Assembly: GCA_022825825.1 (NCBI GenBank) | Contig: JAJDWA010000005.1 | Coordinates: 1-64,000, forward strand | Length of the DNA stretch: 64,000 nt | Origin: Candidatus Poribacteria bacterium | Lineage (GTDB): Bacteria; Poribacteria; WGA-4E; WGA-3G | Reading direction: 5' to 3' | Part shown: piece after piece, positions 1-64,000 of the stretch | How positions within the stretch are numbered: the first letter of the stretch is position 1 | How the letters are laid out: every line of letters begins with the position of its first letter | Notes under the pieces: generated by a model | What the model saw: only the letters and a program-made list of their open reading frames with translations | Told to the model about the DNA's origin: nothing | Database searches by the model: none | Translations under genes and position numbers: made by a program

Positions 1-192
1 ATAGTTTTTTTATTAGGATGGCTTCTCATGCACTAAAAGTCAAGAAAAATCTGCGCAGCAAAAACGCATTTTCATGGTGTTATACCTTGTTTTTGTTGAT
101 TATTATTAGTTCGAGACCATTATGAGAAATATCAGATAAATATTAATGTTGAAAAGAGGATTGTTTGTAGTCTCATTGTGTAGACATCTATT

Positions 193-2010
193 CTACTGTT
201 CTACATCCTTCACACAACGGAATCCGACAAAGCTGCCTCGAAAAGATGGAGAGCCTTTGAAACGTGTAGCAACTCGCACGTCATGTGAAGTACTAAACCA
301 AGAACCACCACGCAACACCCGTTCCGTTTTAATGTCCATAGAATTACTTATCAGATATGCTATACTTTCACCAACAACCGGATTTTTACGTGGTGGATTC
401 GTATATGCGTTACTCTGAAATTCATCAAGGCACCACTCCCACACATTTCCAGTCATATCGTGCAAACCGTAGCCATTTGCTGGAAAACTACCGACAGGTG
501 CTGTGTATTCATAACCGTCTGCTGTCCCACCGAAATTACACCTCTCGGAATTCGGAACTATGTTTCCCCATGTGTACTTTTTCCCAACCAATTTTCCGCC
601 CCGTGCTGCTTTTTCCCATTCCGCTTCAGTCGGCAACCGCTTGCCTACCCACGCCGCATAAGCCATCGCATCGTGCCAACTTACACCGACAACAGGGTGA
701 TCATCGGTAGGTGAATATGTAAAAACATTATCCCAATCAAGTGGATGATGCCCCGTTTCGCGAATAAACCTGCGATACTGTCCAATAGTCACCTCGTGTT
801 TATCAATGTAAAACGCATCAACATAGACAGGATGCATCGGTTGCTCGCTGTTATCTGCTTCAGTATCGTTACTACCCATCTGAAATTCGCCTGCAGGAAT
901 AAGAATCATATCTTCTGGTTGGAGTTCCGCAATTGCTCCTTCAGGTCCTTTGACAGTATAAGTTAATGTGTGTGTCCCTGTCATCCAATCTATTTTTAAG
1001 CTGAGATCCTTTGATCTGAAGGGGCCAGTAATCGCAACAGTATTATTCGCAGAAGACGTAATACGACCATGGTTTACTTTTATATCACCCGGTGGACCAT
1101 CAAATGTAATGGAGAGTATTGCGTCCGACTGTATTGTTGTACCACTTGGTGGATTCACAGAAACAAACTTTATTGGTTTAGGTTCAACTTTTTCTGCGTC
1201 CGGATTTATCGGTATCACACAGCGGAATCCAGTAAGGTTTGTCGCAATAGCCGCGAATTCACTGCCAGACCTTTCAGCGACCCGTCCACTTTGATTGGAG
1301 GTAGATGAGTAAGAACCTCCCCGCAAGACGCGTGAATTCATAATATTCGTGGAAAGAGTTCCGTCAGTCATATAAACTTCGCCCGCTATTGGATTATCTT
1401 TAGGAGAATTTTCGTAAAAAGTGACCTGATATGCATCAAGACACCATTCTTGTGCATTGCCTGCCATATCGAACAGACCGTAGCCGTTTGTTGAAAAACT
1501 CCCGACAGGCGCATTGAATTTATAGCCATCTTCTGTCCCGCTCAAATTAGCCTGTGTTCCGTCAGGAGTGGCATCTCCCCACGGATACTTTTTACCTACT
1601 AAACCGCCTCGTGCTGCCTTTTCCCACTCCGCCTCAGTCGGCAATCGTTTGCCCGCCCATTCGGCGTAAGCCATCGCACTGTACCATGTAACGAAGACTA
1701 TTGGATGTTCGTCAGTAGGTGAATATATTGCGACTTTATCCCAATCAGGGGCAGTATGCCCGCTTTTTTTAATGAATTGCCTATATTCGCCTACCGTCAC
1801 CTCGTGTTTATCAATGTAAAACGCATCAACATACACGTGGTGCAAGGGTTGTTCATCCCCATCTGCCTCCGCATCAATACTTCCCATTCGGAATTCTCCT
1901 GCGGGGACAAGAGCCATTCCCTCAAGTGGATCGCGCTGCTGCCCACAAGCTATGAGAATCGAGAGGAGACATATCATTACGAAATACAAAAGGTTACGCT
2001 TGTTTTTCAT
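193..2010 (-). CDS. Lipoprotein with two SUMF1/FGE-fold domains
   Basis: 605 aa. The N-terminus has a lysine-rich start, a hydrophobic stretch and a lipobox ending LIAC at Cys22, so this is probably a lipoprotein. Two copies of the formylglycine-generating-enzyme (SUMF1-like) fold follow, at about residues 28-270 and 365-603. Each starts with a PAGEF-MGS motif, contains KRLPTEAEWEKAARGG, and ends with RVLRGGS and GFRCV. Between them is a stretch that resembles an Ig-like or Big domain. The two catalytic cysteines of true FGE, expected just after the GGS motif, are absent from both copies (GGSYSSTS and GGSWFSTS). Sulfatase activation is therefore unlikely, and a binding or structural role is more plausible. 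A GGGAG-like ribosome site lies 8-9 bases before the ATG. Confidence 0.85.
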   Translation of the reverse strand: MKNKRNLLYFVMICLLSILIACGQQRDPLEGMALVPAGEFRMGSIDAEADGDEQPLHHVYVDAFYIDKHEVTVGEYRQFIKKSGHTAPDWDKVAIYSPTDEHPIVFVTWYSAMAYAEWAGKRLPTEAEWEKAARGGLVGKKYPWGDATPDGTQANLSGTEDGYKFNAPVGSFSTNGYGLFDMAGNAQEWCLDAYQVTFYENSPKDNPIAGEVYMTDGTLSTNIMNSRVLRGGSYSSTSNQSGRVAERSGSEFAAIATNLTGFRCVIPINPDAEKVEPKPIKFVSVNPPSGTTIQSDAILSITFDGPPGDIKVNHGRITSSANNTVAITGPFRSKDLSLKIDWMTGTHTLTYTVKGPEGAIAELQPEDMILIPAGEFQMGSNDTEADNSEQPMHPVYVDAFYIDKHEVTIGQYRRFIRETGHHPLDWDNVFTYSPTDDHPVVGVSWHDAMAYAAWVGKRLPTEAEWEKAARGGKLVGKKYTWGNIVPNSERCNFGGTADGYEYTAPVGSFPANGYGLHDMTGNVWEWCLDEFQSNAYTNPPRKNPVVGESIAYLISNSMDIKTERVLRGGSWFSTSHDVRVATRFKGSPSFRGSFVGFRCVKDVEQ

Positions 2011-2092
2011 AACATGTCTCCCTTTTCAATGGTGGTTGGTAACGTAATTCATGGCCCTTATATGGTCAAACTGTTTTTTAAACAAGTTGCCA

Positions 2093-3640
2093 TTACTGAA
2101 AAATCGGCAAAATAAAAGGTGTTATTACCTTTTGATAAACTGTAATTGTGCCGAAAATTGAATAGAAACCAGCACATAACAGCAAGCCAATCTGTTTCCA
2201 TATCGGTGGTTGAATTTCCTTTGGCAATAATTTTCGGTTAACATATAATGTATGGAGTGAACAAATCACAAGTTGATAACCGCCCACAGTTGCAGATACT
2301 ATAATCATAAAAAAGGGTTTTGCCAAATACATTGCGATGACGCCCCACAAAATATAGACAATCAGAATTGGATAATAAATCCATTTTGCGTTCTGTTCCC
2401 CCATTTTTCGTGCGCTTCTAAAACCGGTCCAAATTATATCTGTATAACGACGTGGAACACTATCAACACCGCCAAGTTGCGTTGAAAACAGCACCCAAAA
2501 TCCACATAGTAGTGTCAGGTACCACATAACTCTACCACCCGTTTTGGCAAGTCCGGGAGCATTGAATGTTGACTCTATAACTTCACCACCTTTCGTGGCA
2601 AGTCCATCAGCTTGAAATGCTGCCGCTGACCATTGATCAATTTCCTGACCCGAAGGGACATATTCTATTGTGAGCATGGCGGGCAGCGCTAAACCGATAA
2701 AACAACCTATAAGCCAAATATAATACTGTTCAAAGCGAACGTATTTCCACCATTCTTTGAACCGTTCGAGATTTTCAGGTGTGATACGAAAGACTTTACC
2801 TAAGTGGGAAAGTGTGACGTTTTGTCCACCGATGATGGATGGAATTGCACCAACCAGACTACTCATTCCCCATCCTTTGTCGCGGACGTAATTGGATATT
2901 GTGACGTTTCCTAAGCCACCACTTCCAGCATAGGCTGCGAACGCACCGAGCAACAACCAGTCAAACCCTCCGCTTTTTACCTCAGGAGGCAATGCACCGA
3001 AACTAAAGAAACCTTTTAGGACGGTCCACCAGGTTTTGGGCGGAACAAGAAATAGGTCAACAACAACCAAATATCCAATAATCCATACAACCATAAAAAG
3101 TAGTACTTTTTCAAGTGCGTTGTAAATCTTGCCGCCGAACATCACTATTGCTAAACAACCAAAAAATATAAGGTACGCAAAGACTCGGACAGTGTTTTGA
3201 TCAGCGTCCTGAGGCATATAACCCAGATAAGCTGCAGCCAATGCGGTTGCAGCAGTCATCGCCCATCCGGGCCAGATTCCGAAAAAATCCACACCGGAAT
3301 AGAAAATTGCCCAGAACCCCGGTCCCGGTTTACACCGCATATAACCACTCAACATAGGTTCGCCGGTGTAAAGGGTGTAGCGAATCGCCTCTGTGTTGAG
3401 AACTGCTTGAAGGACAATTGCAATAGTCGCAATCCAGAGCAGCGTGCCGCCATATTGTGCGGTAATTGCCGGACCTAACAACCACTCTCCACTGCCGATA
3501 GAAGCTCCCAAGGCAATAATTCCAGGTCCGAGTATACCTGCAAACGCAAGACCAAATTTATAACGTGGCGGTGCTGGTAATTCAGCAACTTCCCAATCGG
3601 GAAGTGTGCCGCCATCAACACGTTCATTATTTTCTGCCAT
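2093..3640 (-). CDS. Nramp-like metal/solute transporter
   Basis: 515 aa with about 11 hydrophobic segments. The segment beginning GPGIIALGASIGSGEW resembles the first helix of Nramp transporters, which carry divalent metals with protons across the inner membrane. The canonical Nramp DPGN motif of helix 1 is not seen: the helix reads GASIGSGEW, so metal specificity is doubtful. It could be a divergent Nramp/APC-fold carrier of another substrate. Its start lies 6 bases after the stop of the Ldh-family gene, so the two are probably co-transcribed. The substrate may therefore be linked to that dehydrogenase, which is inference only. Confidence 0.7.
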   Translation of the reverse strand: MAENNERVDGGTLPDWEVAELPAPPRYKFGLAFAGILGPGIIALGASIGSGEWLLGPAITAQYGGTLLWIATIAIVLQAVLNTEAIRYTLYTGEPMLSGYMRCKPGPGFWAIFYSGVDFFGIWPGWAMTAATALAAAYLGYMPQDADQNTVRVFAYLIFFGCLAIVMFGGKIYNALEKVLLFMVVWIIGYLVVVDLFLVPPKTWWTVLKGFFSFGALPPEVKSGGFDWLLLGAFAAYAGSGGLGNVTISNYVRDKGWGMSSLVGAIPSIIGGQNVTLSHLGKVFRITPENLERFKEWWKYVRFEQYYIWLIGCFIGLALPAMLTIEYVPSGQEIDQWSAAAFQADGLATKGGEVIESTFNAPGLAKTGGRVMWYLTLLCGFWVLFSTQLGGVDSVPRRYTDIIWTGFRSARKMGEQNAKWIYYPILIVYILWGVIAMYLAKPFFMIIVSATVGGYQLVICSLHTLYVNRKLLPKEIQPPIWKQIGLLLCAGFYSIFGTITVYQKVITPFILPIFQ

Positions 3641-3646
3641 ATATTA

Positions 3647-4672
3647 CTACTCCCAAAATATATTTATATCTAATTTCTCAGCAATGTTTGCGAGGCTTCG
3701 TAAATGATCTACGTGGATAGGAATGCCGCTCTCAATCCATTTATCGTAGTTGTTCCATTCAATTTCACCCGGTAGATAGACTTGCGTAAATCCTTCTGCC
3801 GTTTTCGCACTGTGAATCTTGCGAATTCCTTGTTCCACATCAGAAATATACGCATCATAATCTGTAAAACTTTCAATGTTTATCGCAATAAAAAAGTGTT
3901 CCGAGGTAGTGACGGTTTTATTGCAAGGCATCATGCCGCCAGTGAGAGGCCCAGCCAAAATCCCCATAATGAGTGCTAATCCGTAACCTCTCGGCCCGGC
4001 AGCGGGTGCCATCATACGTCCTTGATTTGGTTCGTTACTCGGTTGACCTGAATCGTCCAAGAGCCATCCTTCAGGAATCGGCTTGTCGTACATTCGTAAC
4101 GTTCCAATCTTCCCCCATGAGGAAACACCACACGCCATATCCAATACGATTGGATGCCCATTGCCAGTTGGCAAAGCATAACTCAAAGCACTGTTTCCGA
4201 CTACTGCTTCTGCACCACCAGGTGCCACAATAGAGGGTTTACCTGTATTTGTTGTTGAAAAACCGATCATCTGATGTTCCACAGCCATAATTGAATAACA
4301 TGCTGCTGCGCCGAAATGTCCTGCATTATGGACACCCGCGGCAGCAATACCGGTTGTTTGTGCCTTTGCTATCGCTGTCTCCATTGCAAGTGTACTTGCA
4401 AGATGTCCCATCCCGTTGTCACCATCTACAACAGCAAAACTCGGCCCCTCTGAAACAATTTGGAGGTCAGGTTTTGGGTTCAAGTTACCATCAAGGACTT
4501 GGTTGAGATAGCCTGGCAAAGCGCGTGTGCCGTGTGAATGTACCCCGCGCAAATCCGTTTGCACTTGAAGTTTAGCCATCTGTTCAGCATGTTCTGATGA
4601 CAAACCAGCCTTTTCACATAATGCCCGGGCGAAATTGTGTAACTTCGCTGCATCTACCACAATTTCTTGCAT
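3647..4672 (-). CDS. Ldh-family (malate/L-lactate/ureidoglycolate type) NAD(P)-dependent oxidoreductase
   Basis: 341 aa, the usual length for the Ldh_2 (YlbC/AllD/MdhII) family, which is unrelated to classical lactate dehydrogenase. Family signatures include LRGVHSHG near residue 48, with the catalytic histidine, then the GHFGAA motif near residue 122 and the glycine-rich APAAGPRGYGLAL block. The enzymes oxidise 2-hydroxyacids to 2-oxoacids with NAD(P). The substrate cannot be decided from sequence; malate, sulfolactate, ureidoglycolate and 2,3-diketogulonate relatives are all known. It is the first gene of a minus-strand pair with the transporter just downstream. Confidence 0.85.
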   Translation of the reverse strand: MQEIVVDAAKLHNFARALCEKAGLSSEHAEQMAKLQVQTDLRGVHSHGTRALPGYLNQVLDGNLNPKPDLQIVSEGPSFAVVDGDNGMGHLASTLAMETAIAKAQTTGIAAAGVHNAGHFGAAACYSIMAVEHQMIGFSTTNTGKPSIVAPGGAEAVVGNSALSYALPTGNGHPIVLDMACGVSSWGKIGTLRMYDKPIPEGWLLDDSGQPSNEPNQGRMMAPAAGPRGYGLALIMGILAGPLTGGMMPCNKTVTTSEHFFIAINIESFTDYDAYISDVEQGIRKIHSAKTAEGFTQVYLPGEIEWNNYDKWIESGIPIHVDHLRSLANIAEKLDINIFWE

Positions 4673-4787
4673 AAAACCCTCTCATGAAAATGAATTAGTT
4701 GCCATTTTAGCAGACAAGGCGTAATGAATCAAGCACAATTTCAGATGTCGTAATGCGACTTGTCATTTCCGAAGATGCAGCATTTTC

Positions 4788-4816
4788 TTGACATATCAAC
4801 TTTCAGAGTGTTAAAA
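4788..4816 (+). promoter_or_regulatory. Sigma-70-type promoter for the 4844 lipoprotein gene
   Basis: TTGACA at 4788-4793, a 17-base spacer, and TTAAAA at 4811-4816. The start codon at 4844 falls about 20 bases after the expected transcription start. The -35 is a full consensus match and the -10 is weaker. Confidence 0.55.
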
Positions 4817-4843
4817 TTCATTTCATAAAATACATGTAAGCAG

Positions 4844-5434
4844 ATGGAAAAGAAACAGATGAGCAAACCAAATCATTTCAACCAAAAACGCTTGAATATT
4901 GAGAGAAAAGATATTACTACGTTTTCCTTGTTCGGAGTTCTGGCTGTAATTTCTTTAGTTTATATATCTTGTGGCAATCCATTAGTCCCAGTAGATAGTG
5001 AAGAGGAAACACGCGTAAAATCCGAACTAAAGGATCGCTCCTTTCGACAATTTGACCCATCCAGAGACGCCGCAAAACGCAAAGGCGTTATCCTTGACTT
5101 CTTTGATAGCGAAGGTCAAATAATCAGTCTTTGGGCACAATATGCTGAAGGTGAAACTGCCCTCAACGAATGGGAGATTCTTGCTAACGATTATCGCGTT
5201 GAAAAAGCGGGTTCGGAATATAGGCTTTATTTTACCACGCCGCGTTCACATCATATACTGCCTAACGAATGCGACAATTGCATTGAAACTTCGGGGATAT
5301 CCATTTCAATCCGAAACCTTTTTGATAGTCGGAAGATTCAGTTCAAGTTAAACGACGAAGATGACATTTTACCCTCACCCTTTCCCGTTTTCAAATCGTG
5401 GACAAACTTCAATGAAGATGAATATTTTGATTAG
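4844..5434 (+). CDS. Predicted lipoprotein of unknown function
   Basis: 196 aa. I do not recognise the family. A basic N-terminal stretch precedes a hydrophobic segment (about residues 26-42) and a lipobox-like VYISCG with Cys43, so it is probably anchored on the periplasmic side. The mature part is polar and acidic and ends DEDEYFD-like. A second start, at 4859, would shorten the n-region and is equally possible, because neither ATG has a clear ribosome site. It has its own promoter just upstream and is transcribed away from the Ldh-family gene. Confidence 0.6.
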   Translation: MEKKQMSKPNHFNQKRLNIERKDITTFSLFGVLAVISLVYISCGNPLVPVDSEEETRVKSELKDRSFRQFDPSRDAAKRKGVILDFFDSEGQIISLWAQYAEGETALNEWEILANDYRVEKAGSEYRLYFTTPRSHHILPNECDNCIETSGISISIRNLFDSRKIQFKLNDEDDILPSPFPVFKSWTNFNEDEYFD

Positions 5435-5504
5435 TTGTCCTCTGTATTTTACCTGCTTGATAGATATAGCGCGGTTTTAACAATTTTCTACAGAAGATGT
5501 TATA

Positions 5505-5648
5505 ATAACGTGAGTTTGATAATTAGATTGAGTATAGTGGTTAGGTAGAGCACAGTGAGTCCTTATGCGTCAACTTAGCGGTCCACACCCTGGTAGGCGC
5601 GTTTTCTAAACGCGCCGTTAGCTAAAGGATTTATCAAACTCACGTTAT
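5505..5648. repeat. Inverted-repeat element with an internal hairpin (MITE-like)
   Basis: A perfect 18-base inverted repeat (ATAACGTGAGTTTGATAA at 5505-5522, complement at 5631-5648) brackets about 108 bases. Inside is a 9-bp hairpin, GGCGCGTTT with loop TCT (5596-5616). No coding sequence is present. The layout suits a small non-autonomous mobile element or a structured intergenic repeat. The left end carries TATAAT at 5501-5506 and the right end TATAAT at 5646-5651, which could drive the LRR gene downstream. Confidence 0.6.
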
Positions 5649-5712
5649 AATATCAAGACATTGCTAACGCTTCATTTTGATGTATCTAACCTTGTTGTAG
5701 GGAGTTTAAGTA

Positions 5713-7785
5713 ATGAAACATATTCTCCTATTTGTTATCCTGATTTTTGTTTTCTTGAGTTGTTCCCCACCAGAACCGATAGAATTTCCCGATCCAAACT
5801 TAGCTGCTGCAGTTAGAGAAGAACTCCAATTGGATCCAAATGATCCTATCATGGAAAAGGACCTAAAGGAATTAACGTTTCTATGGGCAAAAGAAAGCGG
5901 CATAAGTAACTTAACAGGTTTAGAGAAAGCAGCAAATTTAAGGCATTTAGATTGCACGAAAAATCAGATTGCAGATATTTCTCCGCTTGCTGGGTTAAAG
6001 CAACTTAAACGCTTGACGCTGAATCACAATCAAATTAGTGATATCAGTCCGTTAATTGAATTAACTCAACTTGAGTTTTTAGGATTATACAGTAATCATA
6101 TATCCGACATTAGACCACTTGCGGAATTAAAACAACTTAATTATCTTAATCTTATAAAAAATAAAATCAATAACATTGCACCGCTTGCAGGTTCAACACA
6201 AATCAGACGAATTCGACTTAATCAGAATCAAATCAACGATCTTTCTCCTTTAGTTCAATTGACAAAACTAACAGAATTGTCTCTAAATAATAATGAAATC
6301 ATTGATATAAAGCCGCTTGCAGGACTGATACACCTTAAACTTCTACACATTGAACATAACCAGATCAGCGACATCAGACCGATTCGTGCTTTAACACAAA
6401 TCAAAGATTTACGGTATGAGGACAATCTAATTATAGACATATCTGCTGTTGATAAATATAGTAATTATTATATGCCACGCACCCCTCAACCTAAGAATCC
6501 CGTTGAGCCTATAGAGCAAATTCACAAGAATACTACCAAAGGTATACCACAAGCAGTACACTCGCCAATTATTCCTGATGCAAACCTTGCTGCAGTTGTC
6601 CGAGAAGAACTTAACTTAAGCCCCAATGAACCTATTTCGCCAGAAAATTTAAAAGGAGTGTATTCACTTTATGCCAGAAACAGAGGTATAAAAGACTTAA
6701 CAGGGTTAGGAAAAATGACTGATTTAAGATATTTGTATCTTGTTGAAAATAAGATTATGGATATTACACCATTAGCTAATTTGACAAAACTTAATAACTT
6801 ATCGCTTGGTGCAAATCAAATTCGTGACATTTCACCACTGGCAGGATTGACACAATTAACGGAATTACGGCTTAGCGATGAGTTTAACAAACAGAGAAAT
6901 GAAATAAAGGATTTAACTCCGCTTTCACACTTGATTCATTTAGAATCTTTATCAATTTCGGGAAATAAAATTAGCGACATTAGTCCTTTGGAAGGCCTAA
7001 CGCAATTAAGCTGGTTGTCAATTATCGACACCCAAGTTAGTGATATAACACCGTTAGCAGGAATGTCACATCTTAGGCACTTATACCTCAGGCAATGTCA
7101 GATTCGCGATATTACACCATTGGCAGGTATGAAACAACTTGACATCCTATGGCTATACGGAAATCAAATCAGCGACATCACACCATTGGCAGGATTAAAA
7201 CATCTTAAAGATTTAGGACTTGAGGACAATCAAATCAGCGACATCACACCACTTGCTGGACTAATACGTCTTACTGATTTAAGCCTTGGTGGCAACGAAA
7301 TTCATGATCTTGAAAAGGTGGTAAAAGTACTTACTAAACTCACACGTCTTTATGACTTATCGCTCAACGACAATGATATTCGAGATGTTACACCCCTCAC
7401 TGAATTAAATGGACTGACAAGTTTATGGTTAAGTAGAAATCAAATTAGCAATATAAAACCACTTGCTGAGCTAACACAGTTGCAGTTCTTGAAACTTTCA
7501 GATAATCAAATTAGAGATATTACACCTCTTTCTGATTTAAAGAGATTGAATTTCTTGAGACTCGGCAAAAATCAAATTTCTGACATCACACCACTCTCAG
7601 ATATGAGGCAACTCACCTTTCTTTTTTTACATCATAACAGGATTCGTGATTTTAGTATTCTTGAAGACTTACCGCATTTAAGACATTTAGAAATTAAGGG
7701 AAACCTAACTCAGGATTTTGCTCCGATTCGTAGGATCCGAAAAAAGATTCCAAATTTATATATTGACATTCAGGATAAACTATAA
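5713..7785 (+). CDS. Leucine-rich-repeat lipoprotein (internalin-like)
   Basis: 690 aa. There is a short signal with lipobox (FLSC, Cys17), then two modules that begin alike with PDANLAAVVREEL-type caps (near residues 27 and 288). Each module is followed by tandem LRRs of about 22 residues with the pattern LxxLxLxxNQIxDIxPLAGL, in about 8 repeats in the first module and 16 in the second. A linker rich in proline and polar residues (about 245-285) separates the modules. LRR proteins of this type bind other proteins or surfaces; the ligand is unknown. A GGGAG ribosome site lies 9 bases before the ATG. The cap and repeat pattern match the much larger protein at 30455-35461, so the two are paralogous in this part. 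Confidence 0.85.
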   Translation: MKHILLFVILIFVFLSCSPPEPIEFPDPNLAAAVREELQLDPNDPIMEKDLKELTFLWAKESGISNLTGLEKAANLRHLDCTKNQIADISPLAGLKQLKRLTLNHNQISDISPLIELTQLEFLGLYSNHISDIRPLAELKQLNYLNLIKNKINNIAPLAGSTQIRRIRLNQNQINDLSPLVQLTKLTELSLNNNEIIDIKPLAGLIHLKLLHIEHNQISDIRPIRALTQIKDLRYEDNLIIDISAVDKYSNYYMPRTPQPKNPVEPIEQIHKNTTKGIPQAVHSPIIPDANLAAVVREELNLSPNEPISPENLKGVYSLYARNRGIKDLTGLGKMTDLRYLYLVENKIMDITPLANLTKLNNLSLGANQIRDISPLAGLTQLTELRLSDEFNKQRNEIKDLTPLSHLIHLESLSISGNKISDISPLEGLTQLSWLSIIDTQVSDITPLAGMSHLRHLYLRQCQIRDITPLAGMKQLDILWLYGNQISDITPLAGLKHLKDLGLEDNQISDITPLAGLIRLTDLSLGGNEIHDLEKVVKVLTKLTRLYDLSLNDNDIRDVTPLTELNGLTSLWLSRNQISNIKPLAELTQLQFLKLSDNQIRDITPLSDLKRLNFLRLGKNQISDITPLSDMRQLTFLFLHHNRIRDFSILEDLPHLRHLEIKGNLTQDFAPIRRIRKKIPNLYIDIQDKL

Positions 7786-7877
7786 TCTTAATAGATCTTT
7801 TACTGTTTAAATTCATAACGAGAGGACGCTTGCTTGTAAAAAAGTGGCTCATGTGAAAAATAAGTGCGTTGGGCAAG

Positions 7878-8051
7878 TCATGATATAAACTTAACAGGGA
7901 CAGTTTTCAGATTAATAGCAAATTCACAGATAGCAATATACCCTGCAAAAAACTTCTTATGAACACCGCGAAATGGACGCAAAAGAAAGTTGCGGATCCT
8001 TCCCCATACGCCTTCAATCGTGTTGATATGGGTTTCGTATATTTTTATGTT
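7878..8051 (-). pseudogene. IS1595-type transposase remnant (C-terminal end)
   Basis: About 57 codons with no start, preceded in frame by TAA. The translation contains YETHINTIEGVWGRIRNFL followed by RPFRGVHKKFFAGYI and an EFAINL segment. This matches the end of the DDE domain of IS1595-family transposases, where the last catalytic Glu sits in the NTIEG motif. The rest of the gene is missing or unrecognisable, so it is a dead fragment between two oppositely oriented gene groups. Confidence 0.6.
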
Positions 8052-8101
8052 TTACCATAATATGATTAAGTTGGTCATCCAATCATTTTTATAAGAGAAA
8101 T

Positions 8102-8674
8102 TTAAACGATTCCTCTCGCAAAAATTAATCCGATGACACAGACAATTGCTGTAAAGGTCCGTTTTTCACTTTTGAGAGCGCGTGTCCAAGAAAAATCGTG
8201 TGTTGATGGTGAGGAGTAGGGGCGAAACTGGGGAAGGAAGCGCGGCACCTGTTCTCGGTACGTCTGATAGATTCCCCCACATGATTCCAATAGATATGTC
8301 TCTTCTACAGCGATGATGGGAAGATATTGTGTAAAATATCCGATTACCAAAACAGGGACCAACCAAAGCACATTCGCAATGATACAGACTCCAAAACTAA
8401 GCAGAAAGTTACCGAGATAAAGTGGGTTGCGGACATAACCATAAGGCCCTGTTGTAACAAGATCACGGGCGGCACCAAGGGACGTGGCTCGCGTGGTTCC
8501 ACCGGCATAGCCGACTGCCCATATTCGAAGGAATTCGCCTATACCAATGAATAAGATACCTATTAGTGTCGTGTACAAGGATGGTTTTGTGAAATAGAGT
8601 AATGCAAGGATAAACGGAATTGGGGTAAAACTTCGGATTTTAAAGAAAAAATTGCCGATTTTTTGGGAAGTCAT
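8102..8674 (-). CDS. Isoprenylcysteine methyltransferase-like (ICMT/PEMT family) membrane protein
   Basis: 190 aa with 4-5 hydrophobic segments. The central block TTGPYGYVRNPLYLGNFLL is the hallmark of small integral-membrane methyltransferases of the ICMT/PEMT/NnrU-related group. A conserved EE pair follows near residue 128 (AVEETYLLE), with a YREQVPRFLP motif near residue 140. These proteins use S-adenosylmethionine on lipid or prenyl substrates, but bacterial members are mostly uncharacterised. It lies downstream of lptF-lptG on the same strand with a 62-base gap, so shared transcription is possible. Confidence 0.75.
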   Translation of the reverse strand: MTSQKIGNFFFKIRSFTPIPFILALLYFTKPSLYTTLIGILFIGIGEFLRIWAVGYAGGTTRATSLGAARDLVTTGPYGYVRNPLYLGNFLLSFGVCIIANVLWLVPVLVIGYFTQYLPIIAVEETYLLESCGGIYQTYREQVPRFLPQFRPYSSPSTHDFSWTRALKSEKRTFTAIVCVIGLIFARGIV

Positions 8675-8736
8675 GATAAGCGTTTAAATCGGAGCGGTTA
8701 ACTTCAGGTTGATGTAGTACAAGCTGCCTTTAAATT

Positions 8737-9798
8737 CTATTTTGGCGTGCGCCATATTAGGATACTACCGACAATACCGTATAAAATGTTTGCGCCCCAA
8801 CACGCTAAAAACGGATGAAGTTTGCCGTTCTCACTGAGTCCTTCAAGCGTCGCAAAGGAGAGTGCCCAATAGATAAAGACAAGAAAAAAAGCAATGACTA
8901 ATCCCGCAAAAAATCCTGCTTTTCCGAAACGGATTGCAATCGGCGCGCCTAACATAACAACAACCACCGCTGCAAACGGATATGCTGTTTTGTGATGCAA
9001 TTTCACCTGTTCAATCCGTGAAATCTGCCCTGCTTCCTTCTTATAGGCGATCTGTTCTTTCAGTTCCTGAATTGTCATCCCCCTTGGGTCTTTATCATTG
9101 CCGAGGAAGCGAGCTGGGTCCTCGTAGCGCTCTATTGACTTCTTTTCAAAAGTTTCATAACTGACTTCGGCTTCATTTTCAAAGTGACGAATATGTCCAT
9201 CGGTGAGTTCCCAGTGTGTCGGTGTCCACGTTGCTTCCTTCGCGAAGATTGTTCGCTCCAGCTGTCCATCTTCATCCGATTCCCAAATGGTTAATTTTCT
9301 AATTGTTTTCTCTCCTAAGTCAATCCGATATGAATAAAAGATGCGGTTACCTTTACTTTTAAAGACGAGGTGTTTTCCGTATCGAGGCGGTAGTTTTTTC
9401 TGTAAAAGATTCGCTTCATGGTAGGCAGGAGATGCAATACGGTCATAAAAAAGTGCAAAGAACGCGCAAATAACGAGTGTTACAATAACAACAGGAGCGA
9501 GAATTCGATAGACACTCATTCCACCAGCCTTCATCGCAACAAATTCGTTATTACGAATCATCCGACCAAAAACGAAAAAGATCGCAACAAAACCTGATAC
9601 CGGTACGATCTCCATTATCCGCCGTGGCGCTTGATATAGAACAATTTTCACGGCGGTAAAATAAGTGATACCTTCTTCAAAGTTTTTAATGTCTTTATCT
9701 AATAAACGAACAATAACTACCAGCGCACTAAAAAAGAAAAAGCCTGTAAAAAATGCTTTAAGATATTCTTTGATCAGATACCGGTCTAAAATATTCAA
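8737..9798 (-). CDS. lptG: LPS export ABC permease LptG-like (YjgP/YjgQ family)
   Basis: 353 aa, the family length. It starts with MNILDRYLIKEYL, the typical opening of LptF/LptG permeases, and has three N-terminal transmembrane segments, a periplasmic jellyroll part (about residues 130-255) and three C-terminal membrane segments. The partner of LptF, it forms the inner-membrane channel that LptB2 powers to extract lipopolysaccharide and pass it to LptC. Assignment as LptG rather than LptF rests on its position after the LptF-like gene and its length. The intergenic gap is 23 bases, so the pair is one operon. Confidence 0.85.
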   Translation of the reverse strand: MNILDRYLIKEYLKAFFTGFFFFSALVVIVRLLDKDIKNFEEGITYFTAVKIVLYQAPRRIMEIVPVSGFVAIFFVFGRMIRNNEFVAMKAGGMSVYRILAPVVIVTLVICAFFALFYDRIASPAYHEANLLQKKLPPRYGKHLVFKSKGNRIFYSYRIDLGEKTIRKLTIWESDEDGQLERTIFAKEATWTPTHWELTDGHIRHFENEAEVSYETFEKKSIERYEDPARFLGNDKDPRGMTIQELKEQIAYKKEAGQISRIEQVKLHHKTAYPFAAVVVVMLGAPIAIRFGKAGFFAGLVIAFFLVFIYWALSFATLEGLSENGKLHPFLACWGANILYGIVGSILIWRTPK

Positions 9799-9821
9799 GC
9801 GATTTCCCTATTTTCTAAGTA

Positions 9822-11024
9822 TTAAGATTCAGCATTTCTATTGACAACCAGCGGTATTTTGCTCTCTTTGTTTCGCCATGCGTTTAGTTTGCCTTCACTA
9901 AACATTCTGGTAATAAGTGCTATTCCGAGCACGCCGACGACAAGGTTTGGAAACCACATTGCGAGAGCGGGATGTAATTTACCGCCTAAGCCACTACTTT
10001 GCCCAATCTGCAGTAGAAGGTAATATAACAATATTATAGCTAATCCAATACCAAATCCAATCATTCTTCCGTTCTTTTGCACCATAAATCCGAGGGGTAT
10101 GCCGATGATACCAAATGCTAAGCAGGCAAACGGAAGAGCAAATTTTTTGTGGTATTCCACCTTAGCATAGCGAATTCTATTGGTAGCGTATTCAGATATT
10201 TTTTCTGGTCTCTGAGCAGCTTCCAATTTTCCGATGTGTGCCTTGAGTTCTCCAATACGCATTGTTTGCGGATGCCGTGTTTTATATTCACCACGTTGCA
10301 GGTCTTTTTTTAAATTGAGAGCCAGTTGTTGTTCCTGAAATTTGGTAATTCTGAATCCTTCGGAACCGTCAGTTAAAGGTTCATAGGTGTGTCCATCGTA
10401 AAGCGTCAACTTGGCATTGCCATCTTCAAAGCCGAGATCGGCAGATCGTGCAAGGGTAAAACGTGGTTGTCCCGGCCAAATTTCATCCCAGATTTTTACA
10501 TTCTGCAGGCGTTCTGTTTCTGGATCCGTGGATTCATACATCCAAAGTTTACCTTCCGTTTCAAGCTCCTTCATGACGGTGCCTTCTTCCAAAATGAGGG
10601 CAGGATTGTGTCTTTGGATGTCGCGTTTGAGTGAAACAGAAGCGAGTGTAGCTTTTGGGAGTACATATTCCATCAATGCCAAATCTATTACACTTAATAT
10701 TACAGTTGCGCTTAGCAGAGGTATCATAAGTTGATGGAAGCCAACCCCATGTGCCCGCATTGCCATTATTTCCGAATCTGCGGAGAGGCGCCCTAATGCC
10801 AGCAAGATTGCAACTAACGCCGCCATCGGAATTGACAGCACAACCGTTGCCGGCATTACATACAACAACGATTCAATTAGATAAAGCGGGCTTACCCCTT
10901 TCTTAACGAAAAGCTTAACAAGCCGAAAAAGTTCATCAAAAAGTATAATGCAAGTGAAACAGATAAGTGTAATTAAAAATGGTGGAATGAACTCTTTAAG
11001 ACAATAACGTGAAAGTATTTTCAT
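9822..11024 (-). CDS. lptF: LPS export ABC permease LptF-like (YjgP/YjgQ family)
   Basis: 400 aa. It starts MKILSRYCLKEFIPPFL, then has MAALVAILLALGRLSADSEIMAMRAHGV, the conserved coupling region that contacts LptB. Periplasmic jellyroll (about residues 130-280) and three C-terminal membrane helices follow. With LptG it forms the inner-membrane LPS extractor, which supports a two-membrane cell. lptB, lptC and lptA are not in this window. The short basic tail after the last helix is longer than in LptG. Confidence 0.85.
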   Translation of the reverse strand: MKILSRYCLKEFIPPFLITLICFTCIILFDELFRLVKLFVKKGVSPLYLIESLLYVMPATVVLSIPMAALVAILLALGRLSADSEIMAMRAHGVGFHQLMIPLLSATVILSVIDLALMEYVLPKATLASVSLKRDIQRHNPALILEEGTVMKELETEGKLWMYESTDPETERLQNVKIWDEIWPGQPRFTLARSADLGFEDGNAKLTLYDGHTYEPLTDGSEGFRITKFQEQQLALNLKKDLQRGEYKTRHPQTMRIGELKAHIGKLEAAQRPEKISEYATNRIRYAKVEYHKKFALPFACLAFGIIGIPLGFMVQKNGRMIGFGIGLAIILLYYLLLQIGQSSGLGGKLHPALAMWFPNLVVGVLGIALITRMFSEGKLNAWRNKESKIPLVVNRNAES

Positions 11025-11162
11025 ATTTTCTTTGTTTAGACTGACGCAATTTAACAGAATACATAAAAACTTAATCCATTAGTTGCTTTTTAGGTAGAAA
11101 ATGTTTAATAAATTTACGTTTTTTATTAGAAATTGTGTTGCGGACATGTTATCATGTTTATT

Positions 11163-11633
11163 ATGAACATTACATTAGAATCAATTCAGTTAACTGCGGC
11201 GGATTTATCAGCGTATTCGGCACGTCTGAGTTCCACCCAAGAACTTTATTCTCCGACAGCACCTGCAAAGCCAATTGCACAATTCGGTTGGCGCGATCGG
11301 TGGTGGCTGAATAATGCGCCTGCCGAGCAAGTTGTGCTAAATTATTGGTTTTTTCAATCCGCTGATGAAGCGTACACCGCAGCTGATGAAGGCCGCTTGC
11401 GGTTGTCCGCGCGCACCGTGTCAAAATTCGGTGGACACGAATCTATTTATCAGCCGGTATCCAAAGATCAGATTGAACTTGGAGATTCAGTGTGGCAAGC
11501 GGGAGCGAATTGGCTTTTCGTTCGGGACACTGTTGTTGTCCTTGTCGCCGAAATCGGCGGGCAAGTTTCCGATGAAATCACCCTTAATATAGCGCGCAGA
11601 ATTCTCGATAAAATTGAAAACGTGCTCCAGTAG
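11163..11633 (+). CDS. Hypothetical protein
   Basis: 156 aa from the ATG at 11163; the reading frame is open 30 bases further upstream. I do not recognise the family. The protein is soluble, with no signal peptide from this start, and mixes aromatic-rich beta-like stretches (WRDRWWLNNAPAEQVVLNYWFF) with an ending predicted to be helical. Its codons read cleanly as protein, and it is transcribed divergently from lptF. The pattern of a periodic WW/YW core is reminiscent of small beta-barrel or DUF6599-like proteins, but that is only a weak resemblance. Confidence 0.55.
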   Translation: MNITLESIQLTAADLSAYSARLSSTQELYSPTAPAKPIAQFGWRDRWWLNNAPAEQVVLNYWFFQSADEAYTAADEGRLRLSARTVSKFGGHESIYQPVSKDQIELGDSVWQAGANWLFVRDTVVVLVAEIGGQVSDEITLNIARRILDKIENVLQ

Positions 11634-11747
11634 GACAAATTGATGTAGATGTCGTTGACAGAGAACAGATGAGAGCGTAACAATTACCACTGCAGGTGAA
11701 AGGCACCTATCCGCTACATAGAATAAACCAAATCCGTTGTCTGTCCG

Positions 11748-12821
11748 CTACTGATAGTCTTGGAACCAATTTTCAGATTGTTCGGCTAAGTGGATGTTTT
11801 CAGCACCTCCGTAGTATCGATGTTCAAACCACGGTAACGCGTTTTCTGCGGCTGCATTTGCATTATGGAAATTGGTTGTTGCCTCATTTTCAAGAAACTG
11901 CGTAACTGAGCTGATGTCAGGATAAAAGTCAACAGCATCTTTCCATATTGCGCGCCCACACAAGAACCCGCTCGCGCCTGCTGCAGTGGCAAGTTGAACG
12001 TTTTCAATGAATTCCTCAATATCTACACCAGCGCTTAAAATGACCCACGGTAACGTTGAAGTTTCATCTAATTTCTGACAGATGTCTTTAACCTCACGCA
12101 AGTTGTAAGCAGATTCGCCTGCATAAAATGCGCGGTCTTGATATTCAGCGGTGTATTTTAAATCCGCCGGAAATTCTAATTTTAGAATATCAACCTTATA
12201 GGATGGGTCGGTAAATTCTTCAACGCTGCGGATAACCAAATCCGGTTTCTGTTTCGCAAATTCAACGCTTTTCGTTGTGCCTTCAAGCGCATAACTCACA
12301 AGCTCCAGAAGGAACGGGAGGTCATGCTTTTCACATTCATCTCCAACATGACGAACGAAAGCTTGTTGATGCTGTAAGGTAGCCTCAGAAGCATCGGGAT
12401 GATAATAAGCGAGTAGTTTGATAGCGTCTGCCCCTGCGCGCTGTGCTTTTTCAATAGTCCAATTTTCAATAGGATTAGAGAGGCGTTCATTTTCACTGAC
12501 ACCTTCGCTCACGTAACCAGATTCTTCATAAGCCAAAAGAAGCGCGACATCGCGTGGAATCTCCGTAATTGAATATGGGTGTCCGTAGATAGGGTCAGTC
12601 AAAACTGCGGTAGAATTTGGTGCAAGAATTCGTGTAATTAAAGTCTTTAGCGATGCAACATCAGAATATTTGACATTTGTTTTGTCAATGTCAAGGACTT
12701 CTGCAAGTTTGGTTACCATAGAACCGCGTTGGTCAATCGCCATCATTTTAAACTTGCCGCTTGCATCGGCGAGTTTCATGAGTCCTCTCAATTTGCCAGA
12801 TGAAATACCAGTGTTAGCCAT
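11748..12821 (-). CDS. LacD-type class I aldolase (tagatose 1,6-diphosphate aldolase-like)
   Basis: 357 aa. Strong resemblance to the LacD/YihT-type (beta/alpha)8 class I aldolases: KFKMMAIDQRGSM near residue 24, ADAIKLLAYYHPDA near 133, and the Schiff-base lysine in VDILKLEFPAD near residue 212. LacD cleaves tagatose 1,6-bisphosphate to dihydroxyacetone phosphate and glyceraldehyde 3-phosphate; related enzymes act on sulfofructose phosphate, so the exact substrate is open. It sits 18 bases after the polyprenyl synthase stop on the same strand, with no other sugar genes alongside. Confidence 0.8.
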   Translation of the reverse strand: MANTGISSGKLRGLMKLADASGKFKMMAIDQRGSMVTKLAEVLDIDKTNVKYSDVASLKTLITRILAPNSTAVLTDPIYGHPYSITEIPRDVALLLAYEESGYVSEGVSENERLSNPIENWTIEKAQRAGADAIKLLAYYHPDASEATLQHQQAFVRHVGDECEKHDLPFLLELVSYALEGTTKSVEFAKQKPDLVIRSVEEFTDPSYKVDILKLEFPADLKYTAEYQDRAFYAGESAYNLREVKDICQKLDETSTLPWVILSAGVDIEEFIENVQLATAAGASGFLCGRAIWKDAVDFYPDISSVTQFLENEATTNFHNANAAAENALPWFEHRYYGGAENIHLAEQSENWFQDYQ

Positions 12822-12839
12822 TAAAATGTATTCTCCTTA

Positions 12840-13904
12840 CTAATATTCGCGTTCAACGAAAAAGTGAATTAGGGATAAAAATAGATGTTTTGCCCTATTA
12901 TTCGGAAGGTGGGCAAAATTCTGATTAAACTTATCAGATGCTTCTTTTAATAGTGTATTAGAGCATTCTTGTGCATATTGAATAGAGTTGTATTTTTGCA
13001 TCAATTGCAGGACGCTTTGCACCTCTACTTCTGTTTTTTCAGTTCGTGGTCGTGCCATGATGTCAATAACGTTTTGCGCCTCTGACGGGGTGCATGAATT
13101 GAAGAGATGGATAAGTACAAGTGTACGTTTGCCTTCACTAATGTCCCCGGCAATTTCTTTGCCATATCTACCAACATCGCCAATTAGATTTAGGACATCA
13201 TCTTGAATTTGGAATGCAACCCCCAGAGATTTTCCGATCTCAATAAAGACATCGGTTTCATCGGCACTTGCGCCTCCAATGATCGCACCCACGCGACACG
13301 GTGTGATGCAAGTGTACCATGCAGTTTTTTGGATACACATAGTCCAATAATCGTTTTCGTTGAGATTCCATTGATTATTGTGAACCCAGCTCAGTTCAAT
13401 GTGTTGTCCTTCAACAACTTGATTGCTCAATTGTATGAATTCGGATAGTATCTGGAAAGCGAGCTCATGTCCGAGAATATCAATGTTTCTGTGAAGCAGT
13501 TCCCACATTTTACAGTGCAGTGCATCACCGACATTGATAGCCATCGGGATTCCATGCTTTTGATGTAGACACGGTTCACCACGTCGGAGTTCGGAACCGT
13601 CTTCAATATCATCGTGAATGAGGAGCCAATTCTGCAGCAGTTCAAGTGCCGCAGCAGTGTTAACAGCACGTTCAGCATCCCCACCGAATACCTCACAGAT
13701 CAGTAAGCAGAGCGCAGGTCTTAATCCTTTTCCCGCACGTCGCGGATAATCTAACATCATTTGGTATAGTTGATGGACGTCCTGGTGCTTATGGGTGGTA
13801 GGAAGAAAGTCAAAGATACATGCATCTACTTTTGTTTTGACTTCCTTAAGATATGCGGTGACGAGGTCTTTTGTTGGTGCTGGTTCACGCCCGGGTTTTG
13901 GCAT
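12840..13904 (-). CDS. Polyprenyl diphosphate synthase (FPP/GGPP synthase family)
   Basis: 354 aa. The first aspartate-rich motif is LLIHDDIEDGSELRRG near residue 93, and the second is FQIQDDVLNL near residue 228, followed by GKEIAGDISEGKRTL. These bind Mg-diphosphate of the allylic substrate and isopentenyl diphosphate. The second motif lacks the third Asp of a full DDxxD (DDVLN), as in eukaryote-type GGPP synthases. Chain length cannot be read with confidence. It opens a two-gene unit with the aldolase and has a near-consensus promoter upstream. Confidence 0.88.
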   Translation of the reverse strand: MPKPGREPAPTKDLVTAYLKEVKTKVDACIFDFLPTTHKHQDVHQLYQMMLDYPRRAGKGLRPALCLLICEVFGGDAERAVNTAAALELLQNWLLIHDDIEDGSELRRGEPCLHQKHGIPMAINVGDALHCKMWELLHRNIDILGHELAFQILSEFIQLSNQVVEGQHIELSWVHNNQWNLNENDYWTMCIQKTAWYTCITPCRVGAIIGGASADETDVFIEIGKSLGVAFQIQDDVLNLIGDVGRYGKEIAGDISEGKRTLVLIHLFNSCTPSEAQNVIDIMARPRTEKTEVEVQSVLQLMQKYNSIQYAQECSNTLLKEASDKFNQNFAHLPNNRAKHLFLSLIHFFVEREY

Positions 13905-13963
13905 GGGTCTCCTTATTTCTACTTCCAGTCGGTTCTCCTATAGTTGCATGTATCAGTTATTAA

Positions 13964-13992
13964 AGTATACTATATTGTGTAGTGAAAATCAA
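13964..13992 (-). promoter_or_regulatory. Promoter for the polyprenyl synthase-aldolase unit
   Basis: On the minus strand, TTGATT (13992-13987), a 17-base spacer, then TATACT (13969-13964), about 60 bases before the ATG at 13904. Confidence 0.5.
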
Positions 13993-14052
13993 GTTTTTTG
14001 TAAGGATGTTCCTAATGAGGCATTTCAGAAAAAGCCTATAAGTTTCAGTGTT

Positions 14053-14922
14053 TTAGAAGATTATTTTTATCAGATCATAGATGAAATTTCCTAAAACTCC
14101 ACAGATTAAACTGCCCAAGATAATTCTATGTTTACCCACAGCAGATTTCGTTTCAGTGTACTCAACAATTGGAAAAACCCATCTGGTATAGTCAAACAAA
14201 GCTTTGAATAAATGTAAGGACAGAAAGAACACGTAAACGTACGCTGCACTTTCCAATATTGCCGATATTTTCCCAAAAGTGTTACTGATCCACTCCGATG
14301 ACTTGTATGCTATTGAAAATGCAAATGGAAGCCCTCCACAAAGAACAAGTATATCATAAACACTATGTCTGTGCAGAAATCGACGACGTGTACTTTTTTC
14401 TTTGATGAAATCCGTAACTTTACGAAATACTCCGCTGACCCAATCGGAATTTAGTCCTGAAACAAAAATGTTACTTGCGTTTGGTGTAGATATTGATGGT
14501 GACAGTGATAAATTAAAAAGTTCAGATTTGGTGAAATCCAACAAAAGTTCAAAACGATTTCTGGGATACCAATCATAAAAGTTTCTTAAATCCGTCTCGC
14601 TGTTTATGTATAGACTCTTAATCTTACTTGGAAAACGGGGAGAGCCAAACACAGCTGGAATTGTACCATAAATTCTTTCATCATCTGCTCCACGAACGGT
14701 TATCTTTAATTCAAACCCAGACCTTAACAATTCTTTATCAGCAAGAATTTGTTCTATAGACCGGTCAAGTGGAACATAATAAGATATTTCTTCTTCCGCC
14801 GCTGCACGACTTGATTCTTGCAATATTTCACAGAGTGTTTTCAAATCCTCTTTGGTAAAAGCACATGTTGTAATTTGTTCCGATAATTCTGTTGTCAAGA
14901 TTGCTCGGTTTTGTTGTTCCAT
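14053..14922 (-). CDS. Hypothetical membrane protein
   Basis: 289 aa, family not recognised. The first 180 residues are soluble and acidic, with an alpha-beta pattern and a possible short coiled segment near the N-terminus (TTELSEQITTCAFTKEDL). A cluster of basic residues (KSTRRRFLHRH near 186) precedes three hydrophobic helices (about 196-215, 225-245 and 265-289). The topology suggests a cytosolic domain tethered to the inner membrane. It stands alone on the minus strand. The stop (TAG or TAA region at 14053) falls right at the end of the last helix. Confidence 0.6.
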   Translation of the reverse strand: MEQQNRAILTTELSEQITTCAFTKEDLKTLCEILQESSRAAAEEEISYYVPLDRSIEQILADKELLRSGFELKITVRGADDERIYGTIPAVFGSPRFPSKIKSLYINSETDLRNFYDWYPRNRFELLLDFTKSELFNLSLSPSISTPNASNIFVSGLNSDWVSGVFRKVTDFIKEKSTRRRFLHRHSVYDILVLCGGLPFAFSIAYKSSEWISNTFGKISAILESAAYVYVFFLSLHLFKALFDYTRWVFPIVEYTETKSAVGKHRIILGSLICGVLGNFIYDLIKIIF

Positions 14923-15138
14923 TTCAATCCTTTACACATATTATCTTCCTTGGTCAACTATTATTCAACGATATAATGTAGGTATTTGAAAGAGTATGTC
15001 CTGTCAACTGTAAATTTCCAATAGATTACTATTTCGTAAGTTAACTCTAAACATTCAGTTAGACGATCAACATTATCCATAGGAAACTTTGTTGATAAGA
15101 GAGAACACTTACAAATTAATAACGGTAAGAGAATATGT

Positions 15139-15393
15139 TTATCTGGAGAGACTAACAGCGTGATGTTCACGTTCTAATTTGACCTGATGAAAATCAAATT
15201 CAACAAGCCTAATTACGCCGGGTTCATTGTCGTAGACTACACCGATGGATGCAATTGTTTCCCCGGTTCCCGAGGGATTTTTGAATTCAATAATATCACG
15301 AATTTTCCCAGGATTTCCGTCTACAACAATCCTATCGCCAACTTTCCAATCTTTTACGCGTTGGAAGGGGATATAATTAGCCGCATCAGTCAT
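15139..15393 (-). CDS. Small hypothetical protein
   Basis: 84 aa. A strong AGGAG ribosome site lies 8-9 bases before the ATG, which supports a real gene. The sequence looks like a small SH3-like beta barrel: VKDWKVGDRIVVDGNPGKI is followed by strands with alternating hydrophobic residues, reminiscent of KOW/CarD-like modules. No function can be named. It is the only gene in a stretch of about 650 bases between the membrane protein and the LarE-like frame. Confidence 0.6.
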   Translation of the reverse strand: MTDAANYIPFQRVKDWKVGDRIVVDGNPGKIRDIIEFKNPSGTGETIASIGVVYDNEPGVIRLVEFDFHQVKLEREHHAVSLSR

Positions 15394-15574
15394 AGTTTAG
15401 GCTCCTTTTATAAGAATTGGGTTGTCAGATAAATAATTAACACCAAAATTCGGCAGTCGTTAGAGACTGGTATTACATTCTATTATACAATGTTGAGTCC
15501 CAAATATCAAATAAAATCCCCAGCTTTGGTGATGTGGCAACCCTGTAAAACGTGAAATAAAACCGATGTGTAAT

Positions 15575-15802
15575 CTACAATTCCGTTTTGTTGTCAAGAT
15601 CGAGGGCGATGAAACGAAATCCGGTGGGCTTGAGTTTTTCAACGAGAGTAGTGCGCAGTTCAAGGACACGCGCAAACTCAGAATCAGGCACCTGTATTCT
15701 TAAAACCGGTTTATGGTCAAATAACGTAGCACTTTTGAGGTTAAATTCTTGGATAAGCTGTTCTGCTTGTTCCAAGGGAGAAAGTGCTGGCTGGGTTTCC
15801 AT
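15575..15802 (-). CDS. Stand-alone domain resembling the C-terminus of LarE sulfur transferase
   Basis: 75 aa from the ATG at 15802, one base after the SDR stop codon (TAA then T then ATG), so translation is probably coupled. The residues VLRIQVPDSEFARVLEL, then LKPTGFRFIALDL, recall the end of LarE (ExsB-like) proteins, which build the nickel-pincer cofactor of lactate racemase. The ATP-pyrophosphatase half of LarE is absent, so it is either a split or shortened relative or a domain reused for something else. The similarity is judged by eye. A longer upstream start is possible but would overlap the SDR gene by 90 bases. Confidence 0.5.
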   Translation of the reverse strand: METQPALSPLEQAEQLIQEFNLKSATLFDHKPVLRIQVPDSEFARVLELRTTLVEKLKPTGFRFIALDLDNKTEL

Positions 15803-15803
15803 A

Positions 15804-16610
15804 TTATGTGCGTTTTCTCCAGTCGCTGCCTGCCATAAATCCACCATCAACGAATACCATTTGACCGGTAACAAAGTCGGACGCATTTGAGGCAAAGAAA
15901 ATCGTCAATCCTGCTAAGTCTTCGGGTTCACCCCAGCGATATGCAGGTGTGCGGTTAAGTATCCATTCGTTTCGGCTATCTTCCCGTGCAGGAGCAGTCA
16001 TCTCTGTTCGTATAAATCCCGGTGCAATCCCATTGACTTGGATATTATGCTCTGCCCATTCAACCGCAAGCAATTTGGTGAGTTGTAAGAGACCACCTTT
16101 CGCCGCAGTATATGCCACACTTGTGGGAAGCCCAATCGCTGATGTAAGGGATAAGGTATTGATAACTTTACCGCCGCCCTGTTTTTCCATGACTTTGCCA
16201 CAGGCTTTTGCCAGAAAGAATGCTCCCTTTAGGTTAACATCTGTAACGAAGTCCCAATCTTCTTCGGTGAAGTCCAATGCGGGATTTCGGACATTAACAC
16301 CCGCATTGTTCACCAGCACATCAAGTCTGCCGAAAGTATCGACGGTTTGCGCAACGAGTGAGTCAATTTCCTGAAGGTTACCAACATCCGCCTGAATTGG
16401 CAGGACGGTTCTGCCTGTTTCATCAGCAATTTGTTCAGCAACAGGCGTAAGCGTCCCCATCTCTCTACCGGCGATGACAAGTTCTGAACCTGCACCAGCC
16501 AACCCTTCAGCCATTGCCCTGCCGATACCGCGACTTGCACCGCTCACGAGACTCACTTTACCATCTAACCGAAAATGTTGGATAGTGTCCGTAGCAGATT
16601 TATGATTCAT
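15804..16610 (-). CDS. Short-chain dehydrogenase/reductase (SDR, classical)
   Basis: 268 aa. The cofactor motif VSGASRGIGRAMAEGL is near residue 18 (a TGxxxGxG type), NNAGVNV near 100, and the catalytic YTAAK near residue 167 is preceded by a serine-containing LSLTSAIGLP stretch. It ends with the typical GQMVFVDGGF motif. Classical SDRs reduce or oxidise sugars, polyols or keto acids with NAD(P); the substrate is unknown. The Arg-rich GRE after strand 2 hints at NADP. It lies in the purD operon, 14-15 bases after the VWA gene stop. Confidence 0.9.
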   Translation of the reverse strand: MNHKSATDTIQHFRLDGKVSLVSGASRGIGRAMAEGLAGAGSELVIAGREMGTLTPVAEQIADETGRTVLPIQADVGNLQEIDSLVAQTVDTFGRLDVLVNNAGVNVRNPALDFTEEDWDFVTDVNLKGAFFLAKACGKVMEKQGGGKVINTLSLTSAIGLPTSVAYTAAKGGLLQLTKLLAVEWAEHNIQVNGIAPGFIRTEMTAPAREDSRNEWILNRTPAYRWGEPEDLAGLTIFFASNASDFVTGQMVFVDGGFMAGSDWRKRT

Positions 16611-16631
16611 ACCTTATTCCATTCCAACGTT

Positions 16632-17825
16632 TTATTTCTTTTTGTTTAACTCCATTAACTTATCAGAGCTAATAGCCTTGATTTCCCCGTTATGTTCATA
16701 AGCGAGGGAAATAAGTAAATCTGCCCCCGGGGAATGCTGCGGATCAATTTCCAGTGCAACGACATAGATTCTTGCATTTTTTATATTTTTTTCACGCACT
16801 GTATCAAGAATCTTCTGCTTATCTTCTTCAATATTGTGTTTCTCATCTGTTTTAGGGAGTCCATCTGTTACCAAGACAATAACAGAAGAGTCAAATGTGA
16901 AACCCTTTTCAAGAGCAGCAAGGATATTAGTTCCCACATTATCTTGGATGCTTTCAGGCGTGAAAGTGTCAAGATACCACAAAGCACGGTTTATATTTAC
17001 TTCGTCAGCAGGTAAAAGTTTCTCACTCATCATTTTAGCCGTGGCAGAAAACGGCACAATATTAAAAGTAGACTCACTTCCGAGCATCAAAATTGAATCT
17101 TTGATCGAATTTAGAGCCAATTCCAGTTTAATTTCTAGGCCGGCAGCTTGCATACTTGCTGAAATATCAAGACAGTAAACAACATCTTGCGGGCCGTCAA
17201 GATCGTTGAGAAAATTTATGATACCGAGCGGGTCTTTGACTCCAGAACGGCCACCACCCTCAAGAAGTCCACCACCGCCGCCATCTTGAGAAAGTCCACG
17301 ATATTTGCCAGATCCGTCTCCACGTACGCGAACCCTCCCGGTAACAAGTCCTTTGCCATCGGTGCGTCCAGGCTGTGAGACGAGTCTACTTAGGTTCGAA
17401 GCTTCAGCCTCTCTTAACTTTGAATCTGTCATCAACTCAGGGACTAATTCGTTTTGCGGCGCGTTGTTAACTTCAACATCATGAATAACAATTCTTTCAC
17501 TCAGTTTGACAACTTCATCGCGCTCGTTTTTTGCAGTATCAATTTTTTTCTTTTCAGCGTCTTTCGCGAGTTTTTGGCTTGGATCAAGACGTTTTTTGCT
17601 CAGTGGTGGTTTCGGTCTAAGCTTTCGTTCCAACAGCGGATCGACTTCTTTAAATAGGTCAAAAGCGAACGCGTCTGATTGGTCGTTCGCTACCGGGCTC
17701 AAAGGTAAGAAAAGATAAACAATAGCTACAGCCATGTGAAAAATAAGTGATAGCAAAATTATTGAGCGCAACCGAGTTCTGCGCTGCTCTTTTTGAAAAT
17801 ACCGGTCTTTCATTTCATCTAACAT
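16632..17825 (-). CDS. Membrane-anchored von Willebrand factor A (VWA) domain protein
   Basis: About 397 aa from the ATG at 17825, which has GGAGG 8 bases upstream; a TTG 15 bases earlier is rejected because the ribosome site would be inside the gene. Layout: a basic cytosolic start, one membrane helix (about 22-42), a Lys/Pro/Glu-rich periplasmic stretch (about 60-110) like the TonB or TolA spacer, a glycine-rich hinge (about 160-195), and a VWA domain from about 205 to the end. The metal-site motif is DISAS near residue 220, with a VGTN threonine and a LVTDG aspartate following. VWA domains bind ligands through a metal ion. The role is unknown; the single-helix layout suggests an envelope-anchored binding protein. 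Confidence 0.75.
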   Translation of the reverse strand: MLDEMKDRYFQKEQRRTRLRSIILLSLIFHMAVAIVYLFLPLSPVANDQSDAFAFDLFKEVDPLLERKLRPKPPLSKKRLDPSQKLAKDAEKKKIDTAKNERDEVVKLSERIVIHDVEVNNAPQNELVPELMTDSKLREAEASNLSRLVSQPGRTDGKGLVTGRVRVRGDGSGKYRGLSQDGGGGGLLEGGGRSGVKDPLGIINFLNDLDGPQDVVYCLDISASMQAAGLEIKLELALNSIKDSILMLGSESTFNIVPFSATAKMMSEKLLPADEVNINRALWYLDTFTPESIQDNVGTNILAALEKGFTFDSSVIVLVTDGLPKTDEKHNIEEDKQKILDTVREKNIKNARIYVVALEIDPQHSPGADLLISLAYEHNGEIKAISSDKLMELNKKK

Positions 17826-17856
17826 TTTGGTGTCCTCCAATGATTTTAGTTAAAGT

Positions 17857-18372
17857 TTAATCACTGCTAAAAGATAGTCTTTCAAAGGCAGTAATCCATT
17901 GGCTGCCTTCGGGTGTTAGTTCATAATAGGTATGGTTGCGATGTTTTATCCATTTTCCTTTGACAATATTTTTTCTGTAATGGATGATACGTCCTTCAAC
18001 ACGTTTCAAGCCACCAAGTTCTCTTAATTTGCGATGCCGTTGGTGCGTTTCTTCAAGTGGAATTCTTAAAGTTTCAGCAACAACGATTGAATAATCCATT
18101 CCTAATTCTTGATGATGCTTCAGTATAAAGTAATCCGTTTCGTCTAATTCCGTAACTTCAGCTGGAATATCTTGTGAAGTATCAGGAATTTTGGATTTAT
18201 GAATCTCCTCCCAAGACACATCAAGCAACCTTTCTGCTCTCAAATTGGAAACTGTTGAACATGATGAATCGTGGACGGTAATGGTGCCATCCTCCTTGAA
18301 ATAGCCGATAATAGGGTTATCTTCTTCGGGTGTGCAACACTTCGCAATTTTATATGTGAGTTCATTTACCAT
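17857..18372 (-). CDS. RelA/SpoT zinc-finger-like domain fused to a winged-helix (DUF2250-like) domain
   Basis: About 171 aa from the ATG at 18372 (GTAGGG about 9 bases upstream; an ATG 24 bases earlier is also open). The N-terminal part reads AKCCTPEEDNPIIGYFKEDG, then VHDSSC and LRAERLLDVSWEE. This is collinear with the conserved-cysteine (zinc-finger) domain of RelA/SpoT stringent-response proteins, where paired cysteines and ERLIxVxW occur. The second half, from about residue 95, looks like a winged helix: DYFILKHHQELGMDYSIVVAETLRI, then a Y-rich wing and LTPEGSQWI. There is no synthetase or hydrolase domain. It lies 42 bases after the purD stop and is probably co-transcribed with it. Confidence 0.6.
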   Translation of the reverse strand: MVNELTYKIAKCCTPEEDNPIIGYFKEDGTITVHDSSCSTVSNLRAERLLDVSWEEIHKSKIPDTSQDIPAEVTELDETDYFILKHHQELGMDYSIVVAETLRIPLEETHQRHRKLRELGGLKRVEGRIIHYRKNIVKGKWIKHRNHTYYELTPEGSQWITAFERLSFSSD

Positions 18373-18414
18373 TCCTGAAACCCTACAAACCATCATCAGA
18401 ATAGGATTGAAATT

Positions 18415-19692
18415 TCAGATTCTTGATAATGCCCGATATCCAATATCGGTCCGCCAATGTGCGTCATCAAAATGGATGGTAGAGACACCACAATATGCTT
18501 GTTCTATAGCCGATTTTAGGTCGTCCGCCAACGCGGTTATACCTAACACACGTCCACCATTTGTGACCACGTTTTCTCCATCCTGCTTTGTTCCCGCGTG
18601 AAAAACGGTAACACCATCAATTGATGCTGCATCCGCTAAACCTGTAATAATTTTCCCTGTCTGATATGGGTTTGGATATCCTCCAGAAGCCATCACAACA
18701 CAAGCAGCTGATTCACTGTGCCATTCTACATCAGTGTGTTGGTCAGCAAGTGTTCCATCAATGCATGCCATCAATAACGGCACAAGGTCGCTTTTGAGTC
18801 GTGGTAACAGCACTTGTGTCTCAGGGTCTCCGAAACGACAGTTGAACTCCAGTACCTTTGGACCTGTATCTGTAATCATTAGCCCAACATATAACACACC
18901 TTTGAAGGGACATCCGATGTTTGCCATCCCTTTGACGGTGGGATAAACAACACGTTCCATTACGTAATCGTGCAGTTCAGGCGTCATAACAGGTGCGGGG
19001 GAGTATGCTCCCATGCCACCAGTGTTCTTACCGGTATCCCCATCGTGCGACATCTTGTGATCCTGCGAACTGACAAACGGTAAACAGCCCGATCCATCAA
19101 CAAGGACAGTAAACGAGGCTTCTTCGCCGATTAACTCTTCTTCAATGACGACACTATTCCCCGCTTCACCAAACGTTTTATCAACTAAAATTGTCTTAAC
19201 CGCTTGAGTTGCCTCATCAATAGTCCGTCCGGGAATAACACCTTTGCCAGCCGCTAACCCATCTGCTTTGACGAAAACTGAAGTGTTGTTCGTTTTGATA
19301 TAGTCAATTGCTTCATCTGCATCTACAAACGTGCGATATGACGCAGTAGGGATGTCGTTTTCTATCATCAACTGTTTGGCGAAATCCTTGCTCCCTTCAA
19401 GTCGTGCAGCCTGTTTATCGGGTCCAAACACTTTCAAGCCGCGTTCACAAAACACATCAACGATACCTGCTGCTAAAGGGTTTTCAGGACCGACAACCGT
19501 TAAGTCAATGTTAGTGGATTCTGCCCAGTCCGCGAGTTCAGTAAAATCATCTTCCATCGGGATTAGCGCTGCAATTTGGGCGATGCCTGCGTTCCCAGGT
19601 GCGCAATAGATTTTTTTTACCAGCGGACTCTGCGCAATTTTCCAAACGAGGGTATGTTCACGACCTCCTTGCCCAATTACCAAAATTTTCAA
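18415..19692 (-). CDS. purD: Phosphoribosylamine-glycine ligase (PurD)
   Basis: 425 aa, normal length for GAR synthetase, the second step of purine synthesis: 5-phosphoribosylamine plus glycine plus ATP gives GAR. Motifs: IGQGGREHTLVWKIAQSP at the start, the ATP-grasp block FVKADGLAAGKGV near residue 138, DHKMSHDGDTGKNTGGMGAYSP near 210, and LEFNCRFGDPETQ near 284. The start is a TTG with AAGGA 8 bases upstream. It heads a tight minus-strand operon that continues into the zinc-finger protein, the VWA protein, the SDR and the LarE-like frame. The other pur genes are not in the window. Confidence 0.95.
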   Translation of the reverse strand: MKILVIGQGGREHTLVWKIAQSPLVKKIYCAPGNAGIAQIAALIPMEDDFTELADWAESTNIDLTVVGPENPLAAGIVDVFCERGLKVFGPDKQAARLEGSKDFAKQLMIENDIPTASYRTFVDADEAIDYIKTNNTSVFVKADGLAAGKGVIPGRTIDEATQAVKTILVDKTFGEAGNSVVIEEELIGEEASFTVLVDGSGCLPFVSSQDHKMSHDGDTGKNTGGMGAYSPAPVMTPELHDYVMERVVYPTVKGMANIGCPFKGVLYVGLMITDTGPKVLEFNCRFGDPETQVLLPRLKSDLVPLLMACIDGTLADQHTDVEWHSESAACVVMASGGYPNPYQTGKIITGLADAASIDGVTVFHAGTKQDGENVVTNGGRVLGITALADDLKSAIEQAYCGVSTIHFDDAHWRTDIGYRALSRI

Positions 19693-19849
19693 CGTGATGT
19701 CCTTTTTAGTCCGTTATATTCAGTTCAAAATAGAGATTGAAAGCCCGTTTCCTTTCCATTCAAACTACATTTTAACATAGTTTTGTCAACTATTCAACAA
19801 AAAAAGTTCGTTTGGAATAGGATTATTTATGGTGAATTATTGGAATAAT

Positions 19850-19940
19850 TAGACACTTCACATATCCGAGCGATCTCCAAATCGCGACGGAACAGTAGTA
19901 TTCTACATGATTCACAGCCTACAGGGAATGAAAGTGTCTA
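19850..19940. repeat. Short inverted repeat around a hairpin-rich spacer
   Basis: TAGACACTT (19850-19858) and its complement (19932-19940) bracket about 73 bases that include GAGCGATCTCCAAATCGCG. A similar GAGCGATCTCC string occurs in the T-box region near 38465. It may be a non-autonomous repeat or a terminator region; the perfect arms are short. Confidence 0.35.
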
Positions 19941-19943
19941 TTT

Positions 19944-20564
19944 TTATAATCTACTATAAAGCGGTTTTTCAAATATGAATAGGTTATTGCATCCGAACCC
20001 CCAACGTTCCCATTTTATTAGTTTCCATCGGTTGAAAATGTTTGGTAAGCACTCTGGATTGAAACCGTAATGCTCATGTATTGAGAATCCTTCAACAATT
20101 CTGAGGGCTTTTAGTAAGTCAAGGAGTTTCTCAACGCGAGGGTGTTGCACCGTGATGATAACCTGTCCGTCAGGCTTTAGGTATTTCCAACATGCATCAG
20201 CAACTTTTGGAAATATTTCCATCGGAATGTGTTCTGCGACCGCCATCATTGTTATAACATCAAAAGTTGTGTCTGCCTCAAAATCGTATGGGAAATATCC
20301 AGGTATAAGGCAACACGTCCCAAATTTCACAGTTTGTGTGAGATGTGAGTCAATACCTACAGCCGCCTGTAGATGTCCATTGAGATAACGTAAAAAATTA
20401 CCGTCTCCAGTCCCAACGTCCAAGAGACGTGCGCCTATCGGAATATAGGGTTCGACTTTTGTAAATCGGAGATATTCAAGAAAAGAATCCAGAGGTTTTC
20501 TTGGATACCGATCGCCCTGTTGACACTTCCTGTTTTTGAGAAACCGGGTAATAGCGTTTTTCAT
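19944..20564 (-). CDS. Class I SAM-dependent methyltransferase
   Basis: 206 aa. The SAM-binding motif LLDVGTGDGNFLRYL starts near residue 44, followed by VGIDSHLTQ (the acidic residue that holds the ribose) and a FDVITMMAVAEHIP motif near 107 (the ubiE/COQ5-like class). The substrate is unknown. The ATG overlaps the stop of the STT3-like gene by 4 bases (ATGA), so the two proteins are made together. This suggests the methyl group goes to a glycan or lipid-linked sugar, but that is inference. Confidence 0.8.
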   Translation of the reverse strand: MKNAITRFLKNRKCQQGDRYPRKPLDSFLEYLRFTKVEPYIPIGARLLDVGTGDGNFLRYLNGHLQAAVGIDSHLTQTVKFGTCCLIPGYFPYDFEADTTFDVITMMAVAEHIPMEIFPKVADACWKYLKPDGQVIITVQHPRVEKLLDLLKALRIVEGFSIHEHYGFNPECLPNIFNRWKLIKWERWGFGCNNLFIFEKPLYSRL

Positions 20565-22936
20565 CTTTTTTCTGGCTCTGTCGATAAGTATTTGTCATTG
20601 GTTTTTATATCAGGTGGATAGTGAATCTTCCAAATCTTAAGAGGGGCGGTATCTTCACCATTTGTTGGATATATTGGGCCAAAGATGTCAGGGAAGTCCC
20701 CGAGGAAGTAAAGACGAACAGCAAGACTTTGCCAACCGAGATTAGAAATATGGTAGGCTTTTTCAAGGGCACCTTCTTCATCGTAATAAAGGATGATGTT
20801 TCCGTGTGGATTGTCGTCAATTGCGGTTTTGTGAATATGGCGTTTGCTACCTTTGAACGCCACATAAGGGAGTTGTGCTATTCCCCCTTCTTTCAGACGT
20901 GCTGTTATGAAATCAGGCGGTGATGTTATATCAGGTTCTTCAACGTACAGAAAAGGCGTCTGTTCTATTCTTGAGAGACGTTTGTATCCAAGTTGAACAA
21001 GGCGGGTGAATCTAAATCTTTTATCACTGTTTTCATCGCTGCCGATATAAGAATAAGCAGAGGCACGGTCAATCAATCCCCATTCTCTGAGCATGAAATG
21101 TGTTGCGCTGTGGGTTTTGAGAAATTCAAGTGCCTCTCGTACGTCTTTTGCACAGTAGACGTGGCGGTAATAGTGGTGTATCCAGTGTGGGAGAAACGTA
21201 TCCTGATCGGTGATGGTTTTGACACCACCGAAAACGTTAAGTCGGCTGCCATAACTCCAGTTTGCTGCCATGACAGTGTCTTGTGAGAGTTCGGTATTTA
21301 CCCAGTTGAGTGCCTGCGCGATATCTCCTGTACCAGGGAGCGGTTTTCGCCAGTAAGCGGCAGCAGGAACTGCACTGTTTGCATGCCCACCGAGGGGAGT
21401 CCAAAACAGAATAGGTATTAAAACGGCAATTGCAATTGTAGCGGGTATCCACTGCGGTTTTTTGAATTGTTGTGTGAGCGTTGCTGGTAACTGCCACAAG
21501 AGCCATGCAGTGCCGTAGGTAAGCGGTACACCTATGAAGAAATCATAACGTTTTGCACCACGTGAAAGTGCTACCCACAAAACAAACCATACAAGCATTA
21601 TAACTGTTACCAATTCATTTTTCGCTGTTTCTTTTCGCAAACATGCAATTGCGAGAGTGATAGCCGTGAGTCCCAGTGAAATGAGAAAGAGTATATCGCA
21701 GCTGCTCTCTCCAACCAACTCATTCAGGGGCCATCGGAAAAATGTTGTTGCGGTGAAAAGTGAAAGAGCTATGGCAATAGGAATCCCGCGCTGTTTCCAG
21801 AGATAAAGACTCCCAAGTATCAAGCCGAGACTACCCAACATAAAGACGGTACCGTACCGGGCAGGCCAATATCCGAAATTCGGATCAACAAGTTCTGTCA
21901 TGTCCTTCATGAGTCGGTTTTCTCGGAATATGAAAGCGGTATTCTCAAATGTACCGGATTGCAGCAGAATATAACCAATTCCTATTCCGATACCGAACAA
22001 GGTGAGTCCTCCTGCAAGTTTCCGGGCATGCGGACGTAGCAGTGGGTAATATTTCAAGAGTAGATATCTTAGTCCACGCGTGATAAAGATTGCAACAGGT
22101 GGGGCAAGTGTTAGCGCAGCCAGATGCGTTGCATAAGTATATCCGCTCCGATAAGCAGGACTGATGAGATAGAGTCCCGGAACGAACATGAGTATCCATA
22201 TTAGATACTCTGTTAGGTTAGACTCTGTCTCTGTAGTGCAGAATTTCCAGAGTTCCGCACAAAGGATGATTAAGACAAAAAGCCCGAAACTCTCCCATGA
22301 AAGTCCGCCTAAGAAGACGATAAATCCAGCAAGCGCGGTGGCGAAATATCGGTACCAATTACCAATCCCTTTGCTTTCATTTTCAGTGGACTTATACGGT
22401 ATCTGTTCTTTCCATAGATAAACAGCGACAGCGAGTACGCCAAACATCCAGCACCATGCATCGCGATCGCCAAAGCCTGCAGCACTACGTTCTACACTTC
22501 CCGGTAACGTTGCCAACAGCACAGCAACAATGGACGCAAACAGCAGCCCGTGACTGCGGACAAGAAAAAGAAATAATATGCCAAGCCCTAAGGTAAAACA
22601 GATAGCGGTAATGTAGAGTTGAATGTGATACCGCGTGAGTGTAGGAAAGAACCACGCTACCGCTTTATGCGTATAAGCAATGGCATAAGAATAGAGCGGC
22701 AGCAGCTGCCCGTTGTCTCTACCGAGGGGAAGCCAGCGGTGTGTATCGCGTGGCGGGAGGGTGCCGTGTTCGGCAATCTGATCCCCCATCCATTGGTAAA
22801 GGAAAGCATCATTTTCTGTAAAGTGCCCTGCGGGGAGCCGTTCTACGCCTTGGATACGGATCCCAAAAGTGAGAAACATCAGGTATAAAAGCAGGGCACA
22901 GACAAGGATTTTTCGAAGATAATCAGGTAATTGCAT
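20561..22936 (-). CDS. STT3/AglB/PglB-like GT-C membrane glycosyltransferase (candidate oligosaccharyltransferase)
   Basis: 791 aa with about 12 membrane helices and a C-terminal soluble domain, the layout of STT3, PglB and AglB. An aspartate in the first external loop (ENDAFLY, D43) is followed by PPRDTHRW. A GFGDRD motif near 154-159 matches the GYYDTD metal-binding DxD of PglB. The soluble domain contains NWSYGSRLNVFGGVKTITD (559-577), collinear with WWDYG plus the conserved continuation. The first W and the D of WWDYG are replaced by N and S, so transfer to Asn-X-Ser/Thr is not assured. Another GT-C enzyme (O-glycosylation or lipid mannosylation) is the main alternative. It is coupled to a methyltransferase. 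Confidence 0.65.
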   Translation of the reverse strand: MQLPDYLRKILVCALLLYLMFLTFGIRIQGVERLPAGHFTENDAFLYQWMGDQIAEHGTLPPRDTHRWLPLGRDNGQLLPLYSYAIAYTHKAVAWFFPTLTRYHIQLYITAICFTLGLGILFLFLVRSHGLLFASIVAVLLATLPGSVERSAAGFGDRDAWCWMFGVLAVAVYLWKEQIPYKSTENESKGIGNWYRYFATALAGFIVFLGGLSWESFGLFVLIILCAELWKFCTTETESNLTEYLIWILMFVPGLYLISPAYRSGYTYATHLAALTLAPPVAIFITRGLRYLLLKYYPLLRPHARKLAGGLTLFGIGIGIGYILLQSGTFENTAFIFRENRLMKDMTELVDPNFGYWPARYGTVFMLGSLGLILGSLYLWKQRGIPIAIALSLFTATTFFRWPLNELVGESSCDILFLISLGLTAITLAIACLRKETAKNELVTVIMLVWFVLWVALSRGAKRYDFFIGVPLTYGTAWLLWQLPATLTQQFKKPQWIPATIAIAVLIPILFWTPLGGHANSAVPAAAYWRKPLPGTGDIAQALNWVNTELSQDTVMAANWSYGSRLNVFGGVKTITDQDTFLPHWIHHYYRHVYCAKDVREALEFLKTHSATHFMLREWGLIDRASAYSYIGSDENSDKRFRFTRLVQLGYKRLSRIEQTPFLYVEEPDITSPPDFITARLKEGGIAQLPYVAFKGSKRHIHKTAIDDNPHGNIILYYDEEGALEKAYHISNLGWQSLAVRLYFLGDFPDIFGPIYPTNGEDTAPLKIWKIHYPPDIKTNDKYLSTEPEKR

Positions 22937-23066
22937 CCTAATTTTAATTTTTTTAGGGTGGGTTCTGCACCCGAATTTAATAGGGTAGTTATGAGCAGGA
23001 CAAGATTTCTGACTATAGACGCGATCCAGCGTTTTGGAAACCCCGTGTCTTGTTAATCCTTCACGC

Positions 23067-23330
23067 CTATTGTGTAGCGTGTTCGGTTGTAGTTAAGACT
23101 TTTTTCAATATCGGATTACGTTCAAGTAGATCTTTATTGGCTTTTCTAACACGTTCCAACCGCTTGGCACAGCATTTGCAGTTTTTCTTCTTTCCAGCGG
23201 TTGTTGTGATAGCATGTGTTTGCTTTGACGTGTGCATCGGAAGCGTATTCGTTGCGTATCCAATAAAACAAACGAGAATACCAACGATGGCAAGGATGCC
23301 AACGCTATATACGAAAAAGTTGTCTTTCAT
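23067..23330 (-). CDS. Small membrane protein with a cysteine/basic tail
   Basis: About 87 aa from the ATG at 23330 (GGAGAG about 10 bases upstream); a start 24 bases earlier is less likely. One membrane helix (about residues 3-27), then a stretch rich in His, Ser and Thr, then GKKKNCKCCAKRLERVRK, with three cysteines among basic residues, suggesting metal or thiol chemistry. The family is not recognised. It lies 20 bases after the next gene upstream, in a unit with the two proteins that follow in this list. Confidence 0.55.
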   Translation of the reverse strand: MKDNFFVYSVGILAIVGILVCFIGYATNTLPMHTSKQTHAITTTAGKKKNCKCCAKRLERVRKANKDLLERNPILKKVLTTTEHATQ

Positions 23331-23350
23331 AAAAGTGACTCTCCATTTTC

Positions 23351-24079
23351 TCAAAACTTCGGTACAAATCCATGGTCACGAAGCATCTCTAAATGCCTTT
23401 TCGCGCCTGCTTCTGAAGCAAAGTTCTGTATCTGTTGTTTAAAAAGTTCAAGGACTTCATCTATTGTTTCCTCTGAATATCCTTTTGATTGCCCATTTAC
23501 CCTTGCTGATTCAAAAAAATTAGGTGGCATTTCTTCAAGTACTTTACCACTTCGGATATTTTCAAAATATGCTTGCTGTTCTTCAGCAGAAAGAGAGTTT
23601 AAATGATTTGCAATTTCTTTATTTCGTATTTCTGACTGCTTCTTGACTTCATCTATCCCAGCTTTAATTTCATTTAACTTGTTATCGATAGTCTCCAAAT
23701 ACTTTCTTTTCTTATCCATTTCCTCGGCACTTAAGTCTTTATGATTATGACCATTAGAATCATCCGGATGATGTGTGTGCTGATTTAATACTTCTGACAC
23801 AGAGTCTGGTAATGTGTTTACTGACCCCTCACTTTCTACAAGTGTATCAGTAGTGTCATCATCATCTTCTTCTTGAGATATTTTCTGCCCTTGAGATGTT
23901 TCTACAGACGCTGCGTCTGACGTGTTTTCCATTGTTGTTTGGGATTCGGTGTTGTAACGCATAACCGGTTCCGCTATGAGTTTAGGACGTACAATGGCGG
24001 AATACCATATTGCCCATCCTAATATTCCTATAACACACGAGATGCCTGAAGCAAGAAAGATTTTTTTCCAAGTGAACAT
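23351..24079 (-). CDS. Membrane-anchored coiled-coil protein of unknown function
   Basis: 242 aa from the ATG at 24079, preceded by AGAGGTGATAAAT, a good ribosome site; the longer frame to 24145 lacks one. One N-terminal membrane helix (about 5-27), a Glu/Asp/Ser-rich linker with a run of Asp residues (EEDDDDTTD), a HTHHPDDSNGHNH histidine cluster that could bind metal, a helical coiled-coil section (about 125-185), and a helical C-terminus. No enzyme motif is seen. Confidence 0.55.
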   Translation of the reverse strand: MFTWKKIFLASGISCVIGILGWAIWYSAIVRPKLIAEPVMRYNTESQTTMENTSDAASVETSQGQKISQEEDDDDTTDTLVESEGSVNTLPDSVSEVLNQHTHHPDDSNGHNHKDLSAEEMDKKRKYLETIDNKLNEIKAGIDEVKKQSEIRNKEIANHLNSLSAEEQQAYFENIRSGKVLEEMPPNFFESARVNGQSKGYSEETIDEVLELFKQQIQNFASEAGAKRHLEMLRDHGFVPKF

Positions 24080-24176
24080 ATTTATCACCTCTTTGGTTTT
24101 GAGACAAACACCGCATTTCCAGCAAAAAATCGGTATTTGTCTCATGAAGTTAACGTTTCACAGAATGAGTAAACAA

Positions 24177-24524
24177 TTAAGAGTCGCAGCCTCCAGTATC
24201 ACAACCTCCGCCATTGTGTTCTGCTTCGCAAGCATCAATGGCGGCTCTAAGCTCCCTACCACGTTCCCAAAGGTAATTTACGACATCATTAGCAGCATCA
24301 ATCATCCATTGTGGGGCTCCTATATCTATCAGGTAATCCCTTGCGTCTATCGCCCATGATAATGCTTTCATAACTAGATTTAATAACACTTCAAGCCAAC
24401 CACAATGCCACGCCAACGCTGGCATAACAGTTAGAAACATCATCGCACAAATGAGAATTAAACTCGTCACAACTAAGATTTTGGAGCTTGTTCTCGGCAA
24501 TCTAATTGTATTCGTCATTTTCAT
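24177..24524 (-). CDS. Small secreted cysteine-containing protein
   Basis: 115 aa. Classical signal peptide: a basic N-terminus, a hydrophobic segment (about 15-34) and an MPALA-like cleavage site before WHCGW, leaving a mature peptide of about 77 aa. The mature part is helical and Trp-rich and ends in a Gly/Cys tail, NGGGCDTGGCDS, after a first Cys in IDACEAEHN. A precursor of a secreted peptide or a redox protein are both possible; neither is supported by a family match. AAGGAAGG lies 4-8 bases before the ATG. Confidence 0.55.
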   Translation of the reverse strand: MKMTNTIRLPRTSSKILVVTSLILICAMMFLTVMPALAWHCGWLEVLLNLVMKALSWAIDARDYLIDIGAPQWMIDAANDVVNYLWERGRELRAAIDACEAEHNGGGCDTGGCDS

Positions 24525-24645
24525 TTCCTTCCTTTAACTCCCATAACGAGGAGTCAATGTTAGTAGAAGGAGAAAATGCAATTTGCCAATGCTATCCGAA
24601 TCGTGCTTGTTTTTACTTAGCACTCATGCGGGTAGTATTTTACAA

Positions 24646-24674
24646 ATTATACCATTTCTCCCGTAATTTATCAA
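24646..24674 (-). promoter_or_regulatory. Promoter for the small secreted/membrane protein unit
   Basis: TTGATA (24674-24669), a 17-base spacer and TATAAT (24651-24646), on the minus strand, about 120 bases before the start at 24524. It lies between the broken sigma factor and this unit. Confidence 0.6.
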
Positions 24675-24721
24675 ATAAAACTTAATCAATTACTCTCCCG
24701 CTTAACTAATGTAGTGGCGTT

Positions 24722-25410
24722 TTACGTTACGGTCTTCTTCCACCGCTTTATCACACGTTTCACGCACACTTCAACATCAGTCGGGGAGACACCTAATTTT
24801 TCACTAATCTCTTTGAGAGGTTGGTTGTCTAAATACCGTTCCATAATCTTCTGTTCTTGAGATGGAAGTTCGCTGATCAGTTCGTCTAACTGATGCGCAA
24901 TCGGGCTTAACCATTCACGCATCCGCTCCCATCTTTTCTGAACTGCCTCAGCAGTGGAACCTATCGCTTCAGCAATCTCCCTCGGCTTTAGGCCATCCAA
25001 TAGGTGTATTCAACAACCTCAAGGTCCTTTTCTGGTAGAAGTCGCAGGAGACCTTTCAATAAATCTCGATCTGTCTCAGTCTGTTGTGCCTGCTGTGCCG
25101 CAAGTATTGATGCGGTTTCTACTTCACCACCTAAATTATCAAGAGAGACCGATTCTGGCATCTGTTTAACTTCTCGTTGTTTGGCTCTTAATCGGTCTAT
25201 TGCCAGATGTTTCGCGGTGGTCCATAACCATCCTATGAGTCTCTCAGAGCCCTTAATCTCTTTTCTCTTGTTGAAGGCTTTGAGGAAAGTTTCATTGGTG
25301 ATTTCATCAGCATCTTGGTCATTCTTTACGATTCTGGAAACGTGATCGCATATCGCCTCATAATGCTTTTCCATAAGCAAACGTAGTGCTTCTTCGCTGC
25401 CTGTTTCCAA
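24722..25410 (-). pseudogene. ECF-type RNA polymerase sigma factor split by a frameshift
   Basis: Two frames together encode one sigma factor. The upstream half (25410-24988, 140 aa) has region 2 (DADEITNETFLKAF, then LIGWLWTTAKHLAIDRLR). It continues as LPEKDLEVVEYTYW and then hits a stop. The downstream half (from 25000) reads DGLKPREIAEAIGSTAEAVQKRWERM, a normal region 4. One missing G in TATTGGATGG would join them as YTYWDGLKPRE. A further run of five Ts near 25408-25412 may hide a second shift: with one extra T the frame would extend to an ATG and read MMHFIDGFLETGSEE. Region 4 is followed by a second helix-turn-helix-like stretch (LKEISEKLGVSPTDVE), which is unusual. It may be a real decayed gene or an assembly error. 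Confidence 0.7.
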
Positions 25411-25550
25411 AAACCATCAATGAAGTGCATCATCATCCATTTTCCCTTTCCGAAAAGAAAATTACTCTTGCCTGCATTAATACTCACGTAGATTTGGGGA
25501 CAATTCCGACAGAAAAAAATCACAACCGTCTCAAAAATCATCTGTCCGTC

Positions 25551-25602
25551 GAGGTCCCCGGGGAATGCCTAAAGCAGCATTCAGCGTTGATTTGGCCCCC
25601 TA
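25551..25602. repeat. Dispersed palindromic intergenic repeat, copy A
   Basis: Contains GAATGCCTAAAGCAGCATTC and then GCGTTGATTTGG, which also occur as blocks in the repeats at 35638-35933 and 57777-57872. It lies in the gap between the sigma factor and the racemase-family gene. Arms CTGTCCG and CGGACAG bracket it at 25542-25548 and 25614-25620. Confidence 0.5.
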
Positions 25603-25657
25603 CAATTAAGAGTCGGACAGTTTTGTCAAAAACTTTACACCGATTGCTGCTTATTTA

Positions 25658-25687
25658 TTGTCAAATTTTAAGTCCTTGTGATACAAT
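25658..25687 (+). promoter_or_regulatory. Promoter for the mandelate racemase-like gene
   Basis: TTGTCA (25658-25663), an 18-base spacer and TACAAT (25682-25687), about 40 bases before the ATG at 25729. The rest of the 319-base gap holds the repeat at 25551-25602. Confidence 0.5.
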
Positions 25688-25728
25688 GATGGTCAGTAAG
25701 AAAAAACCACTTCTTATTGGAGGGCTAT

Positions 25729-26856
25729 ATGAAAATTGACAAAATTGAGTCGTTTTTCATTGGAAACGGTTATGTAATCAGGATTTGGACCGATACCGGC
25801 CTCAGTGGCATTGGACAGACAGCGTGTTGGGGATATCCTGAGGCAGTAGAAAAGATTGTGAGCACCTTTGAGAAATATCTCATTGGACAAAATCCGTTAC
25901 GTATTGAACATCATTGGCAGTATCTCTATCGGATGGGGCCATTTAAGGGAACTGCGCTGAGTGGGGCTATCAGTGCGGTCGACATTGCCTTATGGGATAT
26001 CAAAGGCAAACATCTCGGTGTGCCGATTTGGGAGCTGTTAGGTGGAAACTGTCGGCACAAAATCCGATTGCATCTACTTGGCGGCGGTGGCACGCCAGAA
26101 ACGATGTTTGAAGCGGCAAAGGCTGCAGTAGCGGAAGGCTTTACTGCCCTGAAGTTTGATCCATTAGTCGGGAACTTTCAGGATATGGCGTTAGATCGGC
26201 TTGTGAAAACAGCACGAGACCTTGTGGCTGCAGCAAGAGAAGGCGGAGGTCCTGACCTCGATCTGATTGTTGAGGTGCATCGGAAACTGACACCGATGAA
26301 TAGTATTGTTTTAGAATCGGCTTTGGCGCCCTTCAACCTCTATTTTATTGAAGACCCGATTCAGATTGATACCATCACAACACAAGCGGAATTAGCCAAA
26401 CGGATGACAACCCCTCTTGCCATTGGCGAACGCAATGTAAGCATCTGGGAATTCCGTGAAATCCTTGAGGTAGGTGGACCGCAATATGTGCGTCCGGATG
26501 TCGGTCTCGCTGGTGGTATAACGCACTGTAAAAAAATCGCTGCAATAGCGGAGGCGTATCATAGCGCGGTTGTTACACACAATTTCCTTGGCCCGCTGAT
26601 TACCGCTGCATCGCTGCATTTAGATGCAAGTATCCCAAACTTTATCACACAGGAATATACTAAAGGAGATGAGTCTGATCGTTTTGCGGTCTATAAAGTT
26701 GCATATCGGCGAGAAGGCGGCTATATTCCGATTCCTGAAGTGCCGGGCTTAGGTGTTGAACTTGACGATAGTTTAATTGAAGCGACTCCATTTCAACCAA
26801 TGAATACCGGTTCTACACCTTTGCGTGAAGATGGTTCTGTAGCTTATGCAGTATAA
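25729..26856 (+). CDS. Mandelate racemase/muconate lactonizing enzyme family protein
   Basis: 375 aa from the ATG at 25729, with GGAGGG 6-7 bases upstream; the TTG 12 bases earlier is inside the ribosome site. It belongs to the enolase superfamily. An N-terminal lid ends with ALSGAISAVDIALWDIKGK (about 85-103). The barrel provides the metal ligands in LIVEVH, YFIEDPI and AIGERN, and a histidine in VVTHNFLGP near 280. These enzymes abstract a proton next to a carboxylate, typically in sugar-acid dehydration (galactonate or gluconate dehydratases) or racemisation. The substrate is unassigned. It is first in a plus-strand group with an oxygenase and a cytochrome. Confidence 0.85.
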   Translation: MKIDKIESFFIGNGYVIRIWTDTGLSGIGQTACWGYPEAVEKIVSTFEKYLIGQNPLRIEHHWQYLYRMGPFKGTALSGAISAVDIALWDIKGKHLGVPIWELLGGNCRHKIRLHLLGGGGTPETMFEAAKAAVAEGFTALKFDPLVGNFQDMALDRLVKTARDLVAAAREGGGPDLDLIVEVHRKLTPMNSIVLESALAPFNLYFIEDPIQIDTITTQAELAKRMTTPLAIGERNVSIWEFREILEVGGPQYVRPDVGLAGGITHCKKIAAIAEAYHSAVVTHNFLGPLITAASLHLDASIPNFITQEYTKGDESDRFAVYKVAYRREGGYIPIPEVPGLGVELDDSLIEATPFQPMNTGSTPLREDGSVAYAV

Positions 26857-26902
26857 GCTCCGTAAGTCTATTTGATTTTTTTGAGATTATTGGAAGAAAG
26901 TC

Positions 26903-26918
26903 GCGAGCTGGAGCTCGC
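26903..26918. repeat. Small palindrome (GCGAGC-TGGA-GCTCGC)
   Basis: A 6-bp perfect stem with a 4-base loop in the gap before the PhyH-like gene, followed by TCCTACAG. The same block in reverse orientation (CTGTAGGAGCGAGC) occurs at 35814-35826. It is a member of the dispersed palindrome family or a terminator. Confidence 0.4.
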
Positions 26919-26956
26919 TCCTACAGCAAGAGTTTGGAACTTGCGAGGAGATTAAA

Positions 26957-27757
26957 ATGAATGCTGATGAAAAATATCTATTTGATCTGAACGGTTATCT
27001 CGTTATAAAAAATGTTTTAACACCTGAAGAAGTAGCATTAGCAAATGAGGCAATTGACAAGCATGGCGAAAACATGAATATTCGTCCGCGTGAGCAAACG
27101 CTTGATGGCGGTTCTCCGGAACTAAAAGGCGAACACGGTAGAGGTGAACTCGGTGGGATGCTTGGATGGGAGGAACCGTGGTGCAATCCGTTTCGGCACA
27201 TGTTGGCACATCCCACCCTTGTTCCATATCTGAACGAAATATTGGGTAAAGGTTTTCGCATGGATCACCAGATGTTTCTTCTCTCTATGGACAAAGGTGC
27301 TGAGGGTTTTATCTTTCATGGCTCGTCTGGGCCTGGGTTCGATCCAAATCAGTACTATATCTTCCGTGATGGGAGAATGCACAACGGTTTGACTGTTGTC
27401 ACATTTCAACTCACCGATGTGCCACCCGGTGCTGGCGGGTTGATTGTGATACCGGGGAGTCATAAAAGTAATTACTCGTGCCCACAAGAGATGCGGCTTT
27501 ACCAGAAACACCAAGAACATATCCGACAACTCGTCTGTGATGCTGGAGATGTTATAATTTTCACAGAGGCAGTAACGCATGGAACACTTCCGTGGACAGC
27601 AGACCATCCACGCCGTTCAATTTTAACGCGGTACACTGCGGGCAACATGGCTTATGTGCCTGCTTATTCTATTCCTGAATGGGCGAACGAACGGCAGCGA
27701 GCAGTTATGGAACCGCCATATCATTCACGATTGAATCGTCCGACTCTGGAGACGTAA
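26957..27757 (+). CDS. Phytanoyl-CoA dioxygenase (PhyH) family protein
   Basis: 266 aa. Fe(II)/2-oxoglutarate oxygenase fold: the start YLVIKNVLTPEEVALANEAI, a double-stranded beta helix with FIFHGSSGP, then DVPPGAGGLIVIPGSHKSN, the distal iron ligand in TEAVTHGT near 203, and the 2-oxoglutarate arginine in RRSILTRY. The proximal HxD motif is not evident: the first histidine is followed by Gly-Ser rather than x-Asp. The fold may be intact but catalysis is uncertain. It lies in a plus-strand run after the racemase-like gene, with GAGGAG 7 bases before the ATG. Confidence 0.85.
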   Translation: MNADEKYLFDLNGYLVIKNVLTPEEVALANEAIDKHGENMNIRPREQTLDGGSPELKGEHGRGELGGMLGWEEPWCNPFRHMLAHPTLVPYLNEILGKGFRMDHQMFLLSMDKGAEGFIFHGSSGPGFDPNQYYIFRDGRMHNGLTVVTFQLTDVPPGAGGLIVIPGSHKSNYSCPQEMRLYQKHQEHIRQLVCDAGDVIIFTEAVTHGTLPWTADHPRRSILTRYTAGNMAYVPAYSIPEWANERQRAVMEPPYHSRLNRPTLET

Positions 27758-27778
27758 TACCACGAAAGGAATTTTATA

Positions 27779-28831
27779 ATGTCTGCTTCAACAAGTGCTA
27801 TTCTCGGATTAGTCTTTTTAGGTTTAGCCAATGCTTCCGTTTTCTTGATGTTCAAGTTATGGGGTTACCCATTTGATAAAGAAACACATAAGAGTGAAGC
27901 CCCGCGATCATTGATGCTGCTACATCGGTGCCTTGGCTATGCTTATGCTGTCCTTTACATTTTTATGATGTGGCACATGGTGCCACGCTTGTGGAATTAT
28001 CAGGTCGAATTACCGCCGCGCACTGTAGCACATTTAATGCTTGGGATCACTATCGGTGTGTTAATTCTGGTTAAGGTTGCTATTCTTCGGTTTTTTCGGC
28101 ATTTTGAAGAAGCTATGCCGTATATCGGTGTTTCTTTACTCATTTGTACCTATCTACTGATAGGGTTGTCAGTGCCGTTCACATTTCGTGAAACTGTGCT
28201 ACGAACACAAACAAGGGCATTTAGTGAGGATGGTATCGCCAGAACCCGAAAGTTGATTGAAACCGCTGGCTTACCGTCGGAGGCACCACTTGACCAATTA
28301 GCGTCAAAGCGGAAACTCCGTGAAGGACAACATGTGTTACAACGTAAATGTGTTGTCTGTCATGATTTACGGACAATTCTTGCCAAACCACGCACACCGC
28401 CAGGCTGGGTGCGTCTGGTTAATCGTATGGCGATAAAACCTGTTATCGGTGAACCGATCTTCAAAGAAGAGGAGTGGAGCGTTTCCACGTATCTTATCGC
28501 AATCACACCTGACATTAAGACAGCAGTCAAACAGCAACGGGTAGAACAGATGCGGACTGATGAAGCAAAAGCAGCTGTTCAAATCGCAGCATCTATTATG
28601 GAGGAAGAATCGGCAACTGCAGATAGTCATGATGAAGCGGAAGCAAAAGCACTCTTTGAAGATAAATGCTCGCAATGCCATCCTCTTACAGATGTAGAAG
28701 ATTACCCGCCTCGGTCTAAAGAGGAAACAACCGAAATGATCGCTCGGATGATCGAAAATGGGCTTTATCTTGAAGAAGAAGAGATTGAGTTGATTACGCG
28801 TTATGTAAATGATAACTATCTTGAAGAATAG
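27779..28831 (+). CDS. Membrane protein with two c-type heme motifs
   Basis: 350 aa. The N-terminus has four membrane helices (about 5-25, 45-70, 82-102, 113-135) with histidines (LLHRCLGYAY, MMWHMVP, TVAHLML, RFFRHFEE) like a b-type cytochrome or a DUF420-like domain. After about residue 145 the protein is soluble and contains two CxxCH heme sites, CVVCH near 194 and CSQCH near 300, each with a YLxxxxxxIxxYV-type helix nearby. It likely moves electrons across or at the inner membrane, but the partner enzyme is not identified. It follows the PhyH-like gene by 21 bases and could be in the same transcript. Confidence 0.75.
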   Translation: MSASTSAILGLVFLGLANASVFLMFKLWGYPFDKETHKSEAPRSLMLLHRCLGYAYAVLYIFMMWHMVPRLWNYQVELPPRTVAHLMLGITIGVLILVKVAILRFFRHFEEAMPYIGVSLLICTYLLIGLSVPFTFRETVLRTQTRAFSEDGIARTRKLIETAGLPSEAPLDQLASKRKLREGQHVLQRKCVVCHDLRTILAKPRTPPGWVRLVNRMAIKPVIGEPIFKEEEWSVSTYLIAITPDIKTAVKQQRVEQMRTDEAKAAVQIAASIMEEESATADSHDEAEAKALFEDKCSQCHPLTDVEDYPPRSKEETTEMIARMIENGLYLEEEEIELITRYVNDNYLEE

Positions 28832-28868
28832 CTGTCATTAAACAAACGGAAAATCTGGGAGGGATAAA

Positions 28869-29315
28869 ATGAAAACTTTTACGTTTTCAACACAGCAGCT
28901 AATTGAAAAACCGCGTGACGAGGTCTTTTCATACTTTTCTGACGCACATAACCTTGCAGAGATTACGCCACCATGGCTCAATTTTGTAGTGCTGACACCT
29001 CGTCCGATTGAGATGGCTGTTGGTACACTGATAGATTATCGTTTGAAACTCCGTGGTATTCCTGTCCGATGGCAGAGCGAAATTACCGAATGGAATCCGC
29101 CGCATTTTTTCGCAGATGAACAACGCAGAGGACCCTATCGATGTTGGATACATAAACACACATTTGTTGAAACTGATGAGGGAACACTTGTAGGAGACGA
29201 GGTCGAATACGCTGTGCTTGGAGGACAGCTGATTAACAAATTTTTGGTTCGACCCGATATAGAAAAGATTTTTGAATATCGTTCACAGAAATTACAGGAA
29301 TTACTGAATACGTAG
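28869..29315 (+). CDS. SRPBCC (START/Bet v 1-like) family protein
   Basis: 148 aa. A cyclase/dehydrase-type SRPBCC domain from end to end: FSTQQLIEKPRDEVFSYFSDAHNLAEITPPWLNF, then the ligand-cavity strands and a C-terminal helix ending RSQKLQELL. Such proteins bind hydrophobic ligands or act as aromatase/cyclases. GGGAGG lies 8 bases before the ATG. It is the last gene of the plus-strand run, ending in a hairpin. Confidence 0.8.
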   Translation: MKTFTFSTQQLIEKPRDEVFSYFSDAHNLAEITPPWLNFVVLTPRPIEMAVGTLIDYRLKLRGIPVRWQSEITEWNPPHFFADEQRRGPYRCWIHKHTFVETDEGTLVGDEVEYAVLGGQLINKFLVRPDIEKIFEYRSQKLQELLNT

Positions 29316-29321
29316 TAGAAA

Positions 29322-29344
29322 AGGCGCGGTTTGTAACCGCGCCT
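29322..29344. terminator. Bidirectional-looking hairpin between convergent genes
   Basis: A 10-bp perfect stem, AGGCGCGGTT with loop TGT and its complement, just after the SRPBCC stop and 15 bases before the ilvC stop. It lacks a strong T run, and its GGCGCGGTT core is like the hairpin at 5596-5616, so it may belong to a repeat family as well as ending transcripts. Confidence 0.5.
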
Positions 29345-29358
29345 ATAAAGGATTACAA

Positions 29359-30351
29359 CTATTCGTCAAGCCAACTCATCATACTTCGCAAATTCTTTCC
29401 GACTTCTTCAATTTCCAATTCAGATTCTTGTCTGCGAAGTGCTTGCAACACAGGTTGATTCGCCTGATTTTCAAGCACCCACTCTCGTGCGAAAACACCA
29501 CCTTGCACGTCTTTTAGAATTTGACGCATTTTTTCCCGAACATCATCGTCAATGAGTTGTGGTCCGCGCGTTAGGTCACCATATTCAGCGGTGTTACTCA
29601 CATCGTTACGCATCTTGCTCAACCCGCCAGTGTAGATGAGGTCAACAATCAATTTCAATTCGTGGAGGCATTCAAAGTATGCCATTTCAGGTTGATACCC
29701 CGCTTCAACAAGTGTATCAAAAGCGGCTTTGATGAGCGCAGCGGTACCGCCACACAGCACGGCTTGTTCACCGAAGAGATCGGTTTCAGTTTCCTCGCGA
29801 AATGTCGTTTCAATGACTCCAGCGCGTGTGCCGCCGATGCCCCTTGCATAAGCGAGCGCGATGTCGCGCGCCGCACCGGTAGTGTCTTGATGGATAGCGA
29901 TGAGACACGGCACACCACCACCGCCTTCAAATACTTCACGGACAAGCGAACCCGGCCCCTTCGGAGCAATCATCGTGACATCTATAGCATCAGCAGGTAC
30001 AATTTGTCCAAAATGGACGCTGAATCCGTGTGATACCATCAGCATGTTTCCTGCTTGCATATTCGGTGCGATCTGCTCACGATACACGGCAGAATGTTTT
30101 TCATCCGGGATGAGAATCTGAACGATGTCTGCCATTGCTGATGCTTCTTCAACTGTTTTGACGGTTAAGCCTTCTGCCTCTGCGCGTGCTTTTGAGCGAC
30201 TGCCTTCGTATAAGCCAACAACAACGTTTGCGCCGCTGTCTTGTAGGTTTAGCGCTTGTGCCCTGCCTTGTGCGCCATAACCGATGATGGCGACGGTGCG
30301 TTCTTTCAATAAATCAAAATTGGCATCGCTATCGTAGTAAATTGTTGCCAT
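29359..30351 (-). CDS. ilvC: Ketol-acid reductoisomerase (IlvC, class I)
   Basis: 330 aa, the class I length. It converts 2-acetolactate (or 2-aceto-2-hydroxybutyrate) to the dihydroxy acid with NADPH and Mg in valine, leucine and isoleucine synthesis. Motifs: [21 protein letters not shown] near residue 16, the loop [13 protein letters not shown], with Ser and Arg that suit [25 protein letters not shown] near 129, and the acidic metal site in [19 protein letters not shown] near 187. It should share a pathway with ilvB-ilvN but is separated from them by a gene of about 5 kb. Confidence 0.95.
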
Positions 30352-30454
30352 AAAATCTGTTCCTCTCTTTTGAATCTTTTCTGTTTATGTCTTAACCAGG
30401 ATTATTGTTATCTTGTACAGTGCCTCATAATCCAATCCTACCATCCTAATATCG

Positions 30455-33400
30455 TTACTTCAAAATCAACATCTTCCGCGTTGCAGTGAAATCGCCTGCG
30501 GTTAACGTGTAGAAATAGACACCACTTGCAACAGACTCACCGACCTCATTTCTACCATCCCAATACGCTGCACGAGGACGGCTCTGATAGATGCCTGCAA
30601 CCTGATGCCCTAATGTTAATGTTCGCACCACAGCACCATTCGCAGCATAGATAGTTAAAGTAACCTCTGCGGATTTCGCGAGGTGATACGGGATCCACGT
30701 CTCTGGGTTGAACGGATTGGGATAGTTTGGTAGCAGTGCTGTCTTTTCAGGGAGCAGTGATGCTAAAAGTTTTTGAAGATTCTCAATACCTTGTCGGAAA
30801 GCAATGGAACCGTCATCTTCAAGCTGCGCCTGTTTTATCCAAGATTGGACCATTGCAGGCGTGAGTCTCTTGTTGTCTATTGCAAGTATAGGAGACGCAG
30901 CAGAATCCGTTGACTCACCCAGGTGTTCTTGAACAAGGATAAGGTCTTGGACGTCGACAACCCCATCGCGATTTACATCCGTTCGCAAATTGGCAGGCGC
31001 GCCTGCCCCCAAGTCATTCGCTACAAGAACAATATCCTGAACACTCACACGTCCATCTTGATTCACATCCCACGGGGGATATTCTCCTACAGTGATGGTA
31101 ATATTAGGGGAAACAGCAGGAATAATGCCACCACTGATAGAACTAAACTCAAAATTTTCCAGTGTCACTTGTGTTTCGCCACCAGCTTTTGCCTTGAATG
31201 TTACCGATAGCAGTGTACCAGTGCCGCTAACACCACTTTCAGCTATCCGCGCCGAAAATAGATCTGTGATTTTCCCTGCCGTGTTATCAATCGTACCACC
31301 TTGGAAGAAGGTGGTGCCGACTTCCGACTTCAAGAAATCGCCTTCGGTGACTTCAACTGCTTCAAGTACGTTTGGGTCAAACGCAATATCGGCTTGCCAC
31401 CCTGCTAAATCAGTGATGTTTTCTGCATTGAGATTGAGTGTAAACGTATCATCTGTAAGAAGAGTTGTCTCTGTTGCAGAAAATGTGAAACCGACACCAG
31501 GAGTTAACACAGTATACTCCGTGCCAGGTTCAAATCCGAAGAAAAGAGACCATAGATCATAATGTGCCTTCAACCCATCAAGCCTTACCAACAATACATT
31601 TTTCCCTTTTTGTAACGTCACAGGAAAAAATGTTCGGTAACCAACATTGTGTGCTCCATGGGAATAGTTTGTATAGTCTTGATGCACTAACTTGCCATTA
31701 AGATAGATTTTCTGCCCCGCACTGGCACCTATAAATATTTTCGTCTGCTGTATTTTCGGAGAATACAAAGTCATAGAACCGTAGACAACAAACGTCTGTC
31801 CGTAGGTATTGGATGCAATAGCGTCTTGAGAGTCTAATAATCTTCTAAGATTCGTCTTATTGTCCTTGAAGTTATTCGGATTCGGATGGTAAGGCTCAAG
31901 CATCCCGACTGACCATGCACTGTTTCCTATCACAGTGCCCTCTGAAGCACCGAGAGTAGCAACCTGTTGTTCTGTAGATTTATTGTCGGATGCTTTTGCT
32001 AAATAATCGACATCTTTGTCTACTTTTACAGGCAAAGTCAGCCATAGCCAAGGGCCCTCAATATTTGGACCGCCTTGTGGAAAGGCAGGGTTACCAAACC
32101 AGGTGAATACTTCTATAGTCTCGCGTATGCCATCTAAGGGGGAGAAATCGGAGATGTTATTCTCGTGAAGTTGTAAATTTTTCAAGTTACGCAGAGAGGC
32201 AAGGGGCGAGACATCTACGATTCGGTTTGCGTTCAGTATCAGCGTTTCCAAATTAACCAAGTCTGCTAACAGAGTAAGATCCGAAATCCCCGTATCGGAC
32301 AGGTCAAGATGCCTCAACTCTGTTAATCTCGACATGGGGGAAAAATCCGATATGTGATCGCTATGATTAAGCCCCAGCCATCTAAGATTTGTTAAGCCTT
32401 TTAAGGGAGAAAGGTCGGTTGCTTGGCAGTCATATAAGTACAATCTTGTTAAGTTTGTCAATCCTTCAAGGGGGGACAAATCCGATATATCAGAATGTAT
32501 GGTTTCTAACTTTCTCAGTTTTGTAAGTCCTGCCAAGGGAGCAAGACTTGATATACGGGTATGTGCAGCATTTATCACTTCAAGGTCGTACAAGGAGGCA
32601 AGTGGCGAAAGGTCAGAAACTTGTGTATCATGAAAATATATCTCACGCATTTTTGTTAATCTTGTGAGAGGCGAGAGATCCGTTATTGGGTTCCAACCGA
32701 TACTTAATTCAGTCAGATTTGTTGCATACTCAAGTCCTGTTAAATCCTTAATGTCCTTGTTACTTGCTCTTAGAGTTGTTAACGTTGCCATCTCTTCAAG
32801 CGTAATCGGAGCAGTAGCATCCTCTTTGCCGAGCGCATCTGCGATAACGGCGCGGAGGTTCACATCTGGAATAGTAACATTAAAAACTATATTTGTATTT
32901 TCAAAAAGCTCCGTTAAAGGTGAGAAATCAGTTATCGGATTGTTGGTGAGCTTGAGCTCTTTTAAGTTGATTAACCCTGCCAAAGGTGATATATCTGAAA
33001 TGGAATTGCCTTGAAGCCATAACTTTGTCAAATTACGCAAAGAAACAAGAGATACTATGTCTTTTATATTGTTGTGGTTAAGATATAGATTTTCTAACGT
33101 AGTTAAACCTGAAAGCGGAGATACATCCGAAATTTTGTTGTTGGCAAGTTGCAGCAATTCTAAGCGCGTTAAATTGGCTAAAGGAGCAAGGTTTAAGACT
33201 GTGTGGTTTGCCTCTACAAACAAGTATTTCAAATTGATCAATCCTGCTAAAGGCGTGATGTCCGTTATTGCGTTATCGTAAAGACGCAGATATGTTAGAC
33301 CTGTTAATTTTGCGAGAGGCGATATGTCCGTTATTTCTCTGCTACCACTCATGTCCAAATGTTTAAGGTTAGTCAAGTTCGCGAGCGGAGATAAATTAGA

Positions 33401-35461
33401 TACTGTGTTGTCTTTGCTCCATGCTTCCAGATGCTGCAAGTTCACTAGTCCCGCCAAAGGTGATAGATCGGACAATTGGGTCCAGTTAATGTCAAGTTCT
33501 TTTAATGCCTTTAAAGTTGCGAGTGATGATAGATCGGATATCGGATTTCCTCCAATCTTTAACACTTCCAGATTTTTTGCAAACTGAAGTCCTGTTAAAT
33601 CATTGATTTCCTTTTTCTCCGCCTTAAGTTCTGTCAACGTCTCCATATCCTCCACCGTAGTCACTTCATCAGCAGCTTTACCAAGTGCTTCTTCAATTGC
33701 AGCACGTAAGTTTGCATCAGGAATATAAACACCAGCACCAGGAATTCGCTCAGGACGTTCAACAACTGGCGGCAGATCACTATCAGGCGTATTCAATGCA
33801 GAAATCACATCGTGAAAATTCGATGTCCACGCATCCCGTTTCACAGTGCCGTTCTCATCTATGAGTGTTTGTAATCCCAAGTTTTTTAGGCTCTGTTTCT
33901 CACTTATCTGTGTGAGGAATTTTGTTGTTTCTAAGCCGACTGCGGCAGCAGCGTGTGATGCATTTAACGGTGCTTGAAACACCTCATGAAACCTTTGGAC
34001 CGGTTCGTTTTCATGTCGCTTCAGGAATCGTTGTCTCGATTCGTCATCGTCGAACGGACCGCCAATTTTTTCCAGTGCTTGTAGGAATCTATTTGTATCT
34101 TTTTGCAACAAATCATCGAGTACAAACTGTTCGGGATAGAGTCTTAGTGCTTGTGCTTTGTTATAGGGTGGGTTTGGATCTGCTTCAATCGCCGCGCGTA
34201 CACTATCTGTAAACTTTTTCATGCCTTGTGTGTGGCAACCAATACAGGAAAGCCCATTCCGCACCGTCGGATCACTGGCTGCTGGGTTAGAAACGATGTC
34301 AATTGGCGCCTCGTTCAGTCGGGTACCGTCAGCATCAACCAAAAAATACGCCTGCAACCCATTCGGTAGATTGAAGATGATTTCGCCACCATCATGTGTG
34401 AAATCAAGCGGGTGTGTAAAGATATTTCGTGAGTCCGCACTTCCTGCAAAGTCGTAGCTTTTCCAATATGCACCGTTGCGAGATGTGTGTCGTTCCACAA
34501 CGCGGTTGTTTGTTGAAACACCAGAATCGTTGAAGCCTGCACGCCAGACATTTATCCCTGGTGCATTCCTGATATTACTCGCGACATTTACCTCTAATTG
34601 TGCTTCCAACACACGGTCTGTTTGTGGCAAATCCAAAATGTCGTGGTAGAGCGGTGGTAATGAGGCAGTTGCAAGAAACCAATCCGCATTGATAAACGGC
34701 ACCGTGCTGCCCGTTTCAGTTTGGAGTTGTGTCAGCTTTTCAAGTAGCCCTGCTTGTGTTTCCGTATCAAATTCAATGTTGTAAGGATATGTCTGTTCAA
34801 TGAGTGCCCAGACATCGGTTCTGGTTCTCCATTCGTAGTGCCGCAGGTCAATATGGAAGATTGTTTGTGCTGTATCAATGGGTGTCGGGTTTGTGATCTC
34901 AAATTTCCACGAAAGGCTATTTATCAGTTTAGAGAGAGCAATTCTATACTCGCTAAGTGTCTGCGGACTTTCACCTGCATTATAGAGATGTGTCAACGTA
35001 AAATACCGTGCGGAGGGGCGGTCAAACGGATCAAGCGATTTTAGATGCGTTTGAATGGTGTCAAGTATTGTGTCCGTAGTGATGAAATTGATGTCACGCT
35101 GCACGTCCCAATCTGGCGCGCCTTCAGTAATCCAACGTGCAACCGTTTCAATTGCGTCCTGTGAGAGCGGCGGTAGATTGAGTGGCATTTGCGGACCATT
35201 TTCAGTAGGCCCAAGTAGCCGTTTATAGAACTCTGAGTTTGCTGGGGCACCTGGGAGGACGACCTGACTATCAACAAGTGCTGTGCGGTCAATCAGGAGG
35301 CTGTCCTTATGTGCGCCGGATTCTCCGTGACAACCTAAGCAAGATTTCTCAAAGATCGCATAAACCTCTTGTGCGATATCTTGTTGTGCATCAACATTTT
35401 GATAACCTAAAATCAATATTAATAGACAACTGATCGTCATGAAATTTTTGCGAAACTTCAA
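30455..35461 (-). CDS. Giant secreted heme/LRR/cohesin/dockerin protein with a C-terminal sorting domain
   Basis: 1668 aa from a TTG at 35461, with GGAGGGG 8 bases upstream; the longer open frame to 35659 would start before the promoter. A signal peptide ends about VDA before QQD. A cytochrome-c-like region has CLGCH near 41-45 and SCIGCH near 406-410, both resembling planctomycete-type cytochromes. Two blocks of LRRs follow (about 580-865 and 870-1190), each with a caplike YIPDANLRAAIEEALGK start. A PA14/NPCBM-like beta region, a cohesin-like domain, a dockerin (DVNQDGRVSVQDI and DVNRDGVVDVQDL) and a C-terminal FlgD/Por-type sorting domain (YPNPFNPETWIPYHL, ending MLILK) complete it. It is probably exported to the surface. 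It stands between ilvN and ilvC. Confidence 0.8.
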   Translation of the reverse strand: MKFRKNFMTISCLLILILGYQNVDAQQDIAQEVYAIFEKSCLGCHGESGAHKDSLLIDRTALVDSQVVLPGAPANSEFYKRLLGPTENGPQMPLNLPPLSQDAIETVARWITEGAPDWDVQRDINFITTDTILDTIQTHLKSLDPFDRPSARYFTLTHLYNAGESPQTLSEYRIALSKLINSLSWKFEITNPTPIDTAQTIFHIDLRHYEWRTRTDVWALIEQTYPYNIEFDTETQAGLLEKLTQLQTETGSTVPFINADWFLATASLPPLYHDILDLPQTDRVLEAQLEVNVASNIRNAPGINVWRAGFNDSGVSTNNRVVERHTSRNGAYWKSYDFAGSADSRNIFTHPLDFTHDGGEIIFNLPNGLQAYFLVDADGTRLNEAPIDIVSNPAASDPTVRNGLSCIGCHTQGMKKFTDSVRAAIEADPNPPYNKAQALRLYPEQFVLDDLLQKDTNRFLQALEKIGGPFDDDESRQRFLKRHENEPVQRFHEVFQAPLNASHAAAAVGLETTKFLTQISEKQSLKNLGLQTLIDENGTVKRDAWTSNFHDVISALNTPDSDLPPVVERPERIPGAGVYIPDANLRAAIEEALGKAADEVTTVEDMETLTELKAEKKEINDLTGLQFAKNLEVLKIGGNPISDLSSLATLKALKELDINWTQLSDLSPLAGLVNLQHLEAWSKDNTVSNLSPLANLTNLKHLDMSGSREITDISPLAKLTGLTYLRLYDNAITDITPLAGLINLKYLFVEANHTVLNLAPLANLTRLELLQLANNKISDVSPLSGLTTLENLYLNHNNIKDIVSLVSLRNLTKLWLQGNSISDISPLAGLINLKELKLTNNPITDFSPLTELFENTNIVFNVTIPDVNLRAVIADALGKEDATAPITLEEMATLTTLRASNKDIKDLTGLEYATNLTELSIGWNPITDLSPLTRLTKMREIYFHDTQVSDLSPLASLYDLEVINAAHTRISSLAPLAGLTKLRKLETIHSDISDLSPLEGLTNLTRLYLYDCQATDLSPLKGLTNLRWLGLNHSDHISDFSPMSRLTELRHLDLSDTGISDLTLLADLVNLETLILNANRIVDVSPLASLRNLKNLQLHENNISDFSPLDGIRETIEVFTWFGNPAFPQGGPNIEGPWLWLTLPVKVDKDVDYLAKASDNKSTEQQVATLGASEGTVIGNSAWSVGMLEPYHPNPNNFKDNKTNLRRLLDSQDAIASNTYGQTFVVYGSMTLYSPKIQQTKIFIGASAGQKIYLNGKLVHQDYTNYSHGAHNVGYRTFFPVTLQKGKNVLLVRLDGLKAHYDLWSLFFGFEPGTEYTVLTPGVGFTFSATETTLLTDDTFTLNLNAENITDLAGWQADIAFDPNVLEAVEVTEGDFLKSEVGTTFFQGGTIDNTAGKITDLFSARIAESGVSGTGTLLSVTFKAKAGGETQVTLENFEFSSISGGIIPAVSPNITITVGEYPPWDVNQDGRVSVQDIVLVANDLGAGAPANLRTDVNRDGVVDVQDLILVQEHLGESTDSAASPILAIDNKRLTPAMVQSWIKQAQLEDDGSIAFRQGIENLQKLLASLLPEKTALLPNYPNPFNPETWIPYHLAKSAEVTLTIYAANGAVVRTLTLGHQVAGIYQSRPRAAYWDGRNEVGESVASGVYFYTLTAGDFTATRKMLILK

Positions 35462-35530
35462 ATTAATTCCCCTCCCTTCTCTGACTTGTTTTGCTTCTTT
35501 CTGCAGTTCTTTTTTTTTAGTAACATCAAC

Positions 35531-35559
35531 AGAATATCTTACCTTAAAGTTTTTGTCAA
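35531..35559 (-). promoter_or_regulatory. Promoter for the giant heme/LRR gene
   Basis: TTGACA (35559-35554), a 17-base spacer and TATTCT (35536-35531), on the minus strand, 70 bases before the TTG start at 35461. It means the gene need not rely on read-through from the ilvB T-box promoter. Confidence 0.6.
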
Positions 35560-35637
35560 GTGGATAATAGAAGCATTCAGGGGTATTTAGTTTTAAGAAT
35601 ATTCTTATGATAAATTTAACCGAAAGTATCGTAGATC

Positions 35638-35933
35638 GGGTTGAGTTTGCGAAACCCATAAATCAACGCTATGAATGCCTTTTGGCATTCAGCGGGTGTC
35701 AATTTAAGGGTATATTTTTTGTGGGAGTGAATCAACGCCAAATGCGCTTGGCAGAATACGCCTGTGGTATTCTGCCAAGCGCATTTGGCGGGTTTTCAAC
35801 CCCGATTTTCTTCTGTAGGAGCGAGCTTTGCTCGCGAACGCTCGTCCGATGTCGCGAGCAAAACTCGCTCGGACAAGAAAAAATCTTGCATTTTTCCTTA
35901 AATTGACGCTTATGGGTTGAGTTTGCGAAACCC
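35638..35933. repeat. Palindrome-rich intergenic cluster (repeat family, copy B)
   Basis: No gene lies in the roughly 500 bases between ilvN and the giant gene's start. It is packed with palindromes: the 20-base GGGTTGAGTTTGCGAAACCC occurs twice as direct repeats (35638-35657 and 35914-35933); a 24-bp perfect stem runs from 35736 to 35759 and 35767 to 35790 with a 7-base loop; GCGAGC-TTT-GCTCGC is at 35821-35835; and GTCCGA to TCGGAC spans 35844-35874. The AATCAACGC and GAATGCC-GGCATTC blocks are shared with the copies at 25551 and 57777. Confidence 0.65.
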
Positions 35934-35976
35934 GCCCTACGACTATGCTACAAATTAGGTTAATTGGGTATAAGTC

Positions 35977-36474
35977 CTATTTTGTAGCACCCCGCATCAT
36001 CGCAATTTTGCCAGTGCGTGCTAACTCAAGAATACCGTACGTGTTGAAAATGTCAATCGCTGCTTTCAATTTACCCTCATCGCCGGTAATCTCAAGCACA
36101 AGGGAGGCAGGTTTCATATCTATAACCCGTCCGCGGAAGACTTCTGCAACTTGTAGAATCTCGGTGCGTTTTTGCGGATCATCGGTAGCAACCTTAATAA
36201 GAACAAGTTCACGTTCAACATGTGTTACGGTAGAAAGGTCTGTAACCTCAATAACGTCAATCAACCTATTCAAGTGTTGATAGATTTGATCAATTATCTG
36301 TGCATCGCCATGCGTAACAAGGGTAATCTGTGAGATGCTCTTGTCGTGAGTTTCAGCGACGTTGAGGCTGTCAATATTAAAACCGCGTCCACTGAAAAGC
36401 CCTGCAACGCGTGCAAGGACGCCAAATCGGTTTTCGACTAAAACTGAAAAGATGTGTCGTTCTTCTTTGCTCAT
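35977..36474 (-). CDS. ilvN: Acetolactate synthase small (regulatory) subunit (IlvN/IlvH)
   Basis: 165 aa, the normal length. N-terminal ACT domain with HIFSVLVENRFGVLARVAGLFSGRGFNIDSLNV, the fingerprint of IlvH/IlvN, then a second ACT-like half with ELVLIKV and the SLVLEITG and ILELARTG stretches. It binds valine and controls the catalytic IlvB subunit. It lies 84 bases downstream of ilvB on the same strand and is followed by the palindrome cluster instead of ilvC. Confidence 0.95.
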   Translation of the reverse strand: MSKEERHIFSVLVENRFGVLARVAGLFSGRGFNIDSLNVAETHDKSISQITLVTHGDAQIIDQIYQHLNRLIDVIEVTDLSTVTHVERELVLIKVATDDPQKRTEILQVAEVFRGRVIDMKPASLVLEITGDEGKLKAAIDIFNTYGILELARTGKIAMMRGATK

Positions 36475-36558
36475 TATATTTACTTACTAAATCGTCCTTT
36501 GATCTATAGTGGGTAGATGCGGTTTCCTAACCACATCTACCGAATTGGTTTAGGAAGA

Positions 36559-38235
36559 TCAGGAAAGCCCACGGATAACATCTCCAAGTCCTGCCCCAGC
36601 AGGCACCATCGGGAATACGTTCTCATCTTCATCAACAATAAAGTCAATCACGACAGGCCCATCATTAATCCCTTTTGCCTTGAGTAACGCGGGTTCAACA
36701 TCTTCAGGGTGTTCAACGCGAAGACCAGTTGCACCGAATGCTTGTGCAAGCAAGGCGAAATCAGGGTTGTCGTGATAATCCACAGCGGAATAACGTTTGT
36801 TGTGGAAAAGCTCCTGCCATTGCCGCACCATCCCTAAATACATATTGTTGATGATAAAGATTTTTAGCGGTAACTTCATCGTAATCGCAGGCACTAATTC
36901 TTGAATGGTCATGATATAAGAGCCATCACCGTTGATATTAACAACGGTTTTGTCAGGACATCCGAGTTGTGCGCCGATTGCGGCAGGCAAACTGAAACCC
37001 ATTGTGCCGAGACCACCTGAGTTCAGCCACTGACGCGGTTCAGTGAATTTGAAATATTGTGCCGCCCACATCTGGTGTTGCCCAACATCTGCTACGACAA
37101 TCGCATCACTATAATGTTCATAAATCTGCTCTATGACATATTGCGGCATCACTTTGTTGCCTTTTTGCTCATATTCAAACGGATATTTCTGTTTCCATTC
37201 CTGAATTTGAGCACGCCACGGGTCAATATCTGTTGGTCCTACCTGTTTATTTAGTTCAGTAAGGACGTTTTTCGCATCACCAACAATTGGCACATCTACT
37301 TGCACATTTTTCCCGATACAGGACGCATCAATATCAATATGTATTTTTTTAGCGTTCGGTGCGAATTTGTCAAGGTCACCGGTAACCCTGTCATCAAATC
37401 TTGCGCCGATGGCAACAATAAGGTCAGCATCAGTGAAAGCATAATTGGCACAGCAAGAACCGTGCATGCCAGGCATCTCCATTGCCAATGGATGCGTTTC
37501 GGGAAATGCGCCAAGCCCCATCAATGTGACGGTGATAGGAATTTGTGTTTTTAGTGTTAACTCTTGGAGTTCTTGGCTTGCATTTGCCAGCACAACACCA
37601 CCACCCGCATAAAGCATCGGTTTTTCTGCTTCCTTAATTAATGCTGCGGCTTTTGCAATTTGCGCGGGATCACCATGCACTTGCGGTTTATAACTGCGGA
37701 TATCAACTGTCTCTGGATACTTAAACAGCGTCTCTTTTCTTTGGGCATCTTTAGCAATGTCAATTATAACGGGCCCAGGTTTTCCTGTACTTGCGATGTG
37801 AAATGCTTCTGTAACAACATCTGCAACCTCATCGCAACTTTTGATGAGATAACTATGTTTACAGATTGGTCGGGTGACGCCAATAACATCACATTCCTGA
37901 AAAGCATCGCTGCCAATAAATTGCGTAAGCACTTGTCCGGTAATCGCCACCATCGGAATTGAATCCATATAGGCAGTTGCGATTCCAGTAACGAGATTAG
38001 TTGCACCGGGGCCGGAGGTAGCAAGTGCAACACCGACCTTCCCCGTGACGCGTGCATATCCATCAGCAGCATGCGAAGCTCCTTGTTCATGCCGCATCGG
38101 AATCAATTTTACTTCTGTTTCGTCATATAGGGCATCGAAAATCGGCATGGCCGCGCCACCGTTCACACCGAAAATATATTCGACACCTTCACGTTTGAGA
38201 CAATCAACCAGGATTCGCGCTCCTGAAAGTTCCAT
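36559..38235 (-). CDS. ilvB: Acetolactate synthase large (catalytic) subunit (IlvB)
   Basis: 558 aa from the ATG at 38235, with GAGG 8-9 bases upstream; the longer frame to 38268 is less likely. It joins two pyruvates to 2-acetolactate, or pyruvate and 2-oxobutyrate, using thiamine diphosphate. Motifs: MRHEQGASHAADGYARVTGKVGV near 46, with the catalytic glutamate, the FAD-contacting GATNLVTGIATAYMDSIPMVAITGQV block, and the ThDP motif GDGSYIMTIQELVPAITMKLPLKIFIINN near 428. Its expression should be set by the T-box leader just upstream. Confidence 0.95.
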   Translation of the reverse strand: MELSGARILVDCLKREGVEYIFGVNGGAAMPIFDALYDETEVKLIPMRHEQGASHAADGYARVTGKVGVALATSGPGATNLVTGIATAYMDSIPMVAITGQVLTQFIGSDAFQECDVIGVTRPICKHSYLIKSCDEVADVVTEAFHIASTGKPGPVIIDIAKDAQRKETLFKYPETVDIRSYKPQVHGDPAQIAKAAALIKEAEKPMLYAGGGVVLANASQELQELTLKTQIPITVTLMGLGAFPETHPLAMEMPGMHGSCCANYAFTDADLIVAIGARFDDRVTGDLDKFAPNAKKIHIDIDASCIGKNVQVDVPIVGDAKNVLTELNKQVGPTDIDPWRAQIQEWKQKYPFEYEQKGNKVMPQYVIEQIYEHYSDAIVVADVGQHQMWAAQYFKFTEPRQWLNSGGLGTMGFSLPAAIGAQLGCPDKTVVNINGDGSYIMTIQELVPAITMKLPLKIFIINNMYLGMVRQWQELFHNKRYSAVDYHDNPDFALLAQAFGATGLRVEHPEDVEPALLKAKGINDGPVVIDFIVDEDENVFPMVPAGAGLGDVIRGLS

Positions 38236-38291
38236 GCCAATTTCCCTCATCAACGGTAGTAGACACATTCCATTGTGCCGTAAACTTGTTG

Positions 38292-38331
38292 AAAGTAAAA
38301 ACCTCCTCGTTCCGATCTGGAGACGAGAAGG
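38292..38331 (-). terminator. T-box attenuator terminator before ilvB
   Basis: CCTTCTCGT (38331-38323) pairs with ACGAGGAGG (38310-38302) over 9 bp with one G-U, followed by TTTTTACTTT. It directly follows the T-box antiterminator motif and is the switchable terminator of the riboswitch. Confidence 0.8.
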
Positions 38332-38594
38332 ATTGATAAAATAACCTTACCGTGGTACCACTCCAATTCTTTCCCTATTTCAAAAATGTTTAAAACCTTG
38401 AACAAGGAAAAGCACTCTTGGGATGCGATAACGGACATCACACCGACTAATCCTACTTATCGGAGATCGCTCCTACAGTCGTTCAGATTAGCAGCTCCAG
38501 GGCGACCTTCAGTCGTAGGCACTTGAGAAGACCTTTCAGCCTGTGAGTCTTCCTCTCTTGCAAGTCCGGAGGACCTACTCCTCCCTTTCAACGC
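38292..38594 (-). promoter_or_regulatory. T-box riboswitch leader of ilvB-ilvN, likely isoleucine specifier
   Basis: The minus-strand RNA reads from a stem I base (CGTT at 38593-38590 pairing with AACG at 38483-38480). It has AGTA on the 5' side, a GAGAGGAAG bulge and a GGCTGAAAGGTC distal loop. The antiterminator motif GGAGTGGTACCACGG is at 38364-38350, an exact T-box hallmark. The likely specifier is AUC (38488-38486), just before UGAACG, which would read tRNA-Ile and fit acetolactate synthase. Uncharged tRNA would stabilise the antiterminator and allow transcription. A CUC in UUCUCAAG is the weaker alternative. Confidence 0.85.
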
Positions 38595-38679
38595 TTTTTG
38601 GTAATCTATTCAATTTTATTACAACCCGTCTTTGTTAATTATTACGGGTATTTCTGAAACTTTTAATTTTCTTTACTAA

Positions 38680-38708
38680 ATTATAACACCTCTTAACAGA
38701 AATGTCAA
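38680..38708 (-). promoter_or_regulatory. Perfect-consensus promoter of the ilvB T-box transcript
   Basis: TTGACA (38708-38703), a spacer of exactly 17 bases, TATAAT (38685-38680). Transcription should begin near 38673, about 80 bases before stem I. The remaining bases up to 38939 hold nothing I can name. Confidence 0.8.
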
Positions 38709-38938
38709 GAAAATCTTTACTTTGCCCAAAGATATTCAATTGTTGATATTTTTACCTATGAGTTTGAGTGTCTGTTTGGATATGCAGATGACGAGACTTT
38801 GTTTTTGTCATTTTTCACCTCAATGATTTCAGTTTTCTTTTTAATGTAGCGTTACTTTTCACGCCACACCTGATATAACTCATAGACACAACTTATTTTC
38901 GACAATTGAATGGCTCTATCCCATCTGTAAAATAGCAG

Positions 38939-38967
38939 TTGACAACCCAAGCACATTGCGGTAGACT
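38939..38967 (+). promoter_or_regulatory. Promoter for the 39007 membrane protein
   Basis: TTGACA (38939-38944), a 17-base spacer, TAGACT (38962-38967), about 40 bases before the ATG at 39007. Confidence 0.5.
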
Positions 38968-39006
38968 ACATAAAAAAAATCCCCGTGAAATTGAATCAGA
39001 TACTAT

Positions 39007-40959
39007 ATGGAAACCCAAAAACCCGTATTGTCGACCTCCTCCCAAGTTCCTGCCCACGGGGTTACGCTAAAATCCATTCTAATTGCTGTAATCCTAATTC
39101 CGATAAATTGCTATTGGGTTATTGAGATGGAGGTAATCCGTTATTCGGGGCACCCTGTTACGATTTCACTCTTTTTCAACGTTATTTTCAGTCTGTTCGT
39201 GGTAATCGGTTTCAACCAGTTGCTGCGGCGTTTTCTCCCACGAATTGCATTAGTTCAAAGCGAGTTAGTCGTTGTATACCTGATGCTTTCCATTGCTTCA
39301 GGAATCACCGGGCACGATATGCTTGAGATTTTAGTGCCGATGTTAGGACATGCATTCCGTTTTGCCACGCCTGAAAATGAATGGCAACAACTGTTTCTTC
39401 CCTTTCTGCCAGAATGGCTCACGGTTAGCAAAAGCAATCTACTACAAGGTTATTATGAAGGCGATCTACCACTCTATACATTCGAAACCCTACTTGGTTG
39501 GGCAACACCCGTTTTGTGGTGGACAATCTTTATTAGTGTGTTGGTTTTCGGCATGCTTTGCATTAATATAATTATCCGAAAACAGTGGATTGAATATGAA
39601 AAGCTAAGTTACCCCATAATACACCTTCCCCTTCATCTTACAGAAACCCCTTCTAATCGTCTTTTTCAGAATAAGCTCATGTGGCTCGGTTTTGGTATCG
39701 CTGGCGGCTTGGCATTATGGAATGGCATTAGTTTTCTATACCCTTTTCTACCCGAGTTACGTACACGTATTCAGAGTTATCAGATTTTCACAGAGAGTCC
39801 ATGGAACGCGATGGGTAGAATCCCTTTTTCTCTCTACCCGTTTGCAATTGGACTGGGGTTTTTTATTCCACTTGACCTCTCATTTTCCTGCTGGTTTTTC
39901 TTTTTATATTGGCGGTTAATGCGGGTTGCAGGTGCAGCGTTTGGATTTCGAAATCTGCCCCGTTTTCCATATACAAACGAGCAAGCATCTGGAGGGTATA
40001 TTGCCTTATGCGTTCTTGCTATATGGGCAAGTCGCAGGCATCTACTTCAGGTAGGACGAGCTCTTTTCAGGCGAAACAATTTACAAGAAGATGAAAATGA
40101 AGCGATCTCTTATAGAGCAGCTGTGCTGGGGTTAATCGCTGTAATAGTTTTCTTAGTTATTTTTTGCTATTATGGCGGTGCCAACATAGGTGTTATGCTT
40201 GCGTTTTTTGCTATCTACTATATGATTTCTATTGCAATTACACGTATGCGTGCTGAGTTGGGGACTCCCGTGCATGATTTACACTATTCTGGTCCTGACC
40301 AAATCTTAACACGGGTAGTCGGCACACGCAGGTTAGGTAGAGGTAACCTCATCATGTTTTCAATGTTTTGGTTTATTAATCGTGCGTATCGAAGCCACCC
40401 TATGCCGCATCAGTTAGAAGGCTTTAAAATTATGGAACGGACGAATATGACAATGCGGCGAATAATCTTCGCTTTAATGTTAGCCGCTGTGTTAGGATCG
40501 TTGGCAGGCTTCTGGGCTTTAATTGACCGAGGTTATCGATTAGGAATGGAAGTACGCGCATATTGGCCATCTTTGAGCGCATTCGGTATAGAACCCTACC
40601 GCCGTCTAACAGGCTGGCTTCAATCTCCTACTGATACGCTTATCCCAGAAAGTATATTCACAGGTTTTGGATTCCTACTGACAACCGTGCTGATGCTATT
40701 TCGAATGCGATTTGTGTGGTGGCCGTTTCATCCTGCCGGGTTTGCTATTTCTACCAGCTGGGGCATGCACGTTACATGGGGTTGCCTTTTTATGAGTTGG
40801 CTAATAAAATTGATTATTCTCAAATATGCCGGACCTGTGAGGTATAGAAAGGTAGCACCGTTCTTTTTAGGGCTGATTCTCGGTGAGTTCACGGTAGGTA
40901 GTCTATGGACAATTATCGGAATTGTAGCAGGTATACCAACCTACGGGTTCTGGGTCTAA
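39007..40959 (+). CDS. DUF6785/DUF6784-like polytopic membrane protein, paralogue 1
   Basis: 650 aa with about 14 membrane helices. It is a close paralogue of the protein at 57940-59850, with shared blocks such as LTLNRAELLVLY-like, RKQWxEyEkLSYPIIxLP, WNAMGR-like, PFAIGLGFFIPLDLSFSCW, TRMRAELGTPVHDLH near residue 411, and MPHQLEGFK near 476. The family is common in Planctomycetes and Poribacteria-type genomes and its role is unknown; helices with few charged residues suggest a carrier or a lipid-handling protein. The stop overlaps the convergent P-type ATPase gene by 4 bases. Confidence 0.75.
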   Translation: METQKPVLSTSSQVPAHGVTLKSILIAVILIPINCYWVIEMEVIRYSGHPVTISLFFNVIFSLFVVIGFNQLLRRFLPRIALVQSELVVVYLMLSIASGITGHDMLEILVPMLGHAFRFATPENEWQQLFLPFLPEWLTVSKSNLLQGYYEGDLPLYTFETLLGWATPVLWWTIFISVLVFGMLCINIIIRKQWIEYEKLSYPIIHLPLHLTETPSNRLFQNKLMWLGFGIAGGLALWNGISFLYPFLPELRTRIQSYQIFTESPWNAMGRIPFSLYPFAIGLGFFIPLDLSFSCWFFFLYWRLMRVAGAAFGFRNLPRFPYTNEQASGGYIALCVLAIWASRRHLLQVGRALFRRNNLQEDENEAISYRAAVLGLIAVIVFLVIFCYYGGANIGVMLAFFAIYYMISIAITRMRAELGTPVHDLHYSGPDQILTRVVGTRRLGRGNLIMFSMFWFINRAYRSHPMPHQLEGFKIMERTNMTMRRIIFALMLAAVLGSLAGFWALIDRGYRLGMEVRAYWPSLSAFGIEPYRRLTGWLQSPTDTLIPESIFTGFGFLLTTVLMLFRMRFVWWPFHPAGFAISTSWGMHVTWGCLFMSWLIKLIILKYAGPVRYRKVAPFFLGLILGEFTVGSLWTIIGIVAGIPTYGFWV

Positions 40960-43682
40960 GTCCTATCTTTGCGCGGATTGATTGCCAGATTTAACGGTAA
41001 AAGTAGTAAGATTAGACTACATAAAGACGTCACTATCCATTCCTTCTCAAGTGGCACGATTTCTAATATATCTTGCACCGGTCCAATATACATTGCTGAT
41101 ACGTGAATGCCTATCACAATAATAAAAATTACAAATAAACGTGTATTGGCAAACATTCTTTTAAAAAGAGATTCCCATGGATAGCGCGTGCACTGAAAGT
41201 ACGCAACAATCTGCGCAAAAATCAGAGTAGTACAGGCTGCAGTCCGTGCTACTTCAAGGTTAGATTCAGCACCTGACGATGTCAGCACTAAGAAATGAAT
41301 AATTGTCATAAAACTAATAACAAAACTCCGACAAATGATGTCAATCATAGCAGTATTTGGAAGAAGCATGATTGCCCTCCCAGGACGATGCTGCTTTTCA
41401 TCCACGGATATTTTTTCATAACCTAACCCGATTGCTGGGAGCAACGTCGTTAAAAATTGAACCCAGACGACTTGTGTGAGTGTGAGGGGCATCTCAAATT
41501 GGAAGCCACCATGTAAAATTAATCCAAAAACAACAGTTAAAAATTGTGCCAGTGTGCAAGAAAAACACCATCGAAGTGCACCAGAAAGGTTATGGTAGGC
41601 TTCTCGTGCATAGAGCAAGCAGTCCTTAACTGCTTTGAACCCTTTTTGCACTATCAAGCAGTCAGCATGTTCTTGAGCAAAGTGTGAGGCATATCTTGTA
41701 TCCGCAAATGCGAGGTCTGCAGTAATCATGGCGCGTTGGTCAGTCGCATTTTGACCTAAATATCCTACAGAATGGTTGTGACGTTTCAGACTCAGAACAA
41801 TATTCCTACGTTGTTCTTCTGTCGGTTGAGAATAAGCATTCCAATTTGGAACTTCTTTGTCAAACTCCTGTGTAGATAGGTCCCTGATCTCTTCTCTTGT
41901 TCCGACTGCGTTTCGGCTGTGGACGAGACCTAATTCTCGAGCTAAATCTGTTGTAGCTTGTTCTTCACTTTCGCTGATTAGGATAATTTTTAACCCCGTG
42001 TCCAAGAATGATTTTATCACTTCTTTTGTCGCGTCGTTATCGGTAACTGAAAAACTGATGAATCCTAAAAAAGTGGACATTCCCTGGACTTCTTGTGGTG
42101 TGAGTGGCACCTCCGAATTTAGTGACGCCACACCGTAGACCGAATCTCTGGGATTTTGCATGTAATTCAGGATTTCATTACACACTTCGTACTGTTCATA
42201 GTAAAATTCGGTTACGTCTCCGTTTACAAGAATAGAATCACACGCCTCAAGCACATTGCGCGCATCGCCAAAAATAATGTTCAGATACTCGTTTTCTCCC
42301 GATTTAAACACATGAAGTTCATAGCCAAAGTTAGGTGTCCATGGGTATTTTGAAACAAGCTGCATATTAGATTTTAAGTCTGCTAATTTATACCCGAGTT
42401 GTTCCATTGTATCTTGGATAACCAGTTGATGAGCATGATCAACACCTGTCCTATCGTAATAGCGTTCCCCCGAAGTTCCTAATCCCGCAGTTAACACAAG
42501 ACCAGGAGCTCCTTGCGGAATTTGAAATCTTGCAGGGATATCATTAATTCGTTTGCTTTTTTCCTCTGGTGATTGTGATTTGAGCGAATTTAACCAATTA
42601 TCCCACATTGGACGATTCACCATTTGTAGATCAACAAAGATATTGGAAATTGTAAGAGATTTTGTACTTGCGATACCTCTTTCATCAGAACAAAATGAGG
42701 TCAGACGATTCAATTTCTCAAGGAAATGGCTGTCGCGTAGAGCGATTCCTTTTTCAAGCACACCAGAGGTTTTCTGATCAAGAATGGAGTGTAATAGCAA
42801 TACCAGGTCATGTGGAGTTGCTGCAATTGCAAAGATTAAACCGAATTTAAGGAATTCTTTCCAATCTGTTGGTACATTCTGCTGAGAATTTTGCCACCAG
42901 AAAATAGAAATCGCAATTCCGCCCACTACCAGCCCGGCAACCTTTAAAATATCTTTTAAAAATTTTATCTGATTCTCTGCGACAGTCATCTCACTCGGTA
43001 AAGAGCGTGTGTGCCCACGGTTCTGGTACATTTCTAATTTGTCGCCTGTCCTGATGACAATTGCATTGCCTACTCCAGCATCAACGTATGTGCCTCCAAA
43101 AACCATGTTTGCCTGCTTTTCCGGAGGAAGTCCAGCCTCCTTAATCTCTCTAAAGGTTTTGGCCGCCGAACCACTACTCCCAAATAAAGCAGATTCGTTA
43201 ACTTTTAACCCGTCTGCTTGCACTATTCGGGCATCAGCAGGAATGTAATCACCAGGTCTAAGTAGAAGCAGATCGCCTGGCACAATATCGGATGGATCAC
43301 ATTTTTCTTCTGTACCTTGACGAATTACTGAAACGCTGATATTGAATTGTGCCATACGTTTTTTGTGTTTACGTCGGAAACTAATTGCAACTATAGATGA
43401 CCAACAACAAGAAAAAATCAGGATTCCGCCAATAAGTGCAGTTTTCGGAATATCAATGAAAAATGCGAAAACTGCTACAGCAAGCACTAAAAGTAGTAAT
43501 CTCCAGTTAAGTAGTTGCTCAAAGAACAATTTAATTTGCGAAACGTCTATTTTGGGAGACGATTCGTTTTCACCGTAATGTTCCCTTAGCTTTTCTACAT
43601 CAGCGTGGCTCAAGCCGTATTCTAAGTCGGTATTGAATTGGTTTAGCAGGTAAGAGATACTTTCTGCATAAAAATTAGACAT
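40956..43682 (-). CDS. Degenerate P-type (type II) cation ATPase homologue
   Basis: 908 aa from the ATG at 43682, with TTAGGA 5-6 bases upstream. The full architecture is present: a cation-ATPase N-terminal domain, an actuator (A) domain, helices M1-M4, nucleotide and phosphorylation domains, and six C-terminal helices. Yet the catalytic signatures are changed while the spacing is kept: TGES reads FGSS (167-170), the PEGL helix-4 motif reads PHDL (290-293), DKTGT reads DERGI (D333), the KGAxE region reads GDARN, TGD reads SES (570-572), and GDGxND reads GQNATD (643-648). The phosphoryl-accepting Asp survives but the residues that bind ATP, Mg and water do not. A pseudo-ATPase, perhaps a sensor or regulator, is the best reading. 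Confidence 0.8.
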   Translation of the reverse strand: MSNFYAESISYLLNQFNTDLEYGLSHADVEKLREHYGENESSPKIDVSQIKLFFEQLLNWRLLLLVLAVAVFAFFIDIPKTALIGGILIFSCCWSSIVAISFRRKHKKRMAQFNISVSVIRQGTEEKCDPSDIVPGDLLLLRPGDYIPADARIVQADGLKVNESALFGSSGSAAKTFREIKEAGLPPEKQANMVFGGTYVDAGVGNAIVIRTGDKLEMYQNRGHTRSLPSEMTVAENQIKFLKDILKVAGLVVGGIAISIFWWQNSQQNVPTDWKEFLKFGLIFAIAATPHDLVLLLHSILDQKTSGVLEKGIALRDSHFLEKLNRLTSFCSDERGIASTKSLTISNIFVDLQMVNRPMWDNWLNSLKSQSPEEKSKRINDIPARFQIPQGAPGLVLTAGLGTSGERYYDRTGVDHAHQLVIQDTMEQLGYKLADLKSNMQLVSKYPWTPNFGYELHVFKSGENEYLNIIFGDARNVLEACDSILVNGDVTEFYYEQYEVCNEILNYMQNPRDSVYGVASLNSEVPLTPQEVQGMSTFLGFISFSVTDNDATKEVIKSFLDTGLKIILISESEEQATTDLARELGLVHSRNAVGTREEIRDLSTQEFDKEVPNWNAYSQPTEEQRRNIVLSLKRHNHSVGYLGQNATDQRAMITADLAFADTRYASHFAQEHADCLIVQKGFKAVKDCLLYAREAYHNLSGALRWCFSCTLAQFLTVVFGLILHGGFQFEMPLTLTQVVWVQFLTTLLPAIGLGYEKISVDEKQHRPGRAIMLLPNTAMIDIICRSFVISFMTIIHFLVLTSSGAESNLEVARTAACTTLIFAQIVAYFQCTRYPWESLFKRMFANTRLFVIFIIVIGIHVSAMYIGPVQDILEIVPLEKEWIVTSLCSLILLLLPLNLAINPRKDRT

Positions 43683-43867
43683 TGTTTTTCCTAACGTTTC
43701 ACGTTCTGGCAAAATTTACTGTAGATTATATAATTTGCGATTTCTTATAATTGTTCTAAACCCAATGACTATAAGAACAAGACACCTATACAAGCATAAA
43801 AATACGTTCGCCATACCTCATATTGAGAGATATTGGCTTCTGAGTGCTTTTGAGAAATACCAGATAA

Positions 43868-44794
43868 TTATGGATTTTCGTCTTCGTTACTCCAGATTTT
43901 TGCGCCTTCCAGATCAGCACTAAGCGCCATAATTTCACATGAAATACCGTGTTGTTTAAACACATCTTGCATCTGGTTTCCAACACGGTCCATATTATTC
44001 AAACAGTATGCCGCGACGGTTGGCCCCGCACCGCTTAATGCAATACTGAGTGCCCCCGCAGATGTTGCAGCTTCGACAACATCATCGAATCCAGGAATTA
44101 AAGTACTACGATAGGGTTGATGCAGTTTGTCCTTCATTGCCACTGGTAGCATTTCCAATTTCCCGGTAGCAATGCTGGCGACTAATAAGGAACTTCTGCT
44201 TATATTATAGATAGCATCCGCAAAATCAATGGTTTTTGGTAAAACGCTCCGTGCTTTCTGCGTTGACAATGTAAATTCCGGTATAGCGAGTACGACGTGA
44301 AGAGCAGGGTCACATGCTAACTGAATCGTATGAATGTGTTTCTCCTCTTGCACTGAAATCACCATACCGCCATACAGAGAGGCAGCAACATTGTCTGGAT
44401 GTCCCTCTATGGCTGTAGCAAAATTAAGAAGGTCAGAGTCCGAAAAAGGATTACCACACAAGAAATTGGCTGTCAGTAGCCCTCCAAGGATCGCTGTTCC
44501 GCTTCCACCTAAACCGCGAATCGCCGGAATTCCGTTCGCTATACTTAATTTTAAACCTTTGGGTTGTTGCACACCGCTTCGTAGGAAAATGGACTCTACG
44601 GCTTGAAATGCGACATGTTCAGGGGTACTTGGTATCTTGTTAACATCTATCCCACTAATTACAACTTCTGTTTGGCAACCTGTAATTTCTAATGTTACAG
44701 TGCTGTAAAGTTGCAAAGCAAGCCCCAACACATCGAACCCAGGCCCCAAGTTTGTGGTGCTTGCCGGAATACGCGCACTAATTTTTTGAGACAT
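43868..44794 (-). CDS. thrB: Homoserine kinase (ThrB, GHMP family)
   Basis: 308 aa, the ThrB length. It phosphorylates homoserine to O-phosphohomoserine on the threonine pathway. GHMP motifs: PASTTNLGPGFDVLGLAL near residue 11, the ATP-binding IRGLGGSGTAILGG near 90 (PxxxGLGSSAA class), and LSGAGPTVAAY near 256. The gene begins 22 bases after the aminotransferase stop, on the same strand. ThrA/ThrC and homoserine dehydrogenase are not present in the window. Confidence 0.9.
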   Translation of the reverse strand: MSQKISARIPASTTNLGPGFDVLGLALQLYSTVTLEITGCQTEVVISGIDVNKIPSTPEHVAFQAVESIFLRSGVQQPKGLKLSIANGIPAIRGLGGSGTAILGGLLTANFLCGNPFSDSDLLNFATAIEGHPDNVAASLYGGMVISVQEEKHIHTIQLACDPALHVVLAIPEFTLSTQKARSVLPKTIDFADAIYNISRSSLLVASIATGKLEMLPVAMKDKLHQPYRSTLIPGFDDVVEAATSAGALSIALSGAGPTVAAYCLNNMDRVGNQMQDVFKQHGISCEIMALSADLEGAKIWSNEDENP

Positions 44795-44816
44795 ACTAAA
44801 ATTTTCTCAAACTTAT

Positions 44817-45989
44817 CTATAATTTGGCAATTGCAACTGTTATTCGGCGTAATGCCTCTTTGATATTTTCCAATGAATTCGCGTACGAAAGGCGCAGATA
44901 ACCATCTCCATACTTTCCGAAAGCTGTACCAGGTAGCAGGGCAACCCCTGCGTCATCCATCAAATAATCAGCAAGTTTTTCGCAGGAAAGCGGAAGTTGT
45001 GTGACATTTGGGAAAACGTAGAAAGAACCAAGCGGTTTGACACAACTCATGCCGTCTATCGCATTTAAACCGTCCACAATCGCATCGCGCCGTTTGCGGA
45101 ATTCTATAACCATCTCTGTAACAAATGTTTGCGGTCCCTTTAACGCTTCAATTCCAGCAATTTGGGTAAAAGTTGCAGTGCACGAATTTGAGTTTATTGT
45201 TAACTGCGTAATCTTATCCGCTATTTCTTGTGGTGCCACACCATATCCAAGTCGCCAACCTGTCATTGCGTAGGTTTTGGAATGCCCATCAATCAGAATA
45301 GTTTGGTCTTTCATACCGGGAAGGCTTAGAATACTTTGATGTGTGCCTTCATAGAGGAGGCGAGAATAGACTTCATCTGTCAGAATATAAAAATTATGTT
45401 TTTGAGCAAGTTCAGCAATTGCAACGAGGTCTGTTTCTGTGAGGGTCCCACCTGTTGGGTTCTGCGGTGAATTGAGTATCAACAATTTCGTCCGTGTAGT
45501 TATAGCATCAACTAAATCCTCAATTCTAAAACGAAAGTCGGCATCCTCACGGAGGGGAAGAGGTACTGCTTTGCCACCAATAAAATCAATGACAGATTCA
45601 TAGACAGGGAAGCCGGGTTCCGGATAAATGACTTCATCACCATCATCAACTAATGCTAAAATTGTGAAAAAGATAATCGGCTTCGCACCTGGCGTAACGG
45701 TTACTTCGTCTGGGTGGATATCTACACCGCGCGTCTCAGAAATGTGTGCTGCGACAACTTCTCGAAATTCAGGTATCCCTGCTGATGGACAATAACCTGT
45801 ATGTCCATCTTGCATTGCCTTGAACGCGGCTTCACACACATTCATAGGCGTCGAAAAATCTGGCTGACCTATTTCTAAATGAATAATATCTTTACCTTGC
45901 GCTTCTAAGCTTTTAGCTTTGGCTAACACCTCAAAAGCAGATTCTGTTCCCAAGCGGCTCATCCGCTTGGCGAATGTAGGGCTTCCCAA
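44817..45989 (-). CDS. PLP-dependent aminotransferase, aspartate aminotransferase family (class I/II)
   Basis: 390 aa. Fold type I aminotransferase: LEIGQPDFSTP near residue 37, NSPQNPTGG near 172, TDEVYSRLLY near 198, the PLP lysine in GHSKTYAMTGWRLGYGVAP near 230, and the C-terminal substrate arginine in LRLSYA near 373. It probably transfers an amino group between aspartate or another amino acid and 2-oxoglutarate; an aspartate/prephenate or alanine type is also possible. AGGAGG lies 7-9 bases before the ATG. It is paired with thrB, so a role in threonine-family amino acid synthesis is likely. Confidence 0.85.
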   Translation of the reverse strand: MGSPTFAKRMSRLGTESAFEVLAKAKSLEAQGKDIIHLEIGQPDFSTPMNVCEAAFKAMQDGHTGYCPSAGIPEFREVVAAHISETRGVDIHPDEVTVTPGAKPIIFFTILALVDDGDEVIYPEPGFPVYESVIDFIGGKAVPLPLREDADFRFRIEDLVDAITTRTKLLILNSPQNPTGGTLTETDLVAIAELAQKHNFYILTDEVYSRLLYEGTHQSILSLPGMKDQTILIDGHSKTYAMTGWRLGYGVAPQEIADKITQLTINSNSCTATFTQIAGIEALKGPQTFVTEMVIEFRKRRDAIVDGLNAIDGMSCVKPLGSFYVFPNVTQLPLSCEKLADYLMDDAGVALLPGTAFGKYGDGYLRLSYANSLENIKEALRRITVAIAKL

Positions 45990-46098
45990 AATTTCCTCCT
46001 TTTAACTAATCGTGAGTTTATAGTCACGGCGTGCCCTAATTATTTCCTTAAATGCGAACATCTTTTAGACAGTAACATATTTTAAAGTGTATTTAAGA

Positions 46099-47142
46099 TT
46101 ATTCTGCCTTTAAGATTAAACCGCGTCCCCCTGCCAACCAAGCATTCTTTTTATCAAGGACAGATACACTGACTATTTTCTGATTTGCTTCTTCAATTTC
46201 CCATTTTTTCCCACCACTGTTGGTACTGAGAATAACACCAACTCCGAAATCACCGCCTACTGCCCATCCAGTAAATTTGTCTACAAATCGGACGTTTCGA
46301 AGTGTTTCTGTGGTTCCGCTCGTCTGGGTTTTCCAATTTTTACCGCCATTGGTTGTGTGGAGGATGAGACCGTTTTCACCGACTGCCCAACCGACTGAAG
46401 CATCAAGGAAAAAGATATCTTCAAGAATGTCTTCTGTTCCTGTTTCTTGTAATTCCCAGGTTTTTGCTCCATCTGTCGTTTTCTGAATAATAGACTTTTG
46501 CGTCTTTGTGGCAGGAAAAAGGCGTACGCCAGCAATCCACCCAGTTTTTTCGTCAAGAAACTGAATCGCATTGAACATACTTGCTTCATCGTCTCCGACG
46601 TTTGCTGCCATTTTTCCGCCTTGTAGTGCTTCCCACATTCTGCCGCCATTTTTTGTTGTAACAATCGTGTCGTTCTGCCCCACAGCGTACCCAACATCTT
46701 TATTGATAAAATAGACACTTTTAAGTGCTGTGTTCACCTGAAGAACTTTGTCCACCTTACATATTTGGCGTTCCCAGTCTTTGCCGTTATTCGTACCGAC
46801 AATTAATCCATCTGCTCCGACTGCCCAACCATGATTAGCATCTAAGAAAAAGATTCCAGTTAGATCTGCTCTGAGTTTGACATCCGATTTTTGCCACGTT
46901 TTCCCACCGTCCATCGTATATCCGATGAAACCGGGATTATCTAAATCATCAAGCAGTGCTGAACCTACAACCCATCCAGTATTTTCTCCTGTAAATGCAA
47001 TAGACATATAATCGCGATGGCCTGTATCGCTTGTTTGTATTACAACCCATCCTGCCATAGCCGGTAAGGCAAGTGCTAAAGTACAAATGATTGAAAATTT
47101 GATGATTTTTGATAATTGTAGAGACGACTTTAATCTGTTCAT
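46099..47142 (-). CDS. YCF48/BNR-repeat protein (photosystem II assembly factor-like)
   Basis: 347 aa with an N-terminal signal (a hydrophobic segment near 15-31, ending AMAGW). Seven repeats of the GWAVGxxGxIxxTxNGGxxW type follow (WVVGSALLD, GWAVGADGLIVGT, GYAVGQNDTIVTT, GWIAG, GWAVGENGLILHT, GWAVGGDF, AWLAGGRGLIL), which build a beta-propeller. YCF48 proteins help assemble complexes in phototrophs; in heterotrophs the repeats occur in secreted binding proteins. Nothing else in the window suggests photosynthesis. Confidence 0.8.
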   Translation of the reverse strand: MNRLKSSLQLSKIIKFSIICTLALALPAMAGWVVIQTSDTGHRDYMSIAFTGENTGWVVGSALLDDLDNPGFIGYTMDGGKTWQKSDVKLRADLTGIFFLDANHGWAVGADGLIVGTNNGKDWERQICKVDKVLQVNTALKSVYFINKDVGYAVGQNDTIVTTKNGGRMWEALQGGKMAANVGDDEASMFNAIQFLDEKTGWIAGVRLFPATKTQKSIIQKTTDGAKTWELQETGTEDILEDIFFLDASVGWAVGENGLILHTTNGGKNWKTQTSGTTETLRNVRFVDKFTGWAVGGDFGVGVILSTNSGGKKWEIEEANQKIVSVSVLDKKNAWLAGGRGLILKAE

Positions 47143-47314
47143 GATAACTCCTTATAAATTTAAAATTCTTCTGAGAAGATTCTTATTTTATAGTATACCT
47201 GTGTATCTAATATTAAGTCAAATATTTCTAAAAATTATTCATAAAATATTGCTTCAGCCACTTTTGTTGTGGAACGAATACTGTAAATCATGAATGGTAA
47301 AATATAGATGTGCC

Positions 47315-48709
47315 CTATTTTGCCAGAATGATTGTTCCTGTTTTATAACTATCCCCAACTTGTAATTGGTAAATATAGATGCCGCTTTCAACGACTTCGC
47401 CGCTTTCATTTTTACCGTCCCACTTCAGTTGTGTTTCACCAAGTTGTGCGGTTAAGGTTTTCACAAGCACTCCATTTAGATTAAAAAGAAGTACACTAAA
47501 TTCCCCTTCAACATCTTCAATTACACGGGCTGGAAAGACGACGGTATTAAAATCCGGGTCATTTGAAAGCGGCGTAAATGGATTAGGATATGGTTTGTCA
47601 AATATCCGAAGTCTTTTCTTTATCAACGCAGATTCGTTATCAGCCTCGTCAATAGCGACTACGGCATAAGTAAAACTCCCAATTGATAAAGGTCTGTTGT
47701 CGACAAATTTATACTCAGTAGATTCGTTTGCGGCTTTCTCAGCAGAAATTTCACCATTAGGGAGAAGTTCTAAAGTCACAGATTCTGATGATCCGAACAA
47801 AATTTGATACTTCAATACATCACGACTAACACTCGGTTTCCAAGAAACCTCTACTCCTTCGCTTGAAGTAACAACGCTGAGCATAATCGGTGGCTCTGGT
47901 GCAGCAGTGTCTTCTGATACCTCTACAGTCTGTATCGGCGAGCGTTCTGATTGCAAAAACAGTGTCTTGTAGGCCGTTATCTCATAAGTATGATTTCCGG
48001 GAAGTACATTTACATCACGAAACGTTGTTGACGCACGTTTTTCCACATTAATTTGGAAATCCTTATCTCTATAGATGAGGTAACCGTTGACATCAGGATC
48101 TGTTGATTTTTCCCAGCGGAGTGTCACATCATTTTCACCGGTTTTGTCGGCTTCTGCTGTAAAACCGAGAACCGGCGCCGGTGGTACATTTGGGATTACT
48201 TGTAGTGTAAAATCGTTGTTATTTACTTTACCATCTGCTTGTCCTTCACGGATAAATTCACCAATTGGTTCGTCCTTGCTATTACGGAGCAGAACTCTAA
48301 ACTCAGCTTCAAAAACATTATTTGATGTTCTACAGTCAAATCCGATTTCAAAGATTGAATTTTGATCATCGGTGATCGTTCGCACAAGTTCTACACGCAG
48401 CACATTTCCGGAGAGGACTGCTTTCGCATTCAGTTTTTTCCCATCACGTAAGATATGATCAAAATCAGACACTTGAGGGACAAATCCTGCCGGCATTATT
48501 ATTTCAATAATCTTAATTTCTTCGCCAGGTTCTGCCAATGACCTATCAATTATAAGTGTTACGATCAATGGCACCGTTGAACTGGCAGGGACAATACCTT
48601 TCGTTTCACCTGCGACATTTATTTCGCCAATTGAAGTAACTGCCCCAAAACTATATTGCGCAAAAAGAAGGCTAATGATAAGAATAAAAATAAGAACTGA
48701 GTTTTTCAT
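47315..48709 (-). CDS. Exported Fn3-like protein with a C-terminal FlgD/Por-type sorting domain
   Basis: 464 aa. Signal peptide (cleavage near SFG/AVTS), two Fn3-like Ig domains (about 180-365) with DVNGYLIYRD and VSWKPSVSRDVLKYQI signatures, and a C-terminal domain with PYPNPFTP, LFNLNGVLVKTL, WDGKNESGEVVESGIYIYQL and a basic/hydrophobic end, TIILAK. This tail marks substrates of type IX secretion or FlgD-like Ig domains. It lies 18 bases after the PorV-like gene on the same strand; in known type IX systems PorV helps release such cargo, so a functional link is plausible. Confidence 0.8.
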   Translation of the reverse strand: MKNSVLIFILIISLLFAQYSFGAVTSIGEINVAGETKGIVPASSTVPLIVTLIIDRSLAEPGEEIKIIEIIMPAGFVPQVSDFDHILRDGKKLNAKAVLSGNVLRVELVRTITDDQNSIFEIGFDCRTSNNVFEAEFRVLLRNSKDEPIGEFIREGQADGKVNNNDFTLQVIPNVPPAPVLGFTAEADKTGENDVTLRWEKSTDPDVNGYLIYRDKDFQINVEKRASTTFRDVNVLPGNHTYEITAYKTLFLQSERSPIQTVEVSEDTAAPEPPIMLSVVTSSEGVEVSWKPSVSRDVLKYQILFGSSESVTLELLPNGEISAEKAANESTEYKFVDNRPLSIGSFTYAVVAIDEADNESALIKKRLRIFDKPYPNPFTPLSNDPDFNTVVFPARVIEDVEGEFSVLLFNLNGVLVKTLTAQLGETQLKWDGKNESGEVVESGIYIYQLQVGDSYKTGTIILAK

Positions 48710-48726
48710 GGTATATGATTCCTACT

Positions 48727-49683
48727 TTAAAATAGAAAATTTACAGAGAACCGTTGTGTTGTATTGTCCTGAAGGTCTCCGGTTAGTAACTGAAATCCGT
48801 AGTCAAGTTGAAGTGCTGTGTTGCTGATCAGAAGTTTAGCACTACCACCGAGGCTTAGGGTCGTAGCTGGATTTCCACTATTTTTCATTCCATAACCGCC
48901 TCGGATAGCGACCGTTTTATTTAACCATATTTCTACACCTGCGCGTGTGTAAATTTCACCATTGCGTGACATAACCTCAACAGTACCTAAAGTTGATTTC
49001 AACAAATTACTGATCGCAGCACCTTGGGCACTCATTCCAGCAATAGATTCAAGACGGTATACTATACCTGCACGGATATTCTGGGGAACTGAATCTGTAT
49101 TAGCCTCGGAAATGCTCATTTCTGCAGGAAGTAGGTTCTCTACAGATATACCAATACTTAAACTATTGAACGGTTTCGCAATCAAACCGACATCAAAGGA
49201 CAAAGCTGAACTTGAAGTTTGTGTAAAATACGAATTGCCACTAACGAATTCATTTTCTTCATCAAAATTAATGCCAAGCAACTTTAGGTTAACACCAACC
49301 CCTAATTGTTTAAAAAGAGTGTTCCCATAAGAAAAACGCAACGTTTGTTCTTGATAAATATCAGAGTCTTCCGAAAGAATACCGATATTTGCCCCAAAGG
49401 TCCCAATTCTACCGAGTGGAATAACACTGCCAACCATATTATAGGTAATAAGTCCGTTAAACCGTTGTGCATAAGTCGCACCTATTTGCACCTTCTCAAT
49501 ATACGCTAAGCCCGCAGCGTTATAGTTCGCAGCATTGCTATCATCAGCGAGCGCGACAAACGCTCCCCCAAGACCAAGGGGGCGAGCACCTACACCAATT
49601 TCATTAAAGGCAGCAAAAGCATACGGGGTGAGAAATAGCAGCATGAACAGGACATAAATACATTTTAATCTAAATTTCGTCAT
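48727..49683 (-). CDS. PorV/PorQ-like outer-membrane beta-barrel protein
   Basis: 318 aa. Signal peptide (cleavage after AFA), then the UPF0164/PorV start GVGARPLGLGGAFVALADDSNAANYNAAGLA. The rest alternates hydrophobic residues as in a beta barrel and ends in F (RFSVNFLF), the usual outer-membrane signature. Similar to PorV, the shuttle protein of the type IX secretion system, and to other FadL-fold barrels. The core type IX proteins (PorU, SprA, PorK/N) are absent from the window, so the system is not proved. Confidence 0.8.
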   Translation of the reverse strand: MTKFRLKCIYVLFMLLFLTPYAFAAFNEIGVGARPLGLGGAFVALADDSNAANYNAAGLAYIEKVQIGATYAQRFNGLITYNMVGSVIPLGRIGTFGANIGILSEDSDIYQEQTLRFSYGNTLFKQLGVGVNLKLLGINFDEENEFVSGNSYFTQTSSSALSFDVGLIAKPFNSLSIGISVENLLPAEMSISEANTDSVPQNIRAGIVYRLESIAGMSAQGAAISNLLKSTLGTVEVMSRNGEIYTRAGVEIWLNKTVAIRGGYGMKNSGNPATTLSLGGSAKLLISNTALQLDYGFQLLTGDLQDNTTQRFSVNFLF

Positions 49684-49691
49684 TTTTTCTC

Positions 49692-50330
49692 CTAAGGTGT
49701 ACCTGTCATCGGGACAAAACTAACCCCAGTAATTTTTGTAGTTTCAACTTTACCACAAGATTTCTGTATCAAAAACAGCTCCTGTACATCCGAACCAACA
49801 GGAATCACCATCCGTCCACCTTCAGCGAGTTGTTGTGTGAGTCGATGCGGCATCTGTTTCGGTGCAGCTGTTACGAGAACTGCATGGTAAGGTGCATGTT
49901 CAATCCAACCGTGATAACCGTTTCCACATTTAAGATGGATATTCCGATAGTTAAGCGCTTTTAACCTTGTTTTAGCACTTTTGGCAAGTTCTGGTAAAAT
50001 TTCAATAGAATAAACATCCTCGGCAATTTCTGCAAGCACAGCAGTTTGGTACCCACATCCTGTACCGATTTCAAGCACCTTCGAATTAGGGGTTAATTTT
50101 AGTAATTCTGTCATCAATGCAACTATATAGGGTTGCGAAATTGTTTGCCCCTTATCAATTGGAAGGGGTCTATCATGGTATGCCCATTTACGAAATTCAG
50201 ATGTAACAAAAAGATGCCTTTCAATTTTTCTCATCGCAGCCAATACATCAGGATCCCGAATATCACGATTTTCAATTTGGTTTTGAACCATCTTCTTTCT
50301 GGCAATAGCAAATTCATTGGTTCGTGTCAT
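49692..50330 (-). CDS. pcm: Protein-L-isoaspartate O-methyltransferase (Pcm)
   Basis: 212 aa, typical length. It uses S-adenosylmethionine to methylate the carboxylate of isoaspartyl residues in aged proteins, starting their repair. Motifs: RHLFVTSEFRKWAYHDRPLPIDKGQTISQPYIVALM in the N-terminal half, which is the family signature, then VLEIGTGCGYQTAVLAEI and ILVTAAP-like VLVTAAPKQMP. It lies 71 bases after the SppA-fusion stop and 9 bases before the PorV-like gene. Confidence 0.92.
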   Translation of the reverse strand: MTRTNEFAIARKKMVQNQIENRDIRDPDVLAAMRKIERHLFVTSEFRKWAYHDRPLPIDKGQTISQPYIVALMTELLKLTPNSKVLEIGTGCGYQTAVLAEIAEDVYSIEILPELAKSAKTRLKALNYRNIHLKCGNGYHGWIEHAPYHAVLVTAAPKQMPHRLTQQLAEGGRMVIPVGSDVQELFLIQKSCGKVETTKITGVSFVPMTGTP

Positions 50331-50400
50331 TGAATACTTACCTTGAATTTTATCATGTACCCAGACTTGTGAAATTACAATCTAAATCAATTTTGAATTA

Positions 50401-52767
50401 CTAACCAACGTTTATTTCATAAGGCATCAAAAGAAAAATCCGATGCTTTTTGATGATATTGATTAATTTTAAGCTTAAGGTTTCTCCAAAAAATTGATAA
50501 ATATCTGACATCTGGAATACTCTTTTCTCAGATATCAGTTGGATATTTCCCAATAATTGTGTTATCCAAGGTCGTTTAGGTAATCGGACTATCTCTACCA
50601 CCTTATTATCCAAACCTGCATGTTCTCGAGCGATTGAGAGCGCTTTACTGAGTCCACCGAGTTCATCAACTAAACCGTTTTCTTTTGCTTGTCGTCCTGT
50701 CCATACACGTCCACGGGCGACCTTATCCACCTCTTTTTTTGTTAATTGCGCTCTTCCCCTGGCAACTTTGGATGTAAAATCTTCATAAATTTCGTTGATC
50801 TGTTTCTGAACGATCTCCTGTTCCTCAGGTGGATAGTCGCTATAGTTGCTGTAAAAGTCAGCATGTGCCCCGCGTGTTATAATTTCCTTCTTGATACCAA
50901 GCTTTTCATATAATCCCTTGAAACTATACTTTCCCCCAATTACACCTATGGAACCAGTGATTGTACCTGGTTCCGCAACAATAACATCGGCCGGTGCTGC
51001 GATATAATATCCACCAGAAGCAGCAACATCTGCCATAGAAACGATAAGTGGTTTTGTGACGGTGAGTAATATGAGCTCGTTCCATATAATATCTGCTGCG
51101 ATGACCAATCCGCCACCGCTATCGATACGTAAAACGACTGCTTTAATCGATTCGTTTTGCCGTGTGTGTCTGATTGCTCGCGCGATGGTTTCAGCCCCCA
51201 TCACTTTCGTTCCTGTAAATGGGTCCGTAAAACTCTCGCCAGTTAACATCATCCCCTCTGCTTCAATAACCGCAATTTTGGGTTTTGGAACTGCCCAGTT
51301 ATGTGGATATAATCCACTATTTAGATAATCGTTTACTTTTACAAGGGTAATTTTGCTTTCTGCGAGTTTGTTGGCTCTGTGTTCCAGACTATCCATATAA
51401 ATAAGTTCATCTACAATTTTTAATTTTAGGGCTTGATTAGCAGTGAAAGGACCTTGATCAATCAGCTGTTTAACGTATTCAGGTGTCCAACCTCGTGCAG
51501 TTGCGATATCTGTCGTGAGTTGGTCGTACAGATCATCAAGAATTGCATTTTGATTTTCGCGATGTGGATCGGACATATCACTTCGAGTGAAAGATTCCGA
51601 TGCGGATTTATATTCACCAATATGTTCGATATGGGCTCGGATGCCGAGTTTGTCTAACGCCCCTTTGTAAAAGGAACGTTCTGATCGTAAACCGATAAGA
51701 CGTACTTCGGTACTTGGATGCATCAAAATTGCATCACATGCCGAGGCTACAATATAATCACCAGTAGAGCAATCAGTGATATAGCAAATAACGACTCTGC
51801 CCGATTCTCTAAAATCCAGGATTGCATCACGTATTTCTTGGAATTGGCCTACGCCATACTTACTCCCGTTCATTCGGATTAAAACACCCGCGACATCTTC
51901 GTCCCATTTCGCGATTCGGAGTATTGTGTTGAGTTGAGGCATTTCTAAGTCAAGGAAAATACGTTGGCGAGGAATCGGTTTGGTTAAAGAAGCTGTTGAA
52001 AACTTAAAGTAACCAACACCAGCACTTGCTTTCCTGTTTTCATCAAAATAGTTTGCAGTGCCGATCCCCAAATTGCCAACGTTGATACCGAAACGGATAT
52101 CAAAACTATTATCATTATTGTACGTGCCACGGAACATAAGTTCTCTAATCGGACGGATTTCAACTGCGTAATTGAGGTCTATTTGACTCACGCCTTCAGT
52201 TTTTTGCATATCTATGGAAAAAGTGGTACGCCATGTTCCTGGCCGCAGCGCTATGCCTAAATCATAGGTGCGTCCTAACTTTTGATTATACAATTTTGGT
52301 CTATTCAGGTCACGCCCTATTGCCCCGATTGAGAAAAAACGTCGACGATACATCAAACCGAAAGAGAGTGATTTATAACGATCATAAAACCTATTATCTG
52401 AGTTAACCCAGCTATAACTTGTTCCCCAATATAGCATATTACCGAAATGGTGTCCTGCTGATAAACTATAGCGCGTAAAGTTAATGTCGTTCAAAGCGTT
52501 CGCAAATTCTACGCTGAACCCGCTGCTCGGTGCTGAGATAAATAGTGCATCATCACCTGGCAAATCACTGCGGTATGTTCGTAAGTAGTATAGATTTACC
52601 GCCCGTCCAGTACCGAGACCAGCCGGATTAAAAAATGTCGCTAAGGCATCATCGCTCGTAGCAACCGAACTTGAAGGCAGATGAGTCCGTGTCTTTGGGG
52701 GTTCTGCATTTGCAAGAATTGAAAATAAACTATAGATTAAGAGGATACTAATCAACTTTTTTTGCAT
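50401..52767 (-). CDS. sppA: Outer-membrane-type beta-barrel fused to signal peptide peptidase SppA
   Basis: 788 aa from the ATG at 52767, chosen because it gives a signal peptide (MQKKLISILLIYSLFSILANA); an ATG 57 bases upstream is open but gives a polar leader. Residues about 20-265 are PorV/FadL-like (DDALATFFNPAGLGTG, then strands). The rest is a two-lobed SppA of the long type, with the lysine base in GEYKSASES (K387) and the serine nucleophile in VAASGGYYIAAPAD (S584). SppA cleaves remnant signal peptides in the inner membrane. Joining it to a barrel-like part is unusual and would place it at, or across, the outer membrane or in the periplasm. Confidence 0.75.
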   Translation of the reverse strand: MQKKLISILLIYSLFSILANAEPPKTRTHLPSSSVATSDDALATFFNPAGLGTGRAVNLYYLRTYRSDLPGDDALFISAPSSGFSVEFANALNDINFTRYSLSAGHHFGNMLYWGTSYSWVNSDNRFYDRYKSLSFGLMYRRRFFSIGAIGRDLNRPKLYNQKLGRTYDLGIALRPGTWRTTFSIDMQKTEGVSQIDLNYAVEIRPIRELMFRGTYNNDNSFDIRFGINVGNLGIGTANYFDENRKASAGVGYFKFSTASLTKPIPRQRIFLDLEMPQLNTILRIAKWDEDVAGVLIRMNGSKYGVGQFQEIRDAILDFRESGRVVICYITDCSTGDYIVASACDAILMHPSTEVRLIGLRSERSFYKGALDKLGIRAHIEHIGEYKSASESFTRSDMSDPHRENQNAILDDLYDQLTTDIATARGWTPEYVKQLIDQGPFTANQALKLKIVDELIYMDSLEHRANKLAESKITLVKVNDYLNSGLYPHNWAVPKPKIAVIEAEGMMLTGESFTDPFTGTKVMGAETIARAIRHTRQNESIKAVVLRIDSGGGLVIAADIIWNELILLTVTKPLIVSMADVAASGGYYIAAPADVIVAEPGTITGSIGVIGGKYSFKGLYEKLGIKKEIITRGAHADFYSNYSDYPPEEQEIVQKQINEIYEDFTSKVARGRAQLTKKEVDKVARGRVWTGRQAKENGLVDELGGLSKALSIAREHAGLDNKVVEIVRLPKRPWITQLLGNIQLISEKRVFQMSDIYQFFGETLSLKLINIIKKHRIFLLMPYEINVG

Positions 52768-52937
52768 ACTAAATGAATTGTCTGCTTTGGTGTGACCGAA
52801 ATTTCTCTTTTTACAATACCACATATCTGAAGAAATGGCAACAAAAAAGTTGTATAGGCAGAGTTTAAAATATTATAGGTTAACTGCAATCTTTCGATTA
52901 AAGTTTGGAAGGTTAGACAGAAACCTATTCTTATCAT

Positions 52938-53753
52938 CTAAGATTGGCGTGCATATTGCGGAAAAAGTTCATTATGAATGTCACTACATTGCTGTAGATG
53001 AATTTTTCGTGTCTCGTTTGCAGTATCTACCATAGTTGGAAAGTACATACCAGCACCTGTTTCAATATTGTAACCGCCGGGCGAGTGAACGCTTAAATAC
53101 TGATGCAGCGTTTCTAAATCAGACTCTGATTTGCAATGTTGTGTACAATTCATTGTAAACATCCGCCGCCGGGTTCCCCCACCGAAAGAGGCATGATAGG
53201 TGTCGTGATTAAAAATTACAACATCGCCAGGATTACTTTCCAAAGCGATGCTGGTTGGGAAATCACGCGGTGGGATACCGAACAAAGCTTCCGATTGATT
53301 CGGATCTATCTTTTCTGCACGTACAAAATTTGCGGGGTTTTGACTGCCCGGAATTATACGTAGACATCCGGTCTCGCGCGTCAGTGGGTCAAGGTAGAAC
53401 GCAACTTTACACGCGAAAAGTCTTCCCCAGTTTCCATCTGGATGCCAGCCTGTATCACCAGTGTAATAGTTGCCATCACCGCCAGCATAGTTGAAATCCT
53501 CTCCGAGCACACCACCTATAAGCCCCTTTAAACGTTCATCATCAAGCAGTGTGCAAAGGCGCGAACGATGTTCAATAGGACCTCCAAACATTGTACGGTG
53601 AGTCCCATCATGATCTTCGCCACCGCCGAATTCTTGAATCGAGATTTCAAATTCCTCTGTAATCCACTCAACTTCACTCGGTGAAAACATGCCAGGAATT
53701 GATAGATACCCAAATGTGTTAAAGAAGTTGATTTGGAGTTTAGTGAGTTTCAT
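52938..53753 (-). CDS. Phytanoyl-CoA dioxygenase (PhyH) family oxygenase
   Basis: 271 aa from the ATG at 53753 (a start 9 bases earlier is open). The fold is complete: the iron ligands WHPDG near 117-121 and YHASFG near 205, and the 2-oxoglutarate residues RRRMFTMN. It should use Fe(II), O2 and 2-oxoglutarate to hydroxylate an unknown organic substrate. In contrast to the relative at 26957, the HxD motif is intact. It has its own promoter and is separated from the downstream SppA gene by about 170 bases. Confidence 0.88.
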   Translation of the reverse strand: MKLTKLQINFFNTFGYLSIPGMFSPSEVEWITEEFEISIQEFGGGEDHDGTHRTMFGGPIEHRSRLCTLLDDERLKGLIGGVLGEDFNYAGGDGNYYTGDTGWHPDGNWGRLFACKVAFYLDPLTRETGCLRIIPGSQNPANFVRAEKIDPNQSEALFGIPPRDFPTSIALESNPGDVVIFNHDTYHASFGGGTRRRMFTMNCTQHCKSESDLETLHQYLSVHSPGGYNIETGAGMYFPTMVDTANETRKIHLQQCSDIHNELFPQYARQS

Positions 53754-53907
53754 AGTATTCATTCTCTATAGACATTTCTTTGGAGTTGATGTGTTTGTAG
53801 TCGTGCAATTTATTGCGTCTTTTCTCTTCCTGTAGAAGCACTTCTTGATAGCGATTTATCGTTAAAGTTGTAAACAGCGAGTGACAATGTCCGGTTAAAT
53901 CTATCAT

Positions 53908-53936
53908 AAATTAGCAGGAATAACCCCAATTGTCAA
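53908..53936 (-). promoter_or_regulatory. Promoter for the PhyH-like oxygenase
   Basis: TTGACA (53936-53931), a 17-base spacer, TAATTT (53913-53908). The TTGACA also forms one arm of a small palindrome (TTGTCAA and TTGACAA at 53930-53949). I see nothing else in the 360-base gap 53754-54114. Confidence 0.55.
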
Positions 53937-54114
53937 GAAAAATTGACAACTTAAACCAATGGAATTATAGATTCTGCTATTTTAACCCAAGTTGTCTCCT
54001 ATTTTGTAAATGCTCCTTGTAGGTGGAATCCTAACCCGATTTAGAACAGAAAACAGTGGCTGTTTGCTTAAAGTCTTGTCTGTGGTAGCTTATGTTATTT
54101 TAATGTGTGGTCCG

Positions 54115-55521
54115 TTATCTTTTCTGGAAAGCACGTTGTCTGTAGAGATGCTCAAACAAATTGCCTTCATGCGGACTGTCCCAAGAAATCTGATTCGTCG
54201 GAATAGTACCTAAATTTAGTCGATCAACAAGAGGTGTTACCATTAAAGCTTGAGTCAGTTCTGCATCTTCGGTAATAACGGTAGCGACTAAAGTTGCCCC
54301 AATAGATTCGATGAGTTTTGCAGCTGGCACTTCAATGACACTTACGAACGGAAACGGGAATTCTGTGTTTGCCAGAGGATGTTCTGGGTCTTCACACCAA
54401 ATAACCGTCGGTCTGAGGAAGGTGCAACCGTCTAATTCAATAACCCGTTCACCAGTTGTCAGTTCTGTTGCCCCGGATTGCTTGAGATGTCGGTCAATCA
54501 GCGAAGAGATACTATGGGCAGCTTTCGGATTTGCCCATGCCGCAATTCCTGCTTCTGGATGATCAAGCGGCTTCGGTTCAATTCGTCCTAAACGTTCCGC
54601 TAATGCTTCGGCAATAGATATGCCATGTGCCGTTACCCACACGCCAGAGGCATTTATGCATGATCTGCCCCCGTTTTTAGAAACTGATTCTACAATGAGA
54701 TCAAGATATTTTTTCCAGTTTGTCTGTTCCCCTTCATGAATGACGATTTTGCTGCGCCCCGGCCCGTGGATTTCCACGCGTGGGTCATTTAACCATGGCT
54801 CAACAGTTGAACCACCCCCAAACAGCATGGATCTACCACATCGGAATAGGATTTCGTTGGCACCGGGATAATTGGTCGGATAAAAACTAAACGCTTCCGG
54901 CGGCACACCAGCTTCTATAAACGCTTGTGCTATTCGATACGGAGTCCACGGTTCCTCACGCCCCGGTTTTAACACCAGCGGTACTTTTAGTGCTACGGCG
55001 GGAATCCACAAAGAATGAACACCGGGAGAATTGCTCGGCAACACAGCACCTAACGCATCTGTTTCACAAACATAACTCAACATCTGGCCATTCTGCAAAC
55101 CCCACCCTGAGTCGAGAATTTGCAAATCAAGCCCGCGTGTCAAGCCATTCAACACTGTTTCTATATTCTCTAAAACACCTTGTATTTTTCCCATGTTTTG
55201 TTGACAAAGCGTTTCAGGTAAACCTGTTGTGCCAGAAACCTGTTTGATATAATCTGTCGGCGATTGTGTGCCGCCATCAAGCGGGAGGTCTGCGGTAGTG
55301 AACAAGCGCGCAGCATCTTTACACATGACAATCAATTCCGAAACGGAATGTTGTGAAAGTGTTTGCTTGTGAAGTGGTAAGTCGCGGAGGTCCTTGGCTA
55401 TCAAACCGGTATTCGCTTGGCTAACTTCCACTAACGGCTCGCCTGTTTTGATGTGTGAGACACTGACAGTCTTCAAACTTCTATATGAACGCCCGGCGCG
55501 TAGAATAGGGATGTGTACCAT
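54115..55521 (-). CDS. Aldehyde dehydrogenase superfamily protein
   Basis: 468 aa from the ATG at 55521, with AAGGTAG about 9 bases upstream and 8 bases after the beta-propeller stop. ALDH fold: the cofactor-binding block AVLPSNSPGVHSLWIPAVALKVPLVLKPGREEPWTPYRIAQAF, the catalytic cysteine in NGGRSCINASG, and a C-terminal TEFPFPFVSVIEV. The general-base glutamate in ELGGK-type motifs is replaced by HGPGRSKIV, so the usual ALDH mechanism may be altered. An acylating or thiol-ester variant is possible. It is the third gene of the selN operon. Confidence 0.8.
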   Translation of the reverse strand: MVHIPILRAGRSYRSLKTVSVSHIKTGEPLVEVSQANTGLIAKDLRDLPLHKQTLSQHSVSELIVMCKDAARLFTTADLPLDGGTQSPTDYIKQVSGTTGLPETLCQQNMGKIQGVLENIETVLNGLTRGLDLQILDSGWGLQNGQMLSYVCETDALGAVLPSNSPGVHSLWIPAVALKVPLVLKPGREEPWTPYRIAQAFIEAGVPPEAFSFYPTNYPGANEILFRCGRSMLFGGGSTVEPWLNDPRVEIHGPGRSKIVIHEGEQTNWKKYLDLIVESVSKNGGRSCINASGVWVTAHGISIAEALAERLGRIEPKPLDHPEAGIAAWANPKAAHSISSLIDRHLKQSGATELTTGERVIELDGCTFLRPTVIWCEDPEHPLANTEFPFPFVSVIEVPAAKLIESIGATLVATVITEDAELTQALMVTPLVDRLNLGTIPTNQISWDSPHEGNLFEHLYRQRAFQKR

Positions 55522-55529
55522 GTTTTCGG

Positions 55530-56225
55530 CTACCTTGTAATCTTTGCAACCCACCCAGAAGATGCATCGCAATAGAGGAAATCATTACCGTAAATGGATA
55601 AACCGTGCGGCTCAGGGTAATCTTCTGACACTTCAATCTTATCCAATATTGTTCCATCTTCAAGGTCAAGTTTGACAATAACCCGGTCAGAGGTATGCGT
55701 TACCCAAAGTCCGTTTTCTACTCGGACAGTCCCATGTGCTCTGCCGTAGGGTAAGGGCAACGTGTGCTGGATTGACCAATCGGAAATTCTAACCTTGTGT
55801 ATCTCCTGATTTTTGAGTGTTTGTACCCAGAGATGTCCTTCGTCATAGTTGTCATATTCAACACCGTGTGTTCCGCCACCCTCTGGCACAGGATAGCGCC
55901 CGAGTGTTTCACCTGTGTCTGGATCAACCTGAAAAATCTCGCCAGATTTGGCATCTGTATCTCGGACAGCGCGCCAGCGATCACCAGACCCATTCGCTGC
56001 TAACCAGAGTGCCCCTTCGCCGAACGTCATGCCACTGGTATTGGAGGATTCGCTTGGAATATCACGGATATGTTTCGGCACGTGATACTCTGGATCACAA
56101 CTGATTTCAACTAAAGCGACTCTGTCGGTGATTTGGTCTACTATCCACAAACCATCGTCTGTAACTTGTAAACCGTTCGGGACTGCGTAAGGTGAACGAA
56201 AGACTTTTTCAATTTTTGTTATCAT
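55530..56225 (-). CDS. SMP-30/NHL-like beta-propeller protein
   Basis: 231 aa, with repeated strands (VPNGLQVTDDGLWIVDQ, NTSGMTFGEGALWLAANG, THGVEYDNYDEGHLWVQT, AHGTVRVENGLWVTHT, EPHGLSIYGNDFLYC) that make a six-bladed propeller of the SMP-30/NHL class. No signal peptide, so it stays in the cytoplasm. The H residues at propeller mouths (THG, AHG, PHG) suggest a metal- or ligand-binding site, as in lactonases, but the metal triad is not proved. It begins 14 bases after the selN stop. Confidence 0.75.
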   Translation of the reverse strand: MITKIEKVFRSPYAVPNGLQVTDDGLWIVDQITDRVALVEISCDPEYHVPKHIRDIPSESSNTSGMTFGEGALWLAANGSGDRWRAVRDTDAKSGEIFQVDPDTGETLGRYPVPEGGGTHGVEYDNYDEGHLWVQTLKNQEIHKVRISDWSIQHTLPLPYGRAHGTVRVENGLWVTHTSDRVIVKLDLEDGTILDKIEVSEDYPEPHGLSIYGNDFLYCDASSGWVAKITR

Positions 56226-56239
56226 ATTTGGATTCCTCT

Positions 56240-57400
56240 TCAGTGTCTATTTGCTTGCGCTAAAGATGACTTTAACCATCTAAAATATTTGGATTTTCGT
56301 TCATTACCGGGAAAAGATTTGTGAAACTCATTCGTGGGCAGATGTTGGATAAACTCCAATTCTGGTGTCAGAATCAGAGAGTCCACGGGATATACAAAAT
56401 GCTCTTGGAGTTTTGTCGCTAACATAGCGGCAGCAGCGCCTTTGGCACCGTTCTGCAGTTCGGGTAATTCTTGCAGTAGAACCCAAACATTGACAAAGTG
56501 CGTGTTGAGTAACTTGATGGCTTTCAATGAAGAGAGCGGACCCGCTCTCAAAATTTTACCCGACCCTCAGCACGATTCATCATCAAGTGTACCCAATAAA
56601 ACTAACGCGTGGATGGGACGATTTGTTCCTTTCGCGAGTTCAACCGTATCCTCAATCGGGATCCACTCAATTTCAGCAAACTTGTAGAATGCAGTCGCTA
56701 ACTTTTTGCGGGCTTCTTTTTCAGTAATGGCGGTTTCCCATGCTATCTCGCGTACAGGTGTGCTTGATAAAGCGGAGAGTTCCATGCGAGGGATAAAAGC
56801 CATATCTGCTGCCCTGAACACATTAACATCTACATTGCTATTGCGTGTCGGAAGAAACAGAAAAAACTCTACAACTGCTCCTTCCTTTCGATTCAGTACC
56901 AGTCGTCCTGCAAACTGTGCTGGCAACAAACGGATACCAGACGTGTCCAGCACGAACTGCGCATGAATTCGGAAGACAACTTCGGCGTAATTGGGCGAAA
57001 TTGCCCGTAAACACGCTTTTGCTCCTTCATATCTATGTGTTCTGCGGGAAAAGACGGTGATCTCCGTTGTTGCTCCCGGGTGAAACTGACAGAGGAAAGG
57101 GAGGATCCCTTTCGGGTCCAGTTCCCAAATATCCCCTACATTAGCAGTCGAAGACGGAAGAAAAACTTGAAAGTCGGTTTGGCTGTAGTTCTTCAATGGG
57201 TGCGCAGGTTTAGGATTGAAAAGTTCCAACGCTTGTTCCCACTCCATATTCACTGGTTCTGGCAACCGTGCTTTGAGTCTATCAAACTGTTCTTGTGTTG
57301 GCTGATGCAAGTTGTACGTAGCATCCGCGATTGGATCCCAATGTGCTTGCACCTGCACACCCGCTGTACTACTAAGAACATTACTAAAGTCCACTATCAC
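56240..57400 (-). CDS. Selenoprotein N (SelN/SELENON) homologue with in-frame UGA (selenocysteine)
   Basis: 386 aa if UGA at 56569-56567 is read as Sec (U278). The frame before ends LLGTLDDESC and continues after the UGA as GSGKILRAGPLSSLKAIKLL, giving SCUGSGK, equivalent to SCUGSGR in animal SelN. Other collinear segments: FQVFLPS, FHPGATTE, then ACLRAISPNYAEVVFRIHAQF, AQFAGRLVL, IPRMEL, and NTHFVNVWVLLQELPEL after the Sec. Animal SelN is an ER-membrane reductase tied to calcium handling; here there is no signal peptide or membrane helix, so the protein should be cytosolic. The GTG at 57400 has AGGAG 9 bases upstream. A hairpin fitting the bacterial SECIS follows the UGA. selA, selB, selC and selD are not in the window. 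Confidence 0.88.
56532..56549 (-). promoter_or_regulatory. Bacterial SECIS element of the SelN homologue
   Basis: On the mRNA, GAGAGCG (56549-56543), loop GGTC, then CGCTCTC (56538-56532), a perfect 7-bp stem starting 17 bases after the UGA. The apical loop begins with G and lies 24 bases from the UGA, within the 16-37-base window of bacterial SECIS. It would be bound by SelB to insert selenocysteine. Confidence 0.8.
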
Positions 57401-57660
57401 CTTATTTTTCTCCTATTTGTTAGAACGATTTAGTAAACACCTGCTACGACGGTCTCTTGTAGTTTAGAAATAGACAGAGATTTTAACCTTTTCACCAGGA
57501 ATTGGTTCGGTTTGATCTGCTTCGTCAATTTTCTCGGATCCGCCTCATGTAGTTGCAATTAGGTTAGCGCTGCTATAGTACTGGTATGGCAGTGTCAAAC
57601 CGGTCGGTGGCTCATCACCTTCGGCGTACCTATAAAGATATAGGAGACTATCATCACAAT
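57401..57660 (-). other. Long 5' leader of the selN operon
   Basis: About 260 bases separate the promoter from the GTG start. Early in the leader is a hairpin, CCTATA-TCTT-TATAGG (57644-57629), then GGTG-CACC and GGTA-TACC pairings (roughly 57560-57630). One frame of the leader looks protein-like near its end (about 57464-57544, ending in KVKISVYF) but it has no start and an in-frame TGA at 57547-57545. It could be a regulatory RNA or the tail of a decayed gene. I do not recognise a known riboswitch in it. Confidence 0.35.
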
Positions 57661-57664
57661 AACT

Positions 57665-57693
57665 ATTATAGAAAACGGGCAAAAAATTGTCAA
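57665..57693 (-). promoter_or_regulatory. Perfect-consensus sigma-70 promoter of the selN operon
   Basis: TTGACA (57693-57688), exactly 17 bases, TATAAT (57670-57665). Transcription should start near 57658, running through selN, the propeller gene and the ALDH gene. Confidence 0.75.
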
Positions 57694-57776
57694 GAAAAAG
57701 GGGTGTGTAAATATTTTGTCACATAAGTTCAATTTCCGAAGAATCCTTCACGTTTTCTACTTTAGGGTGAGGTCTC

Positions 57777-57872
57777 CAGGGAATGCCTAAAAAGCATGCG
57801 CCAAATCAACGGGACCAATGCCATTTAGGCATTCCCTGTCCGGCATGCTCCATGATTCGGGCGTTGATTTGG
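57777..57872. repeat. Dispersed palindromic intergenic repeat, copy C
   Basis: A perfect 15-bp inverted repeat, CAGGGAATGCCTAAA (57777-57791) and its complement (57834-57848), is interleaved with a second one, CCAAATCAACG (57801-57811) and its complement (57862-57872). It shares blocks with the copies at 25551-25602 and 35638-35933. It lies in the 540-base gap between selN and the second DUF6785-like gene. Confidence 0.6.
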
Positions 57873-57939
57873 TGTCCTCTGCCTAATGCTAATAAAACGA
57901 GATAAATCCAGTAAATTTGGTATTACACATCTGCCCCCA

Positions 57940-59850
57940 CTAAAACAGGAAGCGATACATCGGTTGATCAAGTGCAACTGCTAAGAGACTCCAAAACGCT
58001 CCAATTACAAATTCGCCCAGGACAATTCCGAGGAAAAATGGTATCGCCTTTCGGTGTAGACGGATACCACCATATTTCAACACAAGCCATTTGAGCAGCC
58101 ATCCGACAAAAATTGACCCAATCATCGGGTTTATTGCCCAGCTGCCTGAAACAGCGTATCCAACAGGGTGTAGATTCCACCAGATAAACCGCATCCGCAT
58201 TGCTGCGAGAACAAGCGTCACAAAAAATCCGAACATTGCAAAACTGATCGCTGGTACATCAGGAGGTGCAGCGTAAGTTAACCACGACTCTAATCTTCCA
58301 AAAGATTCTCTACCGAAACCGGGGCCGCCGCCTTCTGCATAATACATTGAAAGAAATGCCCAAAATGAACCGATTGCCCCCAGAGCAGATGCTAACATCA
58401 TCAGCACAGCGAACCGTCGCATTGGAATTTTAGCACCCTCTGCCAGCTTGAATCCTTCGAGCTGATGCGGCATCGCGTGTGAACGGTGCGCACGATTAAG
58501 GAAATAGAGGTAAGCAAACCCTGTTAAATTCACTGCACCCAGTCTGCGGATACCAACTAATCTTGGTAACATTTCATCAGGACCGATAAAGTGCAAATCA
58601 TGAACAGGTGATCCGAGTTCCGCGCGGAGCCTTGTGATCGCAATCGCAATCGCAAACCAGATTCCAAAATAAACAATGATTATCCAAAGACTCATCCCCA
58701 TCTTGAGACAAAATCCAACGATAAAGGCAGAGCCTGCGATTAGCGCGAAAAGAATAAGCCGATATGAAATCGGTTCATTTCGGTTATTGCGTTTGTGATT
58801 CCTTGTAAAAAGACTTTCTACAATTTGTTTCAAATACCGCCGACTCATCCAGATAGCAAGGACGCATAGCCCCAAATAGGCACCATGAGATTGCTCTGCC
58901 TCATAAGGAAAACGTGGCAAACCGCGCCACCCGGCAATTGTCCCTAACAAACGTTCCGCTCGCCAGATTAACCAAAATGCCCAACACGAAAAGGAGAGAT
59001 CAAGTGGTATGAAAAACGATAATCCGACTCCGAATGGAAAAACGCCTATTGGACTCCACCCGATACCGTTCCAGGGGCGTTCAGTGAAGATTCTGCGTAG
59101 GTCAAAAAGTTTACCGCCAAGGCTTGGCACAGCAGGAAACAGATAGTTTAATCCGTTGATAATATCAATTGACATGCCTATTGCCAGTCCTATCCACATC
59201 CATGGGGATCGGAAAAATCTACCATTAGACGCCGTCATCTCATACGGCAGTTGGATAATTGGATAACTGAGTCGCTCGGATTCTACCCACTGCTTCCGAA
59301 AAATCAGACTCAAACATAACATGACAAGATGGACAGCCACAATAAAGAGTGTCCACCAAAATATTTTGGGTATCCAAGCAATTAAATTCTGTGATTCATA
59401 GATACTGGAAAACCCGTAATAATATCCTTCAAGGGCGCGTTTATTGCTAACAACTAACCATTGTGGAATGTGTAAGTGAAACAGGTTTATCCAATCATTT
59501 TCGGGCGTTGCAAACCAGTGTGCATGGCCGATGAGCGGCATCAGCACGAGGAATCTATCAACACCAGCGAGTCCAGCACCTATGGAAATGCATGTGTAAA
59601 GAACAAGCAATTCAGCACGGTTTAGCGTGAGGATACGATTCAACCGACGTAAAAGCAGTCCAATTCCAAATAGAATTAAGATGGTTATGATAGCATTGTA
59701 AAAAAGGGAAACCTGTGTTGGACTACCGCCACCACGCAGAATAGAGGCGGAGACCCACCAACAGTTCAGCGGCACCAATACACAGATTAAGAGGATAGAA
59801 AACGGACGGATTTTGAGCGTACTTGTTGGAATTTGTTCGCCTTGTTTCAT
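57940..59850 (-). CDS. DUF6785/DUF6784-like polytopic membrane protein, paralogue 2
   Basis: 636 aa from the ATG at 59850; a TTG 42 bases earlier is possible. About 14 membrane helices. It matches the protein at 39007-40959 nearly end to end: LTLNRAELLVLYTCISIGAGLAG, RKQWVESERLSYPIIQLP, GIGWSPIG, PFGVGLSFFIPLDLSFSCW, TRLRAELGSPVHDLHFIGPDEM, MPHQLEGFKLAEGA, and IPFFLGIVLGEFVIGAFWSL near the end. Function unknown. The gene lies between selN and a divergent DUF3352-like gene. Confidence 0.75.
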   Translation of the reverse strand: MKQGEQIPTSTLKIRPFSILLICVLVPLNCWWVSASILRGGGSPTQVSLFYNAIITILILFGIGLLLRRLNRILTLNRAELLVLYTCISIGAGLAGVDRFLVLMPLIGHAHWFATPENDWINLFHLHIPQWLVVSNKRALEGYYYGFSSIYESQNLIAWIPKIFWWTLFIVAVHLVMLCLSLIFRKQWVESERLSYPIIQLPYEMTASNGRFFRSPWMWIGLAIGMSIDIINGLNYLFPAVPSLGGKLFDLRRIFTERPWNGIGWSPIGVFPFGVGLSFFIPLDLSFSCWAFWLIWRAERLLGTIAGWRGLPRFPYEAEQSHGAYLGLCVLAIWMSRRYLKQIVESLFTRNHKRNNRNEPISYRLILFALIAGSAFIVGFCLKMGMSLWIIIVYFGIWFAIAIAITRLRAELGSPVHDLHFIGPDEMLPRLVGIRRLGAVNLTGFAYLYFLNRAHRSHAMPHQLEGFKLAEGAKIPMRRFAVLMMLASALGAIGSFWAFLSMYYAEGGGPGFGRESFGRLESWLTYAAPPDVPAISFAMFGFFVTLVLAAMRMRFIWWNLHPVGYAVSGSWAINPMIGSIFVGWLLKWLVLKYGGIRLHRKAIPFFLGIVLGEFVIGAFWSLLAVALDQPMYRFLF

Positions 59851-59902
59851 GATTACGTTGTTTATTTTATAACAGTTCTCCGAATTAGGCAACTATTTTG
59901 AA

Positions 59903-59932
59903 TTGTCTACTGCACACCAGATGTGATATAAT
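59903..59932 (+). promoter_or_regulatory. Promoter for the DUF3352-like gene
   Basis: TTGTCT (59903-59908), an 18-base spacer, TATAAT (59927-59932). Transcription should begin near 59940, which rules out the in-frame start at 59898 and supports the ATG at 59979. Confidence 0.55.
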
Positions 59933-59978
59933 CAAAGTTAATAAATACTTGAAGTATGAGGGCAGATTTCAAACCTTT

Positions 59979-61607
59979 ATGCGAATTTCGAAGAAAAAAC
60001 TCATCTTCATAATCCTAATCGTCCTGATAGGTATCACTGTTTTGTCCACCGTTATATACCGACATACCTCACTTTGGAAACCGGAACAGAGTCTTATTAC
60101 GCTACTTCCTGAATCGCCAATTTGCTACCTAACGCTCAAGGAATTAGATAATCTTGTTAAGACGTTTAATCGTAGTGAATTGGGAAAACAAGCCTCAGAA
60201 ATGCCGATCCTCAGCCACATCAAAAAACAACTCTGGTGGCAACAGCTGGTATATCAGAAATGGGTGTGGGAAACCGAAATGGGGGGTAAACTTGACATGC
60301 GGGCGGCCAAGGGACATTTCGGAAAAGAGGCGATTCTTGCGCTTTACCAACATGAAGGTGAACTTTCGTTTTTACTCATCACAGAAGTGGGTGGACCGGA
60401 AAAACTCGCCATTGAAGCAATTACCGCTACAGACGCAATTAACCCCAAATACAAACGAATCCAGACCGAATATAACGGATTAACCATCAATACCATTACC
60501 GGATATCCGCTTGATTTTAGTTATATGTTTATCGGAAAGATCGGTGTTTTGAGTCTGAATCCGTTGCTTTTAGCAGAAGTTATTGATATTTATGCTGGCA
60601 AAAAGGACGGTTTTCTTGTCCAACACCCTATAAAAGAAAAAATTCAGGACAGTTATGATAACGATACGAATACAGGATACTTAGACGTTTTACGTCTTTC
60701 TGCTGTGTTAAAAGGCTTGGCGGACAATTCCAATTCACTTGTTGAACAGATTTCTACATCCTCTGGCAATAGGGGATTCTGGACATTTGGTAACCGATAT
60801 GAAGATGGTGTAATTATTTCGCGGTATCGTTTTGGAAATCCTAAAAAACCTGTTTTATCTCAATCAGTGGAACAGCACACACCTTCATTTCTACCCGAGC
60901 AAACTGCGTTAGTCGCATTCAATCCGGACAACAATTGGGCGAAGGTGTGGAAAATGTTAAAGGATAATTTCACGATTCAAGTTGTCGCAGATAAACTCTA
61001 TTTTTCTCAACATTTAAAACAAGAAATGACCATTGCATTGATTACGCACAGCGAAGGAGAAGTATCTAAAATCCCTTCGTTAGTTCTGCACGCGCCAATT
61101 CAAGACAGGGGCGCATTTGTTGAAAAAATTGAAAAGCTAAAAAACACGAAAATTTCTATAGCTGGGACACCGCTTGAATTCCTCGAAACGCAAGATTATA
61201 AAGGCGTGACGGTCCAACCTGTCCAGTTACGCTTAAATTTCTTAATATCATTTATTGGCGGCTATGCTATTGTGGATAACCATTTTTTCTTTAGTACGAC
61301 GCTCGCGGGGTTAAAATCTGTGCTTGATACGAATTTAGCGGACGCCCCAACATTAAGGGACGTGCACTTTTCTGACAAAGGGATGCAGATGTTTATCCAA
61401 CCGAATTTGTTAGTGCCGGAAATAAGACGTTTTATACCGATCACAACATTATTTGCTTCTCTTTCGGGACAAAAATTGGATGCCGTTTTAATGCAGCATA
61501 TCAGAGATAATCTGTTTCCGTTGGAGTCCCTCGGTCCGATTACTGCTGATGTCCACTTTAGTGAGGATGGTGTAGGTGCAGAGGTACGGATTGTCTTGGA
61601 GAAGTGA
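59979..61607 (+). CDS. DUF3352-like membrane-anchored protein
   Basis: 542 aa from the ATG at 59979. A basic start and one membrane helix (KKKLIFIILIVLIGITVLSTVIY) anchor a large extracytoplasmic part of alternating alpha/beta structure, with LLPESPICYLTLKELDNL and several FxxxxxxLLAxV blocks that recur as in DUF3352 proteins. The role of the family is not known. It precedes the antitoxin-like cluster by about 35 bases on the same strand but need not belong to it. Confidence 0.6.
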   Translation: MRISKKKLIFIILIVLIGITVLSTVIYRHTSLWKPEQSLITLLPESPICYLTLKELDNLVKTFNRSELGKQASEMPILSHIKKQLWWQQLVYQKWVWETEMGGKLDMRAAKGHFGKEAILALYQHEGELSFLLITEVGGPEKLAIEAITATDAINPKYKRIQTEYNGLTINTITGYPLDFSYMFIGKIGVLSLNPLLLAEVIDIYAGKKDGFLVQHPIKEKIQDSYDNDTNTGYLDVLRLSAVLKGLADNSNSLVEQISTSSGNRGFWTFGNRYEDGVIISRYRFGNPKKPVLSQSVEQHTPSFLPEQTALVAFNPDNNWAKVWKMLKDNFTIQVVADKLYFSQHLKQEMTIALITHSEGEVSKIPSLVLHAPIQDRGAFVEKIEKLKNTKISIAGTPLEFLETQDYKGVTVQPVQLRLNFLISFIGGYAIVDNHFFFSTTLAGLKSVLDTNLADAPTLRDVHFSDKGMQMFIQPNLLVPEIRRFIPITTLFASLSGQKLDAVLMQHIRDNLFPLESLGPITADVHFSEDGVGAEVRIVLEK

Positions 61608-61643
61608 TTCTTTCCAAATGAATGATAGAGGAGGATAATTACA

Positions 61644-62015
61644 ATGGAAAAAGCAACGCTTGAGGGCATCGTTGAACGCTTAGATAGATTGGAGCAAGTG
61701 GTTGCGAATATAAATACGCAGCTTTCTTTATTGGTCAAGGAATTAGTATCAAATACCAACAAGAATTCCCAAGCAGATGAAGAGGTGAAGAGTAGTTTGT
61801 ACAGTGACAAACGTGATGCTCACATTGCCAAGAAGATTCTTGCCGAAATATACGAAAAAATGGGCATTTCACCTGATTTTGAACTTCGACCACTTGAAGA
61901 ACTACGCGAGAGTATGCGGCAACACGGCATTCGTGCTGAAGATAATGAGTTTAGTCGTGCAATTATTGAAGAACGGGAAAATAGAGGGGCTTACGATGGA
62001 AAAAGCGACACTTGA
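61644..62015 (+). CDS. Antitoxin-like protein, tandem copy 1 of 3
   Basis: 123 aa. It begins MEKATLEGIVERLDRLEQVV (a helical, heptad-like start), has a Lys/Ser-rich middle, and ends HGIRAEDNEFSRAIIEEREN plus a short tail. The same C-terminal block occurs in the two following genes. An AGGAGG ribosome site lies 7-9 bases before the ATG. Small helical proteins directly before a PIN gene are typical antitoxins, which bind and block the toxin and repress the operon. The first of three near-identical frames. Confidence 0.6.
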   Translation: MEKATLEGIVERLDRLEQVVANINTQLSLLVKELVSNTNKNSQADEEVKSSLYSDKRDAHIAKKILAEIYEKMGISPDFELRPLEELRESMRQHGIRAEDNEFSRAIIEERENRGAYDGKSDT

Positions 62016-62370
62016 AACCGTTGTTAAACGCTTAGATAGATTGGAACAAGTGGTTGTAGATATGAATCAGCAGCTTTCTTTAATCGTCAAGGAACTGTTG
62101 CCCAATGCTTCTGAAAATGTCAAAAAGGGCGGGAAAGTAACTGCATTTGACACACAAGATAGCGAGGAGGATGCGAATATTGGTGTGAAAATAATTGAAG
62201 GAATAGTAGAACGGATGGGATATCCACGCGACTTTGACCCTGGACCAATTGAAGAGTTACACAAAAATATGAGACAGAGCGGTATTCGTGCTGAAGATAA
62301 CGAGTTTAGCCGTGCAATTATTGAAGAGCGCGAAAATAGAGGGGCTTACGATGAAAAAAGCAACGCTTGA
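61996..62370 (+). CDS. Antitoxin-like protein, tandem copy 2 of 3
   Basis: 124 aa from the ATG at 61996, which overlaps copy 1 by 20 bases. Start MEKATLETVVKRLDRLEQVVV and the same ending, SGIRAEDNEFSRAIIEEREN. The ribosome site, AGAGGGG, lies inside the end of copy 1, so translation is coupled. An upstream reading from 61804 is in the same frame but has no ribosome site. The middle differs from copy 1 (GGKVTAFDTQDSEEDAN), as expected for diverged duplicates. Confidence 0.6.
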   Translation: MEKATLETVVKRLDRLEQVVVDMNQQLSLIVKELLPNASENVKKGGKVTAFDTQDSEEDANIGVKIIEGIVERMGYPRDFDPGPIEELHKNMRQSGIRAEDNEFSRAIIEERENRGAYDEKSNA

Positions 62371-62677
62371 GGGCGTCGTTGAACGCTTAGATCGTCTTGA
62401 AAAGAGGATTGCTGAGTTGAATCAACAACTCTTTTTGCTTGTAGACACTGTAGTAACACGTACTTCTAAGAATTTTAAAACAGGCGAGGACGTGATGGCA
62501 TTTTATGGACAGAACAAAAAGCAACATGCTAAAGTTGTCCGAGAAGTGTTTGAAAAAATAGGTATTTCCGGCAAACCAATTCCTGCTGAGGAACTACAAG
62601 CACGCATGGCAAAGAGCGGTATTCGTGCTGAAGATAACGAGTTTAGCCGTGCAATTATTGAAGAACGCGAGAAATAA
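62351..62677 (+). CDS. Antitoxin-like protein, tandem copy 3 of 3
   Basis: 108 aa from the ATG at 62351, overlapping copy 2 by 20 bases with the same AGAGGGG site. Start MKKATLEGVVERLDRLEKRIAELN and ending SGIRAEDNEFSRAIIEEREK. It is shorter because it lacks the last residues of the others. The stop is 2 bases before the ATG of the PIN gene, so this copy is the closest candidate for the cognate antitoxin. Confidence 0.6.
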   Translation: MKKATLEGVVERLDRLEKRIAELNQQLFLLVDTVVTRTSKNFKTGEDVMAFYGQNKKQHAKVVREVFEKIGISGKPIPAEELQARMAKSGIRAEDNEFSRAIIEEREK

Positions 62678-62679
62678 GT

Positions 62680-63183
62680 ATGTACTACTTCTATTTTGAT
62701 GCAAGTGCCCTTGCCAAACGTTATACTGACGAAATAGGGAGTGATGAGGTTGATTTCCTATTTGCCAATATTCCGTTGGAACGGATGCAGTGCTTAATAC
62801 TTGGAGCAGTGGAAGTCCTTTGGATTTGTATTCGTAAAAGGAATGATGGTCGCATTACACATAGCCACTTTACACAGGCAACTGGCTACTTAGAGCAGGA
62901 AGTAATTAATTCGTCTTCAGATTTCAAGACAATTTCTATTCCAGACAACCTTATTTTAAACTCAATGTCTTTGATTGAAAGCCACTCGATTAATTCAGTT
63001 GATGCAATTGTCTTGCGCTCTGCGTTAGACATTGCAGCAGAACTTCGCAGTACAGGTAATAGGTTAGTATTCGTTGCCTCAGATCAACGTCTTCTCAGAG
63101 CTGCCCAGACTGAAGGATTGCTTGTCTTTAACCCCGAAATTGATTCACAACAGACTCTCACAGATTGGATTTCACATATATGA
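62680..63183 (+). CDS. PIN-domain protein (VapC-type toxin candidate)
   Basis: 167 aa. A PIN-fold nuclease with the acidic residues in place: FDASALAKRYTDE (D8), LGAVEVLWICI (a Glu), NSVDAIVLRSAL (an Asp) and FVASDQRLLRAA (an Asp). PIN toxins cut RNA with Mg or Mn ions. The ATG is 2 bases after the third antitoxin-like gene, the classical toxin-antitoxin layout. It overlaps the next gene by 4 bases (ATGA), so toxin and oxidoreductase may be translationally linked. Confidence 0.75.
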   Translation: MYYFYFDASALAKRYTDEIGSDEVDFLFANIPLERMQCLILGAVEVLWICIRKRNDGRITHSHFTQATGYLEQEVINSSSDFKTISIPDNLILNSMSLIESHSINSVDAIVLRSALDIAAELRSTGNRLVFVASDQRLLRAAQTEGLLVFNPEIDSQQTLTDWISHI

Positions 63184-64000
63184 ATACAAAGATCGGTATT
63201 GGGATAATAAGTTTCGCACATGGACACGCCAACGCATACTGTAACAGGATGCAGACGTTTGATGATGTTGAACTCATCGCTTGTTGGGACGACAACGTGG
63301 CACGCGGCGAAAATGCTGCAAAACAATTTGGGATGAACTTCTCACCTCACCTTGAAGATGTGATTAATCATCCTGAAATAGACGCTGTAATCGTTACGTG
63401 TGAAACAAATCGGCACGCGGAAATGGTTGAAGCAGCAGCATCGGAAGGCAAACACATCCTTTGTCAAAAACCGATGGCACTTACACTTGAAGACTGTGAT
63501 AAAATTGCCGATGCCGTGCAAAAATCGGGCGTTAAGTTTATGATGGCACATCAGATGCGGCGCGATCCTGCTAATATAGCTATGAAAGAACTTATTGAGA
63601 GTGGGACGTTAGGTAAAATAGGGATGCTGCGACGGCGGCACTGCATCAATGTCCTCTTTAGTGAGGCTTTTGTAACGGGGCCAAGTCGCTGGCACATTGA
63701 TCCTGTCAAAAATATGGGCATGTTCATGGACGATGCCTCTCATGCGACCGATTTTATCTACTGGATGCTGGGAAAACCGACCAGTGTCATCGCAGAGATA
63801 GATAATGTGCTGACAGATGTTGCACCTGATGACACAGGGGTAGCGGTCTACCGGTTTTCGGGTGGTGCAATGGCTATTCTGATTAACACTTCTGTGACAC
63901 TCGCGGGTGAAAACACAACTGAAATTTATGGTGATGAAGGTGTTGTTATTCAGAACTATGGTGACGGACCTTCGTGTAACATGCCACGCCCTGAAGATGC
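63180..64000 (+). CDS. Gfo/Idh/MocA family oxidoreductase (3' end beyond window)
   Basis: 273 aa visible; the frame runs off the window end. A Rossmann start (KIGIGIISFAHGHANAY), then DAVIVTCETNRHAEMVEAAASEGKHILCQKPMAL, where the family EKP motif reads QKP, then the C-terminal domain with FMDDASHATDFIYWMLGKP. These enzymes oxidise or reduce sugars and inositols with NAD(P). Substrate unknown. The ATG at 63180 overlaps the PIN stop. Confidence 0.88.
   Translation, partial: MNTKIGIGIISFAHGHANAYCNRMQTFDDVELIACWDDNVARGENAAKQFGMNFSPHLEDVINHPEIDAVIVTCETNRHAEMVEAAASEGKHILCQKPMALTLEDCDKIADAVQKSGVKFMMAHQMRRDPANIAMKELIESGTLGKIGMLRRRHCINVLFSEAFVTGPSRWHIDPVKNMGMFMDDASHATDFIYWMLGKPTSVIAEIDNVLTDVAPDDTGVAVYRFSGGAMAILINTSVTLAGENTTEIYGDEGVVIQNYGDGPSCNMPRPED

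Follow-up and report, generated by a model that had tools for sequence, protein, structure and literature searches.

In the window, by which we mean the whole 64,000-nucleotide stretch of Candidatus Poribacteria DNA analysed here, one reading frame is interrupted by a UGA codon and resumes directly beyond it. The locus thus raises the question of whether this UGA is read as selenocysteine (Sec) in a bacterial homolog of selenoprotein N (SelN) and, if so, what such a protein might do. Under translation table 11 the locus is read as a 277-aa ORF and a TTG-initiated ORF of 103 aa. When the UGA is read as Sec, the product has 386 residues, with Sec278 in the context LGTLDDESCUGSGKILRAGPLSS and the motif SC[U]GSGK around it. 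The frame, the in-frame UGA, the motif and the resumption of the frame reported in a preliminary description of this DNA are all as described there, and they are backed by conservation of a coding type. The length of 103 residues given there for the resumed part is that of the TTG-initiated ORF, whereas the same frame continues for 108 codons before its terminal UGA. Because 5.5% of random frames in the window are open over 108 codons, the open downstream frame is by itself weak evidence, and conservation has to decide. Positions of the features are listed in Table 1.

Table 1. Features of the selN locus and its surroundings (window positions).
Feature	Positions	Strand	Basis
Bacterial selN, GTG-initiated and closed by TGA; product of 386 aa including Sec278	56240..57400	minus	Sequence; relatives in 64 of 84 genomes of the phylum
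AGGAG 9 nt upstream of the GTG; likely ribosome-binding site	57410..57414	minus	Sequence; function inferred
In-frame UGA, reading as Sec278, beside invariant Cys277	56567..56569	minus	UGA at 104 of 106 sites
SelN-specific N-terminal part with the conserved FRIH segment, roughly residues 63-243 (limits approximate)	56672..57214	minus	Alignment; model pLDDT 90
Predicted C-terminal thioredoxin-like domain (DsbH/AGR/UAS kind) containing Cys277-Sec278 (limits approximate)	56243..56671	minus	Fold matches, their placing here inferred
TGA taken as the true stop	56240..56242	minus	Close orthologs end at or near here; TGA is the stop in 34 of 100 SelN frames
Putative bSECIS hairpin (GAGAGCG-GGUC-CGCUCUC) with its apical loop 24 nt downstream of the UGA	56532..56549	minus	Stem tests; bSECIS constraints
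Vgb-lyase-like neighbor (sub-threshold Pfam match)	55530..56225	minus	Family in 18 of 19 orthologous loci
Aldehyde dehydrogenase-family neighbor	54115..55572	minus	Family in 17 of 19 orthologous loci

Relation to SELENON and predicted fold

Over 355 columns the window protein is 31% identical to human SELENON (E = 2e-42), and a profile of the bacterial family matches the same sequence with E = 4.4e-67, with no match reported for 200 shuffles or for the reversed sequence. The SELENON sequence used in these comparisons was not taken from a database copy; on that footing, membership in the SelN family appears clear from the alignments. The four segments quoted in the preliminary description align collinearly with this SELENON sequence, and its central claim of a SelN homolog with a Cys-Sec motif is supported, none of the outcomes it had named as refuting having been met; Sec itself has not been demonstrated.

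SELENON (SEPN1), which occurs in animals and some algae, shares with the bacterial protein the SCUGSG[KR] stretch and a collinear homology that runs through both parts of the protein. In the portion of PMC7539508 available to us, algal SelN is described as occurring almost exclusively in the Sec form. In contrast to SELENON, a type II ER membrane protein, the window copy has no EF-hand match in Pfam and, by eye, no membrane anchor or N-terminal hydrophobic segment. The animal gene carries its SECIS element in the 3'-UTR, whereas the bacterial genes carry a putative bacterial SECIS within the coding sequence, and the bacterial family differs further in its many paralogs and in its fusions to TlpA-like domains and ECF sigma factors. 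Since we take the EF-hand and the type II ER topology to be features of the animal subtype, our claim is membership in the SelN family and not in that subtype. Inspection by eye found no signal peptide or membrane segment in the window protein, which fits the earlier proposal of a soluble bacterial form, and this copy is probably soluble and cytosolic. The proposal does not extend to every copy, as a simple hydropathy test detected an N-terminal hydrophobic stretch in 15 of 107 SelN frames; this test is uninformative for frames with short N-terminal extensions, including that of the window copy.

We modeled the structure with AlphaFold2 on 30 aligned members, Sec being written as Cys in the model as in the alignments. 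Alignment A1 combined the window protein and three orthologs with 26 representatives, obtained from 28 by omitting a double-domain frame and the window's own copy; alignment A4 contained the window protein and 15 of the A1 sequences. In the model (pLDDT 90, pTM 0.86) a short helix follows the strand formed by residues 263-268 and opens with residue 278. The top Foldseek matches are thioredoxin-like, namely the DsbH-type structures 7tkv and 2ju5, 3f9u, 3ira, the ER protein Rp19 (1sen), AGR2, AGR3 and a UAS domain. Three matches had E values of 0.001 or less, and TM-scores by target length were 0.15-0.60 for the thioredoxin-like entries among the first nine. The Foldseek output gave no aligned ranges, and the placing of these matches on the C-terminal part is inferred. 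The expectation of a thioredoxin-like fold with a redox residue opening a helix after a strand is thus met, albeit in a predicted model with Cys for Sec and with modest TM-scores.

The full product has no match in Pfam (E up to 10) or NCBIfam (E up to 1), and in the copy of the PDB searched by sequence there were only weak matches and no convincingly similar chain. The C-terminal 143 residues have a sub-threshold Pfam match to Thioredox_DsbH (E = 0.15); a Pfam match of the second half to LETM2_N (E = 0.11) was dismissed as being at chance level. In a weak profile alignment with 3ira (E = 1.1), the two cysteines of CHWC are matched by Sec and Gly281, in that order. The bacterial protein resembles domains of the DsbH, ERp19, AGR2 and UAS types in the fold matches of its model and, weakly, in the alignment of Sec with their first active-site Cys, but it differs from them in having Gly in place of the second Cys, the presumed resolving Cys at position −1 and a large additional N-terminal part.

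Proposed chemistry, fusions and neighboring genes

We consider it likely that bacterial SelN is a selenol-thiol oxidoreductase, in which Sec is inserted by SelB with the help of a hairpin and which works through a Cys277-Sec278 cycle. The homology, the conservation of the UGA, the SECIS-like hairpin, the Sec machinery and the predicted fold are the basis of this proposal; Sec incorporation, catalysis, the nucleophilic and resolving roles, the reductant and the substrate are inferred. SelB with Sec-tRNA(UCA) would decode the UGA, controlled by the hairpin that closely follows it. In a C-terminal domain of the DsbH/AGR/UAS kind, predicted to have a thioredoxin-like fold, Sec278 would be the attacking residue in place of the first cysteine of a CxxC motif, Gly281 would stand in place of the second, and Cys277 would probably act as the resolving thiol. 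We propose this assignment because of the position of Sec at the helix start in the model and the weak alignment with 3ira, and the step itself remains inferred. The vicinal Cys-Sec pair would then form a selenenylsulfide to be reduced by a thioredoxin-type protein, while the N-terminal SelN-specific part may hold a partner or substrate. A vicinal Cys-Sec pair is also found in the C-terminal GCUG of mammalian thioredoxin reductase, which we take to be a member of a different protein family that is similar to SelN in chemistry only. The resemblance of the SCUG motif of SELENON to GCUG has been pointed out (PMC12839072, available in part).

One SelN subfamily is fused to a TlpA-like domain (Redoxin/AhpC-TSA by Pfam in the two scanned). 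Only one of the 17 TlpA-type fusions listed has a CxxC motif (L050, WCGFC), and the other 16 have WNxFC or WHSFC. These 16 thus cannot be classical thioredoxins, and the case for the recycling step of the proposed mechanism is weaker as a result.

It is also possible, though we think it unlikely, that SelN contains Sec but serves mainly as a redox sensor or regulator and not as a cellular disulfide reductase; this alternative shares the Sec and SelN parts of the preferred reading, so the two assessments are not additive. In three genomes (G030, G038 and G040), ECF sigma regions, a hydrophobic segment and a SelN domain with its UGA lie in one frame, with Pfam sigma matches shown for the G038 and G040 fusions, and a gene resembling those for TonB-dependent receptors adjoins the fusion in both loci examined (L107 and L108). 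SELENON has been reported to be a calcium sensor with redox activity (PMC7474598, available in part). The window copy, however, is a stand-alone protein without an EF-hand match and lies in a conserved neighborhood of enzyme-like genes. For the sigma-SelN fusions, a one-chain, Sec-based redox regulator is a possible role. The sigma-SelN frames are at L107:3953-6058, L108:4705-6810 and L090:1088-3172.

In addition to the two neighbors in Table 1, a weakly AMP-binding-like gene (below the Pfam cut-off) lies near selN in 18 of 19 orthologous loci, and a 95% identical copy of it is present on another contig of the window's genome. This gene content hints, by inference only, at an aldehyde- or acyl-related setting for the window copy.

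Many SelN copies carry a recurrent C-terminal domain of about 135 residues (e.g. L081:7398-8999), which is sometimes doubled. Its motif resembles QDYTVVxIDTTAF...GSxNAFxAKISV, and no convincing Pfam match was found in the four examples scanned.

Reading of the in-frame UGA

We examined the Sec site in homologous loci. The fetched loci contain 113 SelN domains, seven of which end short of the site, leaving 106 sites, with one frame that holds two SelN domains (L033) counted once. UGA occurs at the same place in 104 of these sites, Gly in two and Cys in none, and the preceding Cys is present in all 106. Both this count and that for the 73 placements from which the profile was built (58 of them used, UGA in all 73) are partly redundant, as several loci are the same genome under two names; the 106 sites reduce to 90 distinct ones. 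An ungapped comparison of the window gene with 21 orthologous loci over the 70 codons after the UGA gave 227, 174 and 527 differences at codon positions 1, 2 and 3, a skew towards the third position that indicates a coding pattern downstream of the UGA.

Two further Gly copies were fetched on purpose, giving four in total (L083:6544-8337, L084:1378-3180, L105 and L106), in which the Gly codon is GGA or GGC. All four are single uninterrupted frames through the site, and in two of them (L083 and L106) the hairpin loop is altered as well. In the tree the four Gly copies form one clade with one Sec copy nested inside (support 0.988), indicating that Sec and Gly have been exchanged within one orthologous set. 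Among the matches listed, those without an internal stop are all either Gly copies or end ahead of the Sec site; for the matches with one TGA, its position at the Sec site was not confirmed individually. A Cys homolog is usual for selenoproteins, although not required, and none was found among the 106 sites, which may explain why searches for Cys/Sec pairs did not report the SelN family.

These patterns bear on whether the UGA is a genuine stop, with the two frames representing two separate proteins or a decayed gene. Table 11 does yield two ORFs, and a few relatives look broken (G029:C39 and G021:C14 with a TAA, G069:C70 in pieces). Nevertheless, the UGA shared by 104 of 106 sites with conserved flanks on both sides, the invariant preceding Cys, the coding pattern downstream and the Gly copies that read straight through make this explanation very improbable. 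The preliminary description had allowed that close relatives might not share the site, or that the downstream frame might show no conservation, either of which would have refuted it. Neither is the case, as the UGA lies within one frame conserved on both flanks, Gly is confined to four copies of one orthologous set and the downstream part aligns among relatives.

Reassignment of UGA to an ordinary sense codon such as Gly or Trp is even harder to credit and was rejected, for although Gly is the sole replacement seen and UGA is a Gly codon in NCBI table 25, UGA serves as the stop of selN itself, of 34 of 100 SelN frames and of 6 of the 33 mechanical window ORFs of at least 250 aa (the SelN frame among them), and the in-frame UGA occurs at one fixed place in the company of tRNA-Sec, selA, selB and a SECIS-like hairpin.

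The putative bSECIS hairpin in the window gene has a stem of 7 bp, the loop GGUC, a spacing of 24 nt and a free energy of −11.9 kcal/mol, and it satisfies the bSECIS constraints quoted in the available part of PMC13188914 (loop of 3-9 nt, stem of 4-16 bp, G in the first two loop positions, spacing of 16-37 nt and MFE of at most −7.5). Across sites the hairpin start is fixed at 17 nt after the UGA, and two types occur: type 1, typically GAGRGC-GGGUCC-GCUCUC, accounts for 50 of the 88 distinct sites, 46 of which have the loop GGGUCC, and type 2, GAGRRC-AGKU-GYYCUC, for the other 38. A perfect 6-bp stem is present at 85 of the 88 distinct sites, compared with 2.6 expected under synonymous recoding; for the window gene alone, the chance of such a stem is 0.01.

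Other tests of the hairpin were less decisive. Paired cells make up 99.1% and 100% in the two hairpin sets, each of which has two pairs with changes on both sides, and the covariation score exceeds those of all 500 shuffles in both. These pair counts cover 84 of the 88 distinct sites, including 46 of 50 of type 1, the four with other loops having been left out. In the slid control for type 1, a slide of +2 gave as many double changes as the structure itself (two pairs, three cells) but only 73.3% paired cells, and covariation alone is therefore modest evidence. The folding energy of the whole region was only weakly better than that of synonymous recodings (mean z = −1.04, 15 of 88 sites below 5%), and for that reason the stem-specific test was used instead. 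Only that test provides strong evidence for a SECIS-like hairpin. The Rfam model SECIS_1 has no match in the window's own genome, but it has none in 14 control genomes either, so that its silence is uninformative.

The window's genome (G000, 84% complete) encodes selA (610.7 bits), selB (352.2) and selD (371.8), all above the cut-off, and the selB match ends some 35 bases away from a tRNA-Sec with anticodon TCA (UCA). Its selD has an in-frame UGA of its own in a GUASK stretch. Absence of this machinery, for which the preliminary description had advised a search, would have counted against Sec, and all four components were found. Among the 64 SelN-bearing genomes, 57 have a tRNA-Sec above the cut-off, and 4 of the other 7 have selB above it; no selA, selB or tRNA-Sec above the cut-off was detected in the remaining G003, G010 and G068 (73-83% complete), although G068 has pieces of selA. 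A further 14 genomes have tRNA-Sec without SelN, and SelN is thus not the sole use of Sec in the phylum. Co-occurrence of SelA and SelB has been reported for most sponge-symbiont bins of various phyla (PMC5649159, available in part).

Earlier reports and distribution

The prokaryotic selenoprotein families in Table 1 of PMC13188914, a 2026 review, share UGA recoding with a downstream hairpin with the genes described here, but SelN is not in that table, which lists 119 families or subfamilies by the review's own count. Neither Pfam, NCBIfam, a sequence search of the PDB nor the literature searched, which did not cover most subscription journals, yielded a bacterial SelN, and a prior report cannot be excluded. 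A bacterial SelN-like protein has perhaps been mentioned somewhere earlier, in a source that we did not find. The preliminary description suggested tentatively that SelN-like genes had been noted in Candidatus Poribacteria; this remains unconfirmed, as no literature pairing 'selenoprotein' with Poribacteria was found, and in the accessible part of PMC9999580 selenocysteine appears in the reference list only. SelN has been called apparently specific to animals (PMC2375036) and placed in vertebrates and some invertebrates (PMC12839072), each source being available in part, and the text of the latter contains no word starting with 'bacteri' or 'prokaryot'.

The SelN profile of 30 members found SelN in 64 of 84 genomes of the phylum, all within one order. 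It occurs in every one of the 58 genomes in the window's family, in both genomes of a second family, in 4 of the 9 of a third and in none of the 15 others. Summed over genomes there are 444 matches, fragments included, with a median of 6 and a maximum of 17 per genome. A contig scan of 84,980 species returned 39 loci, all from Poribacteria MAGs. As its queries were short peptide patterns taken from the window protein and back-translated, it may have overlooked distant relatives in other phyla, and sampling outside the phylum is poor. No SelN relative was found in IMG/VR viral contigs or in plasmids.

Human SELENON is poorly understood, and its loss leads to muscle disease. Sponge-associated bacteria appear to make Sec-containing relatives of it, which could provide soluble versions for studying its chemistry. 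With stand-alone and fused forms carrying a native SECIS, structure, substrate and Cys-Sec chemistry might become testable in E. coli, and the SelN-sigma fusions hint at a regulatory role for selenium. More tentatively, and with rather more doubt than confidence, we suggest that the unusually large, varied and nearly all-Sec SelN family of Poribacteria is a general redox module, used in the cytosol, at the envelope, in TlpA-like fusions and, in single-chain ECF sigma factors that would sense redox state through Sec, as the extracytoplasmic half, and that animal SELENON may descend from the bacterial family or share an origin with it. The further suggestion of the preliminary description, that a bacterial form could reveal the ancestral chemistry, has not been shown to hold, and whether transfer went from bacteria to animals or the other way is undecided.

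Of the six SelN matches in the window's own genome, four are tandem SelN selenoprotein genes on contig C25 (L081, G000:C25:82000-92500). Elsewhere, two SelN matches contain one further stop, a TAA (G029:C39:35398-36384 and G021:C14:43625-44614), and one is in pieces (G069:C70:16264-18180), and all three are perhaps broken copies. Away from selN, the window also contains a T-box leader on the minus strand at 38316-38600 (106.8 bits).
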